Shown in pieces: positions 1-64,000 of a DNA stretch of 64,000 nucleotides (its first letter is position 1; every line of letters begins with the position of its first letter). The DNA is from Prauserella aidingensis (lineage in GTDB: Bacteria > Actinomycetota > Actinomycetes > Mycobacteriales > Pseudonocardiaceae): assembly GCF_024171865.1 (NCBI RefSeq), contig NZ_JAMTCN010000009.1, forward strand, positions 1 through 64,000, read 5' to 3'. A program made the position numbers and the translations under genes. The notes beneath the pieces were generated by a model. The model had not been told where the DNA came from, made no database searches, and saw nothing but the letters and a program-made list of their open reading frames with translations.

Positions 1-211
1 AGGTGGAGATGCCGACGCCATTGTCTCGTGCCAGGCGCGCGACCTGTGTGGACTCACGAAACCAGCGCAGCACCAGAACCGCCTGGCTGAACACGCCCAG
101 CGCCCGCCGGCCTCGACGTGTGCCCCGTTCACCCCGTTCGAGCAGCAACAACCGGGCCAGGTACTGGGCAAGTGCGCGCGGCACATCGAGCGTGGCACGA
201 TAAGTAATCAC
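1..211 (-). CDS. IS5-like transposase, N-terminal part (cut by window edge)
   Basis: Reading leftwards from a GTG at 211, an open frame of 70 codons runs off base 1. Its residues begin VITYRATLDVPRALAQYL and continue with a basic stretch (RGTRRGRRALGVF) and a helix-turn-helix-like segment (VARLARDNGVGIST). This is the typical N-terminus of actinomycete IS5/DDE_4-type transposases, in which the HTH precedes the catalytic domain. The catalytic part lies outside the window, so whether the element is intact cannot be judged. The start codon directly abuts an inverted repeat (212-270), which fits a terminal element end. The family assignment rests on recalled similarity, not a search. Confidence 0.7.
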   Translation of the reverse strand, partial: MITYRATLDVPRALAQYLARLLLLERGERGTRRGRRALGVFSQAVLVLRWFRESTQVARLARDNGVGIST

Positions 212-270
212 GTAGAGCCTCTGGTTCTCGGACTTGATCTTCGCAAATCCAGTCCTACCAGGGGCTCTAC
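212..270. repeat. Inverted repeat at the start of the IS element
   Basis: Arms 212-225 (GTAGAGCCTCTGGT) and 257-270 (ACCAGGGGCTCTAC) are complementary at 13 of 14 positions around a 31-base centre. They lie immediately upstream of the transposase start. The outer arm is a candidate terminal inverted repeat; the pair could also form a hairpin that protects the transposase from read-through. From 271 to 514 I see no gene or clear site. Confidence 0.5.
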
Positions 271-514
271 GCCTATCCACAGCCAGGCTTGACCCCAGCC
301 GGTCGACGACAGCCAGCAAAGATCAACTTACCGAGAAAACCTCAGTAGTGTGCGATCTACATGGATCTTGGGTCTTTTTGCCGCTGGTAGTTCGGCTATG
401 CCGAGCCCCCGAGTGACTGGTTGTGGGAGAGTCATTGACCAAGCACTCCGGTGGATCCCCGTTATCTGCGTGGCCTCCGTACATACCGAAGCGGGTGCCC
501 GCCGGATGATCACC

Positions 515-1447
515 TCAGGTGGCGTCAACGTCCAGTACGATCCGGCCGCGGGTGCGGCCGTCCGCATGGAGCATCCGCCAGGCATCGGCGGCCTGCTCCA
601 GCGGGAAGGACCGGTTGATGGTGATGGACAACTTCCCGGACTCAGCGAGAGCAACCAACTCGATCAGCTCGTCGGCATTCGCGCGTGCCCACACCAGATG
701 GCCACCCTGGTCGGGAGCGGTGATGTCGGCCACGGAGGCGACCCGAGCGGGATCCTTCAAGACCCTCCGCGAGACTGCCACCGCGTCCCCGCCGTAGAAG
801 TCGAGCGCCACATCGATGCCCTCTGGCGCGAGCCGACGCACCCGTTCGGCCAGGCCTTCGCCGTAGGTGATCGGTGTCGCACCGAGTTCACGCACATAGT
901 CGTGGTTGCGCTCGCTGGCGGTGCCGATGACGTGTGCGCCCCGGGCCGCGGCGATCTGCACGCCGACCGTACCGACCCCACCGGCGGCACCGTGGATCAG
1001 GACGGTGTCGCCCTCGCCAATGGTGATGCGTTTGATGGCCTGGTAGGCAGTCAGCCCGTTCAGCGGAAGACACGCCGAATGCAGCCAGTCCCAGGATGCC
1101 GGCTTGCGCGCCAGAGTGCGGGCCGGGGCTGAAACCAGTTCGGCGTAGGTGCCGTTCTGCGCCCAATCCTTGACGACGAAGCCGATGACCTCGTCGCCGA
1201 GCTCGAACTCGGTGGCACCGAAACCGCGAGCCTCGATGACGCCGGCCATCTCGAAGCCCGGGATGAGAGGGAAGTGCGTCACCATGATGCCGTCGAGAGT
1301 GCCGATGCTGAGCTTTTCGTCGCCCGGGGTCACTCCGGCTGCCTTGACCCGGACCAGGAACTCCCCAGGCGCGACCGCCGGCGTCGGCTGCTCAGTGAGC
1401 TCCAGGGCGTCCGCCCCGCCGTAATGCGGGAGCGCAATTGCCTTCAT
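515..1447 (-). CDS. NADP-dependent quinone-oxidoreductase-like enzyme (zinc-free MDR family)
   Basis: A 310-residue medium-chain dehydrogenase/reductase. It starts MKAIALPHYGG, has the GroES-like N-terminal fold (residues ~1-120), then a nucleotide-binding fold with the motif HGAAGGVGTVGVQIA. The cysteine cluster of zinc-dependent alcohol dehydrogenases is absent, which places it with quinone oxidoreductase/enoyl-reductase-like members. ATG 1447 is chosen because AGGTG sits just upstream and family members begin at this Met; the frame stays open 26 codons further. It lies 168 bp downstream of the hydrolase operon but has its own palindromic operator-like site (1474-1500). It probably reduces an enone or quinone intermediate of the neighbouring catabolic block; the substrate is unknown. 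Confidence 0.85.
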   Translation of the reverse strand: MKAIALPHYGGADALELTEQPTPAVAPGEFLVRVKAAGVTPGDEKLSIGTLDGIMVTHFPLIPGFEMAGVIEARGFGATEFELGDEVIGFVVKDWAQNGTYAELVSAPARTLARKPASWDWLHSACLPLNGLTAYQAIKRITIGEGDTVLIHGAAGGVGTVGVQIAAARGAHVIGTASERNHDYVRELGATPITYGEGLAERVRRLAPEGIDVALDFYGGDAVAVSRRVLKDPARVASVADITAPDQGGHLVWARANADELIELVALAESGKLSITINRSFPLEQAADAWRMLHADGRTRGRIVLDVDAT

Positions 1448-1473
1448 GGTCACCTCATTTATTCTTCTGAACG

Positions 1474-1500
1474 GACGATGTTCTGTCAAACAGACAGAAC
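1474..1500 (-). promoter_or_regulatory. Palindromic operator upstream of the oxidoreductase
   Basis: GTTCTGTC (1480-1487) and GACAGAAC (1493-1500) form a perfect 8-bp inverted repeat with a 5-bp spacer. Read on the minus strand, a TTGACA lies within it, so a bound protein would cover a possible -35. The 14-mer GACAGAACATCGTC (minus strand, 1487 to 1474) recurs exactly at 4349-4362 in the divergent promoter region of the neighbouring catabolic genes. The IclR regulator at 6426 is the natural candidate to bind; this is inference. Confidence 0.6.
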
Positions 1501-1615
1501 TTGAGGACTGGGAGCTGCCCGGCATGATCTCCGCGACGAGTCGCAGGTCAAGTGGGCACCGCGCGGCATCCGTGCGGGCGCGAACTCTTCGGAACTGGAC
1601 ATTTGATCGCCCTGA

Positions 1616-2698
1616 TCACCCACGACCGAGCTGGGCACGAAACCAGTCGCAGACGAACTCCGTGCGCTCGGCCGAATGGTTGTACATGGTGTGGTCGCCG
1701 TCGTCCCAAACCCGCAGGGTGGCGTGCGCCGACAGGTCGAGGAACACCTTCTGCTGGTCGAGGCTGACCAGTGGGTCGTTGCCGCCGTGCAGCACGAGCA
1801 TCGCGGCGCTCGTATGGTCGACCGCCGGGTCGAGCCACAGGGTGCGGAATACGGCCGCGGCTTCGTCGTCGGTGTCGACGCCCAGGAGCGCCCGCGATTG
1901 TTCGCGCGCGGTGCGGAACGGCAGCGGTTCCGGCTTCGCGCTGGCCCCGTTGACGCAGCACGCGCCGAAACGGCTTTCGTGCACCGCTGCACGGGCGGCG
2001 AGCAGCCCACCGAAGCTGTTTCCCCACACCCCGTACGGGCCGTCGTAGCCGGTCCGGGCACGCACGGCGTCGAGTGCCGCGCTGAATGCTCGATCGACGG
2101 TCCCGTCGAGATGGAGTCCGCCGGCCATGCGTGTATCACCCTGGCCCGGCGCCTCGAGCAGGACGGTGGATAGCCCTCGCCGGGCCAGCGCTTCGGCCTG
2201 CTGGTGAAAGGCCGGTCCCCAGCCGCTCTGCCCACCGACGATGACGACCGTGGGGCCAGAGTGATCGCCACGGCGACGAACGAACCAAGCGGTGCAGTGA
2301 CCCTGTCGGAACGGGATCGACAGCTGCTCCACGCGCAACTCGGTGTCGAGATCGGCCGCTGCCTGATAGGCCTGGGTGAGCCGGACGTAGAGCGCGCGTT
2401 TGGCCGGGTGGTCGGCGTTGAAGGCCATCTGCGCGAAGATCAGGGCGGCCGTTGCCCGGCGATAACAGGCGACCGCGGTCTCGACATCACCGCCGTCGGC
2501 GGCCGCCTCCGCGCGGGTCAGCTGCGCCTCGGCCAGGCGAGTTGCGGCTTCGTGCCACGGCTGCGAAATGGGCGCGTCGGCCAGGTGGGTGGCGTCCCAG
2601 TAGTCCATGCCGTAGTCGAGCATTCGGGTGATCGGCATGGCACGCAGCAACGCGGCCCGATGCTTGCCCGCCTCCTCTGCCGATTCGACAGCCTCCAT
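1616..2698 (-). CDS. Alpha/beta hydrolase, dihydropseudooxynicotine-hydrolase-like
   Basis: A 360-residue protein with a helical N-terminal cap region (~1-130) and an alpha/beta-hydrolase core. The nucleophile elbow is GNSFGG (Ser near residue 222), the acid is in HGGNDPLVS and the catalytic His in DDGDHTMYNHS. Length and cap match the group that includes 2,6-dihydropseudooxynicotine hydrolase, which cleaves a C-C bond next to a ketone. The ATG at 2698 shares one base with the TGA of the FAH-family gene upstream, so the two are translationally coupled. Context (VOC dioxygenase-like, FAH-like) suggests C-C hydrolysis of a ring-cleavage product. The exact substrate cannot be read from sequence; an esterase role remains possible. 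Confidence 0.75.
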   Translation of the reverse strand: MEAVESAEEAGKHRAALLRAMPITRMLDYGMDYWDATHLADAPISQPWHEAATRLAEAQLTRAEAAADGGDVETAVACYRRATAALIFAQMAFNADHPAKRALYVRLTQAYQAAADLDTELRVEQLSIPFRQGHCTAWFVRRRGDHSGPTVVIVGGQSGWGPAFHQQAEALARRGLSTVLLEAPGQGDTRMAGGLHLDGTVDRAFSAALDAVRARTGYDGPYGVWGNSFGGLLAARAAVHESRFGACCVNGASAKPEPLPFRTAREQSRALLGVDTDDEAAAVFRTLWLDPAVDHTSAAMLVLHGGNDPLVSLDQQKVFLDLSAHATLRVWDDGDHTMYNHSAERTEFVCDWFRAQLGRG

Positions 2699-3681
2699 CA
2701 CCGCGCGGCTCCGTTTGTGAATCGCGGTCGTGTTGCGTTCTCCTGCCCTGTTGCGACCCGATCTCGCAATGGAATGACCGGCGCCGCCTCGGTGACGGTA
2801 TTGCGCAACTCGCCGAGGCCTTCGATCGCGGCGACGACCTCGTCGCCCGGCTGCAGCCAGGGGTAGGTCGCCGAGTCGTGTGTGCGTGAGAGTTCCAGGA
2901 TGCAGCCGGTGCCGCAGGTGCCGGAGCCGATCACGTCGCCGGGCCTTACTTCGGCACCGCGGGAGGCGTAGGCGATCATCTCGCCGAATGACCAGTGGAT
3001 GTCTGACCACAGGGCGCGGGAGTAAGGGGCGCCGTTGACCGTGCAGGTCATTTCGAGACGGTGTCCATTGCCCTCGCGGAGGTCGGCGATCTCGTCCGGG
3101 GTCACGAAGTACGGGCCGAGGCTCGTCGCGGTGTCCTTGCCTTTCACCGGTCCCATCGACAGCTTCATCTCGCGCTGCTGTACGTCCCGGCCGCTCCAGT
3201 CGTTGAGCACGCAGTAACCGGCGATGGTGTGTTCGGCGTCCTTGGCGGTCAGGTCGCGGCCGCCGCGCCCCACCACGGCAGCGACCTCCAGTTCGAAGTC
3301 GAAACACTCCGCGCCCGGCGTCATCGCCACCGGCCCGCAGCCCAGCACGGCGTAGGGGTTGGAGAAGTAGAAAACCGGCAGCTCATACCAGTCCGGTTCC
3401 ATCTCGAGGCCTCGCCAGGCCCGCCCGGCCCGGACATGCTGTTCGAAGGCGTAGAAGTCGCGGACGGTCGGAGGTGTCGCGATCGGCGACAGGGGAACGA
3501 TGTCCGGCAGCGGCACGGTCGCGCCGCGCCGCAGCGCGGTCCGTCCGGCCGCGAGGAGCTCGGCGTCGCCGGCCTCGATGAGAGGCAGCAGGTCTGCCAC
3601 ACCGTCGACGATCCGGACCAGGTCGCCGTCCACCACGCCGACGCGTGCGGACGGGCCGTCCGCGTAGCGAACGAACTTCAC
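2698..3681 (-). CDS. Fumarylacetoacetate-hydrolase-family protein
   Basis: 327 residues starting MKFVRYADGPSARVG, with the FAH catalytic domain in the C-terminal two thirds. Metal-binding acids are visible in FDFELEVAAVVGRGG and in CVLNDWSGRDVQ; the lysine-containing GPVKGKDTATSLGP and the GSGTCGTGCILEL loop are typical of the family. Members hydrolyse or decarboxylate beta-diketo acids at the end of aromatic catabolism. It overlaps the VOC gene by 4 bp upstream and the alpha/beta-hydrolase start by 1 bp downstream, so the three form one operon. Several FAH subfamilies (acylpyruvase, hydratase, decarboxylase) remain possible. Confidence 0.85.
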   Translation of the reverse strand: MKFVRYADGPSARVGVVDGDLVRIVDGVADLLPLIEAGDAELLAAGRTALRRGATVPLPDIVPLSPIATPPTVRDFYAFEQHVRAGRAWRGLEMEPDWYELPVFYFSNPYAVLGCGPVAMTPGAECFDFELEVAAVVGRGGRDLTAKDAEHTIAGYCVLNDWSGRDVQQREMKLSMGPVKGKDTATSLGPYFVTPDEIADLREGNGHRLEMTCTVNGAPYSRALWSDIHWSFGEMIAYASRGAEVRPGDVIGSGTCGTGCILELSRTHDSATYPWLQPGDEVVAAIEGLGELRNTVTEAAPVIPLRDRVATGQENATRPRFTNGAAR

Positions 3682-4256
3682 TGCCTTACCTCCTTGGTTG
3701 CGGCTGTATCGGCTGCCACCGCTTGTTCGCGGGTCCAGGCGCGGTAACTCTCCTCGGTGAAGCCCGTCGCGCCGTGGCGCTCGACCGAAGCCCGGATAGT
3801 TTCCAGAAGCTCCTCGGGATCGGTCTCGATGTCGATGTGTTCAACGAAAGGCTGTCGTGCCACCAGCCCGGTCTGCCAGTAGACCTCACACCGATTTGCC
3901 TCCGGATCGTAGAAGTAGACGCCGACGGCATTACCGTGCGAGACGATCATGTCGAGCTGGACGTCGTGCTCCCGGAAACGCCGGTAGAAGCCGAGAATGT
4001 CCTCGAACCGGGCGCACCGAAACGACACCTGCTGGATGAGTTTGGTTCCGACCGGCGCGTCCCGGCCCTCAGCGAGAAGCAGTTCGTGATGTTCGGTGTC
4101 CGGACGGGCGGACAGGAACCAGATGCCGAGCCGTTCGTCATGGTCGGTGACCGTAAGCCCGAGTACATCGGTGTAGAACGCCAGCTGCCTGCTCACGTCG
4201 TGACAGCGCAGGCCCACATGGCCTAGTTCCGCGACGGCCGGCGTCGGGGTAGTCAC
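3678..4256 (-). CDS. VOC-family extradiol dioxygenase-like protein
   Basis: 192 residues with the vicinal-oxygen-chelate fold. The putative metal ligands of type I extradiol dioxygenases are present: His in ELGHVGLRCHD (about residue 13), His in TEHHELLL (about 57) and Glu in NRCEVYWQTG (about 128). The protein is shorter than two-module catechol 2,3-dioxygenases (about 300 aa) and has a ~50-residue helical tail. It is the first gene of the operon and is driven by the promoter at 4280-4308. It would open an aromatic or enediol ring whose product is handled by the next two genes; the substrate is unknown, and a glyoxalase-like role cannot be excluded. Confidence 0.8.
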   Translation of the reverse strand: MTTPTPAVAELGHVGLRCHDVSRQLAFYTDVLGLTVTDHDERLGIWFLSARPDTEHHELLLAEGRDAPVGTKLIQQVSFRCARFEDILGFYRRFREHDVQLDMIVSHGNAVGVYFYDPEANRCEVYWQTGLVARQPFVEHIDIETDPEELLETIRASVERHGATGFTEESYRAWTREQAVAADTAATKEVRQ

Positions 4257-4267
4257 GCGACCCCCTC

Positions 4268-4362
4268 AAGACGTTGTTCTGTATACCAGATCATGTTCTG
4301 CACAGTAACTCGGATTCGGCAGCTCGTCAATCTTGACATGTCCCGTATGACAGAACATCGTC
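4268..4362. promoter_or_regulatory. Divergent promoter region with repeated operator motif
   Basis: On the minus strand, TTACTG (4308-4303), a 17-bp spacer and TATACA (4285-4280) make a good promoter for the VOC operon. A consensus close to ACAGAACATCGTCTG occurs three times: minus strand at 4282-4268 (over the -10), minus strand at 4301-4287 (in the spacer and next to the -35), and plus strand at 4348-4362. The last copy follows a TTGACA at 4333-4338 that could serve the DUF485/symporter operon. The first two copies are offset by 19 bp. A regulator bound here would control both directions, most simply the IclR protein encoded at 6426. Confidence 0.6.
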
Positions 4363-4415
4363 TGCTGGGAAGAACATAGGCCGGCTGAAGTGCCGGGCAA
4401 GCGCAAGGAGGCGCC

Positions 4416-4730
4416 ATGGCCGCTCGAAGTCCGTACCCGGTCGACGCGAACGCGTTACGGCTGGCCGGTGAACTCCGTAAACGACGCAGGTATTTGGTGG
4501 CCAAGCTGGGCCTGCCGTCGTTGGCGTGTTACCTCGCCTACCTGTCCTTGGTGACCTTCGGTCAGAGCTTCTTGCGGATCGGCGTGCCCGGCGGATTGAG
4601 TGTCGGCTGGGTTCTGACGGCTGTGATGCTGCTGCTGCCGTTGGTCGTGTGCGCCCTGTTCGCGCGTGGGGCCCGGCGTTCGCTCGACCGTTTGCGCGAG
4701 AGCGAAGCCGGAGAGGCAAGCGGCCGATGA
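4416..4730 (+). CDS. DUF485-like small membrane protein, symporter partner
   Basis: 104 residues with two hydrophobic segments (about 32-52 and 64-85) and basic flanks. Small DUF485 proteins of this shape are encoded directly upstream of acetate-type sodium:solute symporters, and here the stop codon overlaps the symporter start by 4 bp (ATGA). Its usual role is thought to be assembly or modulation of the symporter. AAGGAGG lies about 6 bp upstream of the ATG. Residue-level similarity to DUF485 is weak by eye, so the name rests mainly on size, topology and position. Confidence 0.7.
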   Translation: MAARSPYPVDANALRLAGELRKRRRYLVAKLGLPSLACYLAYLSLVTFGQSFLRIGVPGGLSVGWVLTAVMLLLPLVVCALFARGARRSLDRLRESEAGEASGR

Positions 4731-6316
4731 GCGCGCGCACTGCGGCTCTCGTGCTGTTCACGGTGCTCGTCGTGGTGAGCATGACGCTCACCTGGCTGGC
4801 GGGACGACGGACGAGGACAGCTGGGGACTTCTGGGCGGCCGGCGGGGCGATCAGCCCAGCACGGAACGCGGTCGCGACTCTGGGCGACTTCATGTCCGGT
4901 TCAGCCCTGCTGGGCGTGATCGGGCTGATGTTCCTCTACGGCTACGACGCGCTGTTCTATCTCACGATTCCGCTCCTGGCCTGGATTCCGGTGATGCTGC
5001 TGATCGCTGAACGGCTGCGCAACCTCGGCCAGTACACACTGACCGATGTCCTCGTTCGCCGCTTCCGGTCCAGATCACTCCGGAGCGTTCTGGCGATCTC
5101 GACGCTCGTGATCTCCGGTATCTATCTTCTGGCCCAGATGGTCGTAATCGGGAACCTCTTCGCATTGCTATCAGGGATCGACTACACCGTCGCAATCGTG
5201 CTCGCCGGCGTGATCATGGTGCTGTACGTCGCCATCGGCGGGATGCACGGCGCGACGGTCATCCAGTCGGTGAAGGCTGTCCTGCTGCTGGCCGTGCTCG
5301 CCGGTATGACCGTGCTGCTGGTGATCAAGTTCGGCGGCGACATCGGCGGAATGGTGGCCAAGGCGGTGGCCCCGGCCGGCGGGACGGATCCCCTCCAACC
5401 CGGCAATCTACTGAAGGATCCCTGGAACATGCTGTCGGTCGGACTCGCCGCGACCTTCGGCGTTGCGGGCCTGCCTCATCTAATGATGCGGTTCTTCACC
5501 GTCCGGGACGCGGTCCACGCGAGGCGTTCGGTCACCATGACGGTCGCGATGATCACCGTTGCGAGCATTCTCATCGCCTTCATCGGGCTCGGCGCAAGCG
5601 CCCTCCTGCGGCCGGAAACGAGGGAACTCGCCGCCTCCGGCGGAAACCTGGTCACCCCTCGGCTCGCGGAGGTACTCGGAGGCGGCTCCGGTACCTTCGG
5701 CGGCGCCGTGACGCTCGGCATCGTGTCCGCGATCGCCTTCGCCACGGTCGTCGCCGTGGTGTCCGGGCTGCTGGTCAACGCCTCGAGCGCGGTGGTGCGC
5801 GACCTCTGGAACCAGTTCGATCGTCCCGGCCCACCCGATCGCGAAGTCGCTCGCGGACGTCTCACCTCGGTGGTGATCGGGGCCGTTGTCGTCGTGATCG
5901 CTGCGGTGCTCGGACCGCGTTACAACGCGGCCGTTCTCGTCACGCTGGCTTTCGGGATCGCGGCAAGTGCCAATTTCCCGGTTCTGCTGTTCGCGCTCAC
6001 GTGGCGTCGGTTCACCACATCGGGAGCCGTCACCGGCGTCCTTTCCGGACTGGGCGCCTCGGTCATGCTGATGATCCTCGGCCCAACCCTGTGGCCTGGC
6101 GCCGATCCCCCGGTCAACCTCGCCGACCCGACTCTGATCGCCCTGCCTGTGGGCGTACTCGGCTGCGTCATCGGGACACTGCTGTCCCGCCGGTCGGCAC
6201 GTGAGGAGTTCGACGAGGTTCAGATCGAGTCCGAACTCGGCAGAGCAACCATCGCGAACGTCACCGGCGAACGAATCGCCGGTGAGTCCGGCACCCCCAA
6301 CACGGCCGCGAACTGA
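4727..6316 (+). CDS. Sodium:solute symporter (SSS family, ActP-like)
   Basis: 529 residues with about 13 membrane spans. It begins MSARTAALVLFTVLVVVSM, and the ATG overlaps the preceding stop by 4 bp. The early segment RTAGDFWAAGGAISPARNA followed by GDFMSGSALLGVIGL is the conserved substrate/sodium region of the SSS family, and TFGVAGLPHLMMRFFTV is typical of the acetate/pyruvate-type branch. It should import a small carboxylate with sodium. Its position opposite the VOC-FAH-hydrolase operon and upstream of the IclR gene suggests it brings in the substrate of that pathway. The substrate itself is not deducible. Confidence 0.9.
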   Translation: MSARTAALVLFTVLVVVSMTLTWLAGRRTRTAGDFWAAGGAISPARNAVATLGDFMSGSALLGVIGLMFLYGYDALFYLTIPLLAWIPVMLLIAERLRNLGQYTLTDVLVRRFRSRSLRSVLAISTLVISGIYLLAQMVVIGNLFALLSGIDYTVAIVLAGVIMVLYVAIGGMHGATVIQSVKAVLLLAVLAGMTVLLVIKFGGDIGGMVAKAVAPAGGTDPLQPGNLLKDPWNMLSVGLAATFGVAGLPHLMMRFFTVRDAVHARRSVTMTVAMITVASILIAFIGLGASALLRPETRELAASGGNLVTPRLAEVLGGGSGTFGGAVTLGIVSAIAFATVVAVVSGLLVNASSAVVRDLWNQFDRPGPPDREVARGRLTSVVIGAVVVVIAAVLGPRYNAAVLVTLAFGIAASANFPVLLFALTWRRFTTSGAVTGVLSGLGASVMLMILGPTLWPGADPPVNLADPTLIALPVGVLGCVIGTLLSRRSAREEFDEVQIESELGRATIANVTGERIAGESGTPNTAAN

Positions 6317-6346
6317 TTAGCGAGATCCGCCGAGACGTCGACGGGG

Positions 6347-6403
6347 CACTGCGGCTATTCTGGCAGGCGCACAGCTAGTTCGATTGCCAGAACAGCCGCA
6401 GTG
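6347..6403. terminator. Long hairpin between symporter and IclR genes
   Basis: Arms 6347-6365 (CACTGCGGCTATTCTGGCA) and 6385-6403 (TGCCAGAACAGCCGCAGTG) pair at 18 of 19 positions around a 19-base loop. There is no T-run. It lies between a stop codon and the IclR start 23 bp further on. It may be a factor-independent terminator of the symporter operon. Because it contains TTCTGGCA/TGCCAGAA, it could also be an operator for the IclR gene itself. Confidence 0.5.
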
Positions 6404-6425
6404 ATGACGGCGAGATGGAGGGGTT

Positions 6426-7184
6426 GTGACAGTGCCGGCCGCCTACCCGGTGGAATCGATCGACAACGCCGCGCGGATCCTGCTGATGCTGGCGGACAAT
6501 CCGTCGTTGCGAGTTGCCGACGTGTCCGCCGAGCTGGGGGTGGCCAGGTCGACCGCTCATCGGATGCTGACCACCCTGCAGGCCCGCGACCTGATTCGCC
6601 AGGACGCCCAGACCAAGGGCTACGGACCTGGGCCCGCCCTGGCCAGGCTCGGTATCGCCGTCATGGGGGCAGTCGCCCTCCGCGACGAAGCGCGTCCCGT
6701 GCTGGAAAAGCTCGTGGCAGACACCTCGGAGACGGCACATCTGCTCGTACTGGAAGGCACCGAGACCGTCTTCGTCGAAGGTGCGGAGAGCCAGCAGGTG
6801 ATCCGTGCCGGGGTGCGTACCGGGCAGCGAGGTCCGGCGCACGCGTCCGCCGCAGGAAAAGCTCTGCTCGCCGAGCTTTCCCGCGACGAGTTGCGGCGCC
6901 GCTATCCGGGAGCGCGGCTGCGAGGCGGAACCGAGCGCGCAGTGAGCACACGTCGGGCGCTCGAGACCGAGCTCGAGAGGGTAAGGGAGACCGGCTACGC
7001 CACCAACACTGAGGAAAGCGAATTCGACCTCTGCGCGGTGGCCGCCACGGTACGGAACCGGCAGGGCGTGGCCTGCGGTGCGCTGTCTGTATCCGGCCCT
7101 GCGCGGCGGGCCGAGGCCAAACTAGCCCTCCTCAGCAGCGCTGTCGTCGCCGCCGCCACCGAGCTCGGTGCGCGGCTCAGTTAA
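6426..7184 (+). CDS. IclR-family transcriptional regulator of the catabolic block
   Basis: 252 residues. The N-terminal winged HTH is at ~10-70 (SIDNAARILLMLADNP, VSAELGVARSTAHRMLTTL). The C-terminal effector domain (~80-250) has the family's GRAGVRTGQRGPAHASAAGKALLA-like core and a conserved Cys region (FDLCAVAATV). The GTG start at 6426 is preceded by GGAGGGG. IclR proteins usually sense an aromatic or small carboxylic acid and control adjacent catabolic and transport genes. The repeated ACAGAACATCGTC motif at both neighbouring promoters is its likely target. The 3' end overlaps the convergent CMD-family gene by 4 bp. Confidence 0.9.
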   Translation: MTVPAAYPVESIDNAARILLMLADNPSLRVADVSAELGVARSTAHRMLTTLQARDLIRQDAQTKGYGPGPALARLGIAVMGAVALRDEARPVLEKLVADTSETAHLLVLEGTETVFVEGAESQQVIRAGVRTGQRGPAHASAAGKALLAELSRDELRRRYPGARLRGGTERAVSTRRALETELERVRETGYATNTEESEFDLCAVAATVRNRQGVACGALSVSGPARRAEAKLALLSSAVVAAATELGARLS

Positions 7185-7780
7185 GGCGCAGGCTGAGCGC
7201 GTCCGTTCTCCGGCCCGTGTTCATGATCACTTCGCGGGGACTGGCCGAGGAGACTCATTGTGTGGGCCAAAAGCCGGTAGTAACCCGTGATGACGGCGAC
7301 TTCATAGATCGTCTGCCGGTCGAGCCGGGTCGCAGCTGACGTGATGGCGTGGTCGGCCGGCTGAGGGGAACTCACTAGATGCCGGGTGAGCTCGACGACG
7401 ACCTGCTCACGACTGGTGAGTGTGGCCGTTTCGTTGTTTCTGAGCGCGTCGAATATGTCTTCACCGAGACCACAGGTCCGGCCAATGGCTTCGTGCGCGG
7501 CCTGTTCGAATTGGCTTCCGGTCACGTACGCCACGGTGAGGACGGCGATTTCTCGTTCGCGGTCGGAGAGCGTCGTTCGAAACCGGACTGCGGCACCGAG
7601 AGCTTGAAGCGGTCCGCCAACCTCAGGGTACTCGACCATGAGTCCGAACGGTCCACGGAGCGTCCCGTCCAGATTCCGCAACTCGAAGTGCTGCGGACCG
7701 CGCGCTCGCGGACCATAAAGAATAGCGTCATATACCGCACGCTGCTCGTCCGTCATCTCGGACGCGAACTGATCTTGCAC
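7181..7780 (-). CDS. Carboxymuconolactone-decarboxylase-family protein
   Basis: 199 residues with the AhpD/CMD helical fold. The core reads LSDREREIAVLTVAYVTGSQFEQAAHEAIGRTCGL, in which the Glu and His (EQAAHE) occupy the usual active-site positions. The CxxC pair of AhpD-type peroxidases is absent, so a decarboxylase- or isomerase-like or unknown role is more likely than peroxidase. It has a GTG start at 7780 with AAGGAG about 10 bp upstream. It is convergent with the IclR gene and probably part of the same catabolic block. Confidence 0.8.
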   Translation of the reverse strand: MQDQFASEMTDEQRAVYDAILYGPRARGPQHFELRNLDGTLRGPFGLMVEYPEVGGPLQALGAAVRFRTTLSDREREIAVLTVAYVTGSQFEQAAHEAIGRTCGLGEDIFDALRNNETATLTSREQVVVELTRHLVSSPQPADHAITSAATRLDRQTIYEVAVITGYYRLLAHTMSLLGQSPRSDHEHGPENGRAQPAP

Positions 7781-7984
7781 AGTCTGAGCTCCTTACCTCG
7801 GGCGAATCGGTCGCCTGCCGACGCCGCGTGCGCGCAGACGCAGACCAGGCCGATCTCGGCCAACACCGTCCTCGGCCGAGTGCCATTATGAGAGTCGCAG
7901 CTACGGTGTCCGGCCGGGTCCCTGCCTCAGTGAGTCGGTCTGGGACGCGGCGCCGATGGTGCCACCAACTCATTATCCCAGGCC

Positions 7985-8285
7985 GCCAGCCCGATCCGGA
8001 CATTCGGCAATGTGGGCCGCCGACGAAGTGCCAGTTGAACTGGTCCTTTTCCGACGGCCCTTCCCGAACCAGCTGTGCCCGATTTCCGCAACAGCTGACT
8101 CTCCAGCGCTCGTCATGATTGCCGTGTTGGATACTCGCGGTAGTGGATGTCCTCGTGGCAGGTGCCGACAGACGACCAGGGTCTTGCGGCGGCGAGCAGC
8201 CATTCACATGACCACGCAGATTACGGTCCCCGCCCCTTCGGCGGTTGAGATCCTTCAGCGCCCGGATCTGATGCACTTCGGCATA
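7985..8285 (-). pseudogene. 3' remnant of a group II intron (maturase C-terminus plus RNA domains)
   Basis: On the minus strand, fragments of the C-terminus of a group II intron reverse transcriptase/maturase appear in order but in different frames. They are EVHQIRALKDLNRR (about 8284-8240), AARRRKTLVVCRH (about 8202-8165) and CHEDIHYREYPTRQS followed by TGA (about 8160-8112). These match the HNH-type tail of actinobacterial intron-encoded proteins. The downstream sequence (GCACAGCTGGTTCGGGAAGG, then GGAAAAGGACC, then TCGTCGGCGGCCCA) resembles the conserved 3' RNA domains of such introns. At least two frameshifts show that it is dead, and the 5' part is missing. The rest of 7781-8518 holds no intact gene. 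Confidence 0.6.
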
Positions 8286-8368
8286 TTTCTCGATCCGCAG
8301 AGCTCACAGGCATCAGGTCGCCGACCACATCACGACGGCCCACCGGCCACGGCAAGGCACGATGAGCC

Positions 8369-8441
8369 ATGCGGTGGAAACCGGCACTCAACGCCTTCGC
8401 CATCACCTTCGAAGGCCCGCATCACGCCGGACAGCGACTAA
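8369..8441 (+). pseudogene. C-terminal remnant of an IS256/Mutator-type transposase
   Basis: The frame at 8369 reads MRWKPALNAFAITFEG, the characteristic last residues of IS256-family transposases in actinomycetes. An upstream in-frame TGA (8363-8365) and a one-base shift after GAAGGC (8411-8416), beyond which the frame continues as RITPDSD-stop, show that this is a decayed fragment. It lies 78 bp from the tRNA-Ala gene. Recognition is by eye from a short stretch, so confidence is moderate. Confidence 0.5.
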
Positions 8442-8518
8442 CCGACACCAAGACCAGACCCGCCGTTAACCGGAGAGTCCCATTCAATCAGGCACTTGTG
8501 CTAGTAGTACCTCTAAGG

Positions 8519-8591
8519 TGGAGCTAAGGGGATTCGAACCCCTGACCTTCTCACTGCCAGTGAGACGCGCTACCAACTGCGCCATAGCCCC
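8519..8591 (-). tRNA. tRNA-Ala (anticodon GGC)
   Basis: The minus strand gives a full 73-nt cloverleaf: acceptor stem GGGGCTA/TAGCTCC (one G-U pair) with discriminator A, D-arm GCGC...GCGC with GTTGGTA, and anticodon stem TCTCA/TGAGA enclosing the loop CTGGCAG (anticodon GGC). The T-arm is GGGG-TTCGAAT-CCCC. No CCA is encoded. The flank on its 3' side carries mobile-element debris, consistent with an integration-prone locus. The gap 8592-8737 holds nothing recognisable. Confidence 0.97.
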
Positions 8592-8737
8592 GTATGTATG
8601 TTCGCGGCTCTCACCGCTGCCTGTGCGAAATAATGTACCCCATCGCCCACGGGCCTCCGCACAGGGGGTCCGCCTCGAGCGGTCGGCCCCGGTCGGACCC
8701 ATCGCTGACGGTCCTCGTCACCCGTCGTTACACCTGG

Positions 8738-9541
8738 TCACGCCTCGTCGCGCAGGTGGGCGCTGATGGGGAGCACGAGCGGGGTGCCGGCGACCGGGTC
8801 GGACACCACCTTCGCGTCGAGGCCGAAGACGTCGGAGAGCAGGTCCTCGGTGAGGACCTCGTCGGGTGTGCCCCGGGACACGACGGCGCCGTCGTGCATG
8901 GCGACGAGCGTGTCGGCGTAGCGGGCGGCGAGGTTGAGGTCGTGCAGCACCATCACAACCGTGGTGCCGCGTTCGGTGTGGAGCCGGTGCACCAGGTCGA
9001 GCACGTCCACCTGGTGGGCCAGGTCGAGATAGGTGATGGGTTCGTCGAGCAGCAGGAGCGACGTCTCCTGCGCGAGGGTCATCGAGATCCACGCGCGTTG
9101 CCGTTGGCCGCCGGACAGTTCGTCGACGGCACGGTCGGCGTAGGCGCTCATGCCCGTGACGGACAGTGCGTGGGCGACGGCCTCCTCGTCGCCGGACGAC
9201 CACTGCCGGTACCAGTGCTGGTGCGGCTGCCGGCCGCGGGCGACGAGGTCACCGACGGTCAGGCCGGCAGGCGCACTGGGGGTCTGCGGCAGCACGCCGA
9301 CGGCCTTGGCCACGTCCTTGGTCGGCAACCGGTCGATGCGTTTCCCGTCGAGCAGCACCGATCCGCCGCGGGGACGCAGCAACCGCCCCATGCCGCGCAG
9401 CAGCGTCGACTTGCCGCAGCCGTTGGGCCCGATGATCACGGTGACGGACTCGTCGGCGACGTCGAGGGTCAGACCGTCGACGACGATCCGCTCGTCGTAG
9501 CCGAGGCGGACGTGCTCGGCCTGCAGTCTGGGTGTGGTCAC
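8738..9541 (-). CDS. fepC: Ferric-siderophore ABC transporter, ATP-binding protein
   Basis: 267 residues of the FecE/FepC/FhuC type. Walker A is IIGPNGCGKSTLLRG (about residue 37), the signature is VDELSGGQRQRAWISM, Walker B is TSLLLLDEPITYLDLAHQ and the switch His lies in VMVLHDLNLAARYAD. The ITYLD form of Walker B is typical of iron-chelate importers. The GTG start at 9541 overlaps the stop of the upstream permease by 4 bp. It energises uptake through the two permeases encoded upstream; the binding protein is encoded divergently at 11767. The gene symbol is by family analogy. Confidence 0.92.
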   Translation of the reverse strand: MTTPRLQAEHVRLGYDERIVVDGLTLDVADESVTVIIGPNGCGKSTLLRGMGRLLRPRGGSVLLDGKRIDRLPTKDVAKAVGVLPQTPSAPAGLTVGDLVARGRQPHQHWYRQWSSGDEEAVAHALSVTGMSAYADRAVDELSGGQRQRAWISMTLAQETSLLLLDEPITYLDLAHQVDVLDLVHRLHTERGTTVVMVLHDLNLAARYADTLVAMHDGAVVSRGTPDEVLTEDLLSDVFGLDAKVVSDPVAGTPLVLPISAHLRDEA

Positions 9542-10617
9542 GCGCGGGCCTCCTTGCGCGTTCGCAGGAACAGGAAGATCAGATACGGGGCGCCGAGGAT
9601 CGCGGTGAGCACGCCGACCGGCAGCCCGGGCGTCACGGTACGGACCGCGAGGTCGGCGCTCACGGTCAGCAACGCGCCCAGCACCATCGAACCGACGATC
9701 GGAGGCTGCGGGCTGCGGACGAGTCGCAGCGCGATCTGCGGTGTGGCCAGCGCGACGAAGGTGATCGGCCCGGCCACGGCGGTCGCCACGGCCGCGAGGG
9801 CCGCTGCGAGCAGCAGCAACGTCGCCCGCGCCCCGTCGACGCGGATGCCCAGACCGCGGGCCGTGTCGTCGCCGAACTGCAGCCCGCCGAGGGTGTGCAC
9901 GCCCGCGATCGTCACCGGCACCAACAGCGCCAACGCCAGTGCGAGCGGCCCGATCGCCTCCCAGCCGACGGCGGCCAGATTGCCGACGATCCACGTGGTC
10001 GCGCGCGTGGCGTCGTCGACGTCGCCGACGGTCAGCAGCCAGTACACGACGTTGTTGCCGATCGCGGCCAGGCCGATCCCGACCAGCACCATCCGGTAGC
10101 TGTCCAGCCCACGCCGCCATGCCAGCGCGTACAGCAGCAGGCCCGCGAGCAGGCCGCCAGCCAGCCCGGCCAGCGGAACGCCGAGTTCCGCCACCATGCC
10201 GCTCACCTGGCCCGCCGACCCGCCGAGCACGATGACCGACACCGCCCCGACGCCCGCGCCCCACGTGATGCCGAGGATGTCCGGGCTGGCCAGCGGGTTG
10301 CGCGCGACCGTCTGGAACAACGCTCCCGCCAGTCCGAACGCGGCGCCCACGAGCACACCGGCGAGCGTGCGGGGCAGCCGCAGGTCGAACACGATGCCCG
10401 TCTCGGCACGGTCTCCCCCGCCCGCCAGCGTGCGCAACACGTCCAGCAGCGCGATGTCCGAGCTGCCGCGCCCGATGTTCAGCGCGGCCACCAGCACCAG
10501 CAGCACCAGGCACACCACCGGCACGACCACCGACCGGGGCCGGAACGAGGCCGCCAGCCTGCCCACGCGCACGTGCTTGCGGCCGGGGACGGATGCGATG
10601 TCACGTACGGCACTCAT
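9538..10617 (-). CDS. fepG: Ferric-siderophore ABC transporter permease (second subunit)
   Basis: 359 residues of the FecCD/BtuC permease family with about nine or ten membrane spans. Conserved features are DLRLPRTLAGVLVGAAFGLAG and the ARNPLASPDILGI segment that contacts the ATPase/binding protein, and the GPITFVALATPQIALRLV loop. ATG 10617 overlaps the stop of the preceding permease gene by 4 bp, and the 3' end overlaps the ATPase start in the same way. It forms a heterodimer with the 10614-11660 product. Confidence 0.92.
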   Translation of the reverse strand: MSAVRDIASVPGRKHVRVGRLAASFRPRSVVVPVVCLVLLVLVAALNIGRGSSDIALLDVLRTLAGGGDRAETGIVFDLRLPRTLAGVLVGAAFGLAGALFQTVARNPLASPDILGITWGAGVGAVSVIVLGGSAGQVSGMVAELGVPLAGLAGGLLAGLLLYALAWRRGLDSYRMVLVGIGLAAIGNNVVYWLLTVGDVDDATRATTWIVGNLAAVGWEAIGPLALALALLVPVTIAGVHTLGGLQFGDDTARGLGIRVDGARATLLLLAAALAAVATAVAGPITFVALATPQIALRLVRSPQPPIVGSMVLGALLTVSADLAVRTVTPGLPVGVLTAILGAPYLIFLFLRTRKEARA

Positions 10618-11660
10618 ATCTTGCTCAATCCTCGCCGCCGGACCAGATGGATGAACCCGGGCGCACCGACGGCGGCCAGCAGGATGCCGACCTCCAGGGT
10701 GTCGCCCGCGACAAGCCGCCCGAGCACGTCCGCCAGCAGCACCAGCACCGCGCCGAGCAGTCCGGCGCAGGGCACGAGCCACCGGTAGTCGGGCCCGGTG
10801 AGCGCCCGCGCGATGTGCGGCACGAGCAGCCCGACGAACGCGATCGGACCGCACGCCGACACCGCGGCACCGACGAGCAGCGTGATCGCGAGAATGCCGA
10901 GGAGCCGGGTGCGGCGGACGTTGCGGCCGAGTGCCGTCGACACGTCCTCCCCCAGCGCCAGGCTGTTCAGCCCCGGCGTGTTCGCCAGGGCGAGCACGAA
11001 CCCGGCGATCAGGAACGGCGCCAGCTGCCCCGCCACGGCCAGTTCCCGGCCCGCGATCGACCCGACGTGCCAGAACCGGTAGGTCTCCATGCCCTGCCTG
11101 TCCGTGAGGACGATGGCCGAGATCAGCCCGTACAGCAGGGCGCTGACGGCGGCGCCTGCCAACGCGAGCGTGACCGGCGTCGCACCTCCGCGCACGGTGC
11201 CGAGCACGAACACGAGCACCGCCGCGAGCAGTGCACCGGCGAAGCCGAACCAGATGTAGGACCCAAGCGCGGTGACGTCGAACACGACCACGGCCGTGAC
11301 CACGCCGAGGGCGGCGCCCTGGTTCACCCCGAGCAGGCCCGGGTCGGCCAGCGGGTTGCGGGTGTGGCCCTGCATCAGCGCGCCGCCGACGCCGAGCGCG
11401 AGGCCCGCGAGGATGCCGAGCACGGTGCGGGGCACGCGCAGCGACCGCACGATGATGTCGTCCTCGCCACCCGCGGGCGCGACCAGCGCCTGCCAGACCG
11501 CGTCGAGCGGCACCGGGTGCGCGCCGTAGGCCAGACTCGCCGCCGAGGCGAGCAACAGCGCCAGCAGCAGCGCGACCAGGCACAACAGCCGTCTGGCGCG
11601 CCGCCGGTGCAGCGCACGGCGGCCCGTCGGGGCCCGGTCCGCCGCGAGCGTGGCGTTCAT
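10614..11660 (-). CDS. fepD: Ferric-siderophore ABC transporter permease (first subunit)
   Basis: 348 residues, FecCD family. An arginine-rich N-terminus precedes the first span; the family signatures SLRVPRTVLGILAGLALGVGG, HTRNPLADPGLLGVNQG and CGPIAFVGLLVPHIAR follow. It is the first gene of a three-gene operon read leftward. The upstream gap carries an IdeR/DtxR-type iron box at 11733-11751 that can serve this operon and the divergent binding-protein gene. It transports an iron-siderophore complex across the membrane; which siderophore is unknown. Confidence 0.92.
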   Translation of the reverse strand: MNATLAADRAPTGRRALHRRRARRLLCLVALLLALLLASAASLAYGAHPVPLDAVWQALVAPAGGEDDIIVRSLRVPRTVLGILAGLALGVGGALMQGHTRNPLADPGLLGVNQGAALGVVTAVVVFDVTALGSYIWFGFAGALLAAVLVFVLGTVRGGATPVTLALAGAAVSALLYGLISAIVLTDRQGMETYRFWHVGSIAGRELAVAGQLAPFLIAGFVLALANTPGLNSLALGEDVSTALGRNVRRTRLLGILAITLLVGAAVSACGPIAFVGLLVPHIARALTGPDYRWLVPCAGLLGAVLVLLADVLGRLVAGDTLEVGILLAAVGAPGFIHLVRRRGLSKI

Positions 11661-11732
11661 CTCGTCCGCTCCTGGTTTCGTCGTGACGACCCTTTCGCAC
11701 GGGGCGTCGCTCGTTTATGGTCCCGGAACCTG

Positions 11733-11751
11733 TTAGGGAAGCCTAACCGAA
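11733..11751. promoter_or_regulatory. IdeR/DtxR iron box
   Basis: The sequence TTAGGGAAGCCTAACCGAA matches the 19-bp DtxR/IdeR consensus at 16 positions, including TTAGG, the central AGCC and TAACC. It lies 16 bp upstream of the binding-protein ATG and within the divergent gap of the siderophore genes. Iron-loaded IdeR would be expected to repress both directions. Confidence 0.85.
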
Positions 11752-11766
11752 ACGGAAAGGTGGGCA

Positions 11767-12765
11767 ATGATGCTCTTGTCTCACAGACGGCCCGCAGCCG
11801 TCACGGCCGCGGCCCTCGGACTCGCGGCATGCCTGGGCCTGACCGCCTGCGCGTCGGAGGAAGGACCGTCGTCCGGCGGCCAGGGGCAGTCCGGCTTCCC
11901 CCGCACCGTCTCCGACGCCATGGGCGAGACGACGATCGAGACCCGGCCGCAGACCGTCGCGGCGCTGGACTCGAGCTTCGCCGACGCGGCGGCCGCGCTC
12001 GAGACCGAGGTCGCGGCGTACACGAAGTACCCGTCGTCCGACGGGCTGCCGGAGTACCTCGGTGACGACCGGCAGTACCTGGAAGGAGGCACACAGGTCG
12101 GAGAACTCGGTTCCCCCGACGTCGAGGCGCTGTACGACATCGCTCCGGACCTGATCGTCTCGGCCAAGATCCGCCACGAGCAGATCCACTCCAAACTGTC
12201 CAATGTGGCCCCGACGGTGTTCAGCGAGTCCACGGGCGCCACGTGGAAGGAGAACATCCGGCTGCTGGCCGAAGCGCTCGGCAAGGAGAAACTGGCCGAG
12301 CGGAAGATCAGCGCCTACGAGGAGCGCGCCGAGGCGATCGGTGACGCGATCGAGAAGAAGGAGGGCGAGACCCCCACGTACTCGCTCGTGCGGTTCATCG
12401 AGGGTGAGCAGACCGTGCGGCTGTACGCGAGCGACTCCTTCCCCGCGATCGTCATGCGTGACGTGGGCCTGAAGCGGCCGAAGGGCCAGCCGGACTCCTC
12501 CGACGAGATCAACGTCGACATCAGCCAGGAGGACATCGGCAAGCTCGACGCCGACCGCGTGTTCGTCTCCTCCTACGCCGACGAGACGCAGCAGGCGGCC
12601 GACCCGCGCGAGAAGTTCGAGTCGAACCCGCTGTGGGACCGACTGTCGGGAGAGATCACCGACGTCGACGACGAGACCTGGTACGTCTCGGTCAGTCTGC
12701 AGGGCGCGCACGCCATGCTCGACGACATCGCCGAGCAGTACGGCGTCGACCCGGCCCGCCAGTGA
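11767..12765 (+). CDS. Iron-siderophore ABC transporter, substrate-binding lipoprotein
   Basis: 332 residues. A lipoprotein signal with lipobox LTAC places the mature Cys at about residue 28. The remainder is a FepB/FecB-type class III binding fold: VSDAMGETTIETRPQTVAALDSS opens the domain, followed by the long helix linker and a second lobe ending SLQGAHAMLDDIAEQYGV. It should capture the ferric siderophore outside the membrane for the permease encoded divergently. It is preceded by the IdeR box and GGAAAGG, and followed by a strong terminator. Confidence 0.93.
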   Translation: MMLLSHRRPAAVTAAALGLAACLGLTACASEEGPSSGGQGQSGFPRTVSDAMGETTIETRPQTVAALDSSFADAAAALETEVAAYTKYPSSDGLPEYLGDDRQYLEGGTQVGELGSPDVEALYDIAPDLIVSAKIRHEQIHSKLSNVAPTVFSESTGATWKENIRLLAEALGKEKLAERKISAYEERAEAIGDAIEKKEGETPTYSLVRFIEGEQTVRLYASDSFPAIVMRDVGLKRPKGQPDSSDEINVDISQEDIGKLDADRVFVSSYADETQQAADPREKFESNPLWDRLSGEITDVDDETWYVSVSLQGAHAMLDDIAEQYGVDPARQ

Positions 12766-12771
12766 CGTGAG

Positions 12772-12810
12772 GAGAGCCGGGGCGGACAGCGCGTTCCCGC
12801 CCCGGCTCTC
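12772..12810 (+). terminator. Strong hairpin terminator after the binding-protein gene
   Basis: Arms 12772-12785 (GAGAGCCGGGGCGG) and 12797-12810 (CCGCCCCGGCTCTC) are perfectly complementary over 14 bp with an 11-base loop. It starts seven bases after the TGA. There is no U-tract, as is usual in high-GC actinomycetes. It may also act on the convergent DsbA-like gene. Confidence 0.8.
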
Positions 12811-12858
12811 GTCTCGGCCGTCACCGCTCCGCCCACGGCCGTCACCGGCCGTCGCGGG

Positions 12859-13665
12859 TCAGCTGTTTCCCGAGGTGAGCTGGTCGATCCAGTTGTCGGT
12901 CAGCTGCACGATCTCGCCCTGGTGCGTGACGGTCGGCGTGCTGAAGCCCTTGCCCCGCGGCCCTTCCTGCATCAGGTCCGGATTGTTCGCCGTCTTCTCG
13001 AACTCCGACGTCAGCTGGTCCTCGTACTTGCCGTTCCGGATGCCCTGGGCGAACGCGTCGCCCTCGATGCCGAGGTCGCGGCCGAGCTGGATGAGCTGGT
13101 CGTCGCTGTACCCGCGGCCGCCCTCGGCGGGCTGATTCTGGAACAGGCTGTCGTGGAACTCCGTGAACTTGCCCTCGTCGGCGGCCAACAGCGAGGCGTT
13201 CGCAGCGTCCAGCGAGTAGCCGGGCGGGTCGGACGCCTCCATCAGCATCGGCACCGGGTGCGTCCGCACCAGCAACGACCCGTCGTCGATCTTCTGCTGG
13301 ATCTGATCACCGAACCGCTCGTAGAACGACCCGCAGGCCGGGCACAGGAAATCGGCGTAGATGTCGATGGTCGTCGGGGCGTCCTGGTCGCCGGTCTCGA
13401 CGACGACGCCCTCCCGCTTCTCCGGGACGTCGGACTGCGTCTGCGCCGCCGGGATCTGCTGTCCCTCGGTCTCGTTCTTCGACGCGTTCGTCCACAGCAC
13501 ACCACCGACGACCACGGCGGCCACCAGGACGACCACGCCGACGATCAGGCCGATGCGCTTGCCGTCCGACATACCCGCCGAGCCCCGCGCCTGGGCCACG
13601 ACGTTCTTACCCTGCTGCTGTTGCTGCTGCCGCCGCTTCCGTGCGTTGCGTTCCGCTCCGCCCAC
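12859..13665 (-). CDS. Membrane-anchored DsbA-family thioredoxin-fold protein
   Basis: 268 residues. A short cytoplasmic head with a Gln run (QQQQQQ) and basic residues leads to one membrane span (about 43-64, RIGLIVGVVVLVAAVVVGGV). The extracytoplasmic domain has the active site FLCPACGSFYERF and a thioredoxin/DsbA fold, with a cis-Pro-like GFSTPTVTHQG. It is a likely disulfide oxidase or isomerase for secreted proteins. GTG 13665 is preferred over the internal ATG at 13572 because GGAAGGA lies 8 bp upstream and the GGAERNARKRRQQ head is common in actinobacterial homologues. Confidence 0.85.
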   Translation of the reverse strand: MGGAERNARKRRQQQQQQGKNVVAQARGSAGMSDGKRIGLIVGVVVLVAAVVVGGVLWTNASKNETEGQQIPAAQTQSDVPEKREGVVVETGDQDAPTTIDIYADFLCPACGSFYERFGDQIQQKIDDGSLLVRTHPVPMLMEASDPPGYSLDAANASLLAADEGKFTEFHDSLFQNQPAEGGRGYSDDQLIQLGRDLGIEGDAFAQGIRNGKYEDQLTSEFEKTANNPDLMQEGPRGKGFSTPTVTHQGEIVQLTDNWIDQLTSGNS

Positions 13666-13739
13666 TGGGGTCCTTCCTCGCGTTTGGTCCCCTTCTAGGC
13701 TACGTAAACCGGGTAAAACCCCTGTCCAGGGAGGCGTGC

Positions 13740-16238
13740 ATGGAGGTTCCGCAGCTGCCGGAGCTGCCCGCGGCCGCCGTCGCGGAGGACGTCTGCGCCG
13801 CTCTGGCCGGCGACGGCGCGGCGGTGCTCGTCGCACCACCCGGCACGGGCAAGACGACGCTGGTGCCGCTCGCGCTGGCGCAGGCGTTCGACGAGCAGGG
13901 CCGCGACGGGCGGATCGTCGTCGCCGAGCCGCGCAGGCTGGCCGCACGGGCCGCGGCGACCCGGATGGCCGACCTGCTGGGCGAACCGGTCGGCGAGACC
14001 GTCGGATACGCGGTGCGCGGCGACCGCCGCACCTCGGCGCGCACGCGCATCGAGGTCGTCACGACCGGCCTGCTGGTGCGGCGGGTGCAGCGTGACCCGG
14101 AGCTGCCGGGCGTCGCCGCGGTGATGCTCGACGAGTGTCACGAACGCCACCTCGACGCCGACCTGCTGCTCGCGCTGCTGCTCGACGTGCGCGCGGGCCT
14201 GCGCGACGACCTGCGGCTACTGGCGACGTCGGCGACCGTCGCCTCCGACCGGCTCGCCGCGCTGCTCGGCGACTGCCCCGTCGTCACCGCCGACGCGCGC
14301 ACGTACCCGGTCGACGTGCGGCACTCCCCGCCCGTGCGTGGTGAACGCGCCGATGCCTGCGTCGCACGCACGATCACCACGGCGCTGGCCGAGACCGACG
14401 GCGACGTGCTGGCGTTCCTGCCGGGCGCCGCCGAGATCGGGCGGGTCACGCGCGCGCTCGATCTGCCCGGCGTCGACGTCCTGCCCCTGCACGGCAGGCT
14501 CTCGGCCGGCCGCCAGGACGCCGCGTTGACCGAAGGGCCACGGCGGCGGGTGGTGCTGGCGACCGCGGTCGCCGAGTCGAGCCTGACCGTGCCGGGCGTG
14601 CGTGCCGTCGTCGACTCCGGACTGTCACGGGTGCCGCGGGTCGACCACCGGCGCGGGCTGTCCGGGCTCGTCACCGTGCGGACTCCGCTGGCGATCGCCG
14701 AACAGCGGGCGGGCCGCGCGGGCAGGCAGGGCCCCGGCGTGGCGTACCGCTGCTGGCCCGAGTACGAGACGGCGAGCCTGCCCGCCTACCCCGAACCGGA
14801 GATCCGCACCGCCGAACTGTCCCGCCTCGCACTCGAACTGGCGTGCTGGTCGACACCGGACGGCCGCGGCCTGTCGTGGTGGGACCCGCCGCCCGAGGGC
14901 GCGCTGGCCGCGGGCGCGGAACTGCTGCGCACCCTCGGGGCGATCACCGGCGACGGCACCGTCACGACGCGTGGCACCCGACTCGCCGACGTCGGGCTGC
15001 ACCCCCGGCTCGCGCGGGCGCTGCTGGACGGAGCCGACGAGGCGGGCGTGGACGTCGCCGCCGAGGTCGTGGCGTTGCTCGACGCCGGCTCGGCGGGAGA
15101 CGTCGACGTCGAACAGGCGCTCCGGAACCTGCGCCGGTCGCGCTCACCCGAGGCGTCGCGGGCACGTCGCGAGGTCCGCCGCCTCACCGGGCTGGCCGGC
15201 CGATCGGCGCGGGACGGTTCCGAACGGGGCGGTTCCGAACGGGGCGGTTCCGAACAGGGCGCTGCGGGGGATGGCGACGTCGCCGCGGTCGTGGCGCTGG
15301 CGTACCCGGAACGGCTCGCCCGCAGGCGGGACGCGACGTCACAGGTGTATCTGATGGCGAGCGGCACCGCGGTGGAACTGCCGCCGGGGAGCGGGCTCGC
15401 CGACGCGGAGTGGCTGGCCGTCGCCGACGCCACGCGGGAACCCGGCCGCGCCCACGGTGTCGTGCGGCTGGCGGCGCGGGCCGACGAACAGCTGGCGACG
15501 CGTGTCGCCGCGAACCTGTTGACCGAATCCGACGAGGTCACGTGGACCGGCGGGGACGTGACCGCGCGGTCGGTGCGGGCACTCGGCGCGATCACGCTCG
15601 CCGAACGCCGGTTGGCCGATCCCGATCCTCAGCGCGTGCGCGCGGCCCTGCTCGACGGTCTGCGCGACGAGGGGGTCGACGTGCTGCCGTGGCCGGACGC
15701 CGCGGTGCGCCTACGGCAGCGGCTGGCGTTCCTGCACGCGCGGCTCGGCGAACCGTGGCCGGACGTCGGCGACGACGCGCTGCTCGCCCGCGTCGACGAG
15801 TGGCTCGAACCGGAGTTGTCGGCCGCGCGCCGCCGGGCCGACCTGGAGCGGATCGACACGGCGTCGGCCCTGCGCAGGCTGGTGCCGTGGCAAGAGGCGC
15901 GCAGGCTCGACGAGCTCGCCCCCGAACGGATCGACGTCCCGTCCGGATCCAGCGTCCGCGTCGACTACTCCGGTGACGATCCGGTGCTGGCGGTGAAACT
16001 CCAGGAGACGTTCGGCTGGCGCGCCACCCCGCGCATCGCAGGCGGCGCGGTACCGGTCGTGCTGCACCTGCTCTCCCCCGCGGGCAGGCCGGCCGCCGTG
16101 ACGTCCGATGTGGACTCGTTCTGGGATTCGGGGTACGCCTCGGTGCGTGCGGAACTGCGCGGGCGGTACCCGAAACACCCGTGGCCCGACGACCCGCGCA
16201 CCGCCACACCGACCCGGGGGACGAAACGACGGACGTGA
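13740..16238 (+). CDS. hrpB: ATP-dependent helicase HrpB (DEAH/RHA type)
   Basis: 832 residues, the usual HrpB length. Motif I is APPGTGKTTLVPLAL (about residue 40), motif II is DECHERH (about 128), motif III is LLATSATVASDR and motif VI is QRAGRAGRQGPGVAYRCW. These are followed by the HA2-like and HrpB C-terminal domains (SGNRP-like end). The start ATG has GGGAGG upstream. HrpB is an RNA/DNA helicase of uncertain cellular role. An in-frame triplicate 15-bp repeat (15216-15260) inserts a GSERG-type linker, a variable addition between domains. Confidence 0.92.
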   Translation: MEVPQLPELPAAAVAEDVCAALAGDGAAVLVAPPGTGKTTLVPLALAQAFDEQGRDGRIVVAEPRRLAARAAATRMADLLGEPVGETVGYAVRGDRRTSARTRIEVVTTGLLVRRVQRDPELPGVAAVMLDECHERHLDADLLLALLLDVRAGLRDDLRLLATSATVASDRLAALLGDCPVVTADARTYPVDVRHSPPVRGERADACVARTITTALAETDGDVLAFLPGAAEIGRVTRALDLPGVDVLPLHGRLSAGRQDAALTEGPRRRVVLATAVAESSLTVPGVRAVVDSGLSRVPRVDHRRGLSGLVTVRTPLAIAEQRAGRAGRQGPGVAYRCWPEYETASLPAYPEPEIRTAELSRLALELACWSTPDGRGLSWWDPPPEGALAAGAELLRTLGAITGDGTVTTRGTRLADVGLHPRLARALLDGADEAGVDVAAEVVALLDAGSAGDVDVEQALRNLRRSRSPEASRARREVRRLTGLAGRSARDGSERGGSERGGSEQGAAGDGDVAAVVALAYPERLARRRDATSQVYLMASGTAVELPPGSGLADAEWLAVADATREPGRAHGVVRLAARADEQLATRVAANLLTESDEVTWTGGDVTARSVRALGAITLAERRLADPDPQRVRAALLDGLRDEGVDVLPWPDAAVRLRQRLAFLHARLGEPWPDVGDDALLARVDEWLEPELSAARRRADLERIDTASALRRLVPWQEARRLDELAPERIDVPSGSSVRVDYSGDDPVLAVKLQETFGWRATPRIAGGAVPVVLHLLSPAGRPAAVTSDVDSFWDSGYASVRAELRGRYPKHPWPDDPRTATPTRGTKRRT
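15216..15260 (+). repeat. Three 15-bp in-frame repeats inside hrpB
   Basis: GGTTCCGAACGGGGC occurs twice exactly (15216-15230, 15231-15245) and once with a single change (15246-15260). It encodes tandem GSERG units in a predicted surface loop between helicase subdomains. Because the period is 15 bp, copy number can change without a frameshift. Confidence 0.9.
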
Positions 16239-16255
16239 CCGTTCTCGGCCGGGCG

Positions 16256-17050
16256 TCAGCTGTAGAGCGACCGCTCCGGCCGGGCGGGCAGCCGATCGGC
16301 GAGTTCGGGATCGTCCTTGTAGTGCAGACCGAGGTTGACGGCCTCGCGGATCTGCTGCCGGTTCTCGCGCACCACCTCGGCGAAGAAGTGGTCGATGCGA
16401 TCGTCGGCGAGCACTTCGAGCACGATGCGGATCACGGTGTCGGTCACCGAGTGGACGATCTCGTCGTGGAACGGCAGCCGCGAGAACCGGCCGGCCTGCG
16501 GATCGTTCTTGAGTTTCTCGGTGACGATCTCGCGCAGCATCTCCTGGTTCTGCGACAGCGATCGTGCCAGGTTCTCCGGGTAGTTGCCGGTCTCGAGGAC
16601 CTTCACCACCTCGTCGAGCACGACGACCGTCACGGGTTTCTTGATGGCCTGCACGATCGTCGTCGAGTAGCGCTCGACGAGCTTCTGCGTGAACCGTTCC
16701 CCGAAGGCGCGATCCGCGGTGCGCGCGAGTCGCACGACCACGACGACGATGCGGAGCAGGCGGAACCCGCGCAGGGCCGGGTGGGCGATCGGGATCATGC
16801 CCAGGATCTCGTACCAGCCGCGGAGCGGGAACATCTTCTCCCAGCCCGCCTTGTGCCACCGCCACAGGAACTCGACGAGGAACACGCCGCAGATGGCCGT
16901 GTCGACGACGAAGATCGTGTGCGCGGTCTCCTCCGAGACGTCGAAGAACATCAGGTAGCACAGCAGCGCCACCGAGCCGACGGCGAGCACGAGCATCGCC
17001 AGGTCGACGAGGCTCGGCCTGCGCCCGGCCCGCGGCGTTCCGGTGGTCAT
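16256..17050 (-). CDS. Voltage-sensor-like ion-transport domain protein without visible pore
   Basis: 264 residues. Three or four membrane segments (about 14-36, 47-65, 80-100, 100-112) are followed by a long soluble tail. The fourth segment, FRLLRIVVVVVRLARTADR, has spaced arginines like an S4 voltage sensor, and the preceding spans carry acidic residues (DTAICGVFLVEFLWRW). There is no selectivity-filter motif and no S5-S6 pair, so it is a voltage-sensing domain protein or 'ion transporter' of unknown activity. The tail (about 130-264) is helical and charged. ATG 17050 is chosen; a GTG six codons earlier is possible. It is convergent with hrpB. Confidence 0.7.
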   Translation of the reverse strand: MTTGTPRAGRRPSLVDLAMLVLAVGSVALLCYLMFFDVSEETAHTIFVVDTAICGVFLVEFLWRWHKAGWEKMFPLRGWYEILGMIPIAHPALRGFRLLRIVVVVVRLARTADRAFGERFTQKLVERYSTTIVQAIKKPVTVVVLDEVVKVLETGNYPENLARSLSQNQEMLREIVTEKLKNDPQAGRFSRLPFHDEIVHSVTDTVIRIVLEVLADDRIDHFFAEVVRENRQQIREAVNLGLHYKDDPELADRLPARPERSLYS

Positions 17051-17133
17051 GGGCGCACATTGTGCCACCTGTGATCACTCACACGCGTCCAGCGCGGCGA
17101 TCACCCTCCGCAGCCGGCCTGTGCCGACGATCG

Positions 17134-17194
17134 GGTCGTCGTCGCCCGGATGAACGACAGCACCTGGGGTTGTGACACGGCGTAGGCGGCCTCG
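17134..17194. repeat. 61-bp direct repeat, copy 1 (displaced 3' end of dienelactone hydrolase gene)
   Basis: Identical at 60 of 61 positions to 18793-18853; the only difference is t17173 versus c18832. On the minus strand it encodes the last residues of the dienelactone hydrolase (AAYAVSQPQVLSFIRATT) without the rest of that gene. Its frame continues past the equivalent stop for about ten codons to a TGA at 17101-17103. It marks one border of the AbiE cassette. Confidence 0.95.
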
Positions 17195-17250
17195 GGCAGC
17201 GGCGTTCTCATGTCCGAATCCGTGCCCGTCAGAATCCGTGCCGGTCCGAA

Positions 17251-18149
17251 TCACTCCCGACCGAGTTCCGTCCACTGCTGCGCTGCGGGAGTCCACGTTC
17301 CGGCCGAAACGTCACGACTGAGGACGGGATCGAGCATGGAGCTCACGGTTCGGTGGGCCGCATCGAGATCGTCGTCGAGCCCGACGGTCCGGGCGAGCTG
17401 GCGAAACGGCACGCGCCACAGTTCCGGCGGCGCAGGCACAGCACGTAGAGGGTCGTGCGTACCGCGCGCCGAGAAGATCGTCTCCACGGCTCGCAGCAGC
17501 TGCTGGGCGTCGAGTGTGAAGGCCTGCGCGATGAGGGCAAGATCAACGAGGTCCTTGGCCCGGCTACTCGTCCGGCCGCCGTCGTAACCCGGGTACACGC
17601 GTGCAGTTTTTCCGCCACGTGGACAGCGAGCGGGATGACCGGCACTTCGACCGGCGCGATATCGGCGAAACCCAGCACCCGGGGTGTCGTCAGGATCGCG
17701 GCTTCCAGGTGCCGGATATCGTCAGGCCGTCCGACGTCGACAACGAACTTCTCGAACGGGCGACCGGCCAGGCTCGCCGTGACCCGGAACCGATGGGCAC
17801 CGCCGAACCTGTCGGGCACGTCGCCGGACCGCTCGACGGCGAAACCGAAGAAGTCGCCACGGTCCTCACCGGCCGCATCGATGAGGACCTCAAGCAGGTC
17901 TTCCCCGTCGACCCAGCATGCCAGGTCGACGTCTTTCGTCGACCTGGCCCGGTCGTTCAACCTCAGATCGAGCGCAAACCCACCCTTGAGTGCCCATTCT
18001 GCGTCCGCGACCTCGACGAGACGAGCCAGAAAGCGGTCGAACGCCAGGCGCTTGCGATCTCTCGTGATACGCCCGCCGTCACCGTCCGCGCGCGCCTTCA
18101 GCCGATCCTCCAGTGCGCGGCGAAAGGCCGGACCGGTCGAATACCTCAC
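17251..18149 (-). pseudogene. AbiEii-type nucleotidyltransferase toxin, frameshifted
   Basis: The N-terminal part (from 18149) has the AbiEii nucleotidyltransferase signature WALKGGFALDLRL and RSTKDVDLA, then VIPLAVHVAEKLHAC. The expected continuation, YDGGRTSSRAKDLVDLALIA, is in another frame that ends at 17251. The two halves join at about 17594-17600, so the gene carries one indel near the conserved KLHAY position. With the shift repaired the product is about 298 residues, normal for the family. AbiEii acts as the toxin of a type IV pair and modifies RNA acceptor ends in studied cases. The gene is either inactivated here or has a sequencing error; the ATG overlaps the antitoxin stop by 4 bp. 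Confidence 0.8.
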
Positions 18150-18748
18150 GCGTCCACCCGCCCCGTCGTAGCATCGACGAACTCGCGCACGCGCTTCGAC
18201 CGGCCGGCGGCGACCTGGCGAAGCCTCCGGCGGGTGGTGAGTCCACGAGCGAGGGCTTGTCGGACGGCCAGCTCAACCTGCTCGGGCTGTTCACCATCGT
18301 TCAGACTATCGACGATGGCACGTTCCGGGCTGGTCACAGCCATTCCCGCTACAGTGCGAACATCCCGAGGGGATAGCGGTTCGCCCTGGGTATGGACCCG
18401 TACTCCCGGCCGCGGCCGCTGTCCGCGGTTGGCACGAGGCACCGACACATGCACCACGTCCGGAATCAGGTCGGACAGCTCGTACAGCTCCAGAGCGCTG
18501 GCATGCGACACGACGGCCTGCGCGGACCTCAGCGGGAGCCACGCCGCCACGAGGTGTTCGACCGGACTCGACGGGAAACGCCGAAACCGGTACAAGCCCC
18601 GGCGCACGCGTTCGTACTGGCCTCCGGGTCGCGCGTGATGACTCAGCGTGCTCAGGTCCATCCCCACGTCCCGTGCCTGACCGGACGTGAAGTAGCCGGC
18701 CTGCGATTCCGCTACGCGGTACAGCTGATCATGATCCACGTCCGACAC
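18146..18748 (-). CDS. AbiEi-type antitoxin / transcriptional regulator
   Basis: 200 residues. The N-terminal winged helix (about 1-60: YRVAESQAGYFTSGQARDVG, YERVRRGLYRF) resembles AbiEi_4-type domains. The C-terminal part has AAWLPLRSAQAVVSHASALELYELSD, VHVSVPR and VTSPERAIVDSL, all typical of AbiEi antitoxins. It would neutralise AbiEii and repress its own promoter. The GTG start at 18748 overlaps one arm of an inverted repeat (18741-18777), a natural autoregulatory site. It is co-transcribed with the toxin gene (4-bp overlap). Confidence 0.85.
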   Translation of the reverse strand: MSDVDHDQLYRVAESQAGYFTSGQARDVGMDLSTLSHHARPGGQYERVRRGLYRFRRFPSSPVEHLVAAWLPLRSAQAVVSHASALELYELSDLIPDVVHVSVPRANRGQRPRPGVRVHTQGEPLSPRDVRTVAGMAVTSPERAIVDSLNDGEQPEQVELAVRQALARGLTTRRRLRQVAAGRSKRVREFVDATTGRVDA

Positions 18749-18777
18749 AACCGTGATACTATCCCATCAACGTCGGA
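18741..18777 (-). promoter_or_regulatory. Inverted-repeat operator/promoter of the AbiE pair
   Basis: TCCGAC (18741-18746) and GTCGGA (18772-18777) form an inverted repeat with a 25-bp AT-richer spacer that includes GATACTATC (-10-like TAGTAT on the minus strand). AbiEi proteins are known to bind inverted repeats at their own promoters. Because the inner arm overlaps the start codon, the message is probably leaderless or has a very short leader. Confidence 0.5.
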
Positions 18778-18789
18778 CACACTTCCCAG

Positions 18790-19503
18790 TCAGGTCGTCG
18801 TCGCCCGGATGAACGACAGCACCTGGGGTTGCGACACGGCGTAGGCGGCCTCGTTGACCTCGGCGCCGTGACTGCGGGTGTCGCTGAAGCCGTGGTGCGC
18901 CTCGGGGTACAGGTGGACGATGCTGGCCGCACCGGTGCGCGACTGCAGACCGTCCTGCAGCTTGGTGAACACCTCGTGCGGAACGATCGTGTCCTGCCCC
19001 GGGTAGAGCATCATCACCGGCGCGGCGATCCGCGGGGTCTCCTCGAACGGGTCGACCGTGTGGTTGTCCGCGGGCGTGGCGGGCACCGTCGGGTGATAGG
19101 CGACGACGTTGGCGAGCCGCTCGTCCCGCGCCCCCAGCAACAGTGCGAACCGACCGCCGAGGCAGTACCCGATCACACCCACCTTCTCCAGGCCGAGCTC
19201 GCCGAACATGTGGTCCAGCAGGCGCTGCATCTCGGCCAGGCACGTCTCGTCGTCGAGACCGTGCATCAGCTCGACCATGGTGTCGAGCTCGTGATCGTCC
19301 ATGCTCACGCCGTGGAACGGGTCCCAGCTCAGGGGCGTGACGCCGGATTCGGCGAGCTCGGCCGCGAACTCGCGGACACGCTGTCCGATTCCGGTGATCA
19401 TGGGAAGCAACAGCATCCCGGCGCCCGTCGGCTCGGCAGGCCGCGCCAGATGCGCGCCCAGGCCGCCGACACTGATCGTCGAAGTGTCGATCTCGTCTGC
19501 CAT
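18790..19503 (-). CDS. Dienelactone hydrolase family protein
   Basis: 237 residues with the DLH fold. The catalytic Cys is in VIGYCLGGRFALLLG, Asp in YPGQDTIVP and His in YPEAHHGFSDT. It probably hydrolyses an enol-lactone or another small ester. ATG 19503 is used; a GTG at 19524 is possible, as the GAGGGA ribosome-binding site is 13 bp before the ATG. Its last ~20 codons are duplicated at 17134-17194, showing that the AbiE cassette integrated at this end, so its C-terminus may differ from the ancestral one. Confidence 0.88.
   Translation of the reverse strand: MADEIDTSTISVGGLGAHLARPAEPTGAGMLLLPMITGIGQRVREFAAELAESGVTPLSWDPFHGVSMDDHELDTMVELMHGLDDETCLAEMQRLLDHMFGELGLEKVGVIGYCLGGRFALLLGARDERLANVVAYHPTVPATPADNHTVDPFEETPRIAAPVMMLYPGQDTIVPHEVFTKLQDGLQSRTGAASIVHLYPEAHHGFSDTRSHGAEVNEAAYAVSQPQVLSFIRATTT
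18793..18853. repeat. 61-bp direct repeat, copy 2 (functional 3' end of dienelactone hydrolase gene)
   Basis: This copy forms codons for the final residues of the dienelactone hydrolase and is followed leftwards by its TGA (18792-18790). It matches 17134-17194 at 60 of 61 positions. Identity stops exactly at 18854, where the body of the hydrolase gene continues. Confidence 0.95.
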
Positions 19504-19550
19504 GGGTGCGAAACTATCCCTCACAGCCGCAGCCGCCGCGGAGGGGACCG

Positions 19551-19775
19551 ATGACGACGGACCGCACGCTCGCCGAACAGCTCGACGGGCCTCGTTTCGA
19601 CGGGTTGCCCGCCGGTATCGACGCCCTTCCCGACGAGCAGAAACAGGTACTCGCCGACGCGCTGCGGCACGCCAGGCGACGGCAGGCCGCGGCGTTGCAG
19701 GAGTCCGCCGACAGCGCGTTGTCGCACATCCCGTTCTTCATCCGCCCCGCGGTCCGCAAGGCGGTGGGACTGTGA
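19551..19775 (+). CDS. Small conserved-type hypothetical protein
   Basis: 74 residues, start ATG with GGAGGGG five bases upstream. It has charged helices (LPDEQKQVLADALRHARRRQAAALQESAD) and a short hydrophobic C-terminus (SHIPFFIRPAVRKAVGL). No family is recognised. Its stop overlaps the next start (GTGA), so it is the first gene of a two-gene operon with 19772-20551 and probably acts with it. Confidence 0.7.
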   Translation: MTTDRTLAEQLDGPRFDGLPAGIDALPDEQKQVLADALRHARRRQAAALQESADSALSHIPFFIRPAVRKAVGL

Positions 19776-20551
19776 CCGGGGCGCTCGACCGGCTCGCCGC
19801 ACGCGCCGAGATCGTCAAGCTCGCCCGCGTACTCGGCGAATCCGAACAGCGCCTCGAGTTCCTGCAGGACGTACCCGCCGCCGACATTCGCACGTTGCGT
19901 GACCAGGCCACCGAGGCCCTGCACGGTGCGCATCAACCCGTGCTGCGCAAGCTCGTGTCGGCCAGCGGCATCATCCCGGTTCCGGTGCTGGTGACCTTGG
20001 CGCAGAAGGCGTTCGGACCGCTGCTCAGCGCACGTCTGGCCGGCCTGATCGACGGCGACCGGGGCGTGGCGATCGCGCTGAAGCTGCCCGCGCCGTTCCT
20101 CGCCGACGTCGCGGCCGAGCTCGACCCGCGCCGTGCCGTCCACATCCTCTCCGAGCTGCCGACGGCGACCGTCTCCGACGTCAGCAGGGAACTGCGCAGA
20201 CGCGAGGACTGGATCACCCTCGGCAGGCTGGTCGGCGGCGTGCCACCCGAGATCGCCGAGGCGGGCCTGGCCGAGCTGAACGAACGACAGGTCCTCGAGG
20301 TCGCGTTCGTCGTCGACGACAAGTCGTCCCTGAGCACGCTGGTCGCACGCCAACCGGCCGACCGGTGCGTCGCCTACGCCCGCGCCGCCGACGAGTACGA
20401 CCTGTGGCACGCACTGTTCGACCTACTCGCCCACCTCGACGACGACCTGCGCGAACGGCTCGTCACCGCAGGTCTCGACGACGATCCGGAGCTCCGCTCC
20501 CGCGCCCGCCGGGCCGCCGCGGACCTCGGCGTCGAATCCCTGCTGACCTGA
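19772..20551 (+). CDS. Helical-repeat hypothetical protein
   Basis: 259 residues, leucine- and alanine-rich, apparently all-helical with no membrane span. Repeating segments such as LPAPFLADVAAELDPRRAVHIL, LPTATVSDVSRELRRRED and AEAGLAELNERQVLEVAF recall the helical superhelix of the MgtE N-terminal domain, but the CBS and membrane parts of MgtE are absent. The GTG start at 19772 overlaps the upstream stop by 4 bp. Function unknown; likely a cytosolic partner of the 74-residue protein. Confidence 0.75.
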   Translation: MTGALDRLAARAEIVKLARVLGESEQRLEFLQDVPAADIRTLRDQATEALHGAHQPVLRKLVSASGIIPVPVLVTLAQKAFGPLLSARLAGLIDGDRGVAIALKLPAPFLADVAAELDPRRAVHILSELPTATVSDVSRELRRREDWITLGRLVGGVPPEIAEAGLAELNERQVLEVAFVVDDKSSLSTLVARQPADRCVAYARAADEYDLWHALFDLLAHLDDDLRERLVTAGLDDDPELRSRARRAAADLGVESLLT

Positions 20552-20575
20552 CCGGCCGGGCGACGCCGCCGCTGG

Positions 20576-21841
20576 TCAGACCGCGCGGCGGCCGCAGCGC
20601 CAGACGGCCCACGTGAGCGGGACGCCGGGCCGGTAGGCGAGGTGGGTGGCCGACGGTGCGTCGAGCACGTGCAGATCGGCGCGCGCACCGGCACGCACCG
20701 TCCCCACGGCGCCGTCGCCGGCGTCACGGCGCAGCGCCCGCGCGCCGCCCGCGGTCGCCGCCCACACGGCCTCGCGCACCGTCAGGCCCATCTGCAGCAC
20801 GGCCGTCGCCACGCAGAACGCCATGGACGTCGTGTACGAACTGCCCGGGTTGGCGTTGCTGGCCAGTGCGACGGTGGCGCCCGCGTCCCACAGTCTCCGC
20901 GCCGGGGCGAGGGGCTGCCGGGTGGACAGGTCGCACGCGGGCAGCAGGGTCGCGACGGTCGCCGACGAGGCCAGTGCGTCGACGTCCTCGTCGGTCAGGT
21001 GGGTGCAGTGGTCGACGCTCGCCGCATCGTGACGCACCGCGAGGCGTACGCCGGGCCCGGCGCCGAGCTGGTTGCCGTGCACCCGCACCCCGAGTCCCCT
21101 GGTCGCGGCCGCCGCCACGATGCGCTCGGACTGCGCCTCGTCGAACGCGCCCTCCTCGCAGAACACGTCGACCCACGCGGCGTACGGGGCGACGGCGTCG
21201 AGCATGTCCCCGCACACGAGGTCCACGTAGGACTCCGCGTCGGCCCCGGGCGGTACGAGGTGCGCGCCGAGATAGGTCACCTCGTCGGCGTGCCGGGCGG
21301 CGATACGGGCGGAGCGGGTCTCGTCCTCGACGGTCAGGCCGTAGCCGGTCTTCGTCTCCAGGCACGTCGTGCCCTGCCGGACGGCCTCGTCGAGGTGGGC
21401 CGTCAGGTTGGCTTCGAGGTCCGCGTCGCTCGCCGCGCGCGTGCGGGCGACGGTCGTGGCGATGCCGCCTGCCTGGTACGGCTCGCCCGCCATGCGCGCC
21501 TCGAACTCGGCGGTGCGGTCGCCCGCGAAGACGAGGTGCGTGTGGCTGTCCACCCAGCCCGGCAGCACCGCGCGCCCGCCCACGTCCACGGCGGCGTCGG
21601 CGGCGGGCGCCACGGCGGACTCGCCCACCCAGGCGATCCGGTCGGCCTCCAGCACCACCGCGGCGTCGCGCAGGATCCCCGGGCCGGGGTCGTTCGTGGT
21701 CAGCTCGCCGATACCGGTGACCACAGTGGACGCCGGATACTCAGTGGACGCCGCATATTCGGGGGACGCCGGCTGCTCGGAAGACGTCGAGTGCCGCGTG
21801 GATGCGGAGACGGCGGTGACGGGACGCGGTGTCGGGGTCAT
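20576..21841 (-). CDS. hutI: Imidazolonepropionase
   Basis: 421 residues, amidohydrolase superfamily. The metal motif is VDSHTHLVFAGDRTAEFEAR, and ETKTGYGL, GAHLVPP, VHGNQLG and LASNANPGSS are typical of HutI. It converts 4-imidazolone-5-propionate to N-formimidoyl-L-glutamate, the third step of histidine degradation. The ATG overlaps the HutF stop by 4 bp. The first ~40 residues are a low-complexity Ser/Ala/Thr tail with small repeats (PEYAASTEYPAS) not expected in the family, so an internal start is possible. It is the last gene of the hut operon. Confidence 0.93.
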   Translation of the reverse strand: MTPTPRPVTAVSASTRHSTSSEQPASPEYAASTEYPASTVVTGIGELTTNDPGPGILRDAAVVLEADRIAWVGESAVAPAADAAVDVGGRAVLPGWVDSHTHLVFAGDRTAEFEARMAGEPYQAGGIATTVARTRAASDADLEANLTAHLDEAVRQGTTCLETKTGYGLTVEDETRSARIAARHADEVTYLGAHLVPPGADAESYVDLVCGDMLDAVAPYAAWVDVFCEEGAFDEAQSERIVAAAATRGLGVRVHGNQLGAGPGVRLAVRHDAASVDHCTHLTDEDVDALASSATVATLLPACDLSTRQPLAPARRLWDAGATVALASNANPGSSYTTSMAFCVATAVLQMGLTVREAVWAATAGGARALRRDAGDGAVGTVRAGARADLHVLDAPSATHLAYRPGVPLTWAVWRCGRRAV

Positions 21842-23193
21842 AGCAGCCTTCCGATCTCGGCCGCCAGGTCGGCGGCGGGATGTTCGACGCGGGTGTGCAC
21901 CCCGTCGGATACCACGGGCCTGCCGGCGACGAGCACGTCGGTGACGTCCGCGCCGGTCGCGGCCAGCGGAGCGCCGCCGGGGGCCGCACCCGCGGTGCGG
22001 ACCGAGTCGAGCCGCACGGTCACGAGGTCGGCCTGCCCGCCCGGCTCGATCCTGCCGACGTCGTCGAAGCCGATCGCGGCGTGGTCGGTCGCCGCGGCGA
22101 CCAGGTCGTCGACGGCGAACCGGCCGCGCGCCTCCGCGGCCAGGCGTTCGTTCAGTTCCAGGGCCCGCGCCTCCTCGAAGGCGTCGATCACGGCATGGCT
22201 GTCGCTGCCGAGGCACAGCCGCACGCCCGCGGCCGCCAGCGCCGAGGCCGGCCCGATGCCGTCACCCAGGTCGCGTTCGGTCGTCGGGCAGAAGCACGCG
22301 CGCGTCCGCGACGCTCCCAGTGTCGACATGTCGTCGTCGGTCAGATGCGTCGCGTGGACGACGGTGGTGCGCTCGGCCAGCACGCCGTGCCGTGCCAACA
22401 GTGCCGTCGGCGTCACGCCGTGCACCCGCAGGCAGTCCTCGTTCTCGCCGCGCTGTTCGGACAGGTGGACGTGCAGCGGCCTCCCGGTCGCCCACTCGGC
22501 CACGGCCGACAGCTCCGTCGCGGGCACGGCGCGCACCGAATGCGCCGCCGTGCCGACGACGACGTGGTCACCCTCCGGCCGGAACGCGCCTACCCTGGAC
22601 GCCCAGCCGTCGGCGTCGCCGTCACCGAAGCGCAGCTGAACGCCCTCGAGGGGCTTGTCCGGGCCACCGGAGAGGTAGCACGTGTCGAGCAGGCAGATGC
22701 GGATCCCGGCGTCGGCGGCCGCCGCGACGAGCGCGGCGCTCATCGCGTTCGGGTCGTCGTAGCGCCTGCCGCGCGGGCCGTGGTGCAGGTAGTGGAACTC
22801 GCCGACGCTCGTGTACCCGGCCAGCACCATCTCCGCGTAGACGGCCCGCGCGAGGCGGTAGTACGCGTCGGGGTCGAGCCGTTCGGCGAGGCGGTACATC
22901 AGCTCGCGCCACGTCCAGAACGTGCCGCGGTCGCCGTGCGTACGCCCGCGCAGCGCCCTGTGGAACGCGTGCGAGTGCGCGTTCGCCATGCCGGGCAGCG
23001 TCAGGCCCCGCAGCGTCGTGCCGCGCCGCGCTCTGCCGGGTTCGACCGCGACGATCGCCCCGCCCGCCACGTCGACGCCCACGCCCTCGGCCGGTCCGCC
23101 GGGCAGCCACGCGTACTCGCACCAGTACTCGGTCACCCCGTCCGCGCTCCCACTCACGCCGCCGATCCCGCTCACTCCGACAGCCCCGCTCAC
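21838..23193 (-). CDS. hutF: Formimidoylglutamate deiminase
   Basis: 451 residues of the amidohydrolase superfamily. Metal and catalytic motifs are MANAHSHAFHRALRGR, RPLHVHLSEQRGEN, VVHATHLTDDD and CLGSDSHAVID. HutF releases ammonia from N-formimidoyl-L-glutamate to give N-formyl-L-glutamate, so this strain uses the five-step rather than the HutG-formiminoglutamase route. The GTG start overlaps the preceding stop by 4 bp. A Gly/Ser-rich N-terminal leader of about 20 residues is probably disordered. Confidence 0.93.
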   Translation of the reverse strand: MSGAVGVSGIGGVSGSADGVTEYWCEYAWLPGGPAEGVGVDVAGGAIVAVEPGRARRGTTLRGLTLPGMANAHSHAFHRALRGRTHGDRGTFWTWRELMYRLAERLDPDAYYRLARAVYAEMVLAGYTSVGEFHYLHHGPRGRRYDDPNAMSAALVAAAADAGIRICLLDTCYLSGGPDKPLEGVQLRFGDGDADGWASRVGAFRPEGDHVVVGTAAHSVRAVPATELSAVAEWATGRPLHVHLSEQRGENEDCLRVHGVTPTALLARHGVLAERTTVVHATHLTDDDMSTLGASRTRACFCPTTERDLGDGIGPASALAAAGVRLCLGSDSHAVIDAFEEARALELNERLAAEARGRFAVDDLVAAATDHAAIGFDDVGRIEPGGQADLVTVRLDSVRTAGAAPGGAPLAATGADVTDVLVAGRPVVSDGVHTRVEHPAADLAAEIGRLL

Positions 23194-24407
23194 GCCGACA
23201 GCCCCGCCAACACGGTCGCCAGCGCCTCCGCACCGGCGTCCACGTCGGCGTCCTCGGCGAACTCCTCGGGGGCGTGGCTGACGCCGGTCGGGTTGCGCAC
23301 GTACAGCATCGCCGCGGGCACGTGGCCCGACAGCACGGCCGCGTCGTGGCCGGCTCCCGTCGGCAGCGCGGGCACGCCGCCTAGCTCGGCCGACACCGCG
23401 TCACGCAGCGCCGGGTCGAACACCACCTCGTCGCCCCACGACTCCTCACGCAGCTCGACGGTGCAGCCCTCCGCCTCGGCGGCGGCCCTCGCCGCGGCCT
23501 CGACGTCCCGCACCACCGACGGCACGTCGGGTCCCCGGGCGTCGAGCCAGAGGTCCACGGTCGAGGCGATGACGTTGGTTCCGCCGGGGTTCGCCGCGAC
23601 TCTGCCGACGGTGGCACGCGTGCCGGGGGCGGACGTGGCGATGCGGCGCACGGCGGCGACGGTCTCCGCGGCGGGCAGCATCGGATCCCGGCGGTCGTCC
23701 ATCGGCGTCGCTCCGGCGTGATTGCCCTGGCCCGCGAACGTCAGCCGCCATCGGCCGTGTGCGATCACGGTGCTGCCGACGGCGACGGGCCGGCCGAGGT
23801 CGATCAGTCCGCGCCCCTGCTCGACGTGCAGTTCGACGAACCGGCCGATGCGGCCGACGAGTTCCGGATCGGCGCCGATGCGCTCCGGGTCGAGCCCGGC
23901 GCCGCGCACGGCGTCGGCGAACGTCGTGCCGTCGGGATCGCGCAGTCGCAGGGCCTTCTCCGCGGGCAGCGACCCGGTCAGCAGCCGGGAGCCGAGGCAC
24001 GGCACCCCGAACCGGCCGCCCTCCTCCTCGCCGAACACGACGACGCCCAGTGGCTTCGCGGGCGTCACACCGCGCGCACGCAGTATGTCCACTGCAGACA
24101 GTGCACTCACGACACCGAGAGGGCCGTCGAACGCGCCACCGCCGGGAACCGAGTCGAGATGACTGCCGGTGACGACGGCGTCCGGTCCGGGATCTCCCCA
24201 CCACGCCCAGAGGTTGCCGTTGCGGTCCTGTTCCAGGTCGAGCCCGCGTCGCCGCGCCTCGCCCGCGAACCACTCGCGCAGTTCGCACTCGGCGCCGTCG
24301 AACACGTGCCGGGAGTATCCGCCACGCATGCGGTCGCGCCCGACGTCGGCGATGTCGGCGAGCAGTCCGCTCGCCCTCGTCTCCGGTGTGCCTGTCACGT
24401 CCACCAT
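23190..24407 (-). CDS. M20-family amidohydrolase in the hut operon (allantoate amidohydrolase-like)
   Basis: 405 residues of the allantoate amidohydrolase/N-carbamoyl-amino-acid hydrolase group. Zinc ligands lie in VVTGSHLDSVPGGGAFDGPLGV, the catalytic Glu in VFGEEEGGRF and further ligands in FVELHVEQGR and TGAGHDAAVL; the dimerisation lid is central. It sits between hutU and hutF with near-zero spacing. HutF makes N-formylglutamate but no HutG deformylase is visible in the window, so this enzyme may remove the formyl group. That is an inference from position. ATG 24407 is used; GTG 24413 would give a 4-bp overlap. Confidence 0.88.
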   Translation of the reverse strand: MVDVTGTPETRASGLLADIADVGRDRMRGGYSRHVFDGAECELREWFAGEARRRGLDLEQDRNGNLWAWWGDPGPDAVVTGSHLDSVPGGGAFDGPLGVVSALSAVDILRARGVTPAKPLGVVVFGEEEGGRFGVPCLGSRLLTGSLPAEKALRLRDPDGTTFADAVRGAGLDPERIGADPELVGRIGRFVELHVEQGRGLIDLGRPVAVGSTVIAHGRWRLTFAGQGNHAGATPMDDRRDPMLPAAETVAAVRRIATSAPGTRATVGRVAANPGGTNVIASTVDLWLDARGPDVPSVVRDVEAAARAAAEAEGCTVELREESWGDEVVFDPALRDAVSAELGGVPALPTGAGHDAAVLSGHVPAAMLYVRNPTGVSHAPEEFAEDADVDAGAEALATVLAGLSA

Positions 24408-24409
24408 GG

Positions 24410-26026
24410 TCACTGCCACATCGGGACGGTCAGGCCACCGGCCGTGGCGGCCTCCGCGGCACGCTCGTAACCGGCGTCGACGTGGCGCAGCACGCCGGTG
24501 GCCGGGTCGTTGCCGAGCACGCGTTCGAGCTTGCGTGCGGCGAGCTCGGTCCCGTCGGCGACGGTGACCTGGCCCGCGTGGATCGATCGGCCCATGCCGA
24601 CGCCGCCGCCGTGGTGGATGGACACCCAGGTGGCGCCGGACGCCGTGTTCACGAGGGCGTTCAGCAGCGGCCAGTCGGCGATCGCGTCCGAACCGTCCAT
24701 CATGGACTCGGTCTCCCGGTAGGGCGAGGCGACGCTGCCCGAGTCGAGGTGGTCGCGGCCGATGACGACGGGCGCCTTCAGCTCCCCGCTCGCGACCATC
24801 TCGTTGAACCGCAGGCCCGCGAGGTGCCGCTCGCCGTGACCGAGCCAGCAGATCCGCGCCGGCAGACCCTGGAACGACACCCGTTCACCGGCCATGCGGA
24901 TCCAGCGGGCGAGGGACTCGTTCTCGGGGAACAGCTCCAGCACCGCCCTGTCGGTGGCGGCGATGTCGGCAGGGTCGCCGGACAGCGCGGCCCATCGGAA
25001 CGGGCCCTTGCCCTCGCAGAACAGCGGCCGGATGTAGGCGGGCACGAAGCCGGGGAAGTCGAACGCCCGCTCGTACCCGGCGGCCTGGGCCTCGCTGCGC
25101 AGCGAGTTGCCGTAGTCGAACACCTCGGCGCCGCGGTCGAGGAACCCGACCATCGCCGCCACGTGCTCGGCCATCGACTCCCGCGCCCGGTCGGTGAACT
25201 CGTCGGGTTTGGCGGCGGCGTAGTCGTGCCAGTCCCCGACGTCCATCCCGGACGGCAGGTAGGCCAGCGGGTCGTGGGCCGACGTCTGGTCGGTGACGAT
25301 GTCGACGTCGACGTCGCGGCGCAGCAGTTCGGGCAGGACCTCGGCGGCGTTGCCGATCACGCCGACCGACAGCGCGCGGCGGTTCGCCTTGGCCGTCGTC
25401 ACGCGGGTGATCGCGTCGTCGAGGTCGGTGGCCAGCTCGTCGAGGTAGCCGGTTTCGAGCCGGCGCTGCGCGCGGTGCGGATCGCATTCGATCACCAGCG
25501 CCGTGCCGTCGTTCATCGTCACCGCAAGCGGTTGCGCGCCGCCCATGCCGCCGAGTCCCGCCGTGACCGTCAACGTCCCGGCGAGCGTGCCGCCGAAGCG
25601 CTTCTCCGCGACGGCCGCGAACGTCTCGTACGTGCCCTGCAGGATTCCCTGGGTGCCGATGTAGATCCACGATCCGGCGGTCATCTGGCCGTACATCGTC
25701 AGGCCCAGGTTCTCCAGTCTGCGGAACTCCGGCCAGTTCGCCCAGTCGCCGACGAGGTTGGAGTTGGCGATGAGCACACGCGGCGCCCACTCGTGGGTGC
25801 GCAGCACCCCGACGGGTTTGCCGGACTGCACGAGCAGCGTCTCGTCCTCGGCCACAGTGGCCAGGGTTCGGACAATGGCGTCGTAGCTGGCCCGGTCACG
25901 GGCGGCCTTGCCGGTTCCGCCGTAGACGACGAGGTCCTCGGGACGCTCGGCGACGGCGGGGTCGAGGTTGTTGCGCAGCATCCGCAGCGCGGCCTCGGTC
26001 TGCCAGTTCTTCGTGGTCAGGCTCAT
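24410..26026 (-). CDS. hutU: Urocanate hydratase
   Basis: 538 residues, close to the usual ~550. The NAD-binding region [20 protein letters not shown], the segment [25 protein letters not shown] and [18 protein letters not shown] are highly conserved in HutU. It hydrates urocanate to imidazolonepropionate using tightly bound NAD+. The ATG overlaps the hutH stop by 4 bp, and the stop lies two bases before the next ATG. It is the second gene of the operon. Confidence 0.97.
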
Positions 26027-27558
26027 GCTTCCTCCACACAGCTCTGGACGGCACCGGAAGCGATGAGCTCCTCGGCCGCGGCGATCTCGGGGGCGAGGTG
26101 GCGGTCGGGGCCGGGACCGCCGACGCGGGTGCGCACCAGGTCGCGGACCGCACCGGTCACCGGGGCGGGCCGCAGCGGCGCGCGCAGGTCGAGGGCGCGC
26201 GCGGCGGTGAGCAGCTCGACCGCCAGTACGGTGCGCAGGCCGTCGACGCCGCGGCGCAGCTTGCGCGCCGCCGACCAGGCCATGGACACGTGGTCCTCCT
26301 GCATCGCGCTGCTCGGGATCGAGTCGACCGACGACGGAGTGGCCAGGCGCTTGAGCTCGCTGACGATGCCCGCCTGCGTGTACTGGGCGATCATGTGGCC
26401 GGAGTCGACGCCCGGATCGTCGGCCAGGAACGCGGGCAGGCCGTGCGACCGGGCGACGTCGAGCATCCGGTCGGTGCGGCGCTCGGCGATCGAGGCGACG
26501 TCCGCGACCGGGATGGCGAGGAAGTCGAGCACGTACCCGAGCGGCGCGCCGTGGAAGTTGCCGTTGGACTCGACGCGCCCGTCGGCGAGTACGACCGGGT
26601 TGTCCACGGCGGAGGCGAGCTCCCGGTCGGCGACCGCCTCGGCGTGGGCGAGCGTGTCCCGCGCGGCCCCGTGTACCTGCGGAGCGCAGCGCAGCGAGTA
26701 GGCGTCCTGCACCCGGGTGCAGTCGGGGCCGCGGTGGCTGGCGACGATCTCCGACCCCGCCAGCGCCTCGCGCATCCGACGCGCGGAGACGGCCTGTCCC
26801 GGATGCGGGCGCAGTGCCTGCAGGTCGTCGGCGAACACGCGATCGGTGCCGAGTTGCGCCTCGACGCTCATCGCCGCGGTCAGGTCGGCGACGTCGAGCA
26901 GTCCGGCGAGGTCGCGGGTGGCCAGCGCGAGCATGCCGAGCATGCCGTCGGTGCCGTTGGTGAGCGCGAGGCCCTCCTTCTCCGCCAGCGTGACCGGGGT
27001 GATCCCGGCGTCCCGGAGCGCGTCGGCTGCGGGCCGGACGGCACCGTCGGCGGCGACGACCTCGCCCTCCCCCATCAGCGCGAGCGCGACCGCGGACAGC
27101 GGAGCGAGGTCCCCGGAACAGCCGAGCGAACCGTGTTCGGGCACGACCGGGGTGATGCCGGCGTTGATCAGCGCGGCGAGGGTGTCGACGGTCGAGGTCC
27201 GCACACCCGTGTGACCGGTGGTCAGCGTGCGCAGCCGCAGCAGCATGAGGGCGCGCACCACCTCGGTCTCGACGGCAGGCCCGGCACCGGCCGCGTGCGA
27301 GCGGATCAGCGAGCGCTGCAGGTCGGCCCTGCGTTCCGGCGGGATGCTGCGCACGGCCAGCGCACCGAACCCGGTCGACACACCGTACGACGGCGTCGTC
27401 GCGTCGGCAAGAGCGTCGACGTGCGCGCGGGCGGTGGCGACGTTCTTCCGCGCCACCGCGTCGACGGCCACCCGGGCACCGCCGCGAGCAACGGCGACGA
27501 CGCCGTCGCGTGTCAGCGGAGCGGATCCGATCACTACCTCGTTCGGCTCGTTCGGCAT
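26023..27558 (-). CDS. hutH: Histidine ammonia-lyase
   Basis: 511 residues. The MIO prosthetic group forms from Cys-Ser-Gly in [14 protein letters not shown] (about residue 147), the variant seen in Streptomyces HAL rather than the common Ala-Ser-Gly. The segment [13 protein letters not shown] carries the catalytic Tyr, and [13 protein letters not shown] and QEDHVSMAW are conserved. It deaminates histidine to urocanate and is the first gene of the operon. Its promoter lies in the 81-bp gap shared with a divergent IclR gene, which probably controls it. Confidence 0.97.
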
Positions 27559-27639
27559 GCCCTCATTGCACCGCGCGGAGGGCGGGCTCATCAGCGCCGC
27601 CGGTAGGATTTCCGTCTCGGATCCCAGACAGGAGGGCTG

Positions 27640-28515
27640 ATGGCGCAGGACAGAGCCTCCACCGACAGTGGCGGGAACGCCCAGGGAAACGTCCCTGCGC
27701 TGCGGCGCGGGCTCGCGCTGCTCGGCGTGCTGGCCCGGCACGCGGGACCGGTCTCGGCGGCGACGCTGGCACGCGAGGCGGGCGTCCCCCGGTCGTCGAC
27801 GTACCACCTGCTCACCGAGCTGCAGGCCGCCGGGTTCGTCGTCCACCTGCCCGCAGAGCGACGGTACGGACTGGGCATCGCCGCGTTCGAACTCGGCTCG
27901 TCGTATCTGCGGCACGACCCGCTGGAACGCCTGGCTGGGCCGATCCTGCGCAGGCTCGTCGACGAGACCGGGCACACCGCGCACCTGGGCGTACTGCACG
28001 GTGGCGAACTCGTCTACCTCATCAAGGAACGCCCGCCACAGCCGCAGACGGTCGTGACCGACGTGGGCGTCCGGCTACCCGCGCATCTGACGGCCTCGGG
28101 CAGGGCGATGCTCACCCACCTGCCGAAGCCTCAGGTCAGGGCGCTGTATCCGACCGCGTCGGCGTTCGTCCGGCGCACCGGCAGAGGGCCGCGGAGTCTG
28201 GCCGAGCTGCGGACGACCCTGGCCGCCCACCACCGGCTCGGCTGGGCGATCGAGGACGGCCACGTGACGGCGGAGTTCGCGTCCGTCGCCCACCCCGCGT
28301 TCGACCACGGCGGCAGGCCGCTGGCGGCCATCAGCCTGACCTTCCGCCACCACTGCCACGACGGCGACGCGGGCGGTGATGGGTCGGACGGTGCCGGCGG
28401 GTCGGGCGGTGCCGGCGTCGAATGCGGGGCGACCTGGCCCGACCTCGCCGAGCGGGTCCGCCGCGCCGCCGCCGAACTCACGACCCGCATCGGAGGGCTG
28501 CCGCCCACCACCTGA
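27640..28515 (+). CDS. IclR-family regulator divergent from the hut operon
   Basis: 291 residues. The N-terminal HTH (LRRGLALLGVLARHAGPVSAATLAREAGVPRSSTYHLL) and the IclR effector domain (HTAHLGVLHGGELVYLIKE, LPAHLTASGRAML) are clear. A Gly/Ser/Asp-rich insertion (about 245-265) is unusual and probably a disordered loop. AGGAGGG lies just upstream of the ATG. The 81-bp divergent gap with hutH suggests that it regulates histidine utilisation, perhaps sensing urocanate; that ligand is inference. A -10-like TAGGAT precedes the gene at about 27603. Confidence 0.88.
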   Translation: MAQDRASTDSGGNAQGNVPALRRGLALLGVLARHAGPVSAATLAREAGVPRSSTYHLLTELQAAGFVVHLPAERRYGLGIAAFELGSSYLRHDPLERLAGPILRRLVDETGHTAHLGVLHGGELVYLIKERPPQPQTVVTDVGVRLPAHLTASGRAMLTHLPKPQVRALYPTASAFVRRTGRGPRSLAELRTTLAAHHRLGWAIEDGHVTAEFASVAHPAFDHGGRPLAAISLTFRHHCHDGDAGGDGSDGAGGSGGAGVECGATWPDLAERVRRAAAELTTRIGGLPPTT

Positions 28516-28553
28516 CCCGCTGCCCCGCAGTCACCCGGCACGCAGTCACGCAG

Positions 28554-29417
28554 TCACGCCGAGACCTTCTCCGGCAGGAACTCCTCGCCCTCGGCGGCGC
28601 CCGTGCCCGGCCTGCGCCGTTCCGGGGCGGTGCGGTGGTGGGTGGCGTACAACGTCAGGCCGACGAACGTGAGGCCGCCGACGAGGTTGCCGAGCACGGT
28701 CGGGATCTCGTTCCACAGCAGGTAGTCGCCGACCCCGAAGCTGCCGCCCATCATGAGCCCGGTCGGGAACAGGAACATGTTGACCACACTGTGCTCGAAG
28801 CCCATGTAGAAGAACAGCAGGATCGGCATCCACATGCCCAGGACCTTCCCCGGAACCGACGTCGACATCATCGCGGCGACGACCCCGGTCGAGACCATCC
28901 AGTTGCACAACACGCCCCGGACGAACAGCGTCAGCATGCCCGCGGCGCCGTGTTCGGCGTAGCCGACGGTCCTGCTTTCGCCGATCGAACCGAGCTGCTG
29001 CCCGACGTCGTTGGGGTCGACGCTGAACCCGTAGGTCACGATGATCGCCATCATCAGCGCCACGGTCAGTGCGCCCGCGAAGTTGCCGACGAACACCAGT
29101 CCCCAGTTGCGCAGTACCTGCTTGGCGCCCACGCCGCGCCGCTTGTCGAGCCACGCCAGCGGAACGAGCGTGAAGACACCCGTCAGCAGGTCGAAGCCCA
29201 TCAGGTACAGCAGGCAGAAACCGACCGGGAACAGCAGGGCGCCGACCAGCGCGTTCCCGGTCTCCACGGTGACGGTCACCGCGAACGCGGCCGCCAGCGC
29301 GAGGATCGCACCGGCCATGTAGGCCCGGATCAGCGTGTCCCGTGTGGACAGGAACGCCTTGGACTCGCCCGCGTCGACCATTGCGCCGACGAACTCGCGC
29401 GGCTTCACGTAGGACAC
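28554..29417 (-). CDS. Formate/nitrite transporter family channel (FocA/NirC-like)
   Basis: 287 residues with six membrane spans. FNT features include the N-terminal amphipathic helix (PREFVGAMVDAGESKAF), TGVFTLVPLAWLDKR in place of the usual L1 loop, NWGLVFVGNFAGAL, VLCNWMVSTGVV and GFEHSVVNMFLFPTGLM with the central pore His. It conducts a small anion such as formate or nitrite. GTG 29417 is preferred because GAGGAG lies 7 bp upstream. Formate could be relevant because histidine breakdown next door releases formate, but the genes are convergent with the regulator and the link is speculative. A 345-bp gap follows up to phoX. Confidence 0.9.
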   Translation of the reverse strand: MSYVKPREFVGAMVDAGESKAFLSTRDTLIRAYMAGAILALAAAFAVTVTVETGNALVGALLFPVGFCLLYLMGFDLLTGVFTLVPLAWLDKRRGVGAKQVLRNWGLVFVGNFAGALTVALMMAIIVTYGFSVDPNDVGQQLGSIGESRTVGYAEHGAAGMLTLFVRGVLCNWMVSTGVVAAMMSTSVPGKVLGMWMPILLFFYMGFEHSVVNMFLFPTGLMMGGSFGVGDYLLWNEIPTVLGNLVGGLTFVGLTLYATHHRTAPERRRPGTGAAEGEEFLPEKVSA

Positions 29418-29670
29418 GACGTAGCTCCTCACCGAAAACACGGAAACACTCACTCGGGCGGCAGTGTCGCCGCATGTCGTGTCCTCCCCGTGTCACCACG
29501 TGAACTCCACGTCACGGAGACCGCACAGGCCATCACCTCGGCGGGGAGCCCGGGAATCCGGGAATGCCATCACCCACGCGGACCGTCCGGACGAATCGGG
29601 CCGAACGGTCGTTGACACTGGGCCGTTCGGCGCAGTCCCGGTTCGTCGGCACACTCGCCGATCGGCAGCC

Positions 29671-29692
29671 GTTCAAAGGTCGTTCATCGCGA
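29671..29692 (+). promoter_or_regulatory. PHO box upstream of the PhoX-like gene
   Basis: GTTCA occurs twice with an 11-bp period (29671-29675 and 29682-29686), the direct-repeat architecture of actinobacterial PhoP boxes. It lies about 70-90 bp upstream of the PhoX-like start. Phosphate limitation would be expected to activate the gene through PhoP. The rest of the 29418-29762 gap shows no gene. Confidence 0.55.
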
Positions 29693-29762
29693 CCTGCAGA
29701 GCGGGACACGTCGGACGTGTGGGGTGAATTCGACCTTCCCGGACTTGCAAGGAGTGTCAGTA

Positions 29763-31100
29763 ATGGTCGACCGACCCACCACCCCCACCGCCCTGTCCCG
29801 CCGCGGGTTCCTCCGCAGCGGCGCCGCCGTCGGCGCGACGTCCGCGCTGCTCGGCATGATGGGAGCCACGACCGCGTCGGCGAAGCCGGGACGTGGCCCG
29901 CGCCAGGCCGAGGACAACGGCGGTTACGGCCCGCTGCAGCCCGCGCCCGGTGGCGAGCTGCTGCTGCCCGCAGGCTTCTCGTACGTCGCGTTCGGACACA
30001 CGGGAACGCCGATGAGCGACGGCACGCCCACGCCGGCCATGCACGACGGCATGGCCGCGTTCGCGGGCGAGGACGGGCTGATCCGCCTCGTGCGTAACCA
30101 CGAGAACAGCGGGGGCGCGGCGTTCGCCTCGCCGTCGTACGACGCGGGCGCCGCGGGCGGCACCACGACGATGGTGTTCGACCCGGAGAAGATGCAGCTC
30201 GTCGACACGTTCCCGAGCCTCACGGGCACGATCCGCAACTGTGCCGGCGGTCCGACGCCGTGGGGTTCGTGGCTCTCCTGCGAGGAGACGTTCACGGGCC
30301 TCGACGTCGACACGCCGCACGGGTACGTGTTCGAGGTGCCCGCCGGCGCCGACAGCCCGGTGGACCCGGTGCCGTACAAGGAGATGGGCCGGTTCACGCA
30401 CGAGGCCGTGGCGATCGACGAGGCCACCGGCATCGTGTACCAGACCGAGGACCGCGGCAGCGCCGGGTTCTATCGGTTCGTGCCGAACGTGCCGGGTGAC
30501 CTGTCCGCGGGCGGCCGGCTGCAGATGCTGGCGATCAAGGACCAGCCGAACTTCGACACGCGGATCGGTCAGAAGCCGAACCGCAGGCTTCCGGTCGAGT
30601 GGGTCGACATCGACGACCCGGACCCGGACAGCGACGACAGCCTCGCCGTTGCGCGGCAGGGCTGGGCCAAGGGCGCGGCCGTGTTCGCGCGCCTCGAGGG
30701 TGCCTGGTTCGGCGACGGGTCGATCTACCTGAACTCGACGAGCGGCGGCGACGCCGGCATCGGCCAGGTGTGGGAGTACCGGGCGCGCGGCAACTCGGGC
30801 GGCCAGCTCGTGCTGGTGTACGAGTCGACCGACCCGGACGTGCTCGAGAGCCCGGACAACATCTGCGTCTCGCCCAACTCGGGCGGCCTGGTGCTGTGTG
30901 AGGACGGCAGCGGCAAGGACCTGCTGCGCGGTGTGACGAACCGTGGCGAGGTGTTCGACTTCGCCGAGCTCAACTCGTCGAACACGAGCGAGCTCGCGGG
31001 TGCGACGTTCTCGCCGGACGGGAAGATCCTGTTCTTCAACGTCCAGTCGCCGGGCATCACCTACGCCGTCACCGGGCCGTGGGAGCGCGGAGCGCTCTGA
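29763..31100 (+). CDS. phoX: PhoX-like (DUF839) alkaline phosphatase, Tat-exported
   Basis: 445 residues. A twin-arginine signal (SRRGFLRSGAAVGATSALLGMMG) ends near ASA, residue about 40. The PhoX-type beta-propeller follows, with LVRNHENSGG, NCAGGPTPWGSWLSCEET, GRFTHEAVAIDEATG, VYQTEDRGSAGFYRF and PDNICVSPNSGGLVLCED; the Cys in SCEET and acidic clusters belong to the Fe-Ca site. It hydrolyses phosphomonoesters outside the cell. ATG 29763 follows AAGGAG. A PHO box lies upstream. The final codons (ERGAL-stop) are formed by the first unit of a 27-bp repeat array, an odd 3' end. Confidence 0.88.
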   Translation: MVDRPTTPTALSRRGFLRSGAAVGATSALLGMMGATTASAKPGRGPRQAEDNGGYGPLQPAPGGELLLPAGFSYVAFGHTGTPMSDGTPTPAMHDGMAAFAGEDGLIRLVRNHENSGGAAFASPSYDAGAAGGTTTMVFDPEKMQLVDTFPSLTGTIRNCAGGPTPWGSWLSCEETFTGLDVDTPHGYVFEVPAGADSPVDPVPYKEMGRFTHEAVAIDEATGIVYQTEDRGSAGFYRFVPNVPGDLSAGGRLQMLAIKDQPNFDTRIGQKPNRRLPVEWVDIDDPDPDSDDSLAVARQGWAKGAAVFARLEGAWFGDGSIYLNSTSGGDAGIGQVWEYRARGNSGGQLVLVYESTDPDVLESPDNICVSPNSGGLVLCEDGSGKDLLRGVTNRGEVFDFAELNSSNTSELAGATFSPDGKILFFNVQSPGITYAVTGPWERGAL

Positions 31101-31210
31101 GTGAGCCAGTAGCGCGGAGAGCTCCGAGTGAGGCTGTAGTGCGGAGCGTTCCGAGTGAGGCTGTAGTGCGGAGCGTTCTGTACACCGAGTAGCGCGGAGC
31201 GCTCTGATCG
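31084..31210. repeat. 27-bp tandem array overlapping the phoX stop
   Basis: Units start at 31084, 31111, 31138, 31165 and 31191 (the last partial). Each begins AGYGCGGAGMGYTC and continues with a KGAGTGAGSCWGT-like tail; the fourth unit is 26 bp and diverged. Each unit contains a small palindrome around GAGCGCTC/GAGAGCTC. The first unit supplies the last codons and the stop of phoX. No gene is visible in 31101-31605 apart from this array, the terminator and a short palindrome. Confidence 0.9.
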
Positions 31211-31245
31211 ACGTGGCGCTCCGCCGGTGAAGGCGGAGCGTGTGG

Positions 31246-31282
31246 ACGGCCCCGGTGGTTTCGCGGGAACCGCCGGGGCCGT
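31246..31282 (+). terminator. Hairpin terminator downstream of phoX
   Basis: Arms 31246-31260 (ACGGCCCCGGTGGTT) and 31268-31282 (AACCGCCGGGGCCGT) pair fully if one G-U is allowed, around a 7-base loop. It lies 146 bp after the phoX stop, beyond the repeat array, and is the only strong hairpin before the next gene. Confidence 0.7.
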
Positions 31283-31283
31283 T

Positions 31284-31337
31284 CCGTCGCTGGTGACAGC
31301 TCCGTCGTTGGTGACAGTTCCGTCGTTCGTGGCAGCG
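31284..31337. repeat. Three 18-bp tandem repeats
   Basis: CCGTCGCTGGTGACAGCT (31284), CCGTCGTTGGTGACAGTT (31302) and CCGTCGTTCGTGGCAGCG (31320) follow each other without spacers. They are non-coding as far as I can see. A perfect 14-bp palindrome, GGATGACGTCATCC, lies 30 bp further on at 31367-31380 and may be a regulatory site for the gene at 31606. Confidence 0.8.
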
Positions 31338-31605
31338 ACGCCGCCACCGATCACGTTCCTCCGGTAGGATGACGTCATCCGGTTTGTCCGGCCGTCGGCC
31401 GGATCCGGCGGAAGCGGCGTTCGTGCAGCGTCTCGCCTGCGGAACGGCGCAGCTGTCGAATGGCACAGCGGTTCGAATGGCACAGCGGTCCGCCGGGAAC
31501 GCCGTGACCGGAATGTCTTGACGGTGACCTGCCAGGAAGGGCGATGGACGACAGTTGTAGTACCGGCACCCGGATCGTGAGCGAGAGCACCGCGAGGTGC
31601 CGCAC

Positions 31606-33003
31606 ATGATCTGGGCCCTCAGCCTCCTGCTCGGCATCGTCGTCATCCTGGCCGTGATCGCGGCCAACGGTTACTTCGTGGCGCAGGAATTCGCCTACAT
31701 GGCCGTCGACCGTTCCCGGCTCGCCGCGCTGGCCGAGTCGGGCGACCGATCGGCGCAACGTGCGCTGGCGATCACGCGCCGCACGTCGTTCATGTTGTCC
31801 GGCGCGCAACTCGGCATCACCGTGACGGGCCTGCTGGTCGGTTACGTGGCCGAGCCGCTGGTCGGCAACGCCCTGGGGACGGCACTGGGTGGGGTCGGTG
31901 TGCCGACGTCGGTCGGTATCGCGGTCGGCACCGTGGCCGTGCTGGTGGTGTCGACGCTGGTGCAGATGCTGGTCGGCGAACTGTTCCCGAAGAACCTGGC
32001 AATCGCCGTTCCCGAACGTGTCGCACTGTGGCTGGCCGGGTCGACGACGCTGTATCTGACGCTGTTCGGCTGGCTCATCAGGTTCTTCGACGCCGCGTCG
32101 AACGCGCTGGTGCGGCTGCTGCGTATCGAGCCCGTCCATGACGTGGAGCATTCGGCGACGGCGCGCGACCTCGAGCACATCGTGGCCGACTCGCGCGCCA
32201 CGGGCGATCTGCCCGCGGACCTGTCGGTGCTGCTCGACCGGGTGCTGGACTTTCCCGACCAGGACGTCGAGCACGCGATGAATCCGCGGGCACGGGTCGA
32301 CGTGGTGGCGGCCGAGACCCCGATCTCCCGTGTCCGTGAGCTGATGGCCGCGGGTCACACGCGCTATCCGGTGGTCGACGAGGCGGGCGACGTTCTCGGC
32401 GTGGCCGAGTTGGCCGCCGTGTTGGCCCGGCCCGCCGACGACGAGACGCCGGTGTCGCAGCTGTGCCGCCCGCCGTTGCTGGTGCCGACGACGATGGCCC
32501 TGCCCGACGCCTACGCCCGGTTGACCGCGAGCCGCAACGAGCTCGCCTGTGTGCTGGACGAGTACGGCGGGTTCGCGGGCATCCTCACGATCGAGGATCT
32601 GGCCGAGGAGCTCGTCGGCGAGTTGCAGGACGAACACGACAGCCCGGAGCCTCCGCCGGTGACGGTGCAGGACGACGGCAGCTGGCTGGTCGGCGGCGAC
32701 GTACACGTCGACGAGGTGGAGCGCGCTGTCGGTCACGACCTGCCGTCCGAGGACGTGGAGACGGTCGCGGGCCTGACGATCGCGGCGCACGGGGCGTTGC
32801 CTCCCGCGGGTGCGACGGTGCTGGTCGACCTGCCGCAGTCGGGGGCCGAGCTCGCCGAGCCGGACCCGCCCGCACCGCCGGTGCTGCGAGTGGACGTGCT
32901 CGACGTGGACCGTCACGTGCCGTCGCGGCTGCGGCTCACGCTGCAGTCCGCCGACACGTCGGCCGACGCCGACGGCGAGTCCGCGAGGGAGGAGGCACGA
33001 TGA
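31606..33003 (+). CDS. CNNM/CorC-type membrane protein (hemolysin family), first of a pair
   Basis: 465 residues. The DUF21 (CNNM) transmembrane domain (about 1-190) shows NGYFVAQEFAYMAVDRSRL, SFMLSGAQLGITVTGLLVGYVAEP and LVGELFPKNLAIA. Two CBS motifs (about 205-330: RYPVVDEAGDVLGVAEL; ACVLDEYGGFAGILTIEDLAEELVGEL) and a CorC-HlyC-like C-terminal domain follow. Such proteins are implicated in magnesium/sodium transport. ATG 31606 is chosen for its GAGGTG at 6 bp spacing; a GTG three codons earlier is open. The stop overlaps the next start by 4 bp. Confidence 0.88.
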   Translation: MIWALSLLLGIVVILAVIAANGYFVAQEFAYMAVDRSRLAALAESGDRSAQRALAITRRTSFMLSGAQLGITVTGLLVGYVAEPLVGNALGTALGGVGVPTSVGIAVGTVAVLVVSTLVQMLVGELFPKNLAIAVPERVALWLAGSTTLYLTLFGWLIRFFDAASNALVRLLRIEPVHDVEHSATARDLEHIVADSRATGDLPADLSVLLDRVLDFPDQDVEHAMNPRARVDVVAAETPISRVRELMAAGHTRYPVVDEAGDVLGVAELAAVLARPADDETPVSQLCRPPLLVPTTMALPDAYARLTASRNELACVLDEYGGFAGILTIEDLAEELVGELQDEHDSPEPPPVTVQDDGSWLVGGDVHVDEVERAVGHDLPSEDVETVAGLTIAAHGALPPAGATVLVDLPQSGAELAEPDPPAPPVLRVDVLDVDRHVPSRLRLTLQSADTSADADGESAREEAR

Positions 33004-34016
33004 GCAACCCCTGGATCGTGGTCGCCGCGTCCGTGCTGATCCTCGTGGCCAGCGCGTTCTTCGTGGCGGTCGAGTTCGCCACGCTGGGGGCGAAACGCCA
33101 TCGCCTCGAGGAAGCCGCCACGACGAGCCGTTCGGCGCGCGCCGCGCTGCGCAGTTCCCGCGAACTGACGTTGCTGCTGGCGGGCTGCCAGCTCGGCATC
33201 ACCGGCTGCACCCTGGCGCTCGGTGCGGTCACCAAACCGGCCGTGCACCACGGGCTCACCCCGCTGTTGGAGGCGGTGGGCGCGCCCTACTGGCTGGCCG
33301 ACGCGGCCGCGTTCACGATCGCGCTCGTCGCGATGACGTTCCTCCATCTGGTCGTGGGCGAGATGGCGCCGAAGTCCTGGGCGATCGCCTATCCGGAGCG
33401 GTCCGCGACCCTGCTCGCGCTGCCGGCCCGCGTGCTGGTGGCCACGACGCGGCCGCTGCTGTCGACCATCAACACGGCGGCCAACGCCCTGGTGCGGCGA
33501 GCCGGTGTCACCCCCGCCGACCAGGTGGCGACCGGGCAGAACCCGGAGGGACTGCGGCAGCTCGTGAAACACTCCGTCGAGGCGGGCACGCTCGACGACC
33601 TGTCGTCGGAACAGCTCTCCGGCGCGTTGGACCTGCAACGTGTGACGGTGCGCACCGTCGCGACGGGACCACTGGTCACGGTGCCCACGTCGGCGACGGC
33701 CGCGGCGGTCCGGGAGGCGGCCCGCGACTCCGGACACCGGCGCATCCTCGTGGGAGACGGCGACCCACGCTCGGTCGTCCACGTCCGCGACGCCCTGCTG
33801 CTGGCCGACGACGCGCCGATCGCGCCGGTGGCGTACCCGGTGCTCGACCTGCCGCCGGACACGCCGCTCTACACGGCGCTGACGCGGATGCGGGAGACGT
33901 CGCAGCACCTCGCCGTGGTCCGGACCTCCGGCGGCACCCGGGTGATCACGATCGCGGACATCCTGGGACGCGTGCTGCCGGGCGAGTCGACGACCGCGGA
34001 CGCGGGCAGCGGCTGA
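33000..34016 (+). CDS. CNNM-type membrane protein, second of a pair
   Basis: 338 residues with a DUF21/CNNM domain (ASAFFVAVEFATLGAKRHRLEE, LLLAGCQLGITGCTLALGAVTKP, LVVGEMAPKSWAIAYPE) and a degenerate CBS pair, but no C-terminal CorC domain, so it is shorter than its partner. ATG 33000 overlaps the preceding stop (ATGA). Tandem, unequal CNNM pairs of this kind are common in actinobacteria and probably form a heterodimer. The gene ends 35 bp before a strong bidirectional terminator. Confidence 0.88.
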   Translation: MSNPWIVVAASVLILVASAFFVAVEFATLGAKRHRLEEAATTSRSARAALRSSRELTLLLAGCQLGITGCTLALGAVTKPAVHHGLTPLLEAVGAPYWLADAAAFTIALVAMTFLHLVVGEMAPKSWAIAYPERSATLLALPARVLVATTRPLLSTINTAANALVRRAGVTPADQVATGQNPEGLRQLVKHSVEAGTLDDLSSEQLSGALDLQRVTVRTVATGPLVTVPTSATAAAVREAARDSGHRRILVGDGDPRSVVHVRDALLLADDAPIAPVAYPVLDLPPDTPLYTALTRMRETSQHLAVVRTSGGTRVITIADILGRVLPGESTTADAGSG

Positions 34017-34042
34017 GCGTCCCCGTCGGCACGGCACGGGAC

Positions 34043-35003
34043 TCAGCCCTCGCCCGGCGGCCGTCCACGGCCGCCGGGCGTTCCCCACGACGAACGGGTC
34101 GCGCGTGGATCCGGCCACGAACTCGGCGTACGGGCCCGCGTCGAACGGCGCCGCGGCGTCCAGCGCGGCGAGTGCCTCGTCCGGCAGCCGCAGGTCGAGT
34201 GCGGCGACGGTGTCGGCGATCCGCTCGTCCGACCGGAACCCGATGAGGGGATGGATCGCGGGCGACCGTGTCCGGCTCCACGCGATCGCGACGCGGCCGG
34301 GCGTGGTGCCGAGGTCCCCGGCGATCTCGGTGAGCGCCGTCGCCACCCGTTCCCGAACGGGCGAGGCGCCGTCGCCGGGTGCGGTCAACGTCCCGTGGTC
34401 GAGGACTCCCCAGGCGGCGACGGTCAGCCCGAGTTCGTCGGCCATGGGCAGGATTTCGCGCTCGATGTCGCGGTTGACCAGGCTGTACGGCACCTGCACG
34501 GCTTCCGGCCGGGTCCAGCCGTTCCGGTCGGCGATCGCGTCGGCCCTGCTGATCGTCCACGCAGGCATGTCGGACAGGCCGACGTACCGGACCTTGCCCG
34601 CGCGGACGAGGTCGTCGAGCGCGCGCAGCGTCTCCTCGACGGGCGTGTGCGGATCCCAGGTGTGCACCCACAGGATGTCGACGTGGTCGGTGCGGAGCCG
34701 CCGGAGGCTGCGCTCGAGCGTCGCGACGAGGTTCTTGCGGTGCGCCCCGGCGGCGTTGGGATCGCCGGGATCACGGCTGAGCCCGAACTTGGTGGCGACC
34801 ACGAACCGGTCGCGTCCGGTGATCACCTCGCCGAGCAGGCTCTCGCTCTCGCCGTACGCCGACGCCGTGTCGATGACGTTGCCCCCGGCGTCGGCGTAGG
34901 CGTCGACGATGCGGCGGGTCTGCGCCGCGTCGGGCAGCCGCATCGCGCCGAGGAACAGTTCCGAGACCCGCAGTCCTGTGCGGCCGAACAATCGATATCG
35001 CAT
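34043..35003 (-). CDS. Aldo/keto reductase with no in-frame stop at its expected end
   Basis: From ATG 35003 the product is a standard AKR for about 305 residues. It contains GRTGLRVSELFLGAMR, VIDTASAYGESESLLGE with catalytic Asp/Tyr, DRFVVATKFGL, HVDILWVHTWDPHTPVEETL and RVAIAWSRTRSPAIHPLIGFRS; it ends STRDPFVVGNARRP. It reduces aldehydes or ketones with NADPH. The frame then reads through the terminator hairpin and antisense to the CNNM gene as far as 32913. A TGA one frame over (34045-34043) is the likely original stop, implying a single-base indel near 34050-34090; 34043 is given as the end on that assumption. It is divergent from the MmyB regulator. Confidence 0.75.
34051..34080. terminator. 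Perfect bidirectional hairpin terminator
   Basis: Arms CGCCCGGCGGCCG (34051-34063) and CGGCCGCCGGGCG (34068-34080) are perfectly complementary over 13 bp with a TCCA loop. It separates the CNNM pair from the convergent aldo/keto reductase gene. On the minus strand it lies inside the open reading frame of that reductase, whose stop codon is missing here. Confidence 0.85.
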
Positions 35004-35073
35004 ACGCCCACCCTCGTCGACCGCGGCGATCGGAGGGAGGCCTCGACAGGGCCACCCTCGTAGACTCGGCGAC

Positions 35074-35898
35074 GTGACCGGGGCGACGGGATCGGACGCC
35101 GCAGGGACGGACGCGGCCGCACCGGACGTGGTGGGGACGGACGTGGCGGGGACGGACGGCAACGCGCTGGGCACGTTCCTCCGCGCGCGGAGGGAGGCCG
35201 CTGCGCCCGAGACGCTCGGGCTGCCGAACGGCCCCCGCAGGCGGACGCCGGGGCTGCGGCGGAGCGAGCTGGCGCACCTGGCCGGGGTCAGCGTCGAGTA
35301 CCTGACACGGCTCGAACGCGGCGCCGACCGCAATCCGTCCCCGCAGGTACTCGCCGCCCTCGCCAAGGCGCTCGAGCTGGGCGCCGACGAACACGTACAC
35401 CTGTTGCGCCTGGTCAAAGGCGGTGACGGCCCGTGCACCGCGCAGCGGCCACCGCTCCGGCCCACCGTCGTGGCACTGTTGCGGGCCGTCGCGGGCACAC
35501 CCGCCGCGGTGCTCGACCGCACCGGCGCCGTACTCGCCCGCAACGACGAGTTCGCCGTGCTGTACCCGCCGGACGTCGACAACCTGCCGCGCTTCGTGTT
35601 CACCGACCCGCGTGCACCCGAGCTGCTGCCGGACCGGGAGGCGATCGCCGACGAATGGGCCGTGCGGCTGCGCGCCGCCGCGGACCTGGGCGACGGCACC
35701 GCACGCGCCCTGGCCACGGACCTGGCGGCGGCCGCACCGGAGGGCTTCGCAGCCCGCTACGCGCGTGCGACCCGGATTCCCGCGTGGACCGGAACCGAAC
35801 GCCGAACCGGTCCCGAGGGCCCGCAGACCTGGCGGTACGAGGCGCTGGAGATTCCCGAGACGGACGAGCACCGCCTCGTCGTGTACCTGCCGATGTGA
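35074..35898 (+). CDS. XRE-family regulator with MmyB-like ligand domain
   Basis: 274 residues. After a low-complexity head (GTDAAAPDVVGTDVAGTDG) comes the XRE HTH (LGTFLRARREAA, RRTPGLRRSELAHLAGVSVEYLTRLERGADRNPSPQVL) and then the MmyB ligand-binding domain (about 125-270, PPLRPTVVALLRAVAGTPAAVLDRTGAVLARNDEFAVLY). Such proteins often control a divergent oxidoreductase, here the aldo/keto reductase. GTG 35074 follows a TAGACT (35061-35066) with no ribosome-binding site, so it is probably leaderless. CCACCCTCGTNGAC occurs twice in the divergent gap (35008, 35052) and may be its operator. Confidence 0.88.
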   Translation: MTGATGSDAAGTDAAAPDVVGTDVAGTDGNALGTFLRARREAAAPETLGLPNGPRRRTPGLRRSELAHLAGVSVEYLTRLERGADRNPSPQVLAALAKALELGADEHVHLLRLVKGGDGPCTAQRPPLRPTVVALLRAVAGTPAAVLDRTGAVLARNDEFAVLYPPDVDNLPRFVFTDPRAPELLPDREAIADEWAVRLRAAADLGDGTARALATDLAAAAPEGFAARYARATRIPAWTGTERRTGPEGPQTWRYEALEIPETDEHRLVVYLPM

Positions 35899-35944
35899 AC
35901 CCGCGACGCTGCGAACCCGTGACGCTGCGAACCCACGACGCTGT
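35897..35944. repeat. Three 16-bp tandem repeats after the MmyB regulator gene
   Basis: GAACCCGCGACGCTGC (35897), GAACCCGTGACGCTGC (35913) and GAACCCACGACGCTGT (35929) follow directly, starting within the stop codon of the regulator gene. The period is not a multiple of three and there is no coding potential. It fills most of the 71-bp convergent gap to the ABC gene. Confidence 0.85.
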
Positions 35945-35969
35945 GTGAACCCGGCGGGCGTTCCGGTCG

Positions 35970-36605
35970 TCAACGCCACCGGACGACGTCGTCGGCCCAG
36001 GCGTCGAGGAGCGCGTCGTCGTGGCTGACGGCCAGCACACCGGTGCCTGCGGCGGCGACGCTCCGCACGAGGTGCACGAGCAGGGCGGTCGTGGAGGCGT
36101 CGACCATCGACGTCATCTCGTCGCAGATCAGGTAGCGCGGCCGCAGCACCAGCGCACGCGCCAGGCACGCGCGCTGCAGCTGGCCGTCGGACACCTCGTG
36201 CGGCCGCCTGCCCAGCAGTTCCCGGGTGAGGCCGACGGCCTCGGTCAGCTCGGCGACGATCCCGTCGTCCCTCCGTTTCGACGCGACGAGCGGCGCGCGG
36301 ACGACGGCGTCCAGCGTCCATCGTGGATCGACGGCGAGTCGGGGTTGCTGGAACACCACGCCGATGGACGTGCGCTCCGCGGCCGAGACGCGATGCCGGA
36401 AACGCCGCACCGGCCGGCCGTCCAGTGTCACGCTCCCCGACCACGGCTCCAGCAACAACGCCAGCACGGCGGCGAGCGTCGACTTGCCGCACCCGCTCGG
36501 ACCGGCCAGCCCCACCGTCGCGCCGGGGTGAAGCTCGATGTCGACGCCGTCCAGCACCGGCCGTCCCCGCCGATAACCGACGACCAGGTCCGTCGCGCTC
36601 AGCAC
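35970..36605 (-). CDS. ABC transporter ATP-binding protein, Dpp/Nik type (second)
   Basis: 211 residues of the OppF/NikE type but short. Walker A is AGPSGCGKSTLAAVLA, the Q-loop is VVFQQPRLAVDPRWTL, Walker B is RYLICDEMTSMVDAST and the switch His is VSHDDAL. The signature reads EVSDGQLQRACLARAL, with SDGQ in place of SGGQ, a variant common in this subfamily. It lacks the C-terminal oligopeptide/cysteine extension. The start overlaps the preceding gene by 7 bp. It pairs with the 36599-37645 ATPase. Confidence 0.88.
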   Translation of the reverse strand: MLSATDLVVGYRRGRPVLDGVDIELHPGATVGLAGPSGCGKSTLAAVLALLLEPWSGSVTLDGRPVRRFRHRVSAAERTSIGVVFQQPRLAVDPRWTLDAVVRAPLVASKRRDDGIVAELTEAVGLTRELLGRRPHEVSDGQLQRACLARALVLRPRYLICDEMTSMVDASTTALLVHLVRSVAAAGTGVLAVSHDDALLDAWADDVVRWR

Positions 36606-37645
36606 GGCACGTGTCCCGCGATCAGCCGGCCACCCACGGCGACCGGTTCCGGATCACCGTTGCACGGCGGCCCCGGCGGGTCGGGCACGCGGGCGCAGAA
36701 CGCGCACCCGCCGGGCACGTCGGTCAACTCGGGAGGATGGCCGGGAATCGGCTCGAACCCGCCGTCCGGCAACGCCCCCAGCAGCCCGCGGGTGTAGGGA
36801 TGCCACGGGTCGGCGAACACCTCACCCGCGGGGCCCGCCTCGACGATGCGGCCCGCGTACATCACGGCGGCGTCGTCGGCCACGCGCCGCGCGGCCGCGA
36901 GGTCGTGGGTGATCAGCAGGACCGCCGTGCCCTCGGCGGCCGCCGCCGCGAGGCCGTCGGTGACGTGGTCGACGAGCACGCGGTCGAGGCCGGTGGTCGG
37001 TTCGTCGGCGAGCAGGACGTCGGGCTCACCGGCAAGTGCCAGCGCGAACCCGACGCGCTGGGCCATGCCGCCGGACAGCTCGTGCGGATACGCGTCGAGC
37101 GCGGCCGGGGAGAGGCCCGCGCGCTCGGCGAGGCCGTCCACGTCGCCGCGGGATGCGGCACCGCGCAGCGTGGTCCCGCGCAGCGTGGTCCCGCGCAGCT
37201 GCCGCACGGTCTCGGCCAGCTGGGCGCGGGCGGTGCGCACGGGCGTGAGGTGGCTCGCCGCCGACTGGGGCACGAGCCCGATCCGCCTGCCCCTGACCTG
37301 CCGGGACATGCTGCGCTCCGGCGCCGTGCACAGGTCGAGGTCGTCTCCGGGGCCGTGCAGCAGTGCGCGTCCACGCGTCTGCGCGTTCGCGGGCAGCAGT
37401 CCCAGCAGCGCCGACGTCAGGACGGACTTGCCGCACCCGCTCTCCCCGACCAGCGCCAGCACGCGACCCCGCCGTAGCCGCAGCGACACGTCCGTCGCCG
37501 CGTGCACAACCCCCGCTTTTCCCTTGCGTCCCAACAGGAATCGCACCGACAGCCGGTCCACGGTGAGCGCACTCGCGGGCTGCCGTGTTCCCGCCGACGT
37601 CGCCGCGTCCTCGGCGGACGTCGTCGTCACACGTGTGTCCGTCAC
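36599..37645 (-). CDS. ABC transporter ATP-binding protein, Dpp/Nik type (first)
   Basis: 348 residues. Walker A is VGESGCGKSVLTSALLG, the signature HELSGGMAQRVGFALAL, Walker B DVLLADEPTTGLD and the switch LITHDLAAAR. The C-terminal oligopeptide-type extension has the Cys-rich GGCAFCARVPDPPGPPCNG, as in DppD/OppD iron-sulfur-type tails. A 15-bp in-frame duplication gives LRGTTLRGTTLRG. GTG 37645 overlaps the permease stop by 4 bp. It energises import through the two permeases upstream. Confidence 0.9.
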   Translation of the reverse strand: MTDTRVTTTSAEDAATSAGTRQPASALTVDRLSVRFLLGRKGKAGVVHAATDVSLRLRRGRVLALVGESGCGKSVLTSALLGLLPANAQTRGRALLHGPGDDLDLCTAPERSMSRQVRGRRIGLVPQSAASHLTPVRTARAQLAETVRQLRGTTLRGTTLRGAASRGDVDGLAERAGLSPAALDAYPHELSGGMAQRVGFALALAGEPDVLLADEPTTGLDRVLVDHVTDGLAAAAAEGTAVLLITHDLAAARRVADDAAVMYAGRIVEAGPAGEVFADPWHPYTRGLLGALPDGGFEPIPGHPPELTDVPGGCAFCARVPDPPGPPCNGDPEPVAVGGRLIAGHVPC

Positions 37646-38556
37646 AGGGCCAACTCCGATCTGCGCCGCGGGACGAGCCGGTCGCGCAGCGTCGCGGCGA
37701 TCCCGGCCGTCGCGAGGGTGGTCAGCACGAGCAGCACCGACGGGAAGGCGACGTTCCACCAGCCGCCGAGCAACAACTCCGAGCGGGCGTCCGACAGGAT
37801 GTTGCCGATGCTCGCCAGGTGTGGCGGCAGGCCCAGCCCGAGGAAACTCAACGCCGTCTCGTGCCACACCGCGTGCGGCAGCACGAGCACCGCCGACAGC
37901 GCGGCCTGCCCCGCGACGGCGGGAAGGATGTGCCTGCGCAGGATGTGCCCGCGCGTGGCACCGCCCGAGATCGCCGCGTCGACGAACGGGCGACGCCGCA
38001 GCGACAGCACCTCGGCGCGCACGATGCGGGCCACGGTGGTCCAGTGGGTGACCACGATGGACACGATCACGGCCGTCAGACTCCCCCGGTACAACGCCAC
38101 GATGACGATGCCGAGCAGCAGGTGCGGGACGGCGTTGACGGTGTCGAGCAGGCGCATGAGCACCCGGTCGGGCCACCCGCCGAGGAACCCGGCCACGGCG
38201 CCGACGGCGGTCCCGAGCGTGATCGCCCCGACGGCGCAGATCGCCGCGACGAGGAGCGACACGCGCAGGCCCGCCAGTGTGCGGACGAACAGGTCACGGC
38301 CCGCCTGGTCGGTGCCGAACACGTGCTCCCCGCTCGGCGGAAGCCGCACCTGGGTGTAGTCGAACAGCTGCTCGCTCGCGGGCCACAGCCAGGGCACCAC
38401 GATCGCCGCCAGTACCAGCACGCCGAGCAGGCCGGCACCGACGCCGAGCCGCAGCCGCGCCCGGCCGCCCGCTCCGCCGCGCGGCGTGCCCGCCCGGGTC
38501 CGAGCGGCCTGCCGCCACTGTCCTATCGCACCGGCGACGATCTCCCGTTCAGCCAT
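37642..38556 (-). CDS. ABC transporter permease, DppC/NikC type
   Basis: 304 residues with about six spans. FGTDQAGRDLFVRTLAGLRVSL and the EAA loop (DAAISGGATRGHILRRHILP) are diagnostic of the DppC/OppC subfamily. ATG 38556 overlaps the end of the upstream permease gene by 8 bp; GTG 38562 is an alternative. It works with the 38549-39574 permease. Confidence 0.9.
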   Translation of the reverse strand: MAEREIVAGAIGQWRQAARTRAGTPRGGAGGRARLRLGVGAGLLGVLVLAAIVVPWLWPASEQLFDYTQVRLPPSGEHVFGTDQAGRDLFVRTLAGLRVSLLVAAICAVGAITLGTAVGAVAGFLGGWPDRVLMRLLDTVNAVPHLLLGIVIVALYRGSLTAVIVSIVVTHWTTVARIVRAEVLSLRRRPFVDAAISGGATRGHILRRHILPAVAGQAALSAVLVLPHAVWHETALSFLGLGLPPHLASIGNILSDARSELLLGGWWNVAFPSVLLVLTTLATAGIAATLRDRLVPRRRSELAL

Positions 38557-39574
38557 CGGCACGCACCCTCGGGTCGGTCACCACGGTGGCGATGTCGGCC
38601 AGCAACGATCCGAGCAGCACCGCGACGGTCGCCAGCAGCGCGAGCACCGCCAGCAGCGGATAGTCGACGGCCAGGCCCGCCTCCACCATCGCCGAGGCGG
38701 CCCCCGGCCACGAGAACACGGTCTCCACCAGCACGGCGCCCGTCACGAGTTCGGGCACGCGGGTGCCCAGCACGTTCAGGAACGGCAGCAGCGCCGTCGG
38801 CAGCGCGTGCCCCGTGACGACCAGTCGTTCCGGCAGGCCCCGCGCCCTGGCGCCGATCACGTGGTCGTCGGCGAGCGCGGTGAGCAGCGACTGCCGCAGG
38901 TGCAGCACCAGCCACGGTGCCTGGGACACGCCGAGCACGAGCGCAGGCAGCACGAGATGCTCGGCGACCTGTGCAAAGGTGGCATCGGCGTCGCCGTCGG
39001 TCACCCCCGCGACCGGCAGCCACCCCAGGCCCAGCGAGAACACCCCGATCGCGGCGAACGCGACGACGAAGCTCGGCAGGCCCTCCATCCCCTGGCCGAC
39101 CGCCGTCACGATGCGGTCGAGCAGACCGCCCTGCCGCCACGCGGTCACGACGCCGAGAACCAGCGCCAGTAGCGCGGCGACGACGATGCCCGTACCCGCG
39201 AGCAGGAGCGTCCACGGCAGCCGCTCGGCGAGCACGTCGGCCACGGGCTGGTGGAACACCCGGCTGGTGCCGAGATCACCGGTGACGATCCCGCCGAGCC
39301 AGTGTCCGAACCGGACGACGATCGGATCGTCGAGGCCCAGTTCGTCCCGCGTGCGGTCCAGCTGCTGGTCGCTCGCGGTGAAGACGTTCTCGCCGTAGTA
39401 CTGGTGGATCGGGTCGAACGGCGATGCGGCACCCAGGAGGAACACCCCGCACGCGACGACGAGCAACACCGGCACCGCCAGTGCGATACGCCGCAGCACG
39501 AGCACGCCGACGGCACGGCGCCGGGACACGGCTCCACGCCCGGCCGCCACCCCGGCGCTCACGTCGGCGCTCAC
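38549..39574 (-). CDS. ABC transporter permease, DppB/NikB type
   Basis: 341 residues. The N-terminal span and FDPIHQYYGENVFTASDQQLDRTRDELGLDDPIVVRFGHWLGG are typical of DppB/OppB; the EAA loop is HVIGARARGLPERLVVTGHALP. The final part has LVETVFSWPGAASAMVEAGLAVDYPLL. GTG 39574 overlaps the stop of the binding-protein gene by 4 bp (GTGA). It forms the membrane channel with the DppC-type subunit. Confidence 0.9.
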   Translation of the reverse strand: MSADVSAGVAAGRGAVSRRRAVGVLVLRRIALAVPVLLVVACGVFLLGAASPFDPIHQYYGENVFTASDQQLDRTRDELGLDDPIVVRFGHWLGGIVTGDLGTSRVFHQPVADVLAERLPWTLLLAGTGIVVAALLALVLGVVTAWRQGGLLDRIVTAVGQGMEGLPSFVVAFAAIGVFSLGLGWLPVAGVTDGDADATFAQVAEHLVLPALVLGVSQAPWLVLHLRQSLLTALADDHVIGARARGLPERLVVTGHALPTALLPFLNVLGTRVPELVTGAVLVETVFSWPGAASAMVEAGLAVDYPLLAVLALLATVAVLLGSLLADIATVVTDPRVRADG

Positions 39575-41190
39575 GACGCCGCCGTCCAGTTCTGCACGTT
39601 CCACCACGGTCCCCAGGTCAGGCCGTGCGTGTGCGGTTCGACCACCGGCCGGTAGCCGCGCCACCCGGCGTCGCGCAGCACGTAGCTGTGGTCGAGGAAC
39701 GCCAGGAACACGAATCCCGGGTCGTCGCGCAGCTCCCGCTGCACGTCGCGATAGGCCCGGGTGCGCGGCCCTGGCGAGGACGCCGTACGCGCACGGTCCA
39801 GCGCATCGTCCACATCGGAGTCCGAGTAGAACCCGGGGTTGTTGTAGCCGTCGCCCCCGTACGACGAGTGCAGCAGCGGGTAGGCGACCAGGTCGGGTTC
39901 GAACGGATTGCCGCCACCGAGGACGACGGCATCACGCGCCATCCGCGGTTCGATCGCCTCCCAGCCGAGCCCTTCCAGGCGCACGTCGATGCCGACGGCG
40001 CGGGCGTCGGACGCGAACGCCTGCGCGAACAGTTTCCGCACTCCGTCGTCGGCGGGATACAGGAGCGTGAACGCCGCGCGGGTGCCGCCGCGGCTGCGGA
40101 CGCCGTCGTCGCCGGTCCGCCAGCCCGCACCGTCGAGGATGCGGCGCGCCTCGGACCTGTCGAACGGGAACGCCGAGGACGGTTCGTGCAGCTGCTCGAG
40201 CACGGGCGGGATCGGCGTGCTCGCGGGCCTGCCGTGCCCCGCGAGGATCGCGTCGATCATGCCCTCCCGGTCGACGGCGTGGTTGAGCGCGCGGCGGACG
40301 GCGAGGTCCCCGGTGACGGGATGGCGCGTCGGGAGCGTCACGGCACGGTAGTCGGCGGTCCGGTGGTGGACGACGCGGTACCCGTCGAGGTCGCGCAGGG
40401 TGTCGGCGAGCGCGGGTGGGAGGGACGCGCCGTCGAACTCGCCCGCGCGCAGCCGCTGGGCGCGCGTGTTGTCGTCGCCCGCGAAGACGACCGTGATGGT
40501 GCGCACCGCCGGCCTGCCGCCCCAATGGTCGTCGTTGGCGGTCAGCACCATGCGGTCACCTTTGCGCCACTCGGCGAGTTCGTAGGGACCGGTCCCGACG
40601 GGGTGACTGCCGAACGACGAGGTGTGCAGCGGTTCCGGCTCCGCTCCGGGGCCGGGGTCCAGCGACTCCGCGGGCACGATGCCGAGCGTCAGTTTGTGCG
40701 GCAGCGGTGCGTAGCGGTGGACGAGGCCGAACCGGACCGTGTGGCCGTCGACGGCACGGACCGAGTCGATCATCTCGTACTCCGACGCCACGGTGGCCGC
40801 GTAGCGCGGATCGGCGAGCGCGCGGTAGGTGGCGACGACATCGGCGGCCGTGAACGCGGATCCGTCGTGGAACCGGACGTCGCGCCGCAGCGGCACCGTC
40901 CAGGTGAGCCCGTCCTCGGACGCCCGAGCGGGCCCGGCGGCGAGCGCGGGGCGGAGCTCGCGGTGGGCGTCGTAGTCGTACAGGCCGTCGAAGATCTTCG
41001 ACGCGCCTTCCTGACCGTGGCCGAGCAGCGGGTGAAGACTCTCGTCCTCGTACGCCGCGGCCAGTACGAGGCCGTCGTCACCGGTGTCGCCACCACTGCC
41101 CTCCGGAGCGGCGCACGCGGCGGACATCCAGGTCAGCGCAGCGACGGCGCACACGAACGCGCGGCGGCGGTGCCTCCCTCTCCGCGGCAT
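39571..41190 (-). CDS. ABC transporter substrate-binding lipoprotein (SBP family 5)
   Basis: 539 residues. A signal peptide with lipobox MSAACAAPEG places the mature Cys at about residue 26. The SBP_bac_5 fold follows (ESLHPLLGHGQEGASKIFDGLYDYD, RDVRFHDGSAFTAADVVATYRAL, HPVGTGPYELAEW, RRALNHAVDREGMIDAIL). The family binds peptides, nickel or metal-opine complexes; the residues that discriminate these cannot be read reliably here. It is the first gene of a five-gene operon and has a well-formed promoter at 41232-41259. Confidence 0.9.
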   Translation of the reverse strand: MPRRGRHRRRAFVCAVAALTWMSAACAAPEGSGGDTGDDGLVLAAAYEDESLHPLLGHGQEGASKIFDGLYDYDAHRELRPALAAGPARASEDGLTWTVPLRRDVRFHDGSAFTAADVVATYRALADPRYAATVASEYEMIDSVRAVDGHTVRFGLVHRYAPLPHKLTLGIVPAESLDPGPGAEPEPLHTSSFGSHPVGTGPYELAEWRKGDRMVLTANDDHWGGRPAVRTITVVFAGDDNTRAQRLRAGEFDGASLPPALADTLRDLDGYRVVHHRTADYRAVTLPTRHPVTGDLAVRRALNHAVDREGMIDAILAGHGRPASTPIPPVLEQLHEPSSAFPFDRSEARRILDGAGWRTGDDGVRSRGGTRAAFTLLYPADDGVRKLFAQAFASDARAVGIDVRLEGLGWEAIEPRMARDAVVLGGGNPFEPDLVAYPLLHSSYGGDGYNNPGFYSDSDVDDALDRARTASSPGPRTRAYRDVQRELRDDPGFVFLAFLDHSYVLRDAGWRGYRPVVEPHTHGLTWGPWWNVQNWTAAS

Positions 41191-41231
41191 GCCCGCCTCC
41201 CCCGCACTCGCCGTCCACGTCGGTACGACAA

Positions 41232-41259
41232 ATTATCTTTTCATATGATCAGATGACAA
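41232..41259 (-). promoter_or_regulatory. Promoter of the Dpp/Nik-type operon with palindromic spacer
   Basis: On the minus strand, TTGTCA (41259-41254) and GATAAT (41237-41232) are separated by 16 bp. This is an AT-rich patch in otherwise very GC-rich DNA. The spacer carries the perfect palindrome TCATATGA (41241-41248), a good place for a repressor, perhaps a metal sensor if the transporter carries a metallophore. Confidence 0.55.
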
Positions 41260-41329
41260 CAACTGACCACGAGCGCGACCTCACGGGCCGGACGTCGCGA
41301 GCCCTCGGCCTACGCCGAGGCCGGACCGA

Positions 41330-41752
41330 TCAGAGCGAACCCATGTCGGCCGACAGCCAGTGCTCGGGCCGCATCGTGATCACGGTGTGCTCGCCGAGAT
41401 GCGTGCGCTCGAACTCCAGGAACTCCTCGGCCTGCTCCGCGGCCAGATACCGGACGGCCATCTCGACGGACAGGTCGTGATCGTCCTCCGAGAACTCCGC
41501 CGGGCCTTCCACGCTGACGTACCGGATGGTCGGCTCCACCCGCTGCACCATCAGGCTGAAGCGACCCGCAGCGCGAATGGCCCGCGCCTTGCGTGACTCG
41601 GGCCCGGTGCGGACCCAGAGATTTCCACCGGGCGTGTACTGGTACCAGATCGGCACGTTCAGCGGCGCCCTTTCGGCCGATTCGACCACGGACAGCGCGC
41701 CGATGTGCGGTTGTGCCAGGAATTCTTCGCGTTCTTCCTCTGTGAGCGCCAT
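41330..41752 (-). CDS. Pyridoxamine 5'-phosphate oxidase-family flavin/F420 protein
   Basis: 140 residues with the split-barrel fold. LNVPIWYQYTPGGNLWVRTGPESRKARAIRAAGRFSLMVQRVEPTIRYVSVEGPAEF is the usual core order, and the protein ends MRPEHWLSADMGSL. It likely binds FMN or F420 and acts as a small reductase or general stress protein. Too little is conserved to pick between PPOX-type and F420-type. It stands alone on the minus strand, with short gaps both sides. Confidence 0.82.
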   Translation of the reverse strand: MALTEEEREEFLAQPHIGALSVVESAERAPLNVPIWYQYTPGGNLWVRTGPESRKARAIRAAGRFSLMVQRVEPTIRYVSVEGPAEFSEDDHDLSVEMAVRYLAAEQAEEFLEFERTHLGEHTVITMRPEHWLSADMGSL

Positions 41753-41872
41753 GACTCGACGCTAACGCCGACCACCGACATCCGCCGGTTTCGCCGACCC
41801 GGACGGACGGGCCGCGGCAGCAGGACCCACTGCGTCACCGCAGCGGCCGGCCGGCGTCACCGCAGCGGCCGG

Positions 41873-42469
41873 TCAGCGGCCGAGGAGCCTGCGGAACGAC
41901 GCCTCGACGTCCGCGCGCTCGGGGAGCTGTTCGCGCACGATGCCCTGCAGCTGCCAGCCGCAGAACAGCACCGACAGCGCACGGCCGGTCTCCGCGTCGG
42001 TGTAGCCGGCGAACAGCTCGGCCAGCGCGGTGTCCCACTCCTGGCTGACGTGCTGCAGCGCGGGCCGGTGCAGCGCCGCGATGTAGAGCTGGTGTTCGAC
42101 GATCGTCTCTGCCCGCGCCGGCCCGAGGTAATGCAGTACGAGTTCCGCGAGCGCCTCGGCGAGGTCGCCGCCGGCGTCCAGCCCCGCCGCCCAGATGCGC
42201 AGGTGTTCGACATCGTCGTCGGCCGCCTGCCGGAGCGCACTGACCAGGAGGTCGTCGAGCGTCTTGAAGTAGTAGGTCGTCGAGCCGAGGGGTACGCCTG
42301 CGGCCGCGGCGACCTTCCGGTGCGTCAGCTTCTCGACCCCGACCTCGGCGACCACCTCGATGGCGGCGCGTGCGATGCGCTGCCGCCGGTCCGGATCCCG
42401 CTGCCCGGCCGCGCGCACACCGGTCGACGGCGGCGTCGGGCCTGCGGAGCTCGTATCGGGGGTAGTCAC
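41873..42469 (-). CDS. TetR-family regulator, BetI-like position
   Basis: 198 residues. HTH at about 28-75 (RQRIARAAIEVVAEVGVEKLTHRKVAAAAGVPLGSTTYYFKTLDDLL) with the usual TetR C-terminal ligand domain. The GTG start has GAGGTGAGGA upstream. It is divergent from the choline-oxidation genes and likely represses them in the absence of choline, in the manner of BetI. The palindromic site at 42625-42638 in the 476-bp gap is a candidate operator; nothing else recognisable lies in 42470-42945. Confidence 0.85.
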   Translation of the reverse strand: MTTPDTSSAGPTPPSTGVRAAGQRDPDRRQRIARAAIEVVAEVGVEKLTHRKVAAAAGVPLGSTTYYFKTLDDLLVSALRQAADDDVEHLRIWAAGLDAGGDLAEALAELVLHYLGPARAETIVEHQLYIAALHRPALQHVSQEWDTALAELFAGYTDAETGRALSVLFCGWQLQGIVREQLPERADVEASFRRLLGR

Positions 42470-42624
42470 GGTCTCGGAATCCTCACCTCGGACGTCTCAC
42501 GTGCGGACCGTTCACCTTGCCATGCAGGGCGCCAGGAGCGGTGCGGCGCAGATCACCGGTTCTGCGAATCCACTGCTCGGCGGCATATTTTCGCCCACTC
42601 GAACGGCGCGGCCGAATCCGTTGG

Positions 42625-42638
42625 TGTACAGATGTACA
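42625..42638. promoter_or_regulatory. TGTACA-GA-TGTACA operator
   Basis: Two TGTACA palindromes separated by two bases form a 14-bp near-perfect dyad between the TetR gene and the betaine aldehyde dehydrogenase gene. TetR-type dimers bind sites of this size and symmetry. It lies about 310 bp before the dehydrogenase start, so the promoter would have a long leader. Confidence 0.5.
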
Positions 42639-42945
42639 GGTCTGGTGTTAGTGTCCTCCACCGTCGCCGCACGGCCCGCGAGAAATGCGGTCACGGGGAA
42701 ATACTCCGCGACCGCCTCGCCCGCGCCGAGGACCGTTTCCACGCGCGGAATCGCCGGGGTACGGCGGCCACGGAAGACACGGCGGCCGCGGAAACGGTGT
42801 GCCGCACCGGATCCGCAGACCCGAGGCGGTCCCGGGAAACCGCGCGAGCACGCATGCGACCAGGCCGAAGCGGACGCGCGAGCCGCCGGTGAACGCTGCC
42901 GACGACACGAACACCGACGAACGAGGAAAAGGGGCGGAAACGACC

Positions 42946-44439
42946 ATGCCGCACGCCGACAATTCGGCTGCCACGCTGTTCATCGACGGCGAATGGAGAA
43001 CCGCCGCGGGCGGAGACACGAGGCAGATCCACTCCCCCGCGGACGGGACCCTCGTCGCCACGGTCGCCGAGGCGAGCCGCGCCGATGCCGAACACGCCGT
43101 GGCCGCCGCGCGCCGGGCCTTCGACGACGGCGCGTGGGCGTCGAGCTCGGCATGGGACCGCGGTGACCTGCTGTTACGCGTGTCCGACATCCTGGTGCGC
43201 GACAAGGCCGAGTTCGCCCGCGCGGAATCGCTCGACACCGGGAAACGGCTCGTCGAGAGCGAGTTCGACATGGACGACATCGCCGCCTGTTTCCGCTATT
43301 TCGGGAAGCTCGCGGGCACCGATTCCGGGCGGGTCGTCGACACCGGCACGCCCGATGCGATCAGCCGCGTGCAGTACGAGCCGGTCGGGGTGTGCGGCAT
43401 GATCACGCCGTGGAACTTCCCGTTGCTGCAGGTGGCGTGGAAGGTGGCGCCCGCGATCGCCGCCGGTGACACGTTCGTGCTCAAGCCCAGTGAGCTCACA
43501 CCGAGCACCGCGATCCTGCTCATGCGGGCGCTCACCGAGGCCGGGCTCCCCGCGGGCGTCGGAAACCTGGTGCTGGGCGCGGGCGCCGAGGTCGGCAGCG
43601 TGCTGGCCGAGCATCCGGACGTCGACCTCGTCTCGTTCACCGGCGGACTCCACACGGGACGCACGATCTCCGCGCTGGCGGCGCCGACGGTGAAGAAGGT
43701 CGCGCTGGAACTCGGCGGCAAGAACCCGAACATCGTGTTCGCGGACGCCGACTTCGACACCGCCGTCGACTTCGCCCTCACCGCCATCTTCCTGCACTCC
43801 GGCCAGGTGTGCTCCGCGGGCGCGCGGCTGATCGTGCAGAACGAGCTGCACGACGCGCTCGTCGACGAGATCGTGCGCAGGGCGGAGCGGATCCGCATCG
43901 GCGGCCCGTTCGACGACGACGCCGAGACCGGGCCGTTGATCTCGGCCGGACACCTGCGCAAGGTCGAGGATTACGTCGCCAGGTCCGTGGCCGAGGGCGC
44001 GGTCCTGCGCACCGGCGGCGGGCGCCCGGAGGGCGAGCGCTACGCCGACGGCCACTTCTACCTGCCGACCGTCCTCGACGAGGTGCAGCAGGGCTCGTAT
44101 GCCGTCAGCGAGGAGTCGTTCGGGCCGGTGCTGACCGTCGAGCGGTTCACCGGCGAGGACGACGCCGTGCGGATCGCCAACGACACGCACTACGGCCTCG
44201 CCGGGGCCGTGTTCACCGGCGACCCCGCGAAGGCCCAGCGCGTGGCGAACCGGCTGCGGCACGGCACCGTCTGGGTCAACGATTTCCACCCGTATCTGCC
44301 GCAGGCGGAATGGGGCGGCTTCAAGCAGTCCGGAATCGGCCGCGAACTCGGCCGCGGCGGTCTGGGTGAATACCAGGAAGCCAAGCACGTCTATCAGAAT
44401 CTGCGCCCCGGGCCGCAGCACTGGTTCTCCGGCGAATAG
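42946..44439 (+). CDS. betB: Betaine-aldehyde dehydrogenase-like aldehyde dehydrogenase
   Basis: 497 residues of the ALDH superfamily. Catalytic Glu is in VALELGGKNPNIVF, the nucleophile Cys in HSGQVCSAGARL; PWNFPLLQVAWKVAPA and SFTGGLHTGRTI (NAD site) are conserved. It oxidises betaine aldehyde to glycine betaine with NAD(P)+. ATG 42946 has GAGGAAAAGGGG upstream. Only 109 bp separate it from the permease gene, and the choline oxidase gene follows that, so the three form one functional unit for osmoprotectant synthesis or choline use. Confidence 0.9.
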   Translation: MPHADNSAATLFIDGEWRTAAGGDTRQIHSPADGTLVATVAEASRADAEHAVAAARRAFDDGAWASSSAWDRGDLLLRVSDILVRDKAEFARAESLDTGKRLVESEFDMDDIAACFRYFGKLAGTDSGRVVDTGTPDAISRVQYEPVGVCGMITPWNFPLLQVAWKVAPAIAAGDTFVLKPSELTPSTAILLMRALTEAGLPAGVGNLVLGAGAEVGSVLAEHPDVDLVSFTGGLHTGRTISALAAPTVKKVALELGGKNPNIVFADADFDTAVDFALTAIFLHSGQVCSAGARLIVQNELHDALVDEIVRRAERIRIGGPFDDDAETGPLISAGHLRKVEDYVARSVAEGAVLRTGGGRPEGERYADGHFYLPTVLDEVQQGSYAVSEESFGPVLTVERFTGEDDAVRIANDTHYGLAGAVFTGDPAKAQRVANRLRHGTVWVNDFHPYLPQAEWGGFKQSGIGRELGRGGLGEYQEAKHVYQNLRPGPQHWFSGE

Positions 44440-44548
44440 GCCGGAATCGCGGCACGGAAAACGATTCGCGGCACTTTCCGCACTACGCAGGAAACGACCA
44501 CCCGGGAGAGGTGTGTCCGCACCCCGTCCCGGGAAAGGAGTTCAGGGC

Positions 44549-46135
44549 ATGAGTGCGCCCAACCACGACGCCGGACTCGGCGAGTTCGGCTACACCAACA
44601 AACTGAAACGCAGTCTCGGCGGATTCCACACGTTCGCCGCAGGGATCAGCTACATCTCGGTGCTCACCGGCAGCTTCCAACTGTCCTACTTCGGACTCGG
44701 CCTCGGCGGTCCCGCCTACTGGTGGTCCTGGCCGATCGTGTTCGTCGGGCAGTTGCTGGTGGCGTTGAGTTTCGCCGAGCTGGCCTCGCGCTATCCCATC
44801 GCGGGCTCGGTCTACAACTGGGCGAAGAAGCTCGGCGGACGTCACGTCGGCTGGCTCGCCGGCTGGATGATGCTGCTGGCCTCGATCGTCTCGATCTCGG
44901 CCACGGCACTGGCCTACCAGAACACGCTGCCTCAGATCTGGGAAGGATTCCAGTTCGTCGGCGACGGCGGCAACGCCACGGACGCGGCCGTCAACGGCAT
45001 CGTGCTGGCCATGCTGCTGATCCTGTTCACCACGCTCGTCAACGCCTACGGCGTGCGGCTCATGGCCCGGATCAACAGCACGGGCGTGTTCATCGAGCTG
45101 GTCGCCGCGGTGGCGCTGATCGTGGCGCTGGCGCTGGTCGTGGTGAACCCGCCGACCGTCGTGTTCGAGACCGCAGGCACGGAATCCGCGTACGGCGGCA
45201 ACTACCTGACCGCGTTCCTCGTGGCCGGTATCGCCTCGTCGTACGTCATGTACGGCTTCGACACCGCCGCCTCGCTCGGTGAGGAGTCGATCGACCCGCA
45301 CCGCAACGCTCCGAAGGCGATCCTGCGGGCGCTGATCGCGTCGTTCGTGCTCGGCGGTCTGATCCTGCTGTTCGGCATGATGGCCATCCGCGACCTCGAC
45401 GCCCCCGAACTCGGCGTCTCCGGTCTGCAGTACGTGCTCAGCGACGCGCTCGGTCCGTTGATCGGCAGGCTGTTCCTGCTGGGCATCTTCGTGGCGATCA
45501 CCGTCTGCGTACTGGCGGTGCACACCGCCGCGATCCGCATCATGTTCGCCATGGCCCGCGACAACGCGCTTCCCGGCGGCAAGCGGCTGGCCCGGGTCAG
45601 CCCGCGGTTCCAGACGCCGGTGCTGCCCGCCGTGTTCATCGGCGTGCTCGCGGTGGTGCTGCTGCTGGTCAACATCGGCCGGCCGCAGATCTTCACCGCG
45701 GTGACGTCGCTGGCGATCATCCTCATCTACATCTCGTACCTGTTGGTCACGATCCCGATGCTGGTCGCGCGCCTGCGCGGGAAGTGGAGGCCGACGAAGG
45801 AGGAGGGCCGGTTCAGCCTCGGCAAGCTCGGCCTTCCGATCAACGTCCTCGCCGTCGTCTGGGGCCTGGGCATGACGGTGAACCTCGCGTGGCCGCGCAC
45901 CGAGGTGTACAACGCCGAACCGCCGCACCACTGGTACCTGCAGTACAGCGCCGTGTTGTTCGTCGGGATCGCAGCCGTGGGCGGATTCGCGTACTACTGG
46001 TTCGTCCAGCGCCACAAGGTCGGCGTGCTGGCCGACCACGCCGCCGGGACGTCCGCATCGGACTCCGCGGCGCCCGGGCCCGACGACGACACGACAACGC
46101 CGACGACCGACCGCGAAGCCTCGAGCCTCGCCTGA
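44549..46135 (+). CDS. APC-superfamily amino-acid/choline permease
   Basis: 528 residues with about 12 spans. The segment LKRSLGGFHTFAAGISYISVLTGSF (first span), the ELASRYPIAGSVYNWAKKLGGRHVGWLAGWMMLL region, YGFDTAASLGEESIDPHRNAPKAILRAL and the acidic/Ser/Thr-rich C-terminal tail are typical of the amino acid/GABA/choline permease branch. AAGGAG lies upstream of the ATG. Placed between betaine aldehyde dehydrogenase and choline oxidase genes, it probably imports choline or a related amine. Confidence 0.88.
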   Translation: MSAPNHDAGLGEFGYTNKLKRSLGGFHTFAAGISYISVLTGSFQLSYFGLGLGGPAYWWSWPIVFVGQLLVALSFAELASRYPIAGSVYNWAKKLGGRHVGWLAGWMMLLASIVSISATALAYQNTLPQIWEGFQFVGDGGNATDAAVNGIVLAMLLILFTTLVNAYGVRLMARINSTGVFIELVAAVALIVALALVVVNPPTVVFETAGTESAYGGNYLTAFLVAGIASSYVMYGFDTAASLGEESIDPHRNAPKAILRALIASFVLGGLILLFGMMAIRDLDAPELGVSGLQYVLSDALGPLIGRLFLLGIFVAITVCVLAVHTAAIRIMFAMARDNALPGGKRLARVSPRFQTPVLPAVFIGVLAVVLLLVNIGRPQIFTAVTSLAIILIYISYLLVTIPMLVARLRGKWRPTKEEGRFSLGKLGLPINVLAVVWGLGMTVNLAWPRTEVYNAEPPHHWYLQYSAVLFVGIAAVGGFAYYWFVQRHKVGVLADHAAGTSASDSAAPGPDDDTTTPTTDREASSLA

Positions 46136-46152
46136 GCCGGAAGGGAATTCCC

Positions 46153-47694
46153 ATGACCGATCAGTTCGACTACGTCGTGGTGGGCGGTGGCAGCGCGGGC
46201 GCCGCGGTCGCATCGCGGCTGTCCGAGGACCCCGACGTCACCGTGTGCCTGCTCGAGGCCGGACCGTCCGATGTGGGCGATCGCAACATCCTCGAGCTGA
46301 ATCGCTGGATGGCACTGCTGGAGTCCGGCTACGACTGGGACTACCTCATCGAGCCGCAGGACAACGGGAACTCGTTCATGCGGCACGCCCGTGCCCGCGT
46401 GCTCGGTGGCTGCTCGTCGCACAACTCGTGCATCGCGTTCCGGGCGCCCGCCGAGGACCTCGACGAGTGGGAGTCGATGGGCCTGCCCGGCTGGGGCGCG
46501 AAGGACGTCTTCCCGCTGTACCAGCGGCTCGAGACCAACGACGGCCCCGGGGACCACCACGGCCGCAGCGGTCCGGTGACCATCCGGAGCGTGCCGCCGA
46601 ACGACCCGTGCGGCGTGGCACTGCTGGAGGCGTGCGAACAGCAGGGCATCCCCACGACCGAGTTCAACTCCGGTACGACCGTGACCCACGGGGCGAACTG
46701 GTTCCAGATCAACGCCCGCGAGGACGGCACACGCTCGTCGTCGTCGGTGTCGTACCTGCACCCCGTCATGGACAGGCCGAACCTGGAGATCCGGACGAAC
46801 GCGTGGGCGAAGAAGGTCACCTTCGACGGCACCCGCGCCACCGGCGTGCAGTACCTCGACGAGGACCAGATCCACACCCGCAGCGTCACGGCGCGTCGCG
46901 AGGTCGTGCTGTCGACCGGTGCGATCGACACCCCGAAACTGCTGATGCTGTCCGGCATCGGCCCGGCCGAGCACCTGCGCGAGTTCGGCGTCGGCGTGCT
47001 GGTCGACTCCCCCGGTGTCGGCTCCACGTTGCAGGACCATCCGGAGGGCGTCATCAGCTGGGACGCCAAGCAGGAGATGGTCTCCGATTCGACGCAGTGG
47101 TGGGAGATCGGCATCTTCACCCGGACCGACGAGGGCCTGGACCGGCCGGACCTGATGTTCCACTACGGCTCGGTGCCGTTCGACATGCACACGGTGCGGC
47201 AGGGCTACCCGACGTCGGAAAACGCGTTCTGCCTGACGCCCAACGTCACGCGGGCACGGTCGAGTGGCACGGTTCGTCTGCGCAGCAGGGACTTCCGGGA
47301 CAAGCCCGCCGTCGACCCGAAGTACTTCACGCATCCCCACGACATGCGGGTGATGACCGAGGGCATCGAGCTGGCGCGCAGGATCGTCGACCAGCCCGCG
47401 ATGCGTGACTGGGCCGGCGCCGAACTGTTCCCCGGGCTGGACGTGCGCACCGACGACGAGATCGCCGACTACATCCGCCGCACCCACAACACGGTCTACC
47501 ACCCCGCGGCGTCCGTCCCGATGGGCGCCGAGGCCGACAAGCCGCTGGACGAGCGGCTGCGGGTGAAGGGGGTGCACGGACTGCGCGTGGCGGACGCCTC
47601 GGCCATGCCGTTCCTCGTGGCGGTGAACCCCAACATCACCACGATGGCCATCGGCGAGAAGTGCTCCGACATGCTCAAGGCCGACAACGCCTGA
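46153..47694 (+). CDS. codA: Choline oxidase (GMC flavoenzyme)
   Basis: 513 residues. The FAD motif VVGGGSAGAAVASRL is at residue 9. Residues that define choline oxidase are all present: the FAD-linking His and catalytic Ser in GGCSSHNSCIAF, the substrate Glu in STQWWEIGIFT, His in FHYGSVPFDM, His in NTVYHPAASV and Asn in VNPNITTMAIG. The stretch SGYDWDYLIEPQDNGNSFMR closely resembles Arthrobacter globiformis choline oxidase as I recall it. It uses O2 and makes H2O2 while oxidising choline to betaine aldehyde and on to betaine. The start follows AAGGGAA, 17 bp after the permease stop. Confidence 0.9.
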   Translation: MTDQFDYVVVGGGSAGAAVASRLSEDPDVTVCLLEAGPSDVGDRNILELNRWMALLESGYDWDYLIEPQDNGNSFMRHARARVLGGCSSHNSCIAFRAPAEDLDEWESMGLPGWGAKDVFPLYQRLETNDGPGDHHGRSGPVTIRSVPPNDPCGVALLEACEQQGIPTTEFNSGTTVTHGANWFQINAREDGTRSSSSVSYLHPVMDRPNLEIRTNAWAKKVTFDGTRATGVQYLDEDQIHTRSVTARREVVLSTGAIDTPKLLMLSGIGPAEHLREFGVGVLVDSPGVGSTLQDHPEGVISWDAKQEMVSDSTQWWEIGIFTRTDEGLDRPDLMFHYGSVPFDMHTVRQGYPTSENAFCLTPNVTRARSSGTVRLRSRDFRDKPAVDPKYFTHPHDMRVMTEGIELARRIVDQPAMRDWAGAELFPGLDVRTDDEIADYIRRTHNTVYHPAASVPMGAEADKPLDERLRVKGVHGLRVADASAMPFLVAVNPNITTMAIGEKCSDMLKADNA

Positions 47695-47730
47695 CCGCGG
47701 GCGTCGCCGGCACCGTCCGACCCCGGGGCG

Positions 47731-48141
47731 GTGTCGGCACCGTCTCGCCGCGTCCGGGTGCGATCCCCCGGTGCCCGGACGCGGCGGCGCCTGCCCGCGT
47801 CGCGAAACCCCGAGCGAGTAGCGCTGTACCTCAGCGCGATCACCCTGGCCGAGTTGTCCGCCGGGGTGACCGCCGCGAGGACACCCGACGACCAGGCCGC
47901 CCGGCTACGTCGGCTGCAGTGGGTCGAAAGCAGCTTCGCGCCGATACCGTTCGATGCCGAGGCCGCGCGCTTCTACGCCCAGATCTACGCACGGGTCCGC
48001 GCCGAGGGGCGCAAGCCCCGCAGGCGACTCGCCGACCTCCAGATCGCCTCCATCGCCGGTGCACACCGCTGGCCACTCGTGACGCGCAATCCGGCCGACT
48101 TCACCGGCCTCGAATCCCTCGTCGAGCTCATCGCGGTGTGA
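47731..48141 (+). pseudogene. 5'-truncated VapC-like PIN-domain remnant
   Basis: The readable PIN part runs from VALYLSAITLAELSAGV to LADLQIASIAGAHRWPLVTRNPADFTGL (about 47818-48120), with the later acidic residues (E in LAEL, D in LADLQIA, N/D in TRNPADF). The N-terminal strand with the first catalytic Asp (normally LLDTSVL) is missing; the codons before it are unrelated Arg/Pro-rich sequence. No VapB antitoxin gene is visible. It begins directly after the choline oxidase stop, so a deletion probably removed the antitoxin and the 5' end. Confidence 0.65.
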
Positions 48142-48235
48142 CCGCCGGTGTGCGTGACCGGGCGCGGGATGTGACCTGCGTCCGAGATGTCGGGTATCGG
48201 CCCGGCGGGGACGGCGCGTCGGCGATACTCCTGCG

Positions 48236-48532
48236 GTGACCTGGATGATCTGGCTCATCGGCGGGCTCGTGCTGATCGGCGCAGGGGTGGCGAGCGCGTA
48301 TCTGCCGCGGCTGCGCGCACACGCGGAACGGAAACGCGCGGCCTGGGCGACGGCGAAAGCGACGATCGCCGCCGCAGAGGTGAGCCGCGACGCCTGCACC
48401 GCCGACGTCCCCGAAGCACGACGGCTGCTCTCCGAGGCCGAGGCGATGAGCGGCGGCCCGGACGCGGCCCGCGTCGCGACGGAGCTGGCCGAACGGGCCG
48501 ACACGCTGTGGCGGGAGGCACGCCATGGCTGA
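48236..48532 (+). CDS. Small single-span membrane protein, first of a three-gene cluster
   Basis: 98 residues, GTG start. One N-terminal span (WMIWLIGGLVLIGAGVASAYL) followed by a soluble helical tail rich in Ala/Glu/Arg that may form a coiled coil (AERKRAAWATAKATIAAAEV, ARRLLSEAEAMSG). No family recognised. It overlaps the next gene by 8 bp and is surely co-expressed with the two larger membrane proteins downstream. Confidence 0.7.
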   Translation: MTWMIWLIGGLVLIGAGVASAYLPRLRAHAERKRAAWATAKATIAAAEVSRDACTADVPEARRLLSEAEAMSGGPDAARVATELAERADTLWREARHG

Positions 48533-49919
48533 CCGCACCCTCGGAATCGTGCGCTGGCTGCTGGCGGGCCTCGCCGTCGCCGTCGCGGTGGTGTTCCTCC
48601 TCCACCAGCGCCAGGGAGACGTCGACGTCAGCTACGGGCAGTCGCCGTCGTCGGACTACGAGGAAGGTGACGCGGGCGAGCTGAGCGACCACTCCGTGCC
48701 CTCCACCGCCGAGATGGTCCGGCGCGTGCAGGCCGATCCCGTCGTCCGGTTGCCCGGGTCCGACGCGCAGTGGAACCGCGAGTGGCTGCGCGAGCACGTC
48801 GGCACCGGCGGTGTGCGGCTGCTGTTCGCCCCGCCGGGGCTCGACGAGCAGGAGACCGAGCGGGTGCTCGGCGTCGCCGAGGACCCCGCGCTCGCCGACG
48901 CGCCGTTCGAGCTGGTCACGGTCACCGGCACGAAGGTCCGCGGCGGCGTGTACACGGCCGCCGCCGACGACCTCGACGGGTTCCAGCGACAGTTCGCCGC
49001 GGGCGACGTCACCGGGCTGATCGCCGCGGTGATCACCGGCATGCGGGACGAGGGTGACGCTCCGACGGCTCCGCGCGTGACGTGGCGAGAACCGACCACG
49101 GCGGAGCTCGATGCGGTGGCCGCCGACCTGCAACGCGACCGGGTGCACGTCGCCGAGGGCGCGACACTGTCGGACGTGCCCGGCAACGCCTCGAACGCGT
49201 TCCCCGACACCGAACCGATGGTCGTCGCGCTGCCGCAACAAGACACCGCGCTGCAACAGGACACGGCGCAGCAGGACACGGGCCGGCCGGTTCCGGACTA
49301 CGCACCGGCCCTCGCCGAGCGGTTCCCGGGCACGCCGATCGTCGTGGTGTACGGCTCGTACGTCGACTACGTCGGTCCACACCGCGAGGAGTTCTACGAG
49401 GTCGCGACCGCCGGGATGTACGGCATGCTGGGCGACCGCCTCAGCCGGTACGCCTACCCGCAGGACAACGTCCTGTTCGCATGGCTGAACAAGGTCACCG
49501 ACATCCGGTACGCGGGCCTGTTCGACCGCGCGCTGCCCTACCAGCCGTTCGACCCGCTGAAGGTCACGATGCCCGCGCTGCCGTTCGTGTTCGGCGGCTG
49601 TGTGCTGGGCTTCGTCGTGCTGTCGGTGACCGCGCTGCGCCGCAGGCCCTCGCACGGCAGGCCGCCGACCGTGCGGATCGCCGCCCTGTCGGCGTTGTCG
49701 GTCGAGGTGTCCGGCCTGACCGGCGAGACCGGTAACCCGTCGTTGACCCGCGCGATCACGCACCTCAACGCGGCGAAGGAGCTCGACGGTTCCGCCGTGG
49801 GCACCAGGAACGCCCACAAACTGCTGGACAAGGCCGAAACCGAACTGGCGGAGACGGCGCGGCTGATCGGCCGCCGCGACTACGAGCCGCGACGCTACCT
49901 CGCGGGCTGGGGAGTGTGA
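48525..49919 (+). CDS. Two-span membrane protein of unknown function
   Basis: 464 residues. An N-terminal span (about 8-26) and a second at about 346-368 bracket a ~320-residue extracytoplasmic domain; a ~95-residue cytoplasmic tail ends with helical, charged sequence (LDKAETELAETARLIGRRDYEPRRYL). The outer domain contains a small in-frame repeat (QQDTALQQDTAQQDTG). The tail and overall plan resemble those of the next protein, suggesting partners. No catalytic motif is visible. Confidence 0.8.
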   Translation: MADRTLGIVRWLLAGLAVAVAVVFLLHQRQGDVDVSYGQSPSSDYEEGDAGELSDHSVPSTAEMVRRVQADPVVRLPGSDAQWNREWLREHVGTGGVRLLFAPPGLDEQETERVLGVAEDPALADAPFELVTVTGTKVRGGVYTAAADDLDGFQRQFAAGDVTGLIAAVITGMRDEGDAPTAPRVTWREPTTAELDAVAADLQRDRVHVAEGATLSDVPGNASNAFPDTEPMVVALPQQDTALQQDTAQQDTGRPVPDYAPALAERFPGTPIVVVYGSYVDYVGPHREEFYEVATAGMYGMLGDRLSRYAYPQDNVLFAWLNKVTDIRYAGLFDRALPYQPFDPLKVTMPALPFVFGGCVLGFVVLSVTALRRRPSHGRPPTVRIAALSALSVEVSGLTGETGNPSLTRAITHLNAAKELDGSAVGTRNAHKLLDKAETELAETARLIGRRDYEPRRYLAGWGV

Positions 49920-49925
49920 TCGGCG

Positions 49926-50816
49926 ATGACCGTGTTGAGGAAACCGTTCACGCTGGCCGTGCTCGTCGCCGTCGCACTCGCGGGCTGGGCGGCGGTCAGC
50001 GGCGGGTTGTTCGACGGCGCCGTCGCGAGCAGGCTCCGCGCTTCGTCGGTCTACGCCGCGCCGGACTACGACCTGGACAGGTACGCCGCGGAGCGCGTGA
50101 TCGGCAACCGCAAACTCACCGTCGCGTTCCTCTCCCCCGACGACGACGCGAGCGAGGTGTGCGACGACGTCGCGGGCGCCGCCGACGGCACCCTCTTCGT
50201 CGCCATGACCAGGGAGGGCGACGAGTGGTCGCCGTACGGGTGCAGCCACCACACCGACGACATCGGCACCGGCGTCGTCGCCGAATCCGTGATCTCCCGC
50301 GGCACCGACACGTTCGCCGACCGGCCGGTCGAGGCGCTGAAGGTCATGGTCGTCAACTTCGACCAGCTCGTCCGCTCCGGCCACGTCCCGGACGGCGCCC
50401 GCACGATCGACCCGCCGCTGCCGCGGTACCTGCTGGCGGGTGCGCTGCTCGGCGCGGTGGTGCTCGGCTCGGCGATCGCCTACGCCGTCGCACGCGCGAT
50501 CGGCCGCCGCGCCGCCACCCGCCGCATCGACGCCGAGACCGGCGACGACGCCCGCAGCGTGCTGAACGCCGAGACGGGCGCGGTGTCCCGTGCCCTCATC
50601 GAACTGGACCGGACGTACACCCGCGCGGTCGGGGGCACGTCCACGGCGCAGCAGAACTTCGTCACGCGGTACCGCCACCTCGTCGACGAGTACGTGGCCC
50701 TGACCCGTGACGTCGCAGCCGCCGGTGACGAGGACGTGGACGCCCTCGTCGAGCGGGCACGTGAGCTGCATCGGACCGCCACCGAGCTGCAGGAGACGCC
50801 GTCGGCGCCCGTGTGA
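49926..50816 (+). CDS. Two-span membrane protein of unknown function, last of the cluster
   Basis: 296 residues. N-terminal span (about 8-26), an outer domain of ~130 residues containing two Cys (SEVCDDVAGA, PYGCSHHTDD) that may form a disulfide, a second span (about 160-182), then a helical cytoplasmic tail (SRALIELDRTYTRAVGG, TRYRHLVDEYVALTRDV). It starts 6 bp after the preceding stop. The same topology as its neighbour suggests a complex at the membrane; function unknown. Confidence 0.8.
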   Translation: MTVLRKPFTLAVLVAVALAGWAAVSGGLFDGAVASRLRASSVYAAPDYDLDRYAAERVIGNRKLTVAFLSPDDDASEVCDDVAGAADGTLFVAMTREGDEWSPYGCSHHTDDIGTGVVAESVISRGTDTFADRPVEALKVMVVNFDQLVRSGHVPDGARTIDPPLPRYLLAGALLGAVVLGSAIAYAVARAIGRRAATRRIDAETGDDARSVLNAETGAVSRALIELDRTYTRAVGGTSTAQQNFVTRYRHLVDEYVALTRDVAAAGDEDVDALVERARELHRTATELQETPSAPV

Positions 50817-50910
50817 CGACCGGTGCGGCCCGGCGGAAGCGCACGAGGGCGGGGACCGCCGGGTCCGGAGCCGGCGACCCTGGATCCAGGGGCTCGGCCG
50901 TCTCCGTGGG

Positions 50911-51525
50911 TCACTGATCGCTGGTCAACGGCACGAAGGCGACGGGCATCAGATCCTCGCGGCGCCCGCCCCGGACCCGGACGAGCTGCCCCGTGTCCCC
51001 GGAGCCCACCGGGCAGACCAACGTCCCGTCGGGGGCGAGCTGGTCGAGCAACGCGGGCGGGATGTCGCCTGCCATGGCCGCCACGGAGATCGCGTCGAAC
51101 GGGGCTCGGTCCGGGGCGCCACGGGTGCCGTCCGCGGTGCGGATCTCGACGTTGTCGTGGCCGAGCTCGGCGAGCAGCTCGCGCGCACGACCGGCGAGTT
51201 CCGGCTGCCGCTCGATCGCCACGACCCGGCCGGCGCACAGGGACAGCACCGCCGCGGCGTACCCCGTTCCCGCCCCCACTTCCAGCACTTCGTCCCCGGA
51301 GCCGAGGTCCAGCATCTCCGCCATCCGGGCCACCATGTCCGGCGCCGAGATCGTCTGGCCCGCACCGATCGGCAGCGGGCGCTCGTCGTAGGCCTCCCCG
51401 GCGTGGTCCGGGTGCACGAACCGCTCACGGGGAACGACGGCCATCGCATCGAGCACGCGCGTATCGGTGACCCCGGCGCGCCGCACTCGCGCGACCATCG
51501 CCTCGCGGGCCTGTTCCGTGCTCAT
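50911..51525 (-). CDS. pcm: Protein-L-isoaspartate O-methyltransferase
   Basis: 204 residues. The SAM motif I is EVLEVGAGTGYAAAVLS, preceded by the family's PIGAGQTISAPDMVARM substrate-binding loop and AMAVVPRERFVHPDHAGEAYDERPLPIG. It repairs isoaspartyl damage in proteins. ATG 51525 is the family-like start (MSTEQAREAMVARV). The same frame stays open another 123 codons upstream through a 21-bp tandem repeat array, which would encode a repetitive leader, but nothing suggests it is translated. Confidence 0.9.
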   Translation of the reverse strand: MSTEQAREAMVARVRRAGVTDTRVLDAMAVVPRERFVHPDHAGEAYDERPLPIGAGQTISAPDMVARMAEMLDLGSGDEVLEVGAGTGYAAAVLSLCAGRVVAIERQPELAGRARELLAELGHDNVEIRTADGTRGAPDRAPFDAISVAAMAGDIPPALLDQLAPDGTLVCPVGSGDTGQLVRVRGGRREDLMPVAFVPLTSDQ

Positions 51526-51650
51526 TCCGGGCGACCCCAGTTCTCGTTCTCGACAGTTCTCGACGGCGCTGGTCCTCGACGCCTTTCGTTCTCGACGGGC
51601 CTCGGCCCGTGACCTACCCGGCGAGGCGACCGCCGAATCACCCAGCGCCG

Positions 51651-51755
51651 CGTGTTGCGGATTCAGGGGACCGTGTTGCGCTTCCAGGAGATCGTGTTGC
51701 ACGTCCAAGGCGCCGTGTTGCGCTTCCAGGAGACCGTGTTGCACGTCCAGGGGGC
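51651..51755. repeat. Five 21-bp tandem repeats upstream of pcm
   Basis: Units start at 51651, 51672, 51693, 51714 and 51735, each beginning CGTGTTGC. Two alternate types exist: CGCTTCCAGGAGAY (units 2 and 4) and ACGTCCARGGSGC (units 3 and 5). On the minus strand the period is seven codons, giving LLEAQHG/ALDVQHD-type heptads in frame with pcm. The surrounding gap 51526-51957 shows no other gene. Confidence 0.95.
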
Positions 51756-51890
51756 CGGCCGTCACGTGCCCGACGCTTGGTCGGCTCCGGAACCGGCGCC
51801 GTGACCCGGCGAACCTCTCGGCGACCGCCTGCAGCAGCGACCGCCGACAGGTCCGGACCCGGCGGGTGCGCCTCCGCAGTCGGCGAAGGT

Positions 51891-51941
51891 TCACCCGACA
51901 GCGTTCCTCACCCGACAGCGTTCCTCACCCGGCAGCACGCC
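51891..51941. repeat. Three 17-bp tandem repeats
   Basis: TCACCCGACAGCGTTCC occurs twice exactly (51891, 51908) and once with three changes (51925). It ends 16 bp before the stop of the convergent-side membrane-protein gene. It is non-coding as far as visible and is a second repeat array in the same 430-bp gap. Confidence 0.9.
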
Positions 51942-51957
51942 TCACTCGGCCGGCGAC

Positions 51958-52803
51958 TCAGCCGACGGTGAGGTTCAGGCGCGCATCGGTCACCAGCCCG
52001 ATCAACGCCTCCCGGGTGAGCGTGTCGCTGGGGTGGCTCTGGGCGCGCAACACCAGCCCGTCGGTGCGGTAGTGGACAGCGGTCACGGTCGGCTCGTCGG
52101 CGGTCGGGAACTCCTCGGAACGCGCCTCCGCGCGGTACACCCGGACGATCGATCCGTTCGCGCCGTTCCGTGTCGCGACCAGTTCCCCCGGGGCGCTCGG
52201 GGAACGCCATCCGACGTCCTCGGCCACCGGCCCCTCGTGGCCGAACCGAACGAGACTGACGACGACCCGGTCCCCTGTGGACCGGTCCACGTAGGCGCTT
52301 CCCAGCTCCGGGGGACAGTTGACCGTTTCCATCGGGCCGCTCGGGCCCTCCTCGGTGAGGTCGATGTCCGGGAAGTGCTCCGCCAGCACATCCGGCATCG
52401 CGGCGCGGATGTCCTTCATCGTCTCGTCGGCACCGGGAAACGTACGGGAACCGGGGGCGAATCCCCGACCGGTGGGCTCACCGCCGCCCGGTTGCGCAGG
52501 CAGCTCGTCGATGTTCCGGCAGATCTCCGCCCGCTCGGGCTCCGCAGCCCGCCCGGACGTCGCCGAGTCCGCCGTGCCCGGCCCCGCGGCGGCGCGCCCG
52601 AGCCCTTCCCCCGGACCCGCCGACGTCAGCGCACCGATGGTGACAGCGGCGACGGCCACCACGGCCACCGCCGATCCCCCTGCCTGCAGCCGCCTGCGCC
52701 TGCGGGTGCCCGTGCGAGTGACGACCTCGTCCGGGTCGAACCCCAGCGGCGGCTCGTCGGCCACCGCGGCGCGCAACCGCTCGCGCATCTCCTCGTCGTT
52801 CAT
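51958..52803 (-). CDS. Single-span membrane protein paired with SigE-type sigma factor (anti-sigma candidate)
   Basis: 281 residues. A ~45-residue cytoplasmic head (MNDEEMRERLRAAVADEPPLGFDPDEVVTR, then RRRRRL) leads to one span (about 46-65). The ~215-residue outer domain has two Cys (AEICRNIDE, VNCPPELG). The ATG overlaps the sigma-factor stop by 4 bp. Membrane proteins in this position often modulate the sigma factor; no zinc-type anti-sigma motif (HxxxCxxC) is present, so the mechanism is open. Confidence 0.8.
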   Translation of the reverse strand: MNDEEMRERLRAAVADEPPLGFDPDEVVTRTGTRRRRRLQAGGSAVAVVAVAAVTIGALTSAGPGEGLGRAAAGPGTADSATSGRAAEPERAEICRNIDELPAQPGGGEPTGRGFAPGSRTFPGADETMKDIRAAMPDVLAEHFPDIDLTEEGPSGPMETVNCPPELGSAYVDRSTGDRVVVSLVRFGHEGPVAEDVGWRSPSAPGELVATRNGANGSIVRVYRAEARSEEFPTADEPTVTAVHYRTDGLVLRAQSHPSDTLTREALIGLVTDARLNLTVG

Positions 52804-53369
52804 GGTGTGTACCTCCGCAACCCTGTCGTGGCCCCGCCCGCGGTGACGTAGTCGACCGCTGCCGACTCGGTTCCGAGCGCGGCCCTCATGTCGGCCAGTC
52901 CTCGTGCGGTCTGGCTCTTGACAGTGCCTTCGGAGCAGGCGAGCGCCTCCGCCGTCTCGCCGACGGAGAGCGACTCGAAAAATCGCAGCACCAGTACTGC
53001 CCGTTTGCGCGGCGCGAGCGTGCCCAACGCCCGTATCAGCTCGGCACGCAGTCCTTCCTGTTCCGCGGCGTCGGCGGGCCCCATGCCCGGGTCCGGCCGC
53101 TCGGGAACGAACTCGCCGCGGCTCTCGGAACGCCGCCACGGTCGGCGTCGCTCGTCGAGCCAACAGCGAAGGAGGATCTTGCGGGCGTAACCGACCGGAT
53201 GATGCGCCCTCGACACCCGCTTCCAGGCGCCGTACATCTTCATCAGCGTCGTCTGCACGAGGTCGTCGGCGAGATGCCAGTCGCCGCACAACAGGTACGC
53301 ACTACGGCGCAGCGCCGCCGAGTGGGCGCGGGCGAACTCGCGAAACCGTTCCTCATCAGACTTCCGCAT
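52800..53369 (-). CDS. ECF RNA polymerase sigma factor, SigE family
   Basis: 189 residues. Region 2 is FREFARAHSAALRRSAYLLCGDWHLADDLVQTTLMKMYGAW, with the SigE-family 'LCGD...AEDLVQ' pattern; region 4 is LGTLAPRKRAVLVLRFFESLSVGETAEALACSEGTVKSQTARGLADMR. This subfamily is abundant in actinomycetes. ATG 53369 is used. It is co-transcribed with the downstream membrane protein. Target promoters cannot be deduced. Confidence 0.92.
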   Translation of the reverse strand: MRKSDEERFREFARAHSAALRRSAYLLCGDWHLADDLVQTTLMKMYGAWKRVSRAHHPVGYARKILLRCWLDERRRPWRRSESRGEFVPERPDPGMGPADAAEQEGLRAELIRALGTLAPRKRAVLVLRFFESLSVGETAEALACSEGTVKSQTARGLADMRAALGTESAAVDYVTAGGATTGLRRYTP

Positions 53370-53512
53370 CCGTGCTCCCTTCCAACACCACTACTGCATA
53401 CGGGCACGGAGCCGGGAAGGTTGCCCGCTGCGCCGAAACGGATCGGTCACGGGACGTCACGCACGGCCGGGGCACGTGCCGAAGGGACGGTCACGACTGC
53501 GGGTCGACGCAA

Positions 53513-53548
53513 GCCGGGGCCGTGGCCACACCCGGCCACGGCCCCGGC
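53513..53548 (-). terminator. Strong hairpin terminator
   Basis: Arms GCCGGGGCCGTGGCC (53513-53527) and GGCCACGGCCCCGGC (53534-53548) are perfectly complementary over 15 bp with a 6-base loop. It lies just downstream (minus strand) of the truncated alkaline-phosphatase-like tail and still marks the end of that lost gene. Confidence 0.8.
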
Positions 53549-53557
53549 GAAGGAGTG

Positions 53558-53655
53558 TCAGCTGCGCGCGTCGACGCCGAGCGCGTCGATCACCGCGAAG
53601 AAGACCTCGGTGTTGTCGAGTACGCCGTTGAAGCGGTCCTTCTCCCCGCCGAATA
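53558..53655 (-). pseudogene. C-terminal remnant of an alkaline-phosphatase-like gene
   Basis: The minus-strand frame ending at TGA 53558 reads GGEKDRFNGVLDNTEVFF then AVIDALGVDARS. This resembles the extreme C-terminus of PhoA-type alkaline phosphatases (a G-DxT-xLF-ALG pattern). Its own terminator follows. Upstream, the sequence changes abruptly to AT-rich DNA with no trace of the remaining ~400 codons. The family call rests on about 30 residues and is tentative. Confidence 0.4.
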
Positions 53656-53823
53656 AAAAGTGACAAAACGGAATACGAAATCACAAAGGTGTCGATATAT
53701 CGCAAATGTCACTCGCGAATATTCGTTTCATTCAGAAAGGAATCTTGACGGTGGCCGCGACCTCCGGCACACACAGGTTCACACCTGTTCGATGTCGAGT
53801 GCGGCGCCCGACCCGACGTGGTG
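53656..53823. other. AT-rich junction region
   Basis: About the first 100 bases are strikingly AT-rich compared with everything around, with small palindromes (CGATATATCG, CGAATATTCG), a TTGACG and a GTG at about 53751 preceded by GAAAGGA. A short hairpin ACAGGT-TCAC-ACCTGT lies at 53776-53791. No gene is intact. It joins the phosphatase remnant to the 3' end of the SbnB-like gene and looks like a deletion or insertion scar, or the promoter of a lost gene. Confidence 0.5.
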
Positions 53824-54861
53824 TCACACGGCGAAGAAGTCCCCGACGACCTGTCCACCACCGCGCGCGGCGACCTCGTCGTGTACCCAGCCGCCGATCG
53901 CGACGTCGAGTACGCCCAGTCCGAACGGCGAGAACAGCGCCGGCGTCCCGGGTTCGCGCGTGAGGTCGCCGCGCACGACGTCGGCGATCGTGCCGTGGAC
54001 GAACTCCCGGTGGCCGACCTGCTGCTCGGCGAGATGCAGCGACGTCCGCTCCCGCACGGCGTGGTCGACGTCGTCGGTGACGTTGGTGGAGGCGAGTACG
54101 AGCTCGGGCGCGAAGTCACGGAGGGAGATGTGCAGCACCACCGGAGCGTCGGCGAGCAGCGCGGGATCGGTCAGGTGCGGCGTCCCGGCCACCGTGGCGA
54201 CCACGACCAGGTCCGCGCCGGCGAACGCGCCGGAGACGTCGTCGGCGACCGTCACGGGCGCGGCGGGGCCGTCGGCGGCGAGGACGTCGGCGAACCGCTG
54301 GGCGTTACCGCGATCGGTGTCGAACAACGCGAACTCGCCGATCTCCCACGACAGGTCGCGCAGGAACATGCGCACGTGGTCGCTGATCAGACCCGTGCCG
54401 ACGAACCCGACCCTGCCCGCCCGGCGCTCACCGAGCAGTTCCTGCGCGCCCAGCACGGCGGATGCGGCCGTGCGCGTCGCGGAGACGATCGACGCCTCGA
54501 GCAGCGCGTACGGGTAGCCGGTGTCGTAGTCGTTGAGCACCATCACCGCCGAGGCACGGGGAAAGCCGTGCGCGACGTTGCCGGGGTAGCTGGCGATCCA
54601 CTTGATGCCCGATCGCGGCGCGGCACCGTCGTCGAGGAACGCGGGCAGCGCGATGATCCGGTCCCGTGGCCGGTCGGGAAAGCGCAGGAAACTCGAATGC
54701 GGATTGGTGCTCGCACCGTCGGCGTGCGCCAGGTAGGCGGCACGGACGGCATCCAGGGCGCCTTCGCGGTTCCCCTCGATCGTCGCGGTCACGTCCGCGG
54801 CTCCGATGACGCGCAGTCCTACGGGCGGGCGCGGGCCGGTCTCGATCGATCCCTCGGTCAC
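53824..54861 (-). CDS. SbnB/ornithine-cyclodeaminase-family dehydrogenase, orphan
   Basis: 345 residues. The substrate region LRFPDRPRDRIIALPAFL and GIKWIASYPGNVAHGFPRASAVMVLND, plus the Rossmann motif VGFVGTGLISDHVRMFLRD, match the SbnB-like branch of the ornithine cyclodeaminase/mu-crystallin family. SbnB makes 2,3-diaminopropionate from N-(1-amino-1-carboxyl-2-ethyl)glutamate, for siderophores and antibiotics. The usual partner SbnA (a PLP-dependent synthase) is not next to it; instead an AT-rich scar follows the stop. Function as a free-standing OCD-type enzyme is also possible. Confidence 0.78.
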   Translation of the reverse strand: MTEGSIETGPRPPVGLRVIGAADVTATIEGNREGALDAVRAAYLAHADGASTNPHSSFLRFPDRPRDRIIALPAFLDDGAAPRSGIKWIASYPGNVAHGFPRASAVMVLNDYDTGYPYALLEASIVSATRTAASAVLGAQELLGERRAGRVGFVGTGLISDHVRMFLRDLSWEIGEFALFDTDRGNAQRFADVLAADGPAAPVTVADDVSGAFAGADLVVVATVAGTPHLTDPALLADAPVVLHISLRDFAPELVLASTNVTDDVDHAVRERTSLHLAEQQVGHREFVHGTIADVVRGDLTREPGTPALFSPFGLGVLDVAIGGWVHDEVAARGGGQVVGDFFAV

Positions 54862-54882
54862 GTGCGGTCCTCCTCGTCGGTG

Positions 54883-55482
54883 TCAGTGGTTCTCGGAGTG
54901 CCGGTGGCCCTCGATGACGAGCCGGGCCGCGGCGACGGATTTGCGTACCACCAGTTCGGGCGCGTACCCGTGCTTCGTGAACACGCCGTCGAGCCAGAAC
55001 ATGCCGTAGCCGTGGGCCTGCGTGAACAACTGCTCCATGAGCTCGAGTGCGTTCTCGGGCCGGTCGGACACGGCGAGACACAGCATGAGGAACTGGTCGG
55101 TCAACCGCCGGGTCTGCTCGTGCAGTTCGATGTACTCACCGCTCTGGAGCCCGCCGGTGTAGATGACGTTCATGCCGGCGCGGCGTTCGATGACGTACTC
55201 GGTGTAGGCACCCGCCGCGGCGGAGAGCGCCTCGGCCGGGTCGGCGATGCCCTCGGCCGCCGCGGCGACCCGGTCGGCGAGCCTGCTCGCGACGGCGGTG
55301 GCGACGGCGGCGAGCAGGCTCTCCCGCTCGGGGAAGTGGCGGTAGGGCGCGCCCGGGCTGACCTGCGCACGCCGGGCCACCTCGGCCACGGAGAACCCGG
55401 CGACCCCCTGTTCGGCGATGAGGTCGAGCGCGACGCGGACGAGCTCGTCGCGGAGCTCGCCGCGGTGGTACCGGTCACCCAT
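54883..55482 (-). CDS. TetR-family regulator
   Basis: 199 residues. HTH at about 8-55 (ELRDELVRVALDLIAEQGVAGFSVAEVARRAQVSPGAPYRHFPERESLL) and a C-terminal WHG-like domain (AGAYTEYVIERRAGMNVIYTGGL). ATG 55482 is taken; a GTG four codons earlier is possible and neither has a clear ribosome-binding site, so the message may be leaderless. It is divergent from a zinc alcohol dehydrogenase, with a long palindrome between them, and 21 bp upstream of the SbnB-like gene. It likely controls the dehydrogenase and perhaps sbnB. Confidence 0.88.
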   Translation of the reverse strand: MGDRYHRGELRDELVRVALDLIAEQGVAGFSVAEVARRAQVSPGAPYRHFPERESLLAAVATAVASRLADRVAAAAEGIADPAEALSAAAGAYTEYVIERRAGMNVIYTGGLQSGEYIELHEQTRRLTDQFLMLCLAVSDRPENALELMEQLFTQAHGYGMFWLDGVFTKHGYAPELVVRKSVAAARLVIEGHRHSENH

Positions 55483-55513
55483 GGCCGTGAACACATTTCT
55501 GTATCGGAATATG

Positions 55514-55551
55514 TAAGACCCCTCTCACGTCGTTACGTGAGAGGGCCCTTA
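55514..55551. promoter_or_regulatory. 38-bp palindrome in the TetR/alcohol dehydrogenase gap
   Basis: Arms 55514-55530 (TAAGACCCCTCTCACGT) and 55535-55551 (ACGTGAGAGGGCCCTTA) pair at 15 of 17 positions around CGTT. It sits 31 bp from the TetR start and 36 bp from the dehydrogenase start. It is the obvious operator for the TetR regulator, though the hairpin could also attenuate transcripts. Confidence 0.6.
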
Positions 55552-55587
55552 CTTCGGGGCTCGTGATCGAGTATCGCAGGAGTTCTG

Positions 55588-56637
55588 ATGAGCACAACGA
55601 CGCACGCCATCGCCGCACCCGGCCCTGGCGCACCGCTGGAGCGGACCACCATCGAGCGGCGCGACCTGCGGCCCGACGACGTCCTGATCGACATCGCCTA
55701 CGCGGGTATCTGCCACAGCGACATCCACCAGGCGCGCGGTGAGTGGGGCGAGGCGATCTTCCCGATGGTGCCCGGGCACGAGATCGCGGGCACGGTCGCC
55801 GCGGTCGGCTCCGCGGTGACCGAGTACCAGGTCGGCGACCGAGTCGGCGTCGGCTGCATGGTCGACTCGTGCGGCGAGTGCGAGTACTGCCGGGCGGGCA
55901 CCGAGCAGTTCTGCGTCAAGGGCAACGTGCAGACCTACAACGGCGTCGGCTTCGACGGCGAGCCCACCTACGGCGGCTACAGCCGGCAGGTCGTGGTCAA
56001 GGACGCCTTCGTGTGCCGGATCCCGGACGGCATCGGCCTCGACGTCGCCGCGCCGCTGCTCTGCGCGGGCATCACGACGTACTCGCCGCTGCGCCAGTGG
56101 GGCGCGGGCCCCGGTAAGAAGGTCGCGGTCGTCGGCCTCGGCGGCCTGGGCCACATGGCCGTGAAGATCGCCGCCGCGATGGGCGCCGAGGTGACGGTGC
56201 TGAGCCAGAGCCTGAAGAAGCAGGAGGACGGCAAGCGGCTCGGCGCGACCGAGTACTACGCCACCGCCGACGAGTCGACCTTCGACGTGCTGCGCGGGCG
56301 GTTCGACCTGATCCTCAACACCGTGTCGGCACAGATCCCGGTCGACGCCTACCTCGGGCTGCTGCGCACCGGCGGCGCGATGGTGAACGTCGGCGCACCC
56401 GGCGAGCCGCTGTCCTACAACGCGTTCTCGCTGATCGCGGGCAACAAGGCGCTGGCCGGTTCGATGATCGGCGGCCTCCCGGAGACCCAGGAGATGCTGG
56501 ACTTCTGCGCCGAGCACGGCATCGGCGCGGAGATCGAGACGATCTCGGCCGACGACGTCAACGAGGCCTACGAGCGCGTGTCGGCCAGCGACGTGCGCTA
56601 CCGCTTCGTGATCGACACCGCCACGATCGGCGCCTGA
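55588..56637 (+). CDS. Zinc-dependent NAD(P) alcohol dehydrogenase (cinnamyl-alcohol-dehydrogenase type)
   Basis: 349 residues. Catalytic zinc site [15 protein letters not shown] and PGHEIAGTV; structural zinc Cys cluster [15 protein letters not shown]; cofactor fold [22 protein letters not shown]. These place it in the CAD/YahK group, which reduces a wide range of aldehydes with NADPH. CAGGAG lies upstream of the ATG. Likely regulated by the divergent TetR protein through the 38-bp palindrome. Confidence 0.92.
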
Positions 56638-56709
56638 CACCCGTCGCCGGAGGCCCCGGAGACAACTCCTCCCGGGCCGCCGGCGGAGGGCGGCTATAGG
56701 GTGCCGAGC

Positions 56710-58653
56710 GTGAGTGCCACCACGCTGGGAGCGGACGTGAACACCGACGCGGACGGGAAGGACCCCGACGCACCGGCCCCGGAGCAGCCCGCGGGCGGTG
56801 TCGCGCGCCGGGTCGCACGTCGGATCGGACCGTCCACCACGGCCGTCGCGTGCTACGTCGCCATGATGGCGCTGTCGTGGCTGCTGGTCGAGGTGGCCGG
56901 CCTCAGCCCGCTCACCCTGCGGGGCGCGGTCACGCCGATCGCCGCAGGAGCCGTGGTCGCCGTCATCGCGATCGCGCTGGCGATCCGGTTCGCCTCCGAC
57001 CGCCTCGCGGGCGCGGTCGCGGGCGTGTACGCGGGCTGGATCGGCCTGGTGCTCATCAACGCGCTTCACGGCACGCCGTTCGGCCACAACGAACTGCACA
57101 ACTGGGACACCCTCCGGATGTCCGCGCTGGCCAACCGGCTGACGACCACGTGGGGCAGCACCGACGCGTTCCTTCCCGGACTGCCCTCCGAGTACCCCGT
57201 GCTGTACCCGTGGCTGGTGGCGCGTGCCTCCGAACTCCTCGACCGGCCCACCTGGAGCCTGGTCGGGGCCATGGAGATCCTGTTCATCTCGGCATCGGCG
57301 CTCGTGGCCTTCCTGCTGTGGCGCAGGCTGACGACCCCGCCCGTCGCGCTGGCGATGGCCGCCGTGGCGCCTGTCGTGTTCATGCACGGCCACAAGAGCT
57401 ACGAGATCCTCACCCTCGCGGTGTTCGTGCCGTGGGTGCTGGCCACGTTCGCGGTCCTGTCGCGCGACCGGGGCGGTCTGCACTGGCTGCCCGCGGGCGT
57501 CATCGGCGGGCTGTTCGTCTGCACGTACACCGGCTACCTGATCTTCGGTGTGGCGGGCGGAATGGCGATCATCGCCGCGCGGCTGCTGCGACCGAACCGC
57601 AAGCCGTACCTGCTCCATCTCCTCGGCGTGCTGGTGACCTCGGTCGTCGTGTCCTCATGGTACGTCGTCCCGCTGGTGTGGGCCTACCTCACCAAGGCGC
57701 GCAACGTCGTCGCCGACACCTATCCGAACATCGTCATCGGCCAGGAACCGGTCCCGCTCCCGTTCCTCGAGGCGACCCCCATCGGGCTGCTGACACTGGC
57801 CGGACTGTTCGGCCTGTTCTGGTACCGCACCCGCGAATGGTGGGCCCTGCCCATGCTGCTGTTGCTCGGCGGCATCTACCTGTACTGGGCCGTCTACATG
57901 GTTCAACTGGTCGGCAACGGGCACACCGGGTTCCTCGTGAAGATCCCGCGCATGGTGACCATGGTGCTGGCGACGGCGGGCGTGCTCACGCTCGTGCGCG
58001 TGGCCAGACCGCTGGCCGAACGGTTCCGGCTCGTACCTCCACGCAGTGTCGGCGTCGCCGCACTGGCCGTGCTGCTGGTGTCGTCGGGGCTGCTGGCGTG
58101 GGACAAGTGGACACCGGGAAATCCCAAGGGTTTCGCCGACGCGGAACCGCGGGTGCAGGAGTCGGAGCTCCACCCCAATCCCGCCCTCTTCGCCCACATG
58201 CAGCCGGGTCCGGACGGCCGGCCGTCCCGGTTCGTCCCGGAGGACCTGGTGGCCACGCCGATGCCGGCGAACCGGATCGCCGCCGAGGTCGAGGCGCGGC
58301 TCGGCCCCGACGCTCGGCCGATGTCGCTGTCGACCGACATGCGGCTCTACGCCTACGAGCTCTGGTGGGGCTACCTGCAGCGCGGCCACTACTCGGCCAA
58401 CAGCCTGATGCGCTACACCGAGCGGTCGGCCGAGCTGGAGAAACTCGAGGCGATCACGGACCCGGCGCGGTTCGCGGCCGCGTCGGCCGACACGCGGTTC
58501 GGCGGCATCGACGTGTTCCTGCTGCGGAAGAACCCCGACGGCTGGTACTTCAACAACCGCGTCACCTTCGACCCCGCGTCGTTCCGCGGCGGCGCGTTCG
58601 ACATCGTCGACGACCTGCCCTCGGGCCTCGTGCTCGCCGTGCGGAATCCCTGA
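56710..58653 (+). CDS. aftA: AftA-like galactan arabinofuranosyltransferase (GT-C membrane enzyme)
   Basis: About 647 residues with roughly 11-13 spans and a ~160-residue C-terminal outer domain. The loop after the third span (NALHGTPFGHNELHNWDTLRMSALANRL) carries the acidic residues expected of the GT-C active site, and the tail (MSLSTDMRLYAYELWWGYLQRGHYS, IDVFLLRKNPDGWYF) fits AftA. AftA adds the first arabinofuranose to galactan in arabinogalactan, using decaprenylphosphoryl-arabinose. GTG 56710 is favoured because TATAGG (56695-56700) is placed for a leaderless start; GTG 56701 is an alternative. It is convergent with dctM, 9 bp apart. Confidence 0.75.
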   Translation: MSATTLGADVNTDADGKDPDAPAPEQPAGGVARRVARRIGPSTTAVACYVAMMALSWLLVEVAGLSPLTLRGAVTPIAAGAVVAVIAIALAIRFASDRLAGAVAGVYAGWIGLVLINALHGTPFGHNELHNWDTLRMSALANRLTTTWGSTDAFLPGLPSEYPVLYPWLVARASELLDRPTWSLVGAMEILFISASALVAFLLWRRLTTPPVALAMAAVAPVVFMHGHKSYEILTLAVFVPWVLATFAVLSRDRGGLHWLPAGVIGGLFVCTYTGYLIFGVAGGMAIIAARLLRPNRKPYLLHLLGVLVTSVVVSSWYVVPLVWAYLTKARNVVADTYPNIVIGQEPVPLPFLEATPIGLLTLAGLFGLFWYRTREWWALPMLLLLGGIYLYWAVYMVQLVGNGHTGFLVKIPRMVTMVLATAGVLTLVRVARPLAERFRLVPPRSVGVAALAVLLVSSGLLAWDKWTPGNPKGFADAEPRVQESELHPNPALFAHMQPGPDGRPSRFVPEDLVATPMPANRIAAEVEARLGPDARPMSLSTDMRLYAYELWWGYLQRGHYSANSLMRYTERSAELEKLEAITDPARFAAASADTRFGGIDVFLLRKNPDGWYFNNRVTFDPASFRGGAFDIVDDLPSGLVLAVRNP

Positions 58654-58662
58654 CCAGGGGCC

Positions 58663-59967
58663 TCACTCGAGCAGGCCCATCAGACCGGGCAGCCCGAGCG
58701 ACAACTCGGGCACGAACGTGACGGCCAGCAGCACCAGGAGGAGTCCGGCGAAGTACGGCAACAGCTTCGGTACGACCTGTTCGATGGACACCCCGCTGAC
58801 GCCGGTGCCGACGAACAGGACCGACCCCACGGGCGGGGTCATCGTGCCGATGCACATCGCGAGGATCAGCACCATGCCGAAGTGGACGGGGTCCATGCCG
58901 AGTTCCTCGGAGATCGGCAGCAGGATCGGCGTGAAGATGAGGATCGCGGGCGTGATGTCCATGAACGTGCCGACCACGAGCAACACGAGGAGCATCAGCA
59001 GCAGGACGATCGTCTTCGAGTCGGCCACCGACAGCAGCGTGTCCGTGAGCGCCCCCGGGATACCGGTGTAGGCCATCACCCACGACATGCCCGCGGACGC
59101 GGCGATGAGGAACATGACGATGCCGGTCGCGGTGACCGTGCGGGTCACGACCTCCGTGAAGTCGCGCCAGGACATGCTGCGGTACGCCAGCGCCAGCACC
59201 AGGGTGTAGAGCACCGCGATGCCGGCACCCTCTGTCGCGGTGAAGACGCCGAAGACGATGCCGCCCACCACGACGACGATCAACAGCAACCCGGGCACCG
59301 CCCTGAGCAGCACCCGCGCCGCCTCCGCCATTCCGACGCGGCCCAGCTTCGGGTACCGCTGCCGCCGCGTGAACACGTACGCGATCGCCATGATCACGAG
59401 GCCCATGAGGATGCCCGGCACATATCCCGCCATGAACAGCGCCGACACCGACACCCCGCCCGCGACGGTGGAGTAGACGATCGCGGCGGTCGTGGGCGGG
59501 ATGAGCAGGCCGGTCGGGGCGGACGCGACGTTCACCGCCGCACCGAACGCCGGGTCGTAGCCCGCTTCCTTCTGGCGGTCGTGCAGCGTGCTGCCGACCG
59601 CGGCGGCCGACGCGACGGCCGAACCGGACAGCGACCCGAACAGCGTGTTGGCCAGCACGTTGGTGTGGGCCAGCGCTCCCGGAACCCGGCCCACGGCGAC
59701 GAGCGCGAGGTCGACGAGCCTGCGGGCGATGCCGCCGGTGTTCATGATGTTGCCCGCGAAGATGAACAGCGGGACGGCCAGCAACGAGAAGCTCTCGATA
59801 CCGACGTTCAGCTGCTGGCCGACGACGTAGGTGGCGTCGTCGGCTGGCAGGAACATCAGCGCGGTCACCAGTGAGGCGACACCGAGCGAGACCGAGATCG
59901 GCACGCCGGAGAACAGCAGGATGAAGAAGGCGCCGAACAGGATGGCGGCGGCGGTCAGAGCGCCCAT
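58663..59967 (-). CDS. dctM: TRAP transporter large permease DctM
   Basis: 434 residues with about 12 spans. DctM hallmarks are FSGVPISVSLGVASL, GIESFSLLAVPLFIFAGNIMNTGGIARRL, SGSAVASAAAVGSTL, LIPPTTAAIVYSTVAGGVSVSALFMAGYVPGIL and GMDPVHFGMVLILAMCIGTMTPPVGSVLF. It carries sodium-driven import of a carboxylate or uronate delivered by DctP. The start overlaps the DctQ stop by one base. It is the last gene of the operon. Confidence 0.93.
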   Translation of the reverse strand: MGALTAAAILFGAFFILLFSGVPISVSLGVASLVTALMFLPADDATYVVGQQLNVGIESFSLLAVPLFIFAGNIMNTGGIARRLVDLALVAVGRVPGALAHTNVLANTLFGSLSGSAVASAAAVGSTLHDRQKEAGYDPAFGAAVNVASAPTGLLIPPTTAAIVYSTVAGGVSVSALFMAGYVPGILMGLVIMAIAYVFTRRQRYPKLGRVGMAEAARVLLRAVPGLLLIVVVVGGIVFGVFTATEGAGIAVLYTLVLALAYRSMSWRDFTEVVTRTVTATGIVMFLIAASAGMSWVMAYTGIPGALTDTLLSVADSKTIVLLLMLLVLLVVGTFMDITPAILIFTPILLPISEELGMDPVHFGMVLILAMCIGTMTPPVGSVLFVGTGVSGVSIEQVVPKLLPYFAGLLLVLLAVTFVPELSLGLPGLMGLLE

Positions 59968-60479
59968 CAGTCTGTCCCCTCCGTCTCGGTCGGGACCTCA
60001 CCGGTGAGGTCCTCCCAGATGTTGAGCACCTGCGCGAACACGATCGCCACACCGGCGATCGGCCCGATCGTGTAGACCAGGCCGCGGGAGATCCCCAGCA
60101 GCGCCGAGTAGTTCGTGGCCGCACCGAGCGCGAGCATCGTGCCGCCGATCACCAGCACGACGACGGCGAACACCAGCACGAGGACGTCCGTGCCGACGAT
60201 CAGCCCGCGCTGCACCGGAGGTGCGAACTTGTCCCGCAGGAACAGCAGCGACATGTGTTTGCGGTGCAGGAAGGCGTACGCGGCGCTGATCAGCGACGTC
60301 CAGATGAGGGCGTAGCGCACGAGCTCCTCGGTGAAGGCCGCGGGCGTCCCCAGCACGTAGCGGGTGAACACCTGGTACAGCACCAGCAGGGTCATGACGA
60401 CGAGCAGGGCGCCCGCGACGGCGGCGAGGACGCCGCCGAGCACCCGCCGGACCCGGTTCAGACGATCGTGGGTGGTCAT
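59967..60479 (-). CDS. dctQ: TRAP transporter small permease DctQ
   Basis: 170 residues with four spans. LLVVMTLLVLYQVFTRYVLGTPAAFTEELVRYALIWTSLISAAYAFLHRKHM is the standard DctQ core. It stabilises DctM. It lies 9 bp after the DctP stop and overlaps dctM. Confidence 0.92.
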   Translation of the reverse strand: MTTHDRLNRVRRVLGGVLAAVAGALLVVMTLLVLYQVFTRYVLGTPAAFTEELVRYALIWTSLISAAYAFLHRKHMSLLFLRDKFAPPVQRGLIVGTDVLVLVFAVVVLVIGGTMLALGAATNYSALLGISRGLVYTIGPIAGVAIVFAQVLNIWEDLTGEVPTETEGTD

Positions 60480-60488
60480 AGGAGATCC

Positions 60489-61523
60489 TCAGTCCCTTCC
60501 CGACTCGATGACGGAGAGGAGCCGTGCGACCTCCGGATACTGCTCGGCGTACCGGTCGACGACCGGCTGCGTGGCTTTCCGGAAGGCGTCGGTGTCGACG
60601 TCGGTGACGAACCGGACGCCCATCTCCTTCGCCTCGGCGACCGACTCGTCGATGCGTTTCTCCCACGCGACCTTCTGCCGCTCGGTCGACGCGCGAGCGG
60701 CCTCGGAGAGCAGTTGCGCATCGGCCGGGGAGAGCCGGCCCCACGTCTCGGTGCCGATCACGAGCATGTCCGGGATCCAGGTGTGCTCGGTCATCGAGAA
60801 CACTTTGGACACCTCGCCGTGTGCGCTGTCGGTCAGCACGGTCTCGTTGCTCTCGGCGCCGTCGATCAGCCCGGTCTGCAGCGACGTGTAGGTGTCGCCG
60901 AAGGCCATCACGACCGGTGCGGCTCCGAGCGCGCCGACGAAGTCGGTCTGGGACCGCATGTCCTGCACGCGCAGCTTCAGCCCCCGCAGGTCCGCCGGCT
61001 TCCGCACGGGAGTGTTCCGCGTGTAGAACGACCGCGCACCCGAGCTGTAGTAGGTCAGTCCGACGAATCCCTTGTCGGCGGTGGAACGGAAGTAGTCCGC
61101 CATCTCCGCCGAATCCATCACCTCGTAGAACTCCCGCTCGGAATCGAACAGGTACGGCAGGCCGAAGGTGTGGTAACCGGGGTCGTAGGTCGCCAGGCCC
61201 GGAGCGCTGACCCGCGTCATGTCGACGATGCCCTCGTGGAGCTGGCCGAGCACGCTCGGTTCGTCGCCCAGCTGGCCGTTGCCGTAGATCTTCACCTCGA
61301 TCCGGCCGCCGCTGCGCCGCTTCACGTCCTCGGCGAACGAGTCGAGTGCCTGCGAGGTGACGTGGTCGTCGCCGAGGTTGTTCGCCAGGGTCAGCACCAG
61401 TGGGTTCTCCGGCGTCGCCTCGGCGCTCGTCCGCGCGCCCGACGCGGGCGCGCACGCACCCACCGCCGCGACGAGGATCAGGGCGATGATGCCGCTCATG
61501 CCACTGATCAGTCGGTTCCTCAT
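60489..61523 (-). CDS. dctP: TRAP transporter substrate-binding lipoprotein DctP
   Basis: 344 residues. A signal peptide with lipobox AAVGACAPAS gives a membrane-anchored form. The DctP fold is evident (LTLANNLGDDHVTSQALDSFAEDVKRRSGG, KPADLRGLKLRVQDMRSQTDFVGALGAAPVVMAFGDTYTSLQTGLIDGAESNE), with the Arg in LKLRVQ that grips the substrate carboxylate. ATG 61523 follows AGGAAGG and is 11 bp after the GH31 stop. The ligand is probably a sugar acid, given the glycosidase partner. Confidence 0.92.
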   Translation of the reverse strand: MRNRLISGMSGIIALILVAAVGACAPASGARTSAEATPENPLVLTLANNLGDDHVTSQALDSFAEDVKRRSGGRIEVKIYGNGQLGDEPSVLGQLHEGIVDMTRVSAPGLATYDPGYHTFGLPYLFDSEREFYEVMDSAEMADYFRSTADKGFVGLTYYSSGARSFYTRNTPVRKPADLRGLKLRVQDMRSQTDFVGALGAAPVVMAFGDTYTSLQTGLIDGAESNETVLTDSAHGEVSKVFSMTEHTWIPDMLVIGTETWGRLSPADAQLLSEAARASTERQKVAWEKRIDESVAEAKEMGVRFVTDVDTDAFRKATQPVVDRYAEQYPEVARLLSVIESGRD

Positions 61524-61534
61524 GCCTGCCTTCC

Positions 61535-64000
61535 TCACATGCCGATCATGTCGACGGGCTCGAACGAGACGTCGACGGTGAGATCACAGCCGGGGTCGGG
61601 GGTCTTGATCAGCACGGACCCGAGTCCGATGTCGTAGTGCCAGCCCACCTCGGCGGCGTCGAACCGGCCGCGGTGCAGGTACTGCGGGATGCGCTCGCCG
61701 TCGACGTCGACGCGGTGCGGACACTTCCCCGGCCGGACGACGTCGAACAGCAGCCGCTCGACCGGGCTGCGGTACTCGCCGCGCCGCGACAGCTGCAACC
61801 GCACCCGCTCCCCGGCGCTCATGCGGACCTCGGTCTCGCGGAACGCGCCCCGTTCGTGATCTCGGGTGAGGCCGTCGTCCTCGTACAGCGTGAACTCGCC
61901 GTCCCGCTCGGGGACGCAGATCAGCCGCAGGTCCGTCACCTCGTCGCGGGTGGCGCTGTCCACGCGGCTCTCCGCCATCGGCACGATGCCGCCACCGCGC
62001 AGCAGCAGCGGGATGGAGGCCAGGTCCACCGGCTTGTCCACGACCCGGCCGCCGTCGTGACGCTCCCGGGTCCAGAAGTCGTAGAACACCTCGCCCGCGG
62101 GCAGGTACGCGCTGCGGGTGTCGGCGCCCGGGTCGAGCACGTTCGCGACGAGCAGCGCGTCGCCGAGCATGAAGTCCTCGAAGACCTCGTCGACGGCCGG
62201 ATCGTCCTGGAAGGCGCTGACCAGTGGCTCCATGAGCGGCCCGCCGGTCACCGTGGCCCGCGCCGTGAGCGAGTACAGGTACGGCAGCAGCCGGTAGCGC
62301 AGCCGGACGGCGTCCCGGACGTAGCGGGTGTGGTCGGGGTACATCCACGGCTCGGTCACCGTGTTGTCGGAGTTGACCGAGTGGATGGAGAAGCGCGGCT
62401 GGAAGACGCCGTGCTGCACCCAGCGGACCAGCAGCTCCGGATCCGGCGCGGGCCCGTGGAACCCGCCGATGTCGCAGCCGTGGTGCGGGAAACCGGACAG
62501 TCCCATCCCGAGGATCGTGGCGACGTTGTGCCGCAACGACTCCCACGACGTCGAGTTGTCGCCGGCCCAGCTCTGGGCGTAACGCTGGATGCCGGCGTGC
62601 CCGGACCGGCACACGATGAACGGCCGCGCGTTCGGAGCCGTCTCCGCGACGGCGTCGCGGCTCACGTGGCACATGAGGTTCGACATGACGCTGCGCAGCC
62701 TGCCGATCGTCGCGCCCGCACCCTCGAAGTCCACTCGGGAGTCGGTGTCGACGATGCCGTCGTACTCGCAGTTGTCGTTCCACACCGACGTCGTGCCCTT
62801 GCTCAGCACCGCGTCGATGAGCCATCGCCGCCACGCCTCACGCGCGGCGGGTTTGGTGAAGTCGACGAACCGGCCCGGCCCGCCCCACCAGGCGCCGACC
62901 GCGGGTCCCTCGCCGTGGACCGCGGCGGCGTCGGCGCTACGGGTGACGAAGACGTCCTCGTCGCGGAACTGCTCGAGTCCGGGGTGGACGTCGAGCACGC
63001 CGGGCTTGACGTTCGGCGACACGGTGATGCCGCGCTCGGCCATCGCGGCGAAGAACCCCTCGGGATCGGGGAACCGGCGCTCGTTCCACGTGAACACGCA
63101 CCGTTTCGGCCCGGCCTCGGTGTCCTGGGTGGTGTATCCCGACGAGAGCTGGAATCCGTCGACGGGGATACCCTCTTCCCGTGCGATGTCGATGAAATCG
63201 GTGATCGCCCTGTCACCGTCGGAGTCCATTTCGGAGTAGTACATCGACGAGGCCAGGTAGCCGAGCGCGTATTTGGGCAGCAGCGGTGGCCTGCCGGTCA
63301 GCATCGTGTAGCGGCGCACCACGTCCCGCATTCCCGGGCCCGCGATGAGGAAGAGGTCGACGTCGCCGCCGTCGGCGCGGTAGCGGCTGTGCGGGGGCCA
63401 GTAATTGCTCCGCTGCCTGCCGAGGTCGAATTCGCAGTCGTAGGTGTTGTGGTAGAAGTAGCCGACCGCTTTCCGGTTCTCGCGGTTCAGCTTGAGATAG
63501 AACGGGATGTGCTTGTACAGCGGATCGGTTTCGCGCGGGTCGTAACCGAGCGCGTCCTTCGGGCTCATCGTGACGAGTTTCTGCGCCTTGTTCAACGGCC
63601 CCGTGGTCTCACCGAAACCGTAGAAGGCGTCGGCGGCGGAGATCTCGCTCGTGTGGCTGCGGCGACCGTTCGCGTCGGCCAGGTAGCCGAGACCGGCGAC
63701 GTCGGAGTGCAACAGCGCGCCCTCGTCGTCGTGGACGCGGATCCGGAACGGGTCCTTCTCGATGTCCACCCGCAGGTTCCCGCCGGTCATGCGGACGCGG
63801 TCGCCCAGGTCGTCGAGCTCGAACGGCGCCGGGGTCACGCAGGTCCGCTCGGTTCCGAAGAACGCGTCGAGCCGATCCGGCCACGCCGTCGTGGTCAGCG
63901 TGTAGGACTCTTCGGCGAAATCGCCGTCGAAACCGGCTCGAATACGCAGAATGCCGTCGGCCACGACGACGAGTCGGATTTCCACACCGTCGGTGTGAAT
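61535..64000 (-). CDS. Glycoside hydrolase family 31 enzyme, 5' end beyond the window
   Basis: At least 821 residues; the frame is still open at base 64000, so the N-terminus is cut off. GH31 organisation: N-terminal beta-sandwich (FYGFGETTGPLNK), barrel (LLPKYALGYLASSMYYSEMD), nucleophile Asp in TSVWNDNCEYDG, acid/base Asp in SWAGDNSTSWESL, then distal domains with FMLGDALLVANVL and LLLRGGGIVPM. There is no signal peptide in view. It removes an alpha-linked sugar (glucose, xylose, sulfoquinovose and others occur in GH31). It leads the operon with the TRAP transporter genes, so the liberated or imported substrate is likely acidic. Confidence 0.9.
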   Translation of the reverse strand: MHTDGVEIRLVVVADGILRIRAGFDGDFAEESYTLTTTAWPDRLDAFFGTERTCVTPAPFELDDLGDRVRMTGGNLRVDIEKDPFRIRVHDDEGALLHSDVAGLGYLADANGRRSHTSEISAADAFYGFGETTGPLNKAQKLVTMSPKDALGYDPRETDPLYKHIPFYLKLNRENRKAVGYFYHNTYDCEFDLGRQRSNYWPPHSRYRADGGDVDLFLIAGPGMRDVVRRYTMLTGRPPLLPKYALGYLASSMYYSEMDSDGDRAITDFIDIAREEGIPVDGFQLSSGYTTQDTEAGPKRCVFTWNERRFPDPEGFFAAMAERGITVSPNVKPGVLDVHPGLEQFRDEDVFVTRSADAAAVHGEGPAVGAWWGGPGRFVDFTKPAAREAWRRWLIDAVLSKGTTSVWNDNCEYDGIVDTDSRVDFEGAGATIGRLRSVMSNLMCHVSRDAVAETAPNARPFIVCRSGHAGIQRYAQSWAGDNSTSWESLRHNVATILGMGLSGFPHHGCDIGGFHGPAPDPELLVRWVQHGVFQPRFSIHSVNSDNTVTEPWMYPDHTRYVRDAVRLRYRLLPYLYSLTARATVTGGPLMEPLVSAFQDDPAVDEVFEDFMLGDALLVANVLDPGADTRSAYLPAGEVFYDFWTRERHDGGRVVDKPVDLASIPLLLRGGGIVPMAESRVDSATRDEVTDLRLICVPERDGEFTLYEDDGLTRDHERGAFRETEVRMSAGERVRLQLSRRGEYRSPVERLLFDVVRPGKCPHRVDVDGERIPQYLHRGRFDAAEVGWHYDIGLGSVLIKTPDPGCDLTVDVSFEPVDMIGM

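Follow-up and report, generated by a model that had tools for sequence, protein, structure and literature searches.

The stretch of DNA analysed here, the window, covers 64 kb of the Prauserella aidingensis genome and contains a minimal AbiE cassette behind the 3' end of an intact host gene. This gene (18790..19524, minus strand) encodes a dienelactone-hydrolase family protein (PF01738, E 3.3e-25). Next to it on the same strand lie an intact AbiEi antitoxin gene of 200 amino acids (18146..18748), identified by PF13338 (E 1.2e-5) and by PADLOC (AbiEi, E 2e-60), and the AbiEii toxin gene (17251..18149). The latter is frameshifted: an open reading frame at 17343-18149 matches positions 1-150 of PF08843, and a second one at 17251-17598, in a different frame, matches positions 151-229. 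The AbiEi family match is thus accompanied by an AbiEii nucleotidyltransferase whose full length is divided between two frames. The cassette shares with the AbiE type IV toxin-antitoxin and abortive infection system the AbiEi and AbiEii families, an overlapping gene pair and a promoter inverted repeat, and differs from it by the broken AbiEii. The inverted repeat (18740..18778) spans the AbiEi start with two 7-bp arms (18740-18746 and 18772-18778) separated by 25 nt, and is a possible AbiEi operator by analogy with IR1 and IR2 in passages of PMC3985639. Plasmid matches to the window AbiEi number 12, all partial and below 60% identity; no match to it was found in phages.

Direct repeats bound the cassette. 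Positions 17134-17194 and 18793-18853 are identical at 60 of 61 nucleotides, and the repeat search extends this core to 17131-17194 and 18790-18853 (97% over 64 nt). The attached copy (18793..18853, minus strand) constitutes the last 61 bp ahead of the hydrolase stop codon at 18790-18792, and the detached copy (17134..17194, minus strand) has no gene body. The segment between them (17195..18792) measures 1,598 bp, counting the hydrolase stop codon. Exact 30-mers repeated within the 64-kb window occupy 10 positions, every one of them from this pair; none is shared with the reverse strand, and a search of the whole genome with the 61-bp segment returns two matches, the pair alone. That the pair reflects chance or faulty assembly is hardly credible: an N/poly-G stretch does interrupt the attached copy in Prauserella alba, but the pair supplies the only repeated 30-mers of the window and the same anatomy is seen in other assemblies.

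The original prediction described these repeats with only AbiEi and AbiEii between them and the right copy as the functional end of the hydrolase gene, and repeat search, Pfam and PADLOC bear it out on both points, although it missed the AbiEii frameshift. Eight further open reading frames in the insert have no Pfam match. As had also been predicted, no recombinase or integrase domain is present in the insert ORFs tested with Pfam; no transposase match occurs in the insert or the tested flanking ORFs, and the ends lack the insertion sequences of a composite transposon. An island of the tRNA type was rejected for this site, as the only tRNA gene of the window lies 8.5 kb from the cassette.

Comparison within the genus establishes the insertion. 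Seven genomes were compared: the window genome, P. alba, P. halophila, P. isguenensis, P. salsuginis, P. rugosa and Saccharomonospora sp. CUA-673, which is counted in the same genus as the window and was left out of the fourfold-site comparison. AbiEii (PF08843) occurs in three of the seven, one gene each and always at the hydrolase end; the broken AbiEii of the window gave two matches, taken as one gene. In all four cassette-free congeners a single hydrolase end is followed, between collinear flanks, by the gene that in the window lies beyond the detached copy (16256..17068, minus strand, 270 amino acids, no Pfam match) and that directly adjoins the hydrolase gene in these genomes. Such empty sites are expected if the cassette inserted at the 3' end of the hydrolase gene without disrupting it. 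In other genera of the family, four hydrolase loci likewise have a single end each. Relative to its empty sites, the window therefore carries an insertion whose flanking segment is single in relatives, whose only Pfam content is AbiE, and whose AbiEii is broken.

One element of the original prediction proved wrong. The frame of the left copy, which runs to a TGA at 17101-17103, had been taken for the ancestral C-terminus of the hydrolase. Since the hydrolase of each of the four cassette-free congeners terminates at the same codon as the right copy, the left-copy frame is a by-product. In the detached copy the stop-codon position is altered and, compared with the empty P. isguenensis site, about 52 bp following it are missing; the 61 bp may be what survives of a longer duplication.

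Two other Prauserella genomes have AbiE at the same gene end. P. alba carries a related pair, with an AbiEi 87% identical in amino acids to that of the window and an intact AbiEii. The first 120 bp of its repeat match at 119 positions, and an N/poly-G assembly gap spoils the rest of one copy, which sets the duplication length at 120 bp or more. P. halophila has a different AbiE type (278 and 308 amino acids), which sits in the opposite orientation, with 29-34% amino acid identity to the window AbiE where alignable, so that the expectation of other small cargo flanked by the same gene end is also borne out. Its repeat copies span 192 bp and agree at 189 positions (98.4%), and they are only 74-82% identical to the corresponding segment in P. 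isguenensis, P. salsuginis and P. alba. The repeat edge inside the hydrolase gene falls within 11 bp across the window, P. alba and P. halophila, and the outer edges differ.

The history of these three insertions can be approached through sequence divergence. Among five congeners P. isguenensis is the nearest to the window (fourfold-site difference 0.15-0.18 in three genes), and its site is empty. Between the window and P. alba, fourfold-site divergence is 0.29-0.36 for AbiE and 0.28-0.35 for three neighbouring genes, which would fit vertical descent of the cassette in these two genomes. Outside the AbiE operon their insert sequences align poorly; together with an empty P. isguenensis nearer to the window, this would fit separate insertions. 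At position 58 of the 61-bp repeat, one variant is found in five of six cassette-linked copies and in none of the four empty sites, and the detached copy of the window matches that of P. halophila at 60 of 61 positions, as well as it matches its own partner. These likenesses give a hint of common descent or of a gene end carried by the element.

Outside Prauserella, 139 loci matching AbiEi or AbiEii (46 + 33 + 20 + 40) were surveyed, a subset of the matches listed. Adding the window slice and two loci from Prauserella brought the scan to 142 loci (1.79 Mb), covered in two rounds with slightly different cut-offs, one of which also admitted 24 bp at 96%. Direct-repeat pairs 0.8-5 kb apart were detected in nine of the 139 loci and not in the other 130. 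AbiEii is enclosed by the pair in six of the nine, against 2.4 expected by placement (P 0.006), and in four of seven when two tRNA loci are left out (P 0.018); these placement odds are modest. Of 115 random pivots placed within the same AbiE loci as a control, three scored above 100 bits, two of them at 417, which is the score of the repeat of locus L104 itself, and one at 123. The two tRNA loci, L218 and L270, hold AbiE between tRNA-gene repeats, L270 together with a phage-integrase gene (PF00589); they are ordinary islands and serve as positive controls of the scan.

AbiE lies clearly within a host segment that is doubled there and single in relatives at three of the 139 loci. Several other candidates were not counted. 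At L226 (genus g57) AbiE sits between paralogous small genes, the repeat of L180 (89.9%) is just below the cut-off and belongs to a phage-integrase gene, L189 offers a 74% match, and the copies at L208 are 6 kb apart and 85% identical. L183 (19 bp) and L108 (24 bp) came from looser flank scans. The pairs at L115, L127 and L201 do not enclose AbiEii; the first is a palindromic element, and the other two are interpreted as tandem genes.

The three loci repeat the anatomy of the window with other AbiE types (best PADLOC AbiEi model PDLC02228 in the window, 02231 in P. halophila and G020, 02246 in G239 and 02282 in G648). The cleanest parallel is the pair of sister genomes G238 and G239. In G239 (L207), 52-bp copies (51 of 52 identical) correspond to the end, stop codon included, of an HD-domain gene (PF01966) that we read as glnD-like and that lies upstream of an SRP54/ffh gene. 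In G238 there is one 52-bp copy with nothing inserted, and identity to G239 is 97.0% on both sides; the segment is single in G240, G241 and G022 too. Within the 1,838-bp insert of G239, 13 bp separate AbiEii from one junction, and AbiEi (starting within ORF 6988-7902, minus strand, PADLOC E 4.4e-92) fills most of the remainder. Both G239 copies depart from G238 at the same three positions, and one site separates them from each other; they match G238 at 48-49 of 52 positions.

At the second locus (L104 in G020), a 43-51-bp segment from the promoter region upstream of a class-III aminotransferase gene flanks AbiE along with an inner 220-bp repeat, and is single in three of three congeners. At the third (L288 in G648), AbiE is bordered by a degraded copy, 88 bp long, of the 3' end of a D-Ala-D-Ala ligase gene (ddl). 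A congener, G787, has a detached ddl copy of 264-269 bp at an AbiE locus, for which the order of the two halves is inferred as they lie on different contigs. This copy shows 93.7% identity to the attached end of its own genome and 93.8% to that of G785, for which reason the G787 repeats do not separate self-duplication from import. The ddl end is single in all six cassette-free congeners in which ddl was found; no ddl match was obtained in two of ten genomes.

Duplication lengths vary across insertions (52, 61, at least 120, 192 and 264 bp). None of the ORFs tested across the inserts, which in P. alba were the AbiE ORFs only, carries a recombinase domain. No terminal inverted repeats were found in the inserts examined: four of five inserts have inverted words of 5-7 bp at their ends, and G020 has 12 bp of a minisatellite. 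Words in common between the ends of different inserts reach at most 9 bp (six inserts, 60 end pairs). Ku was found in all five Prauserella genomes searched and in G020 and was not found in G239, G238 or G648, so that Ku-dependent capture at breaks was rejected as a general route.

The explanation we prefer, and to which we give about an even chance, is that a minimal AbiE cassette inserted behind the hydrolase stop codon with a long target duplication. The cassette would enter the chromosome just past the stop codon and duplicate its target, of which 61 bp are recognisable in the window, at least 120 bp in P. alba and 192 bp in P. halophila. The attached duplicate, as it includes the gene end, would keep the hydrolase gene whole, and the detached copy would be a remnant. 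The duplication would be the work of neither a transposase nor an integrase and might arise when a break with widely staggered ends is repaired, or by template switching. The cassette may come from a plasmid or another transient replicon, and cells capturing AbiE would be favoured because its loss is presumably costly. Recombination between the copies could later delete the cassette precisely. Capture from a lost plasmid under such selection is the preferred account because AbiE stabilises plasmids, according to passages of PMC3985639, and because relatives of the P. halophila AbiEii occur on 100 plasmid records, all below 60% identity and, judging by the genera shown, at least 87 of them from actinobacteria.

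Self-duplication of the target would fit P. halophila and G239, where the repeats carry that genome's own variants. A foreign attachment-site copy brought from a donor species is disfavoured in these two genomes, the copies being closest to each other, and hence as the general case. The repeats of the window and G787 do not point to self-duplication over import. Targets are different genes across genera, yet one gene end was used three times in Prauserella, and such repeated use within a single genus, with an interior edge that falls within 11 bp, speaks against random capture.

The strongest rival is a non-autonomous site-specific island, in which an integrase acting in trans or since lost recombined a circular element at the gene end, the repeats are attL and attR, and the element supplies the functional gene end. 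Gene 3' ends are classic att sites, and an integrase-less remnant at the hydrolase end would be CIME-like. The near-fixed interior repeat edge in three Prauserella genomes with variable downstream extent argues for an island, as do the position-58 variant and the G787 ddl copies, which do not favour self-duplication, and the tRNA-gene islands with AbiE that the scan also recovered. The original prediction had likewise proposed a site-specific cassette that uses the 61 bp as attachment site; its insertion, empty sites and intact gene stand, and its ancestral C-terminus does not. The attachment-site reading is somewhat less likely because the copies in P. halophila, P. alba and G239 are more alike mutually than compared with the same segment elsewhere, because repeat length varies at the hydrolase site (61, at least 120 and 192 bp), and because the same anatomy recurs at other genes with other AbiE types. 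Moreover, the insert ORFs tested encode no recombinase, the AbiE pair nearly fills the inserts (in G239, 13 bp remain beyond AbiEii), and the different genes and AbiE types would require different lost integrases. The island is for us a strong rival, at roughly one chance in four, and target duplication is held no more firmly than stated, for several reasons: the triple use of a gene end with a near-fixed interior edge, the window and G787 repeats showing no self-duplication, the majority of AbiE loci being without a repeat, a placement test that is moderately strong, and controls confined to the flanks of the same loci.

Less probable again is that AbiE inserted once, in the ancestor of Prauserella, and was then inherited vertically, with gene conversion between the repeats, a cargo swap in P. 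halophila and precise losses elsewhere, or that circles re-entered through within-species homologous recombination. AbiE divergence between the window and P. alba that equals that of neighbouring genes, and the shared position-58 variant, would be explained in this way. The outer parts of the two inserts align badly, though, the site in P. isguenensis, the nearest relative, is empty and has its terminator region intact, and the first duplication and the other loci would be left unexplained. Short tandem duplications are common in bacteria, and the hydrolase end could have been doubled before AbiE arrived between the copies; this order of events is very improbable, given that two copies without a cassette, which would have indicated a simple local duplication, appear at none of the four hydrolase, four glnD-like, three promoter and six ddl sites. 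A bolder extension of the preferred target duplication, which we regard as rather unlikely, is that AbiE cassettes are themselves minimal mobile units that, equipped with no more than the antitoxin and a nucleotidyltransferase of the polymerase-beta type, insert at core-gene 3' ends with 50-260 bp of duplication, the host gene surviving; insertion may then depend either on AbiE itself or on non-capturing cells dying.

This kind of insertion is known from restriction-modification systems, for which passages of PMC3874152 describe insertion with a long, variable target duplication on the order of 100 bp (see also Nobusato 2000 and Furuta 2010, as cited in parts of PMC3031569, PMC3874152 and PMC4978471). 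According to excerpts of PMC3031569, the chromosome captured a restriction-modification plasmid unable to replicate, in most cases aided by insertion sequences, and the authors suggest that other post-segregational systems are captured likewise. As far as these sources extend, the two cases share a small selfish unit, the lack of a mobile element and a long, variable target duplication; they differ in that the cargo here is a type IV toxin-antitoxin system, the hosts are actinobacteria, and three of four loci lie at the 3' ends of protein-coding genes. A term search of the AbiE paper PMC3985639 found no mention of direct repeats, and among the literature matches listed, as far as their text was covered, no report of AbiE with long target duplication was found. 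The kind of insertion is known; that a toxin-antitoxin family makes use of it at gene ends appears new.

Integrase-dependent islands at gene 3' ends and their integrase-less remnants resemble the window in repeats that equal the gene 3' end and in restoration of the gene, and AbiE is likewise cargo in L218 and L270. In contrast to such islands, no integrase and no further genes were found here, and repeat length varies at one site.

These observations address the question of how toxin-antitoxin and defence genes move without an attached mobile element. The before-and-after pairs, G238 with G239 and those of Prauserella, supply exact, testable junctions. Long target duplication would extend from restriction-modification systems to a toxin-antitoxin family, and would explain how such cassettes reside harmlessly at core genes.

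Of the two AbiE genes in the window, AbiEi is intact and AbiEii (17251-18149) is frameshifted; the cassette may therefore now be an antitoxin-only remnant, or else the assembly may be in error at AbiEii. At the hydrolase loci of P. halophila (L030), P. salsuginis (L031), and P. alba (L032), a GC-rich inverted repeat lies 3' of the hydrolase stop codon and is probably a terminator. No comparable inverted repeat was seen behind either copy of the hydrolase end in the window. The P. alba assembly contains a run of N and a poly-G stretch within the attached repeat copy, the one at the functional gene end (L032, about 6770-6960).

Duplications also occur near AbiE outside Prauserella. Several species of one genus, g57 (loci L226, L219, and L221), carry a duplicated small membrane-protein-like ORF near AbiE, in copies of 97-258 bp, which may be an older example of what is seen in the window. 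At L180, the end of a phage-integrase gene (PF00589) is present twice, at 90% identity (3145-3420 and 7684-7959), with an AbiEii between the copies. The promoter-region case, L104, has a nested structure, in which an inner 220-bp repeat (5725-5944 and 7788-8007, 99.5% identical), itself containing 21-bp tandem units, is placed between the outer 51-bp duplication and the AbiE pair. Two copies of a 42-bp palindromic element at L115 (633-674 and 1756-1797) flank a 191-aa ORF on both sides, and this element looks like a dispersed repeat.

The content of the spot downstream of ddl differs among congeners of G648, a genome with AbiE at a duplicated ddl 3' end: a transporter-like ORF comes next after ddl in three of them (L309, L310, and L313), and a parB gene lies within about 170 bp downstream at L312 and L315.
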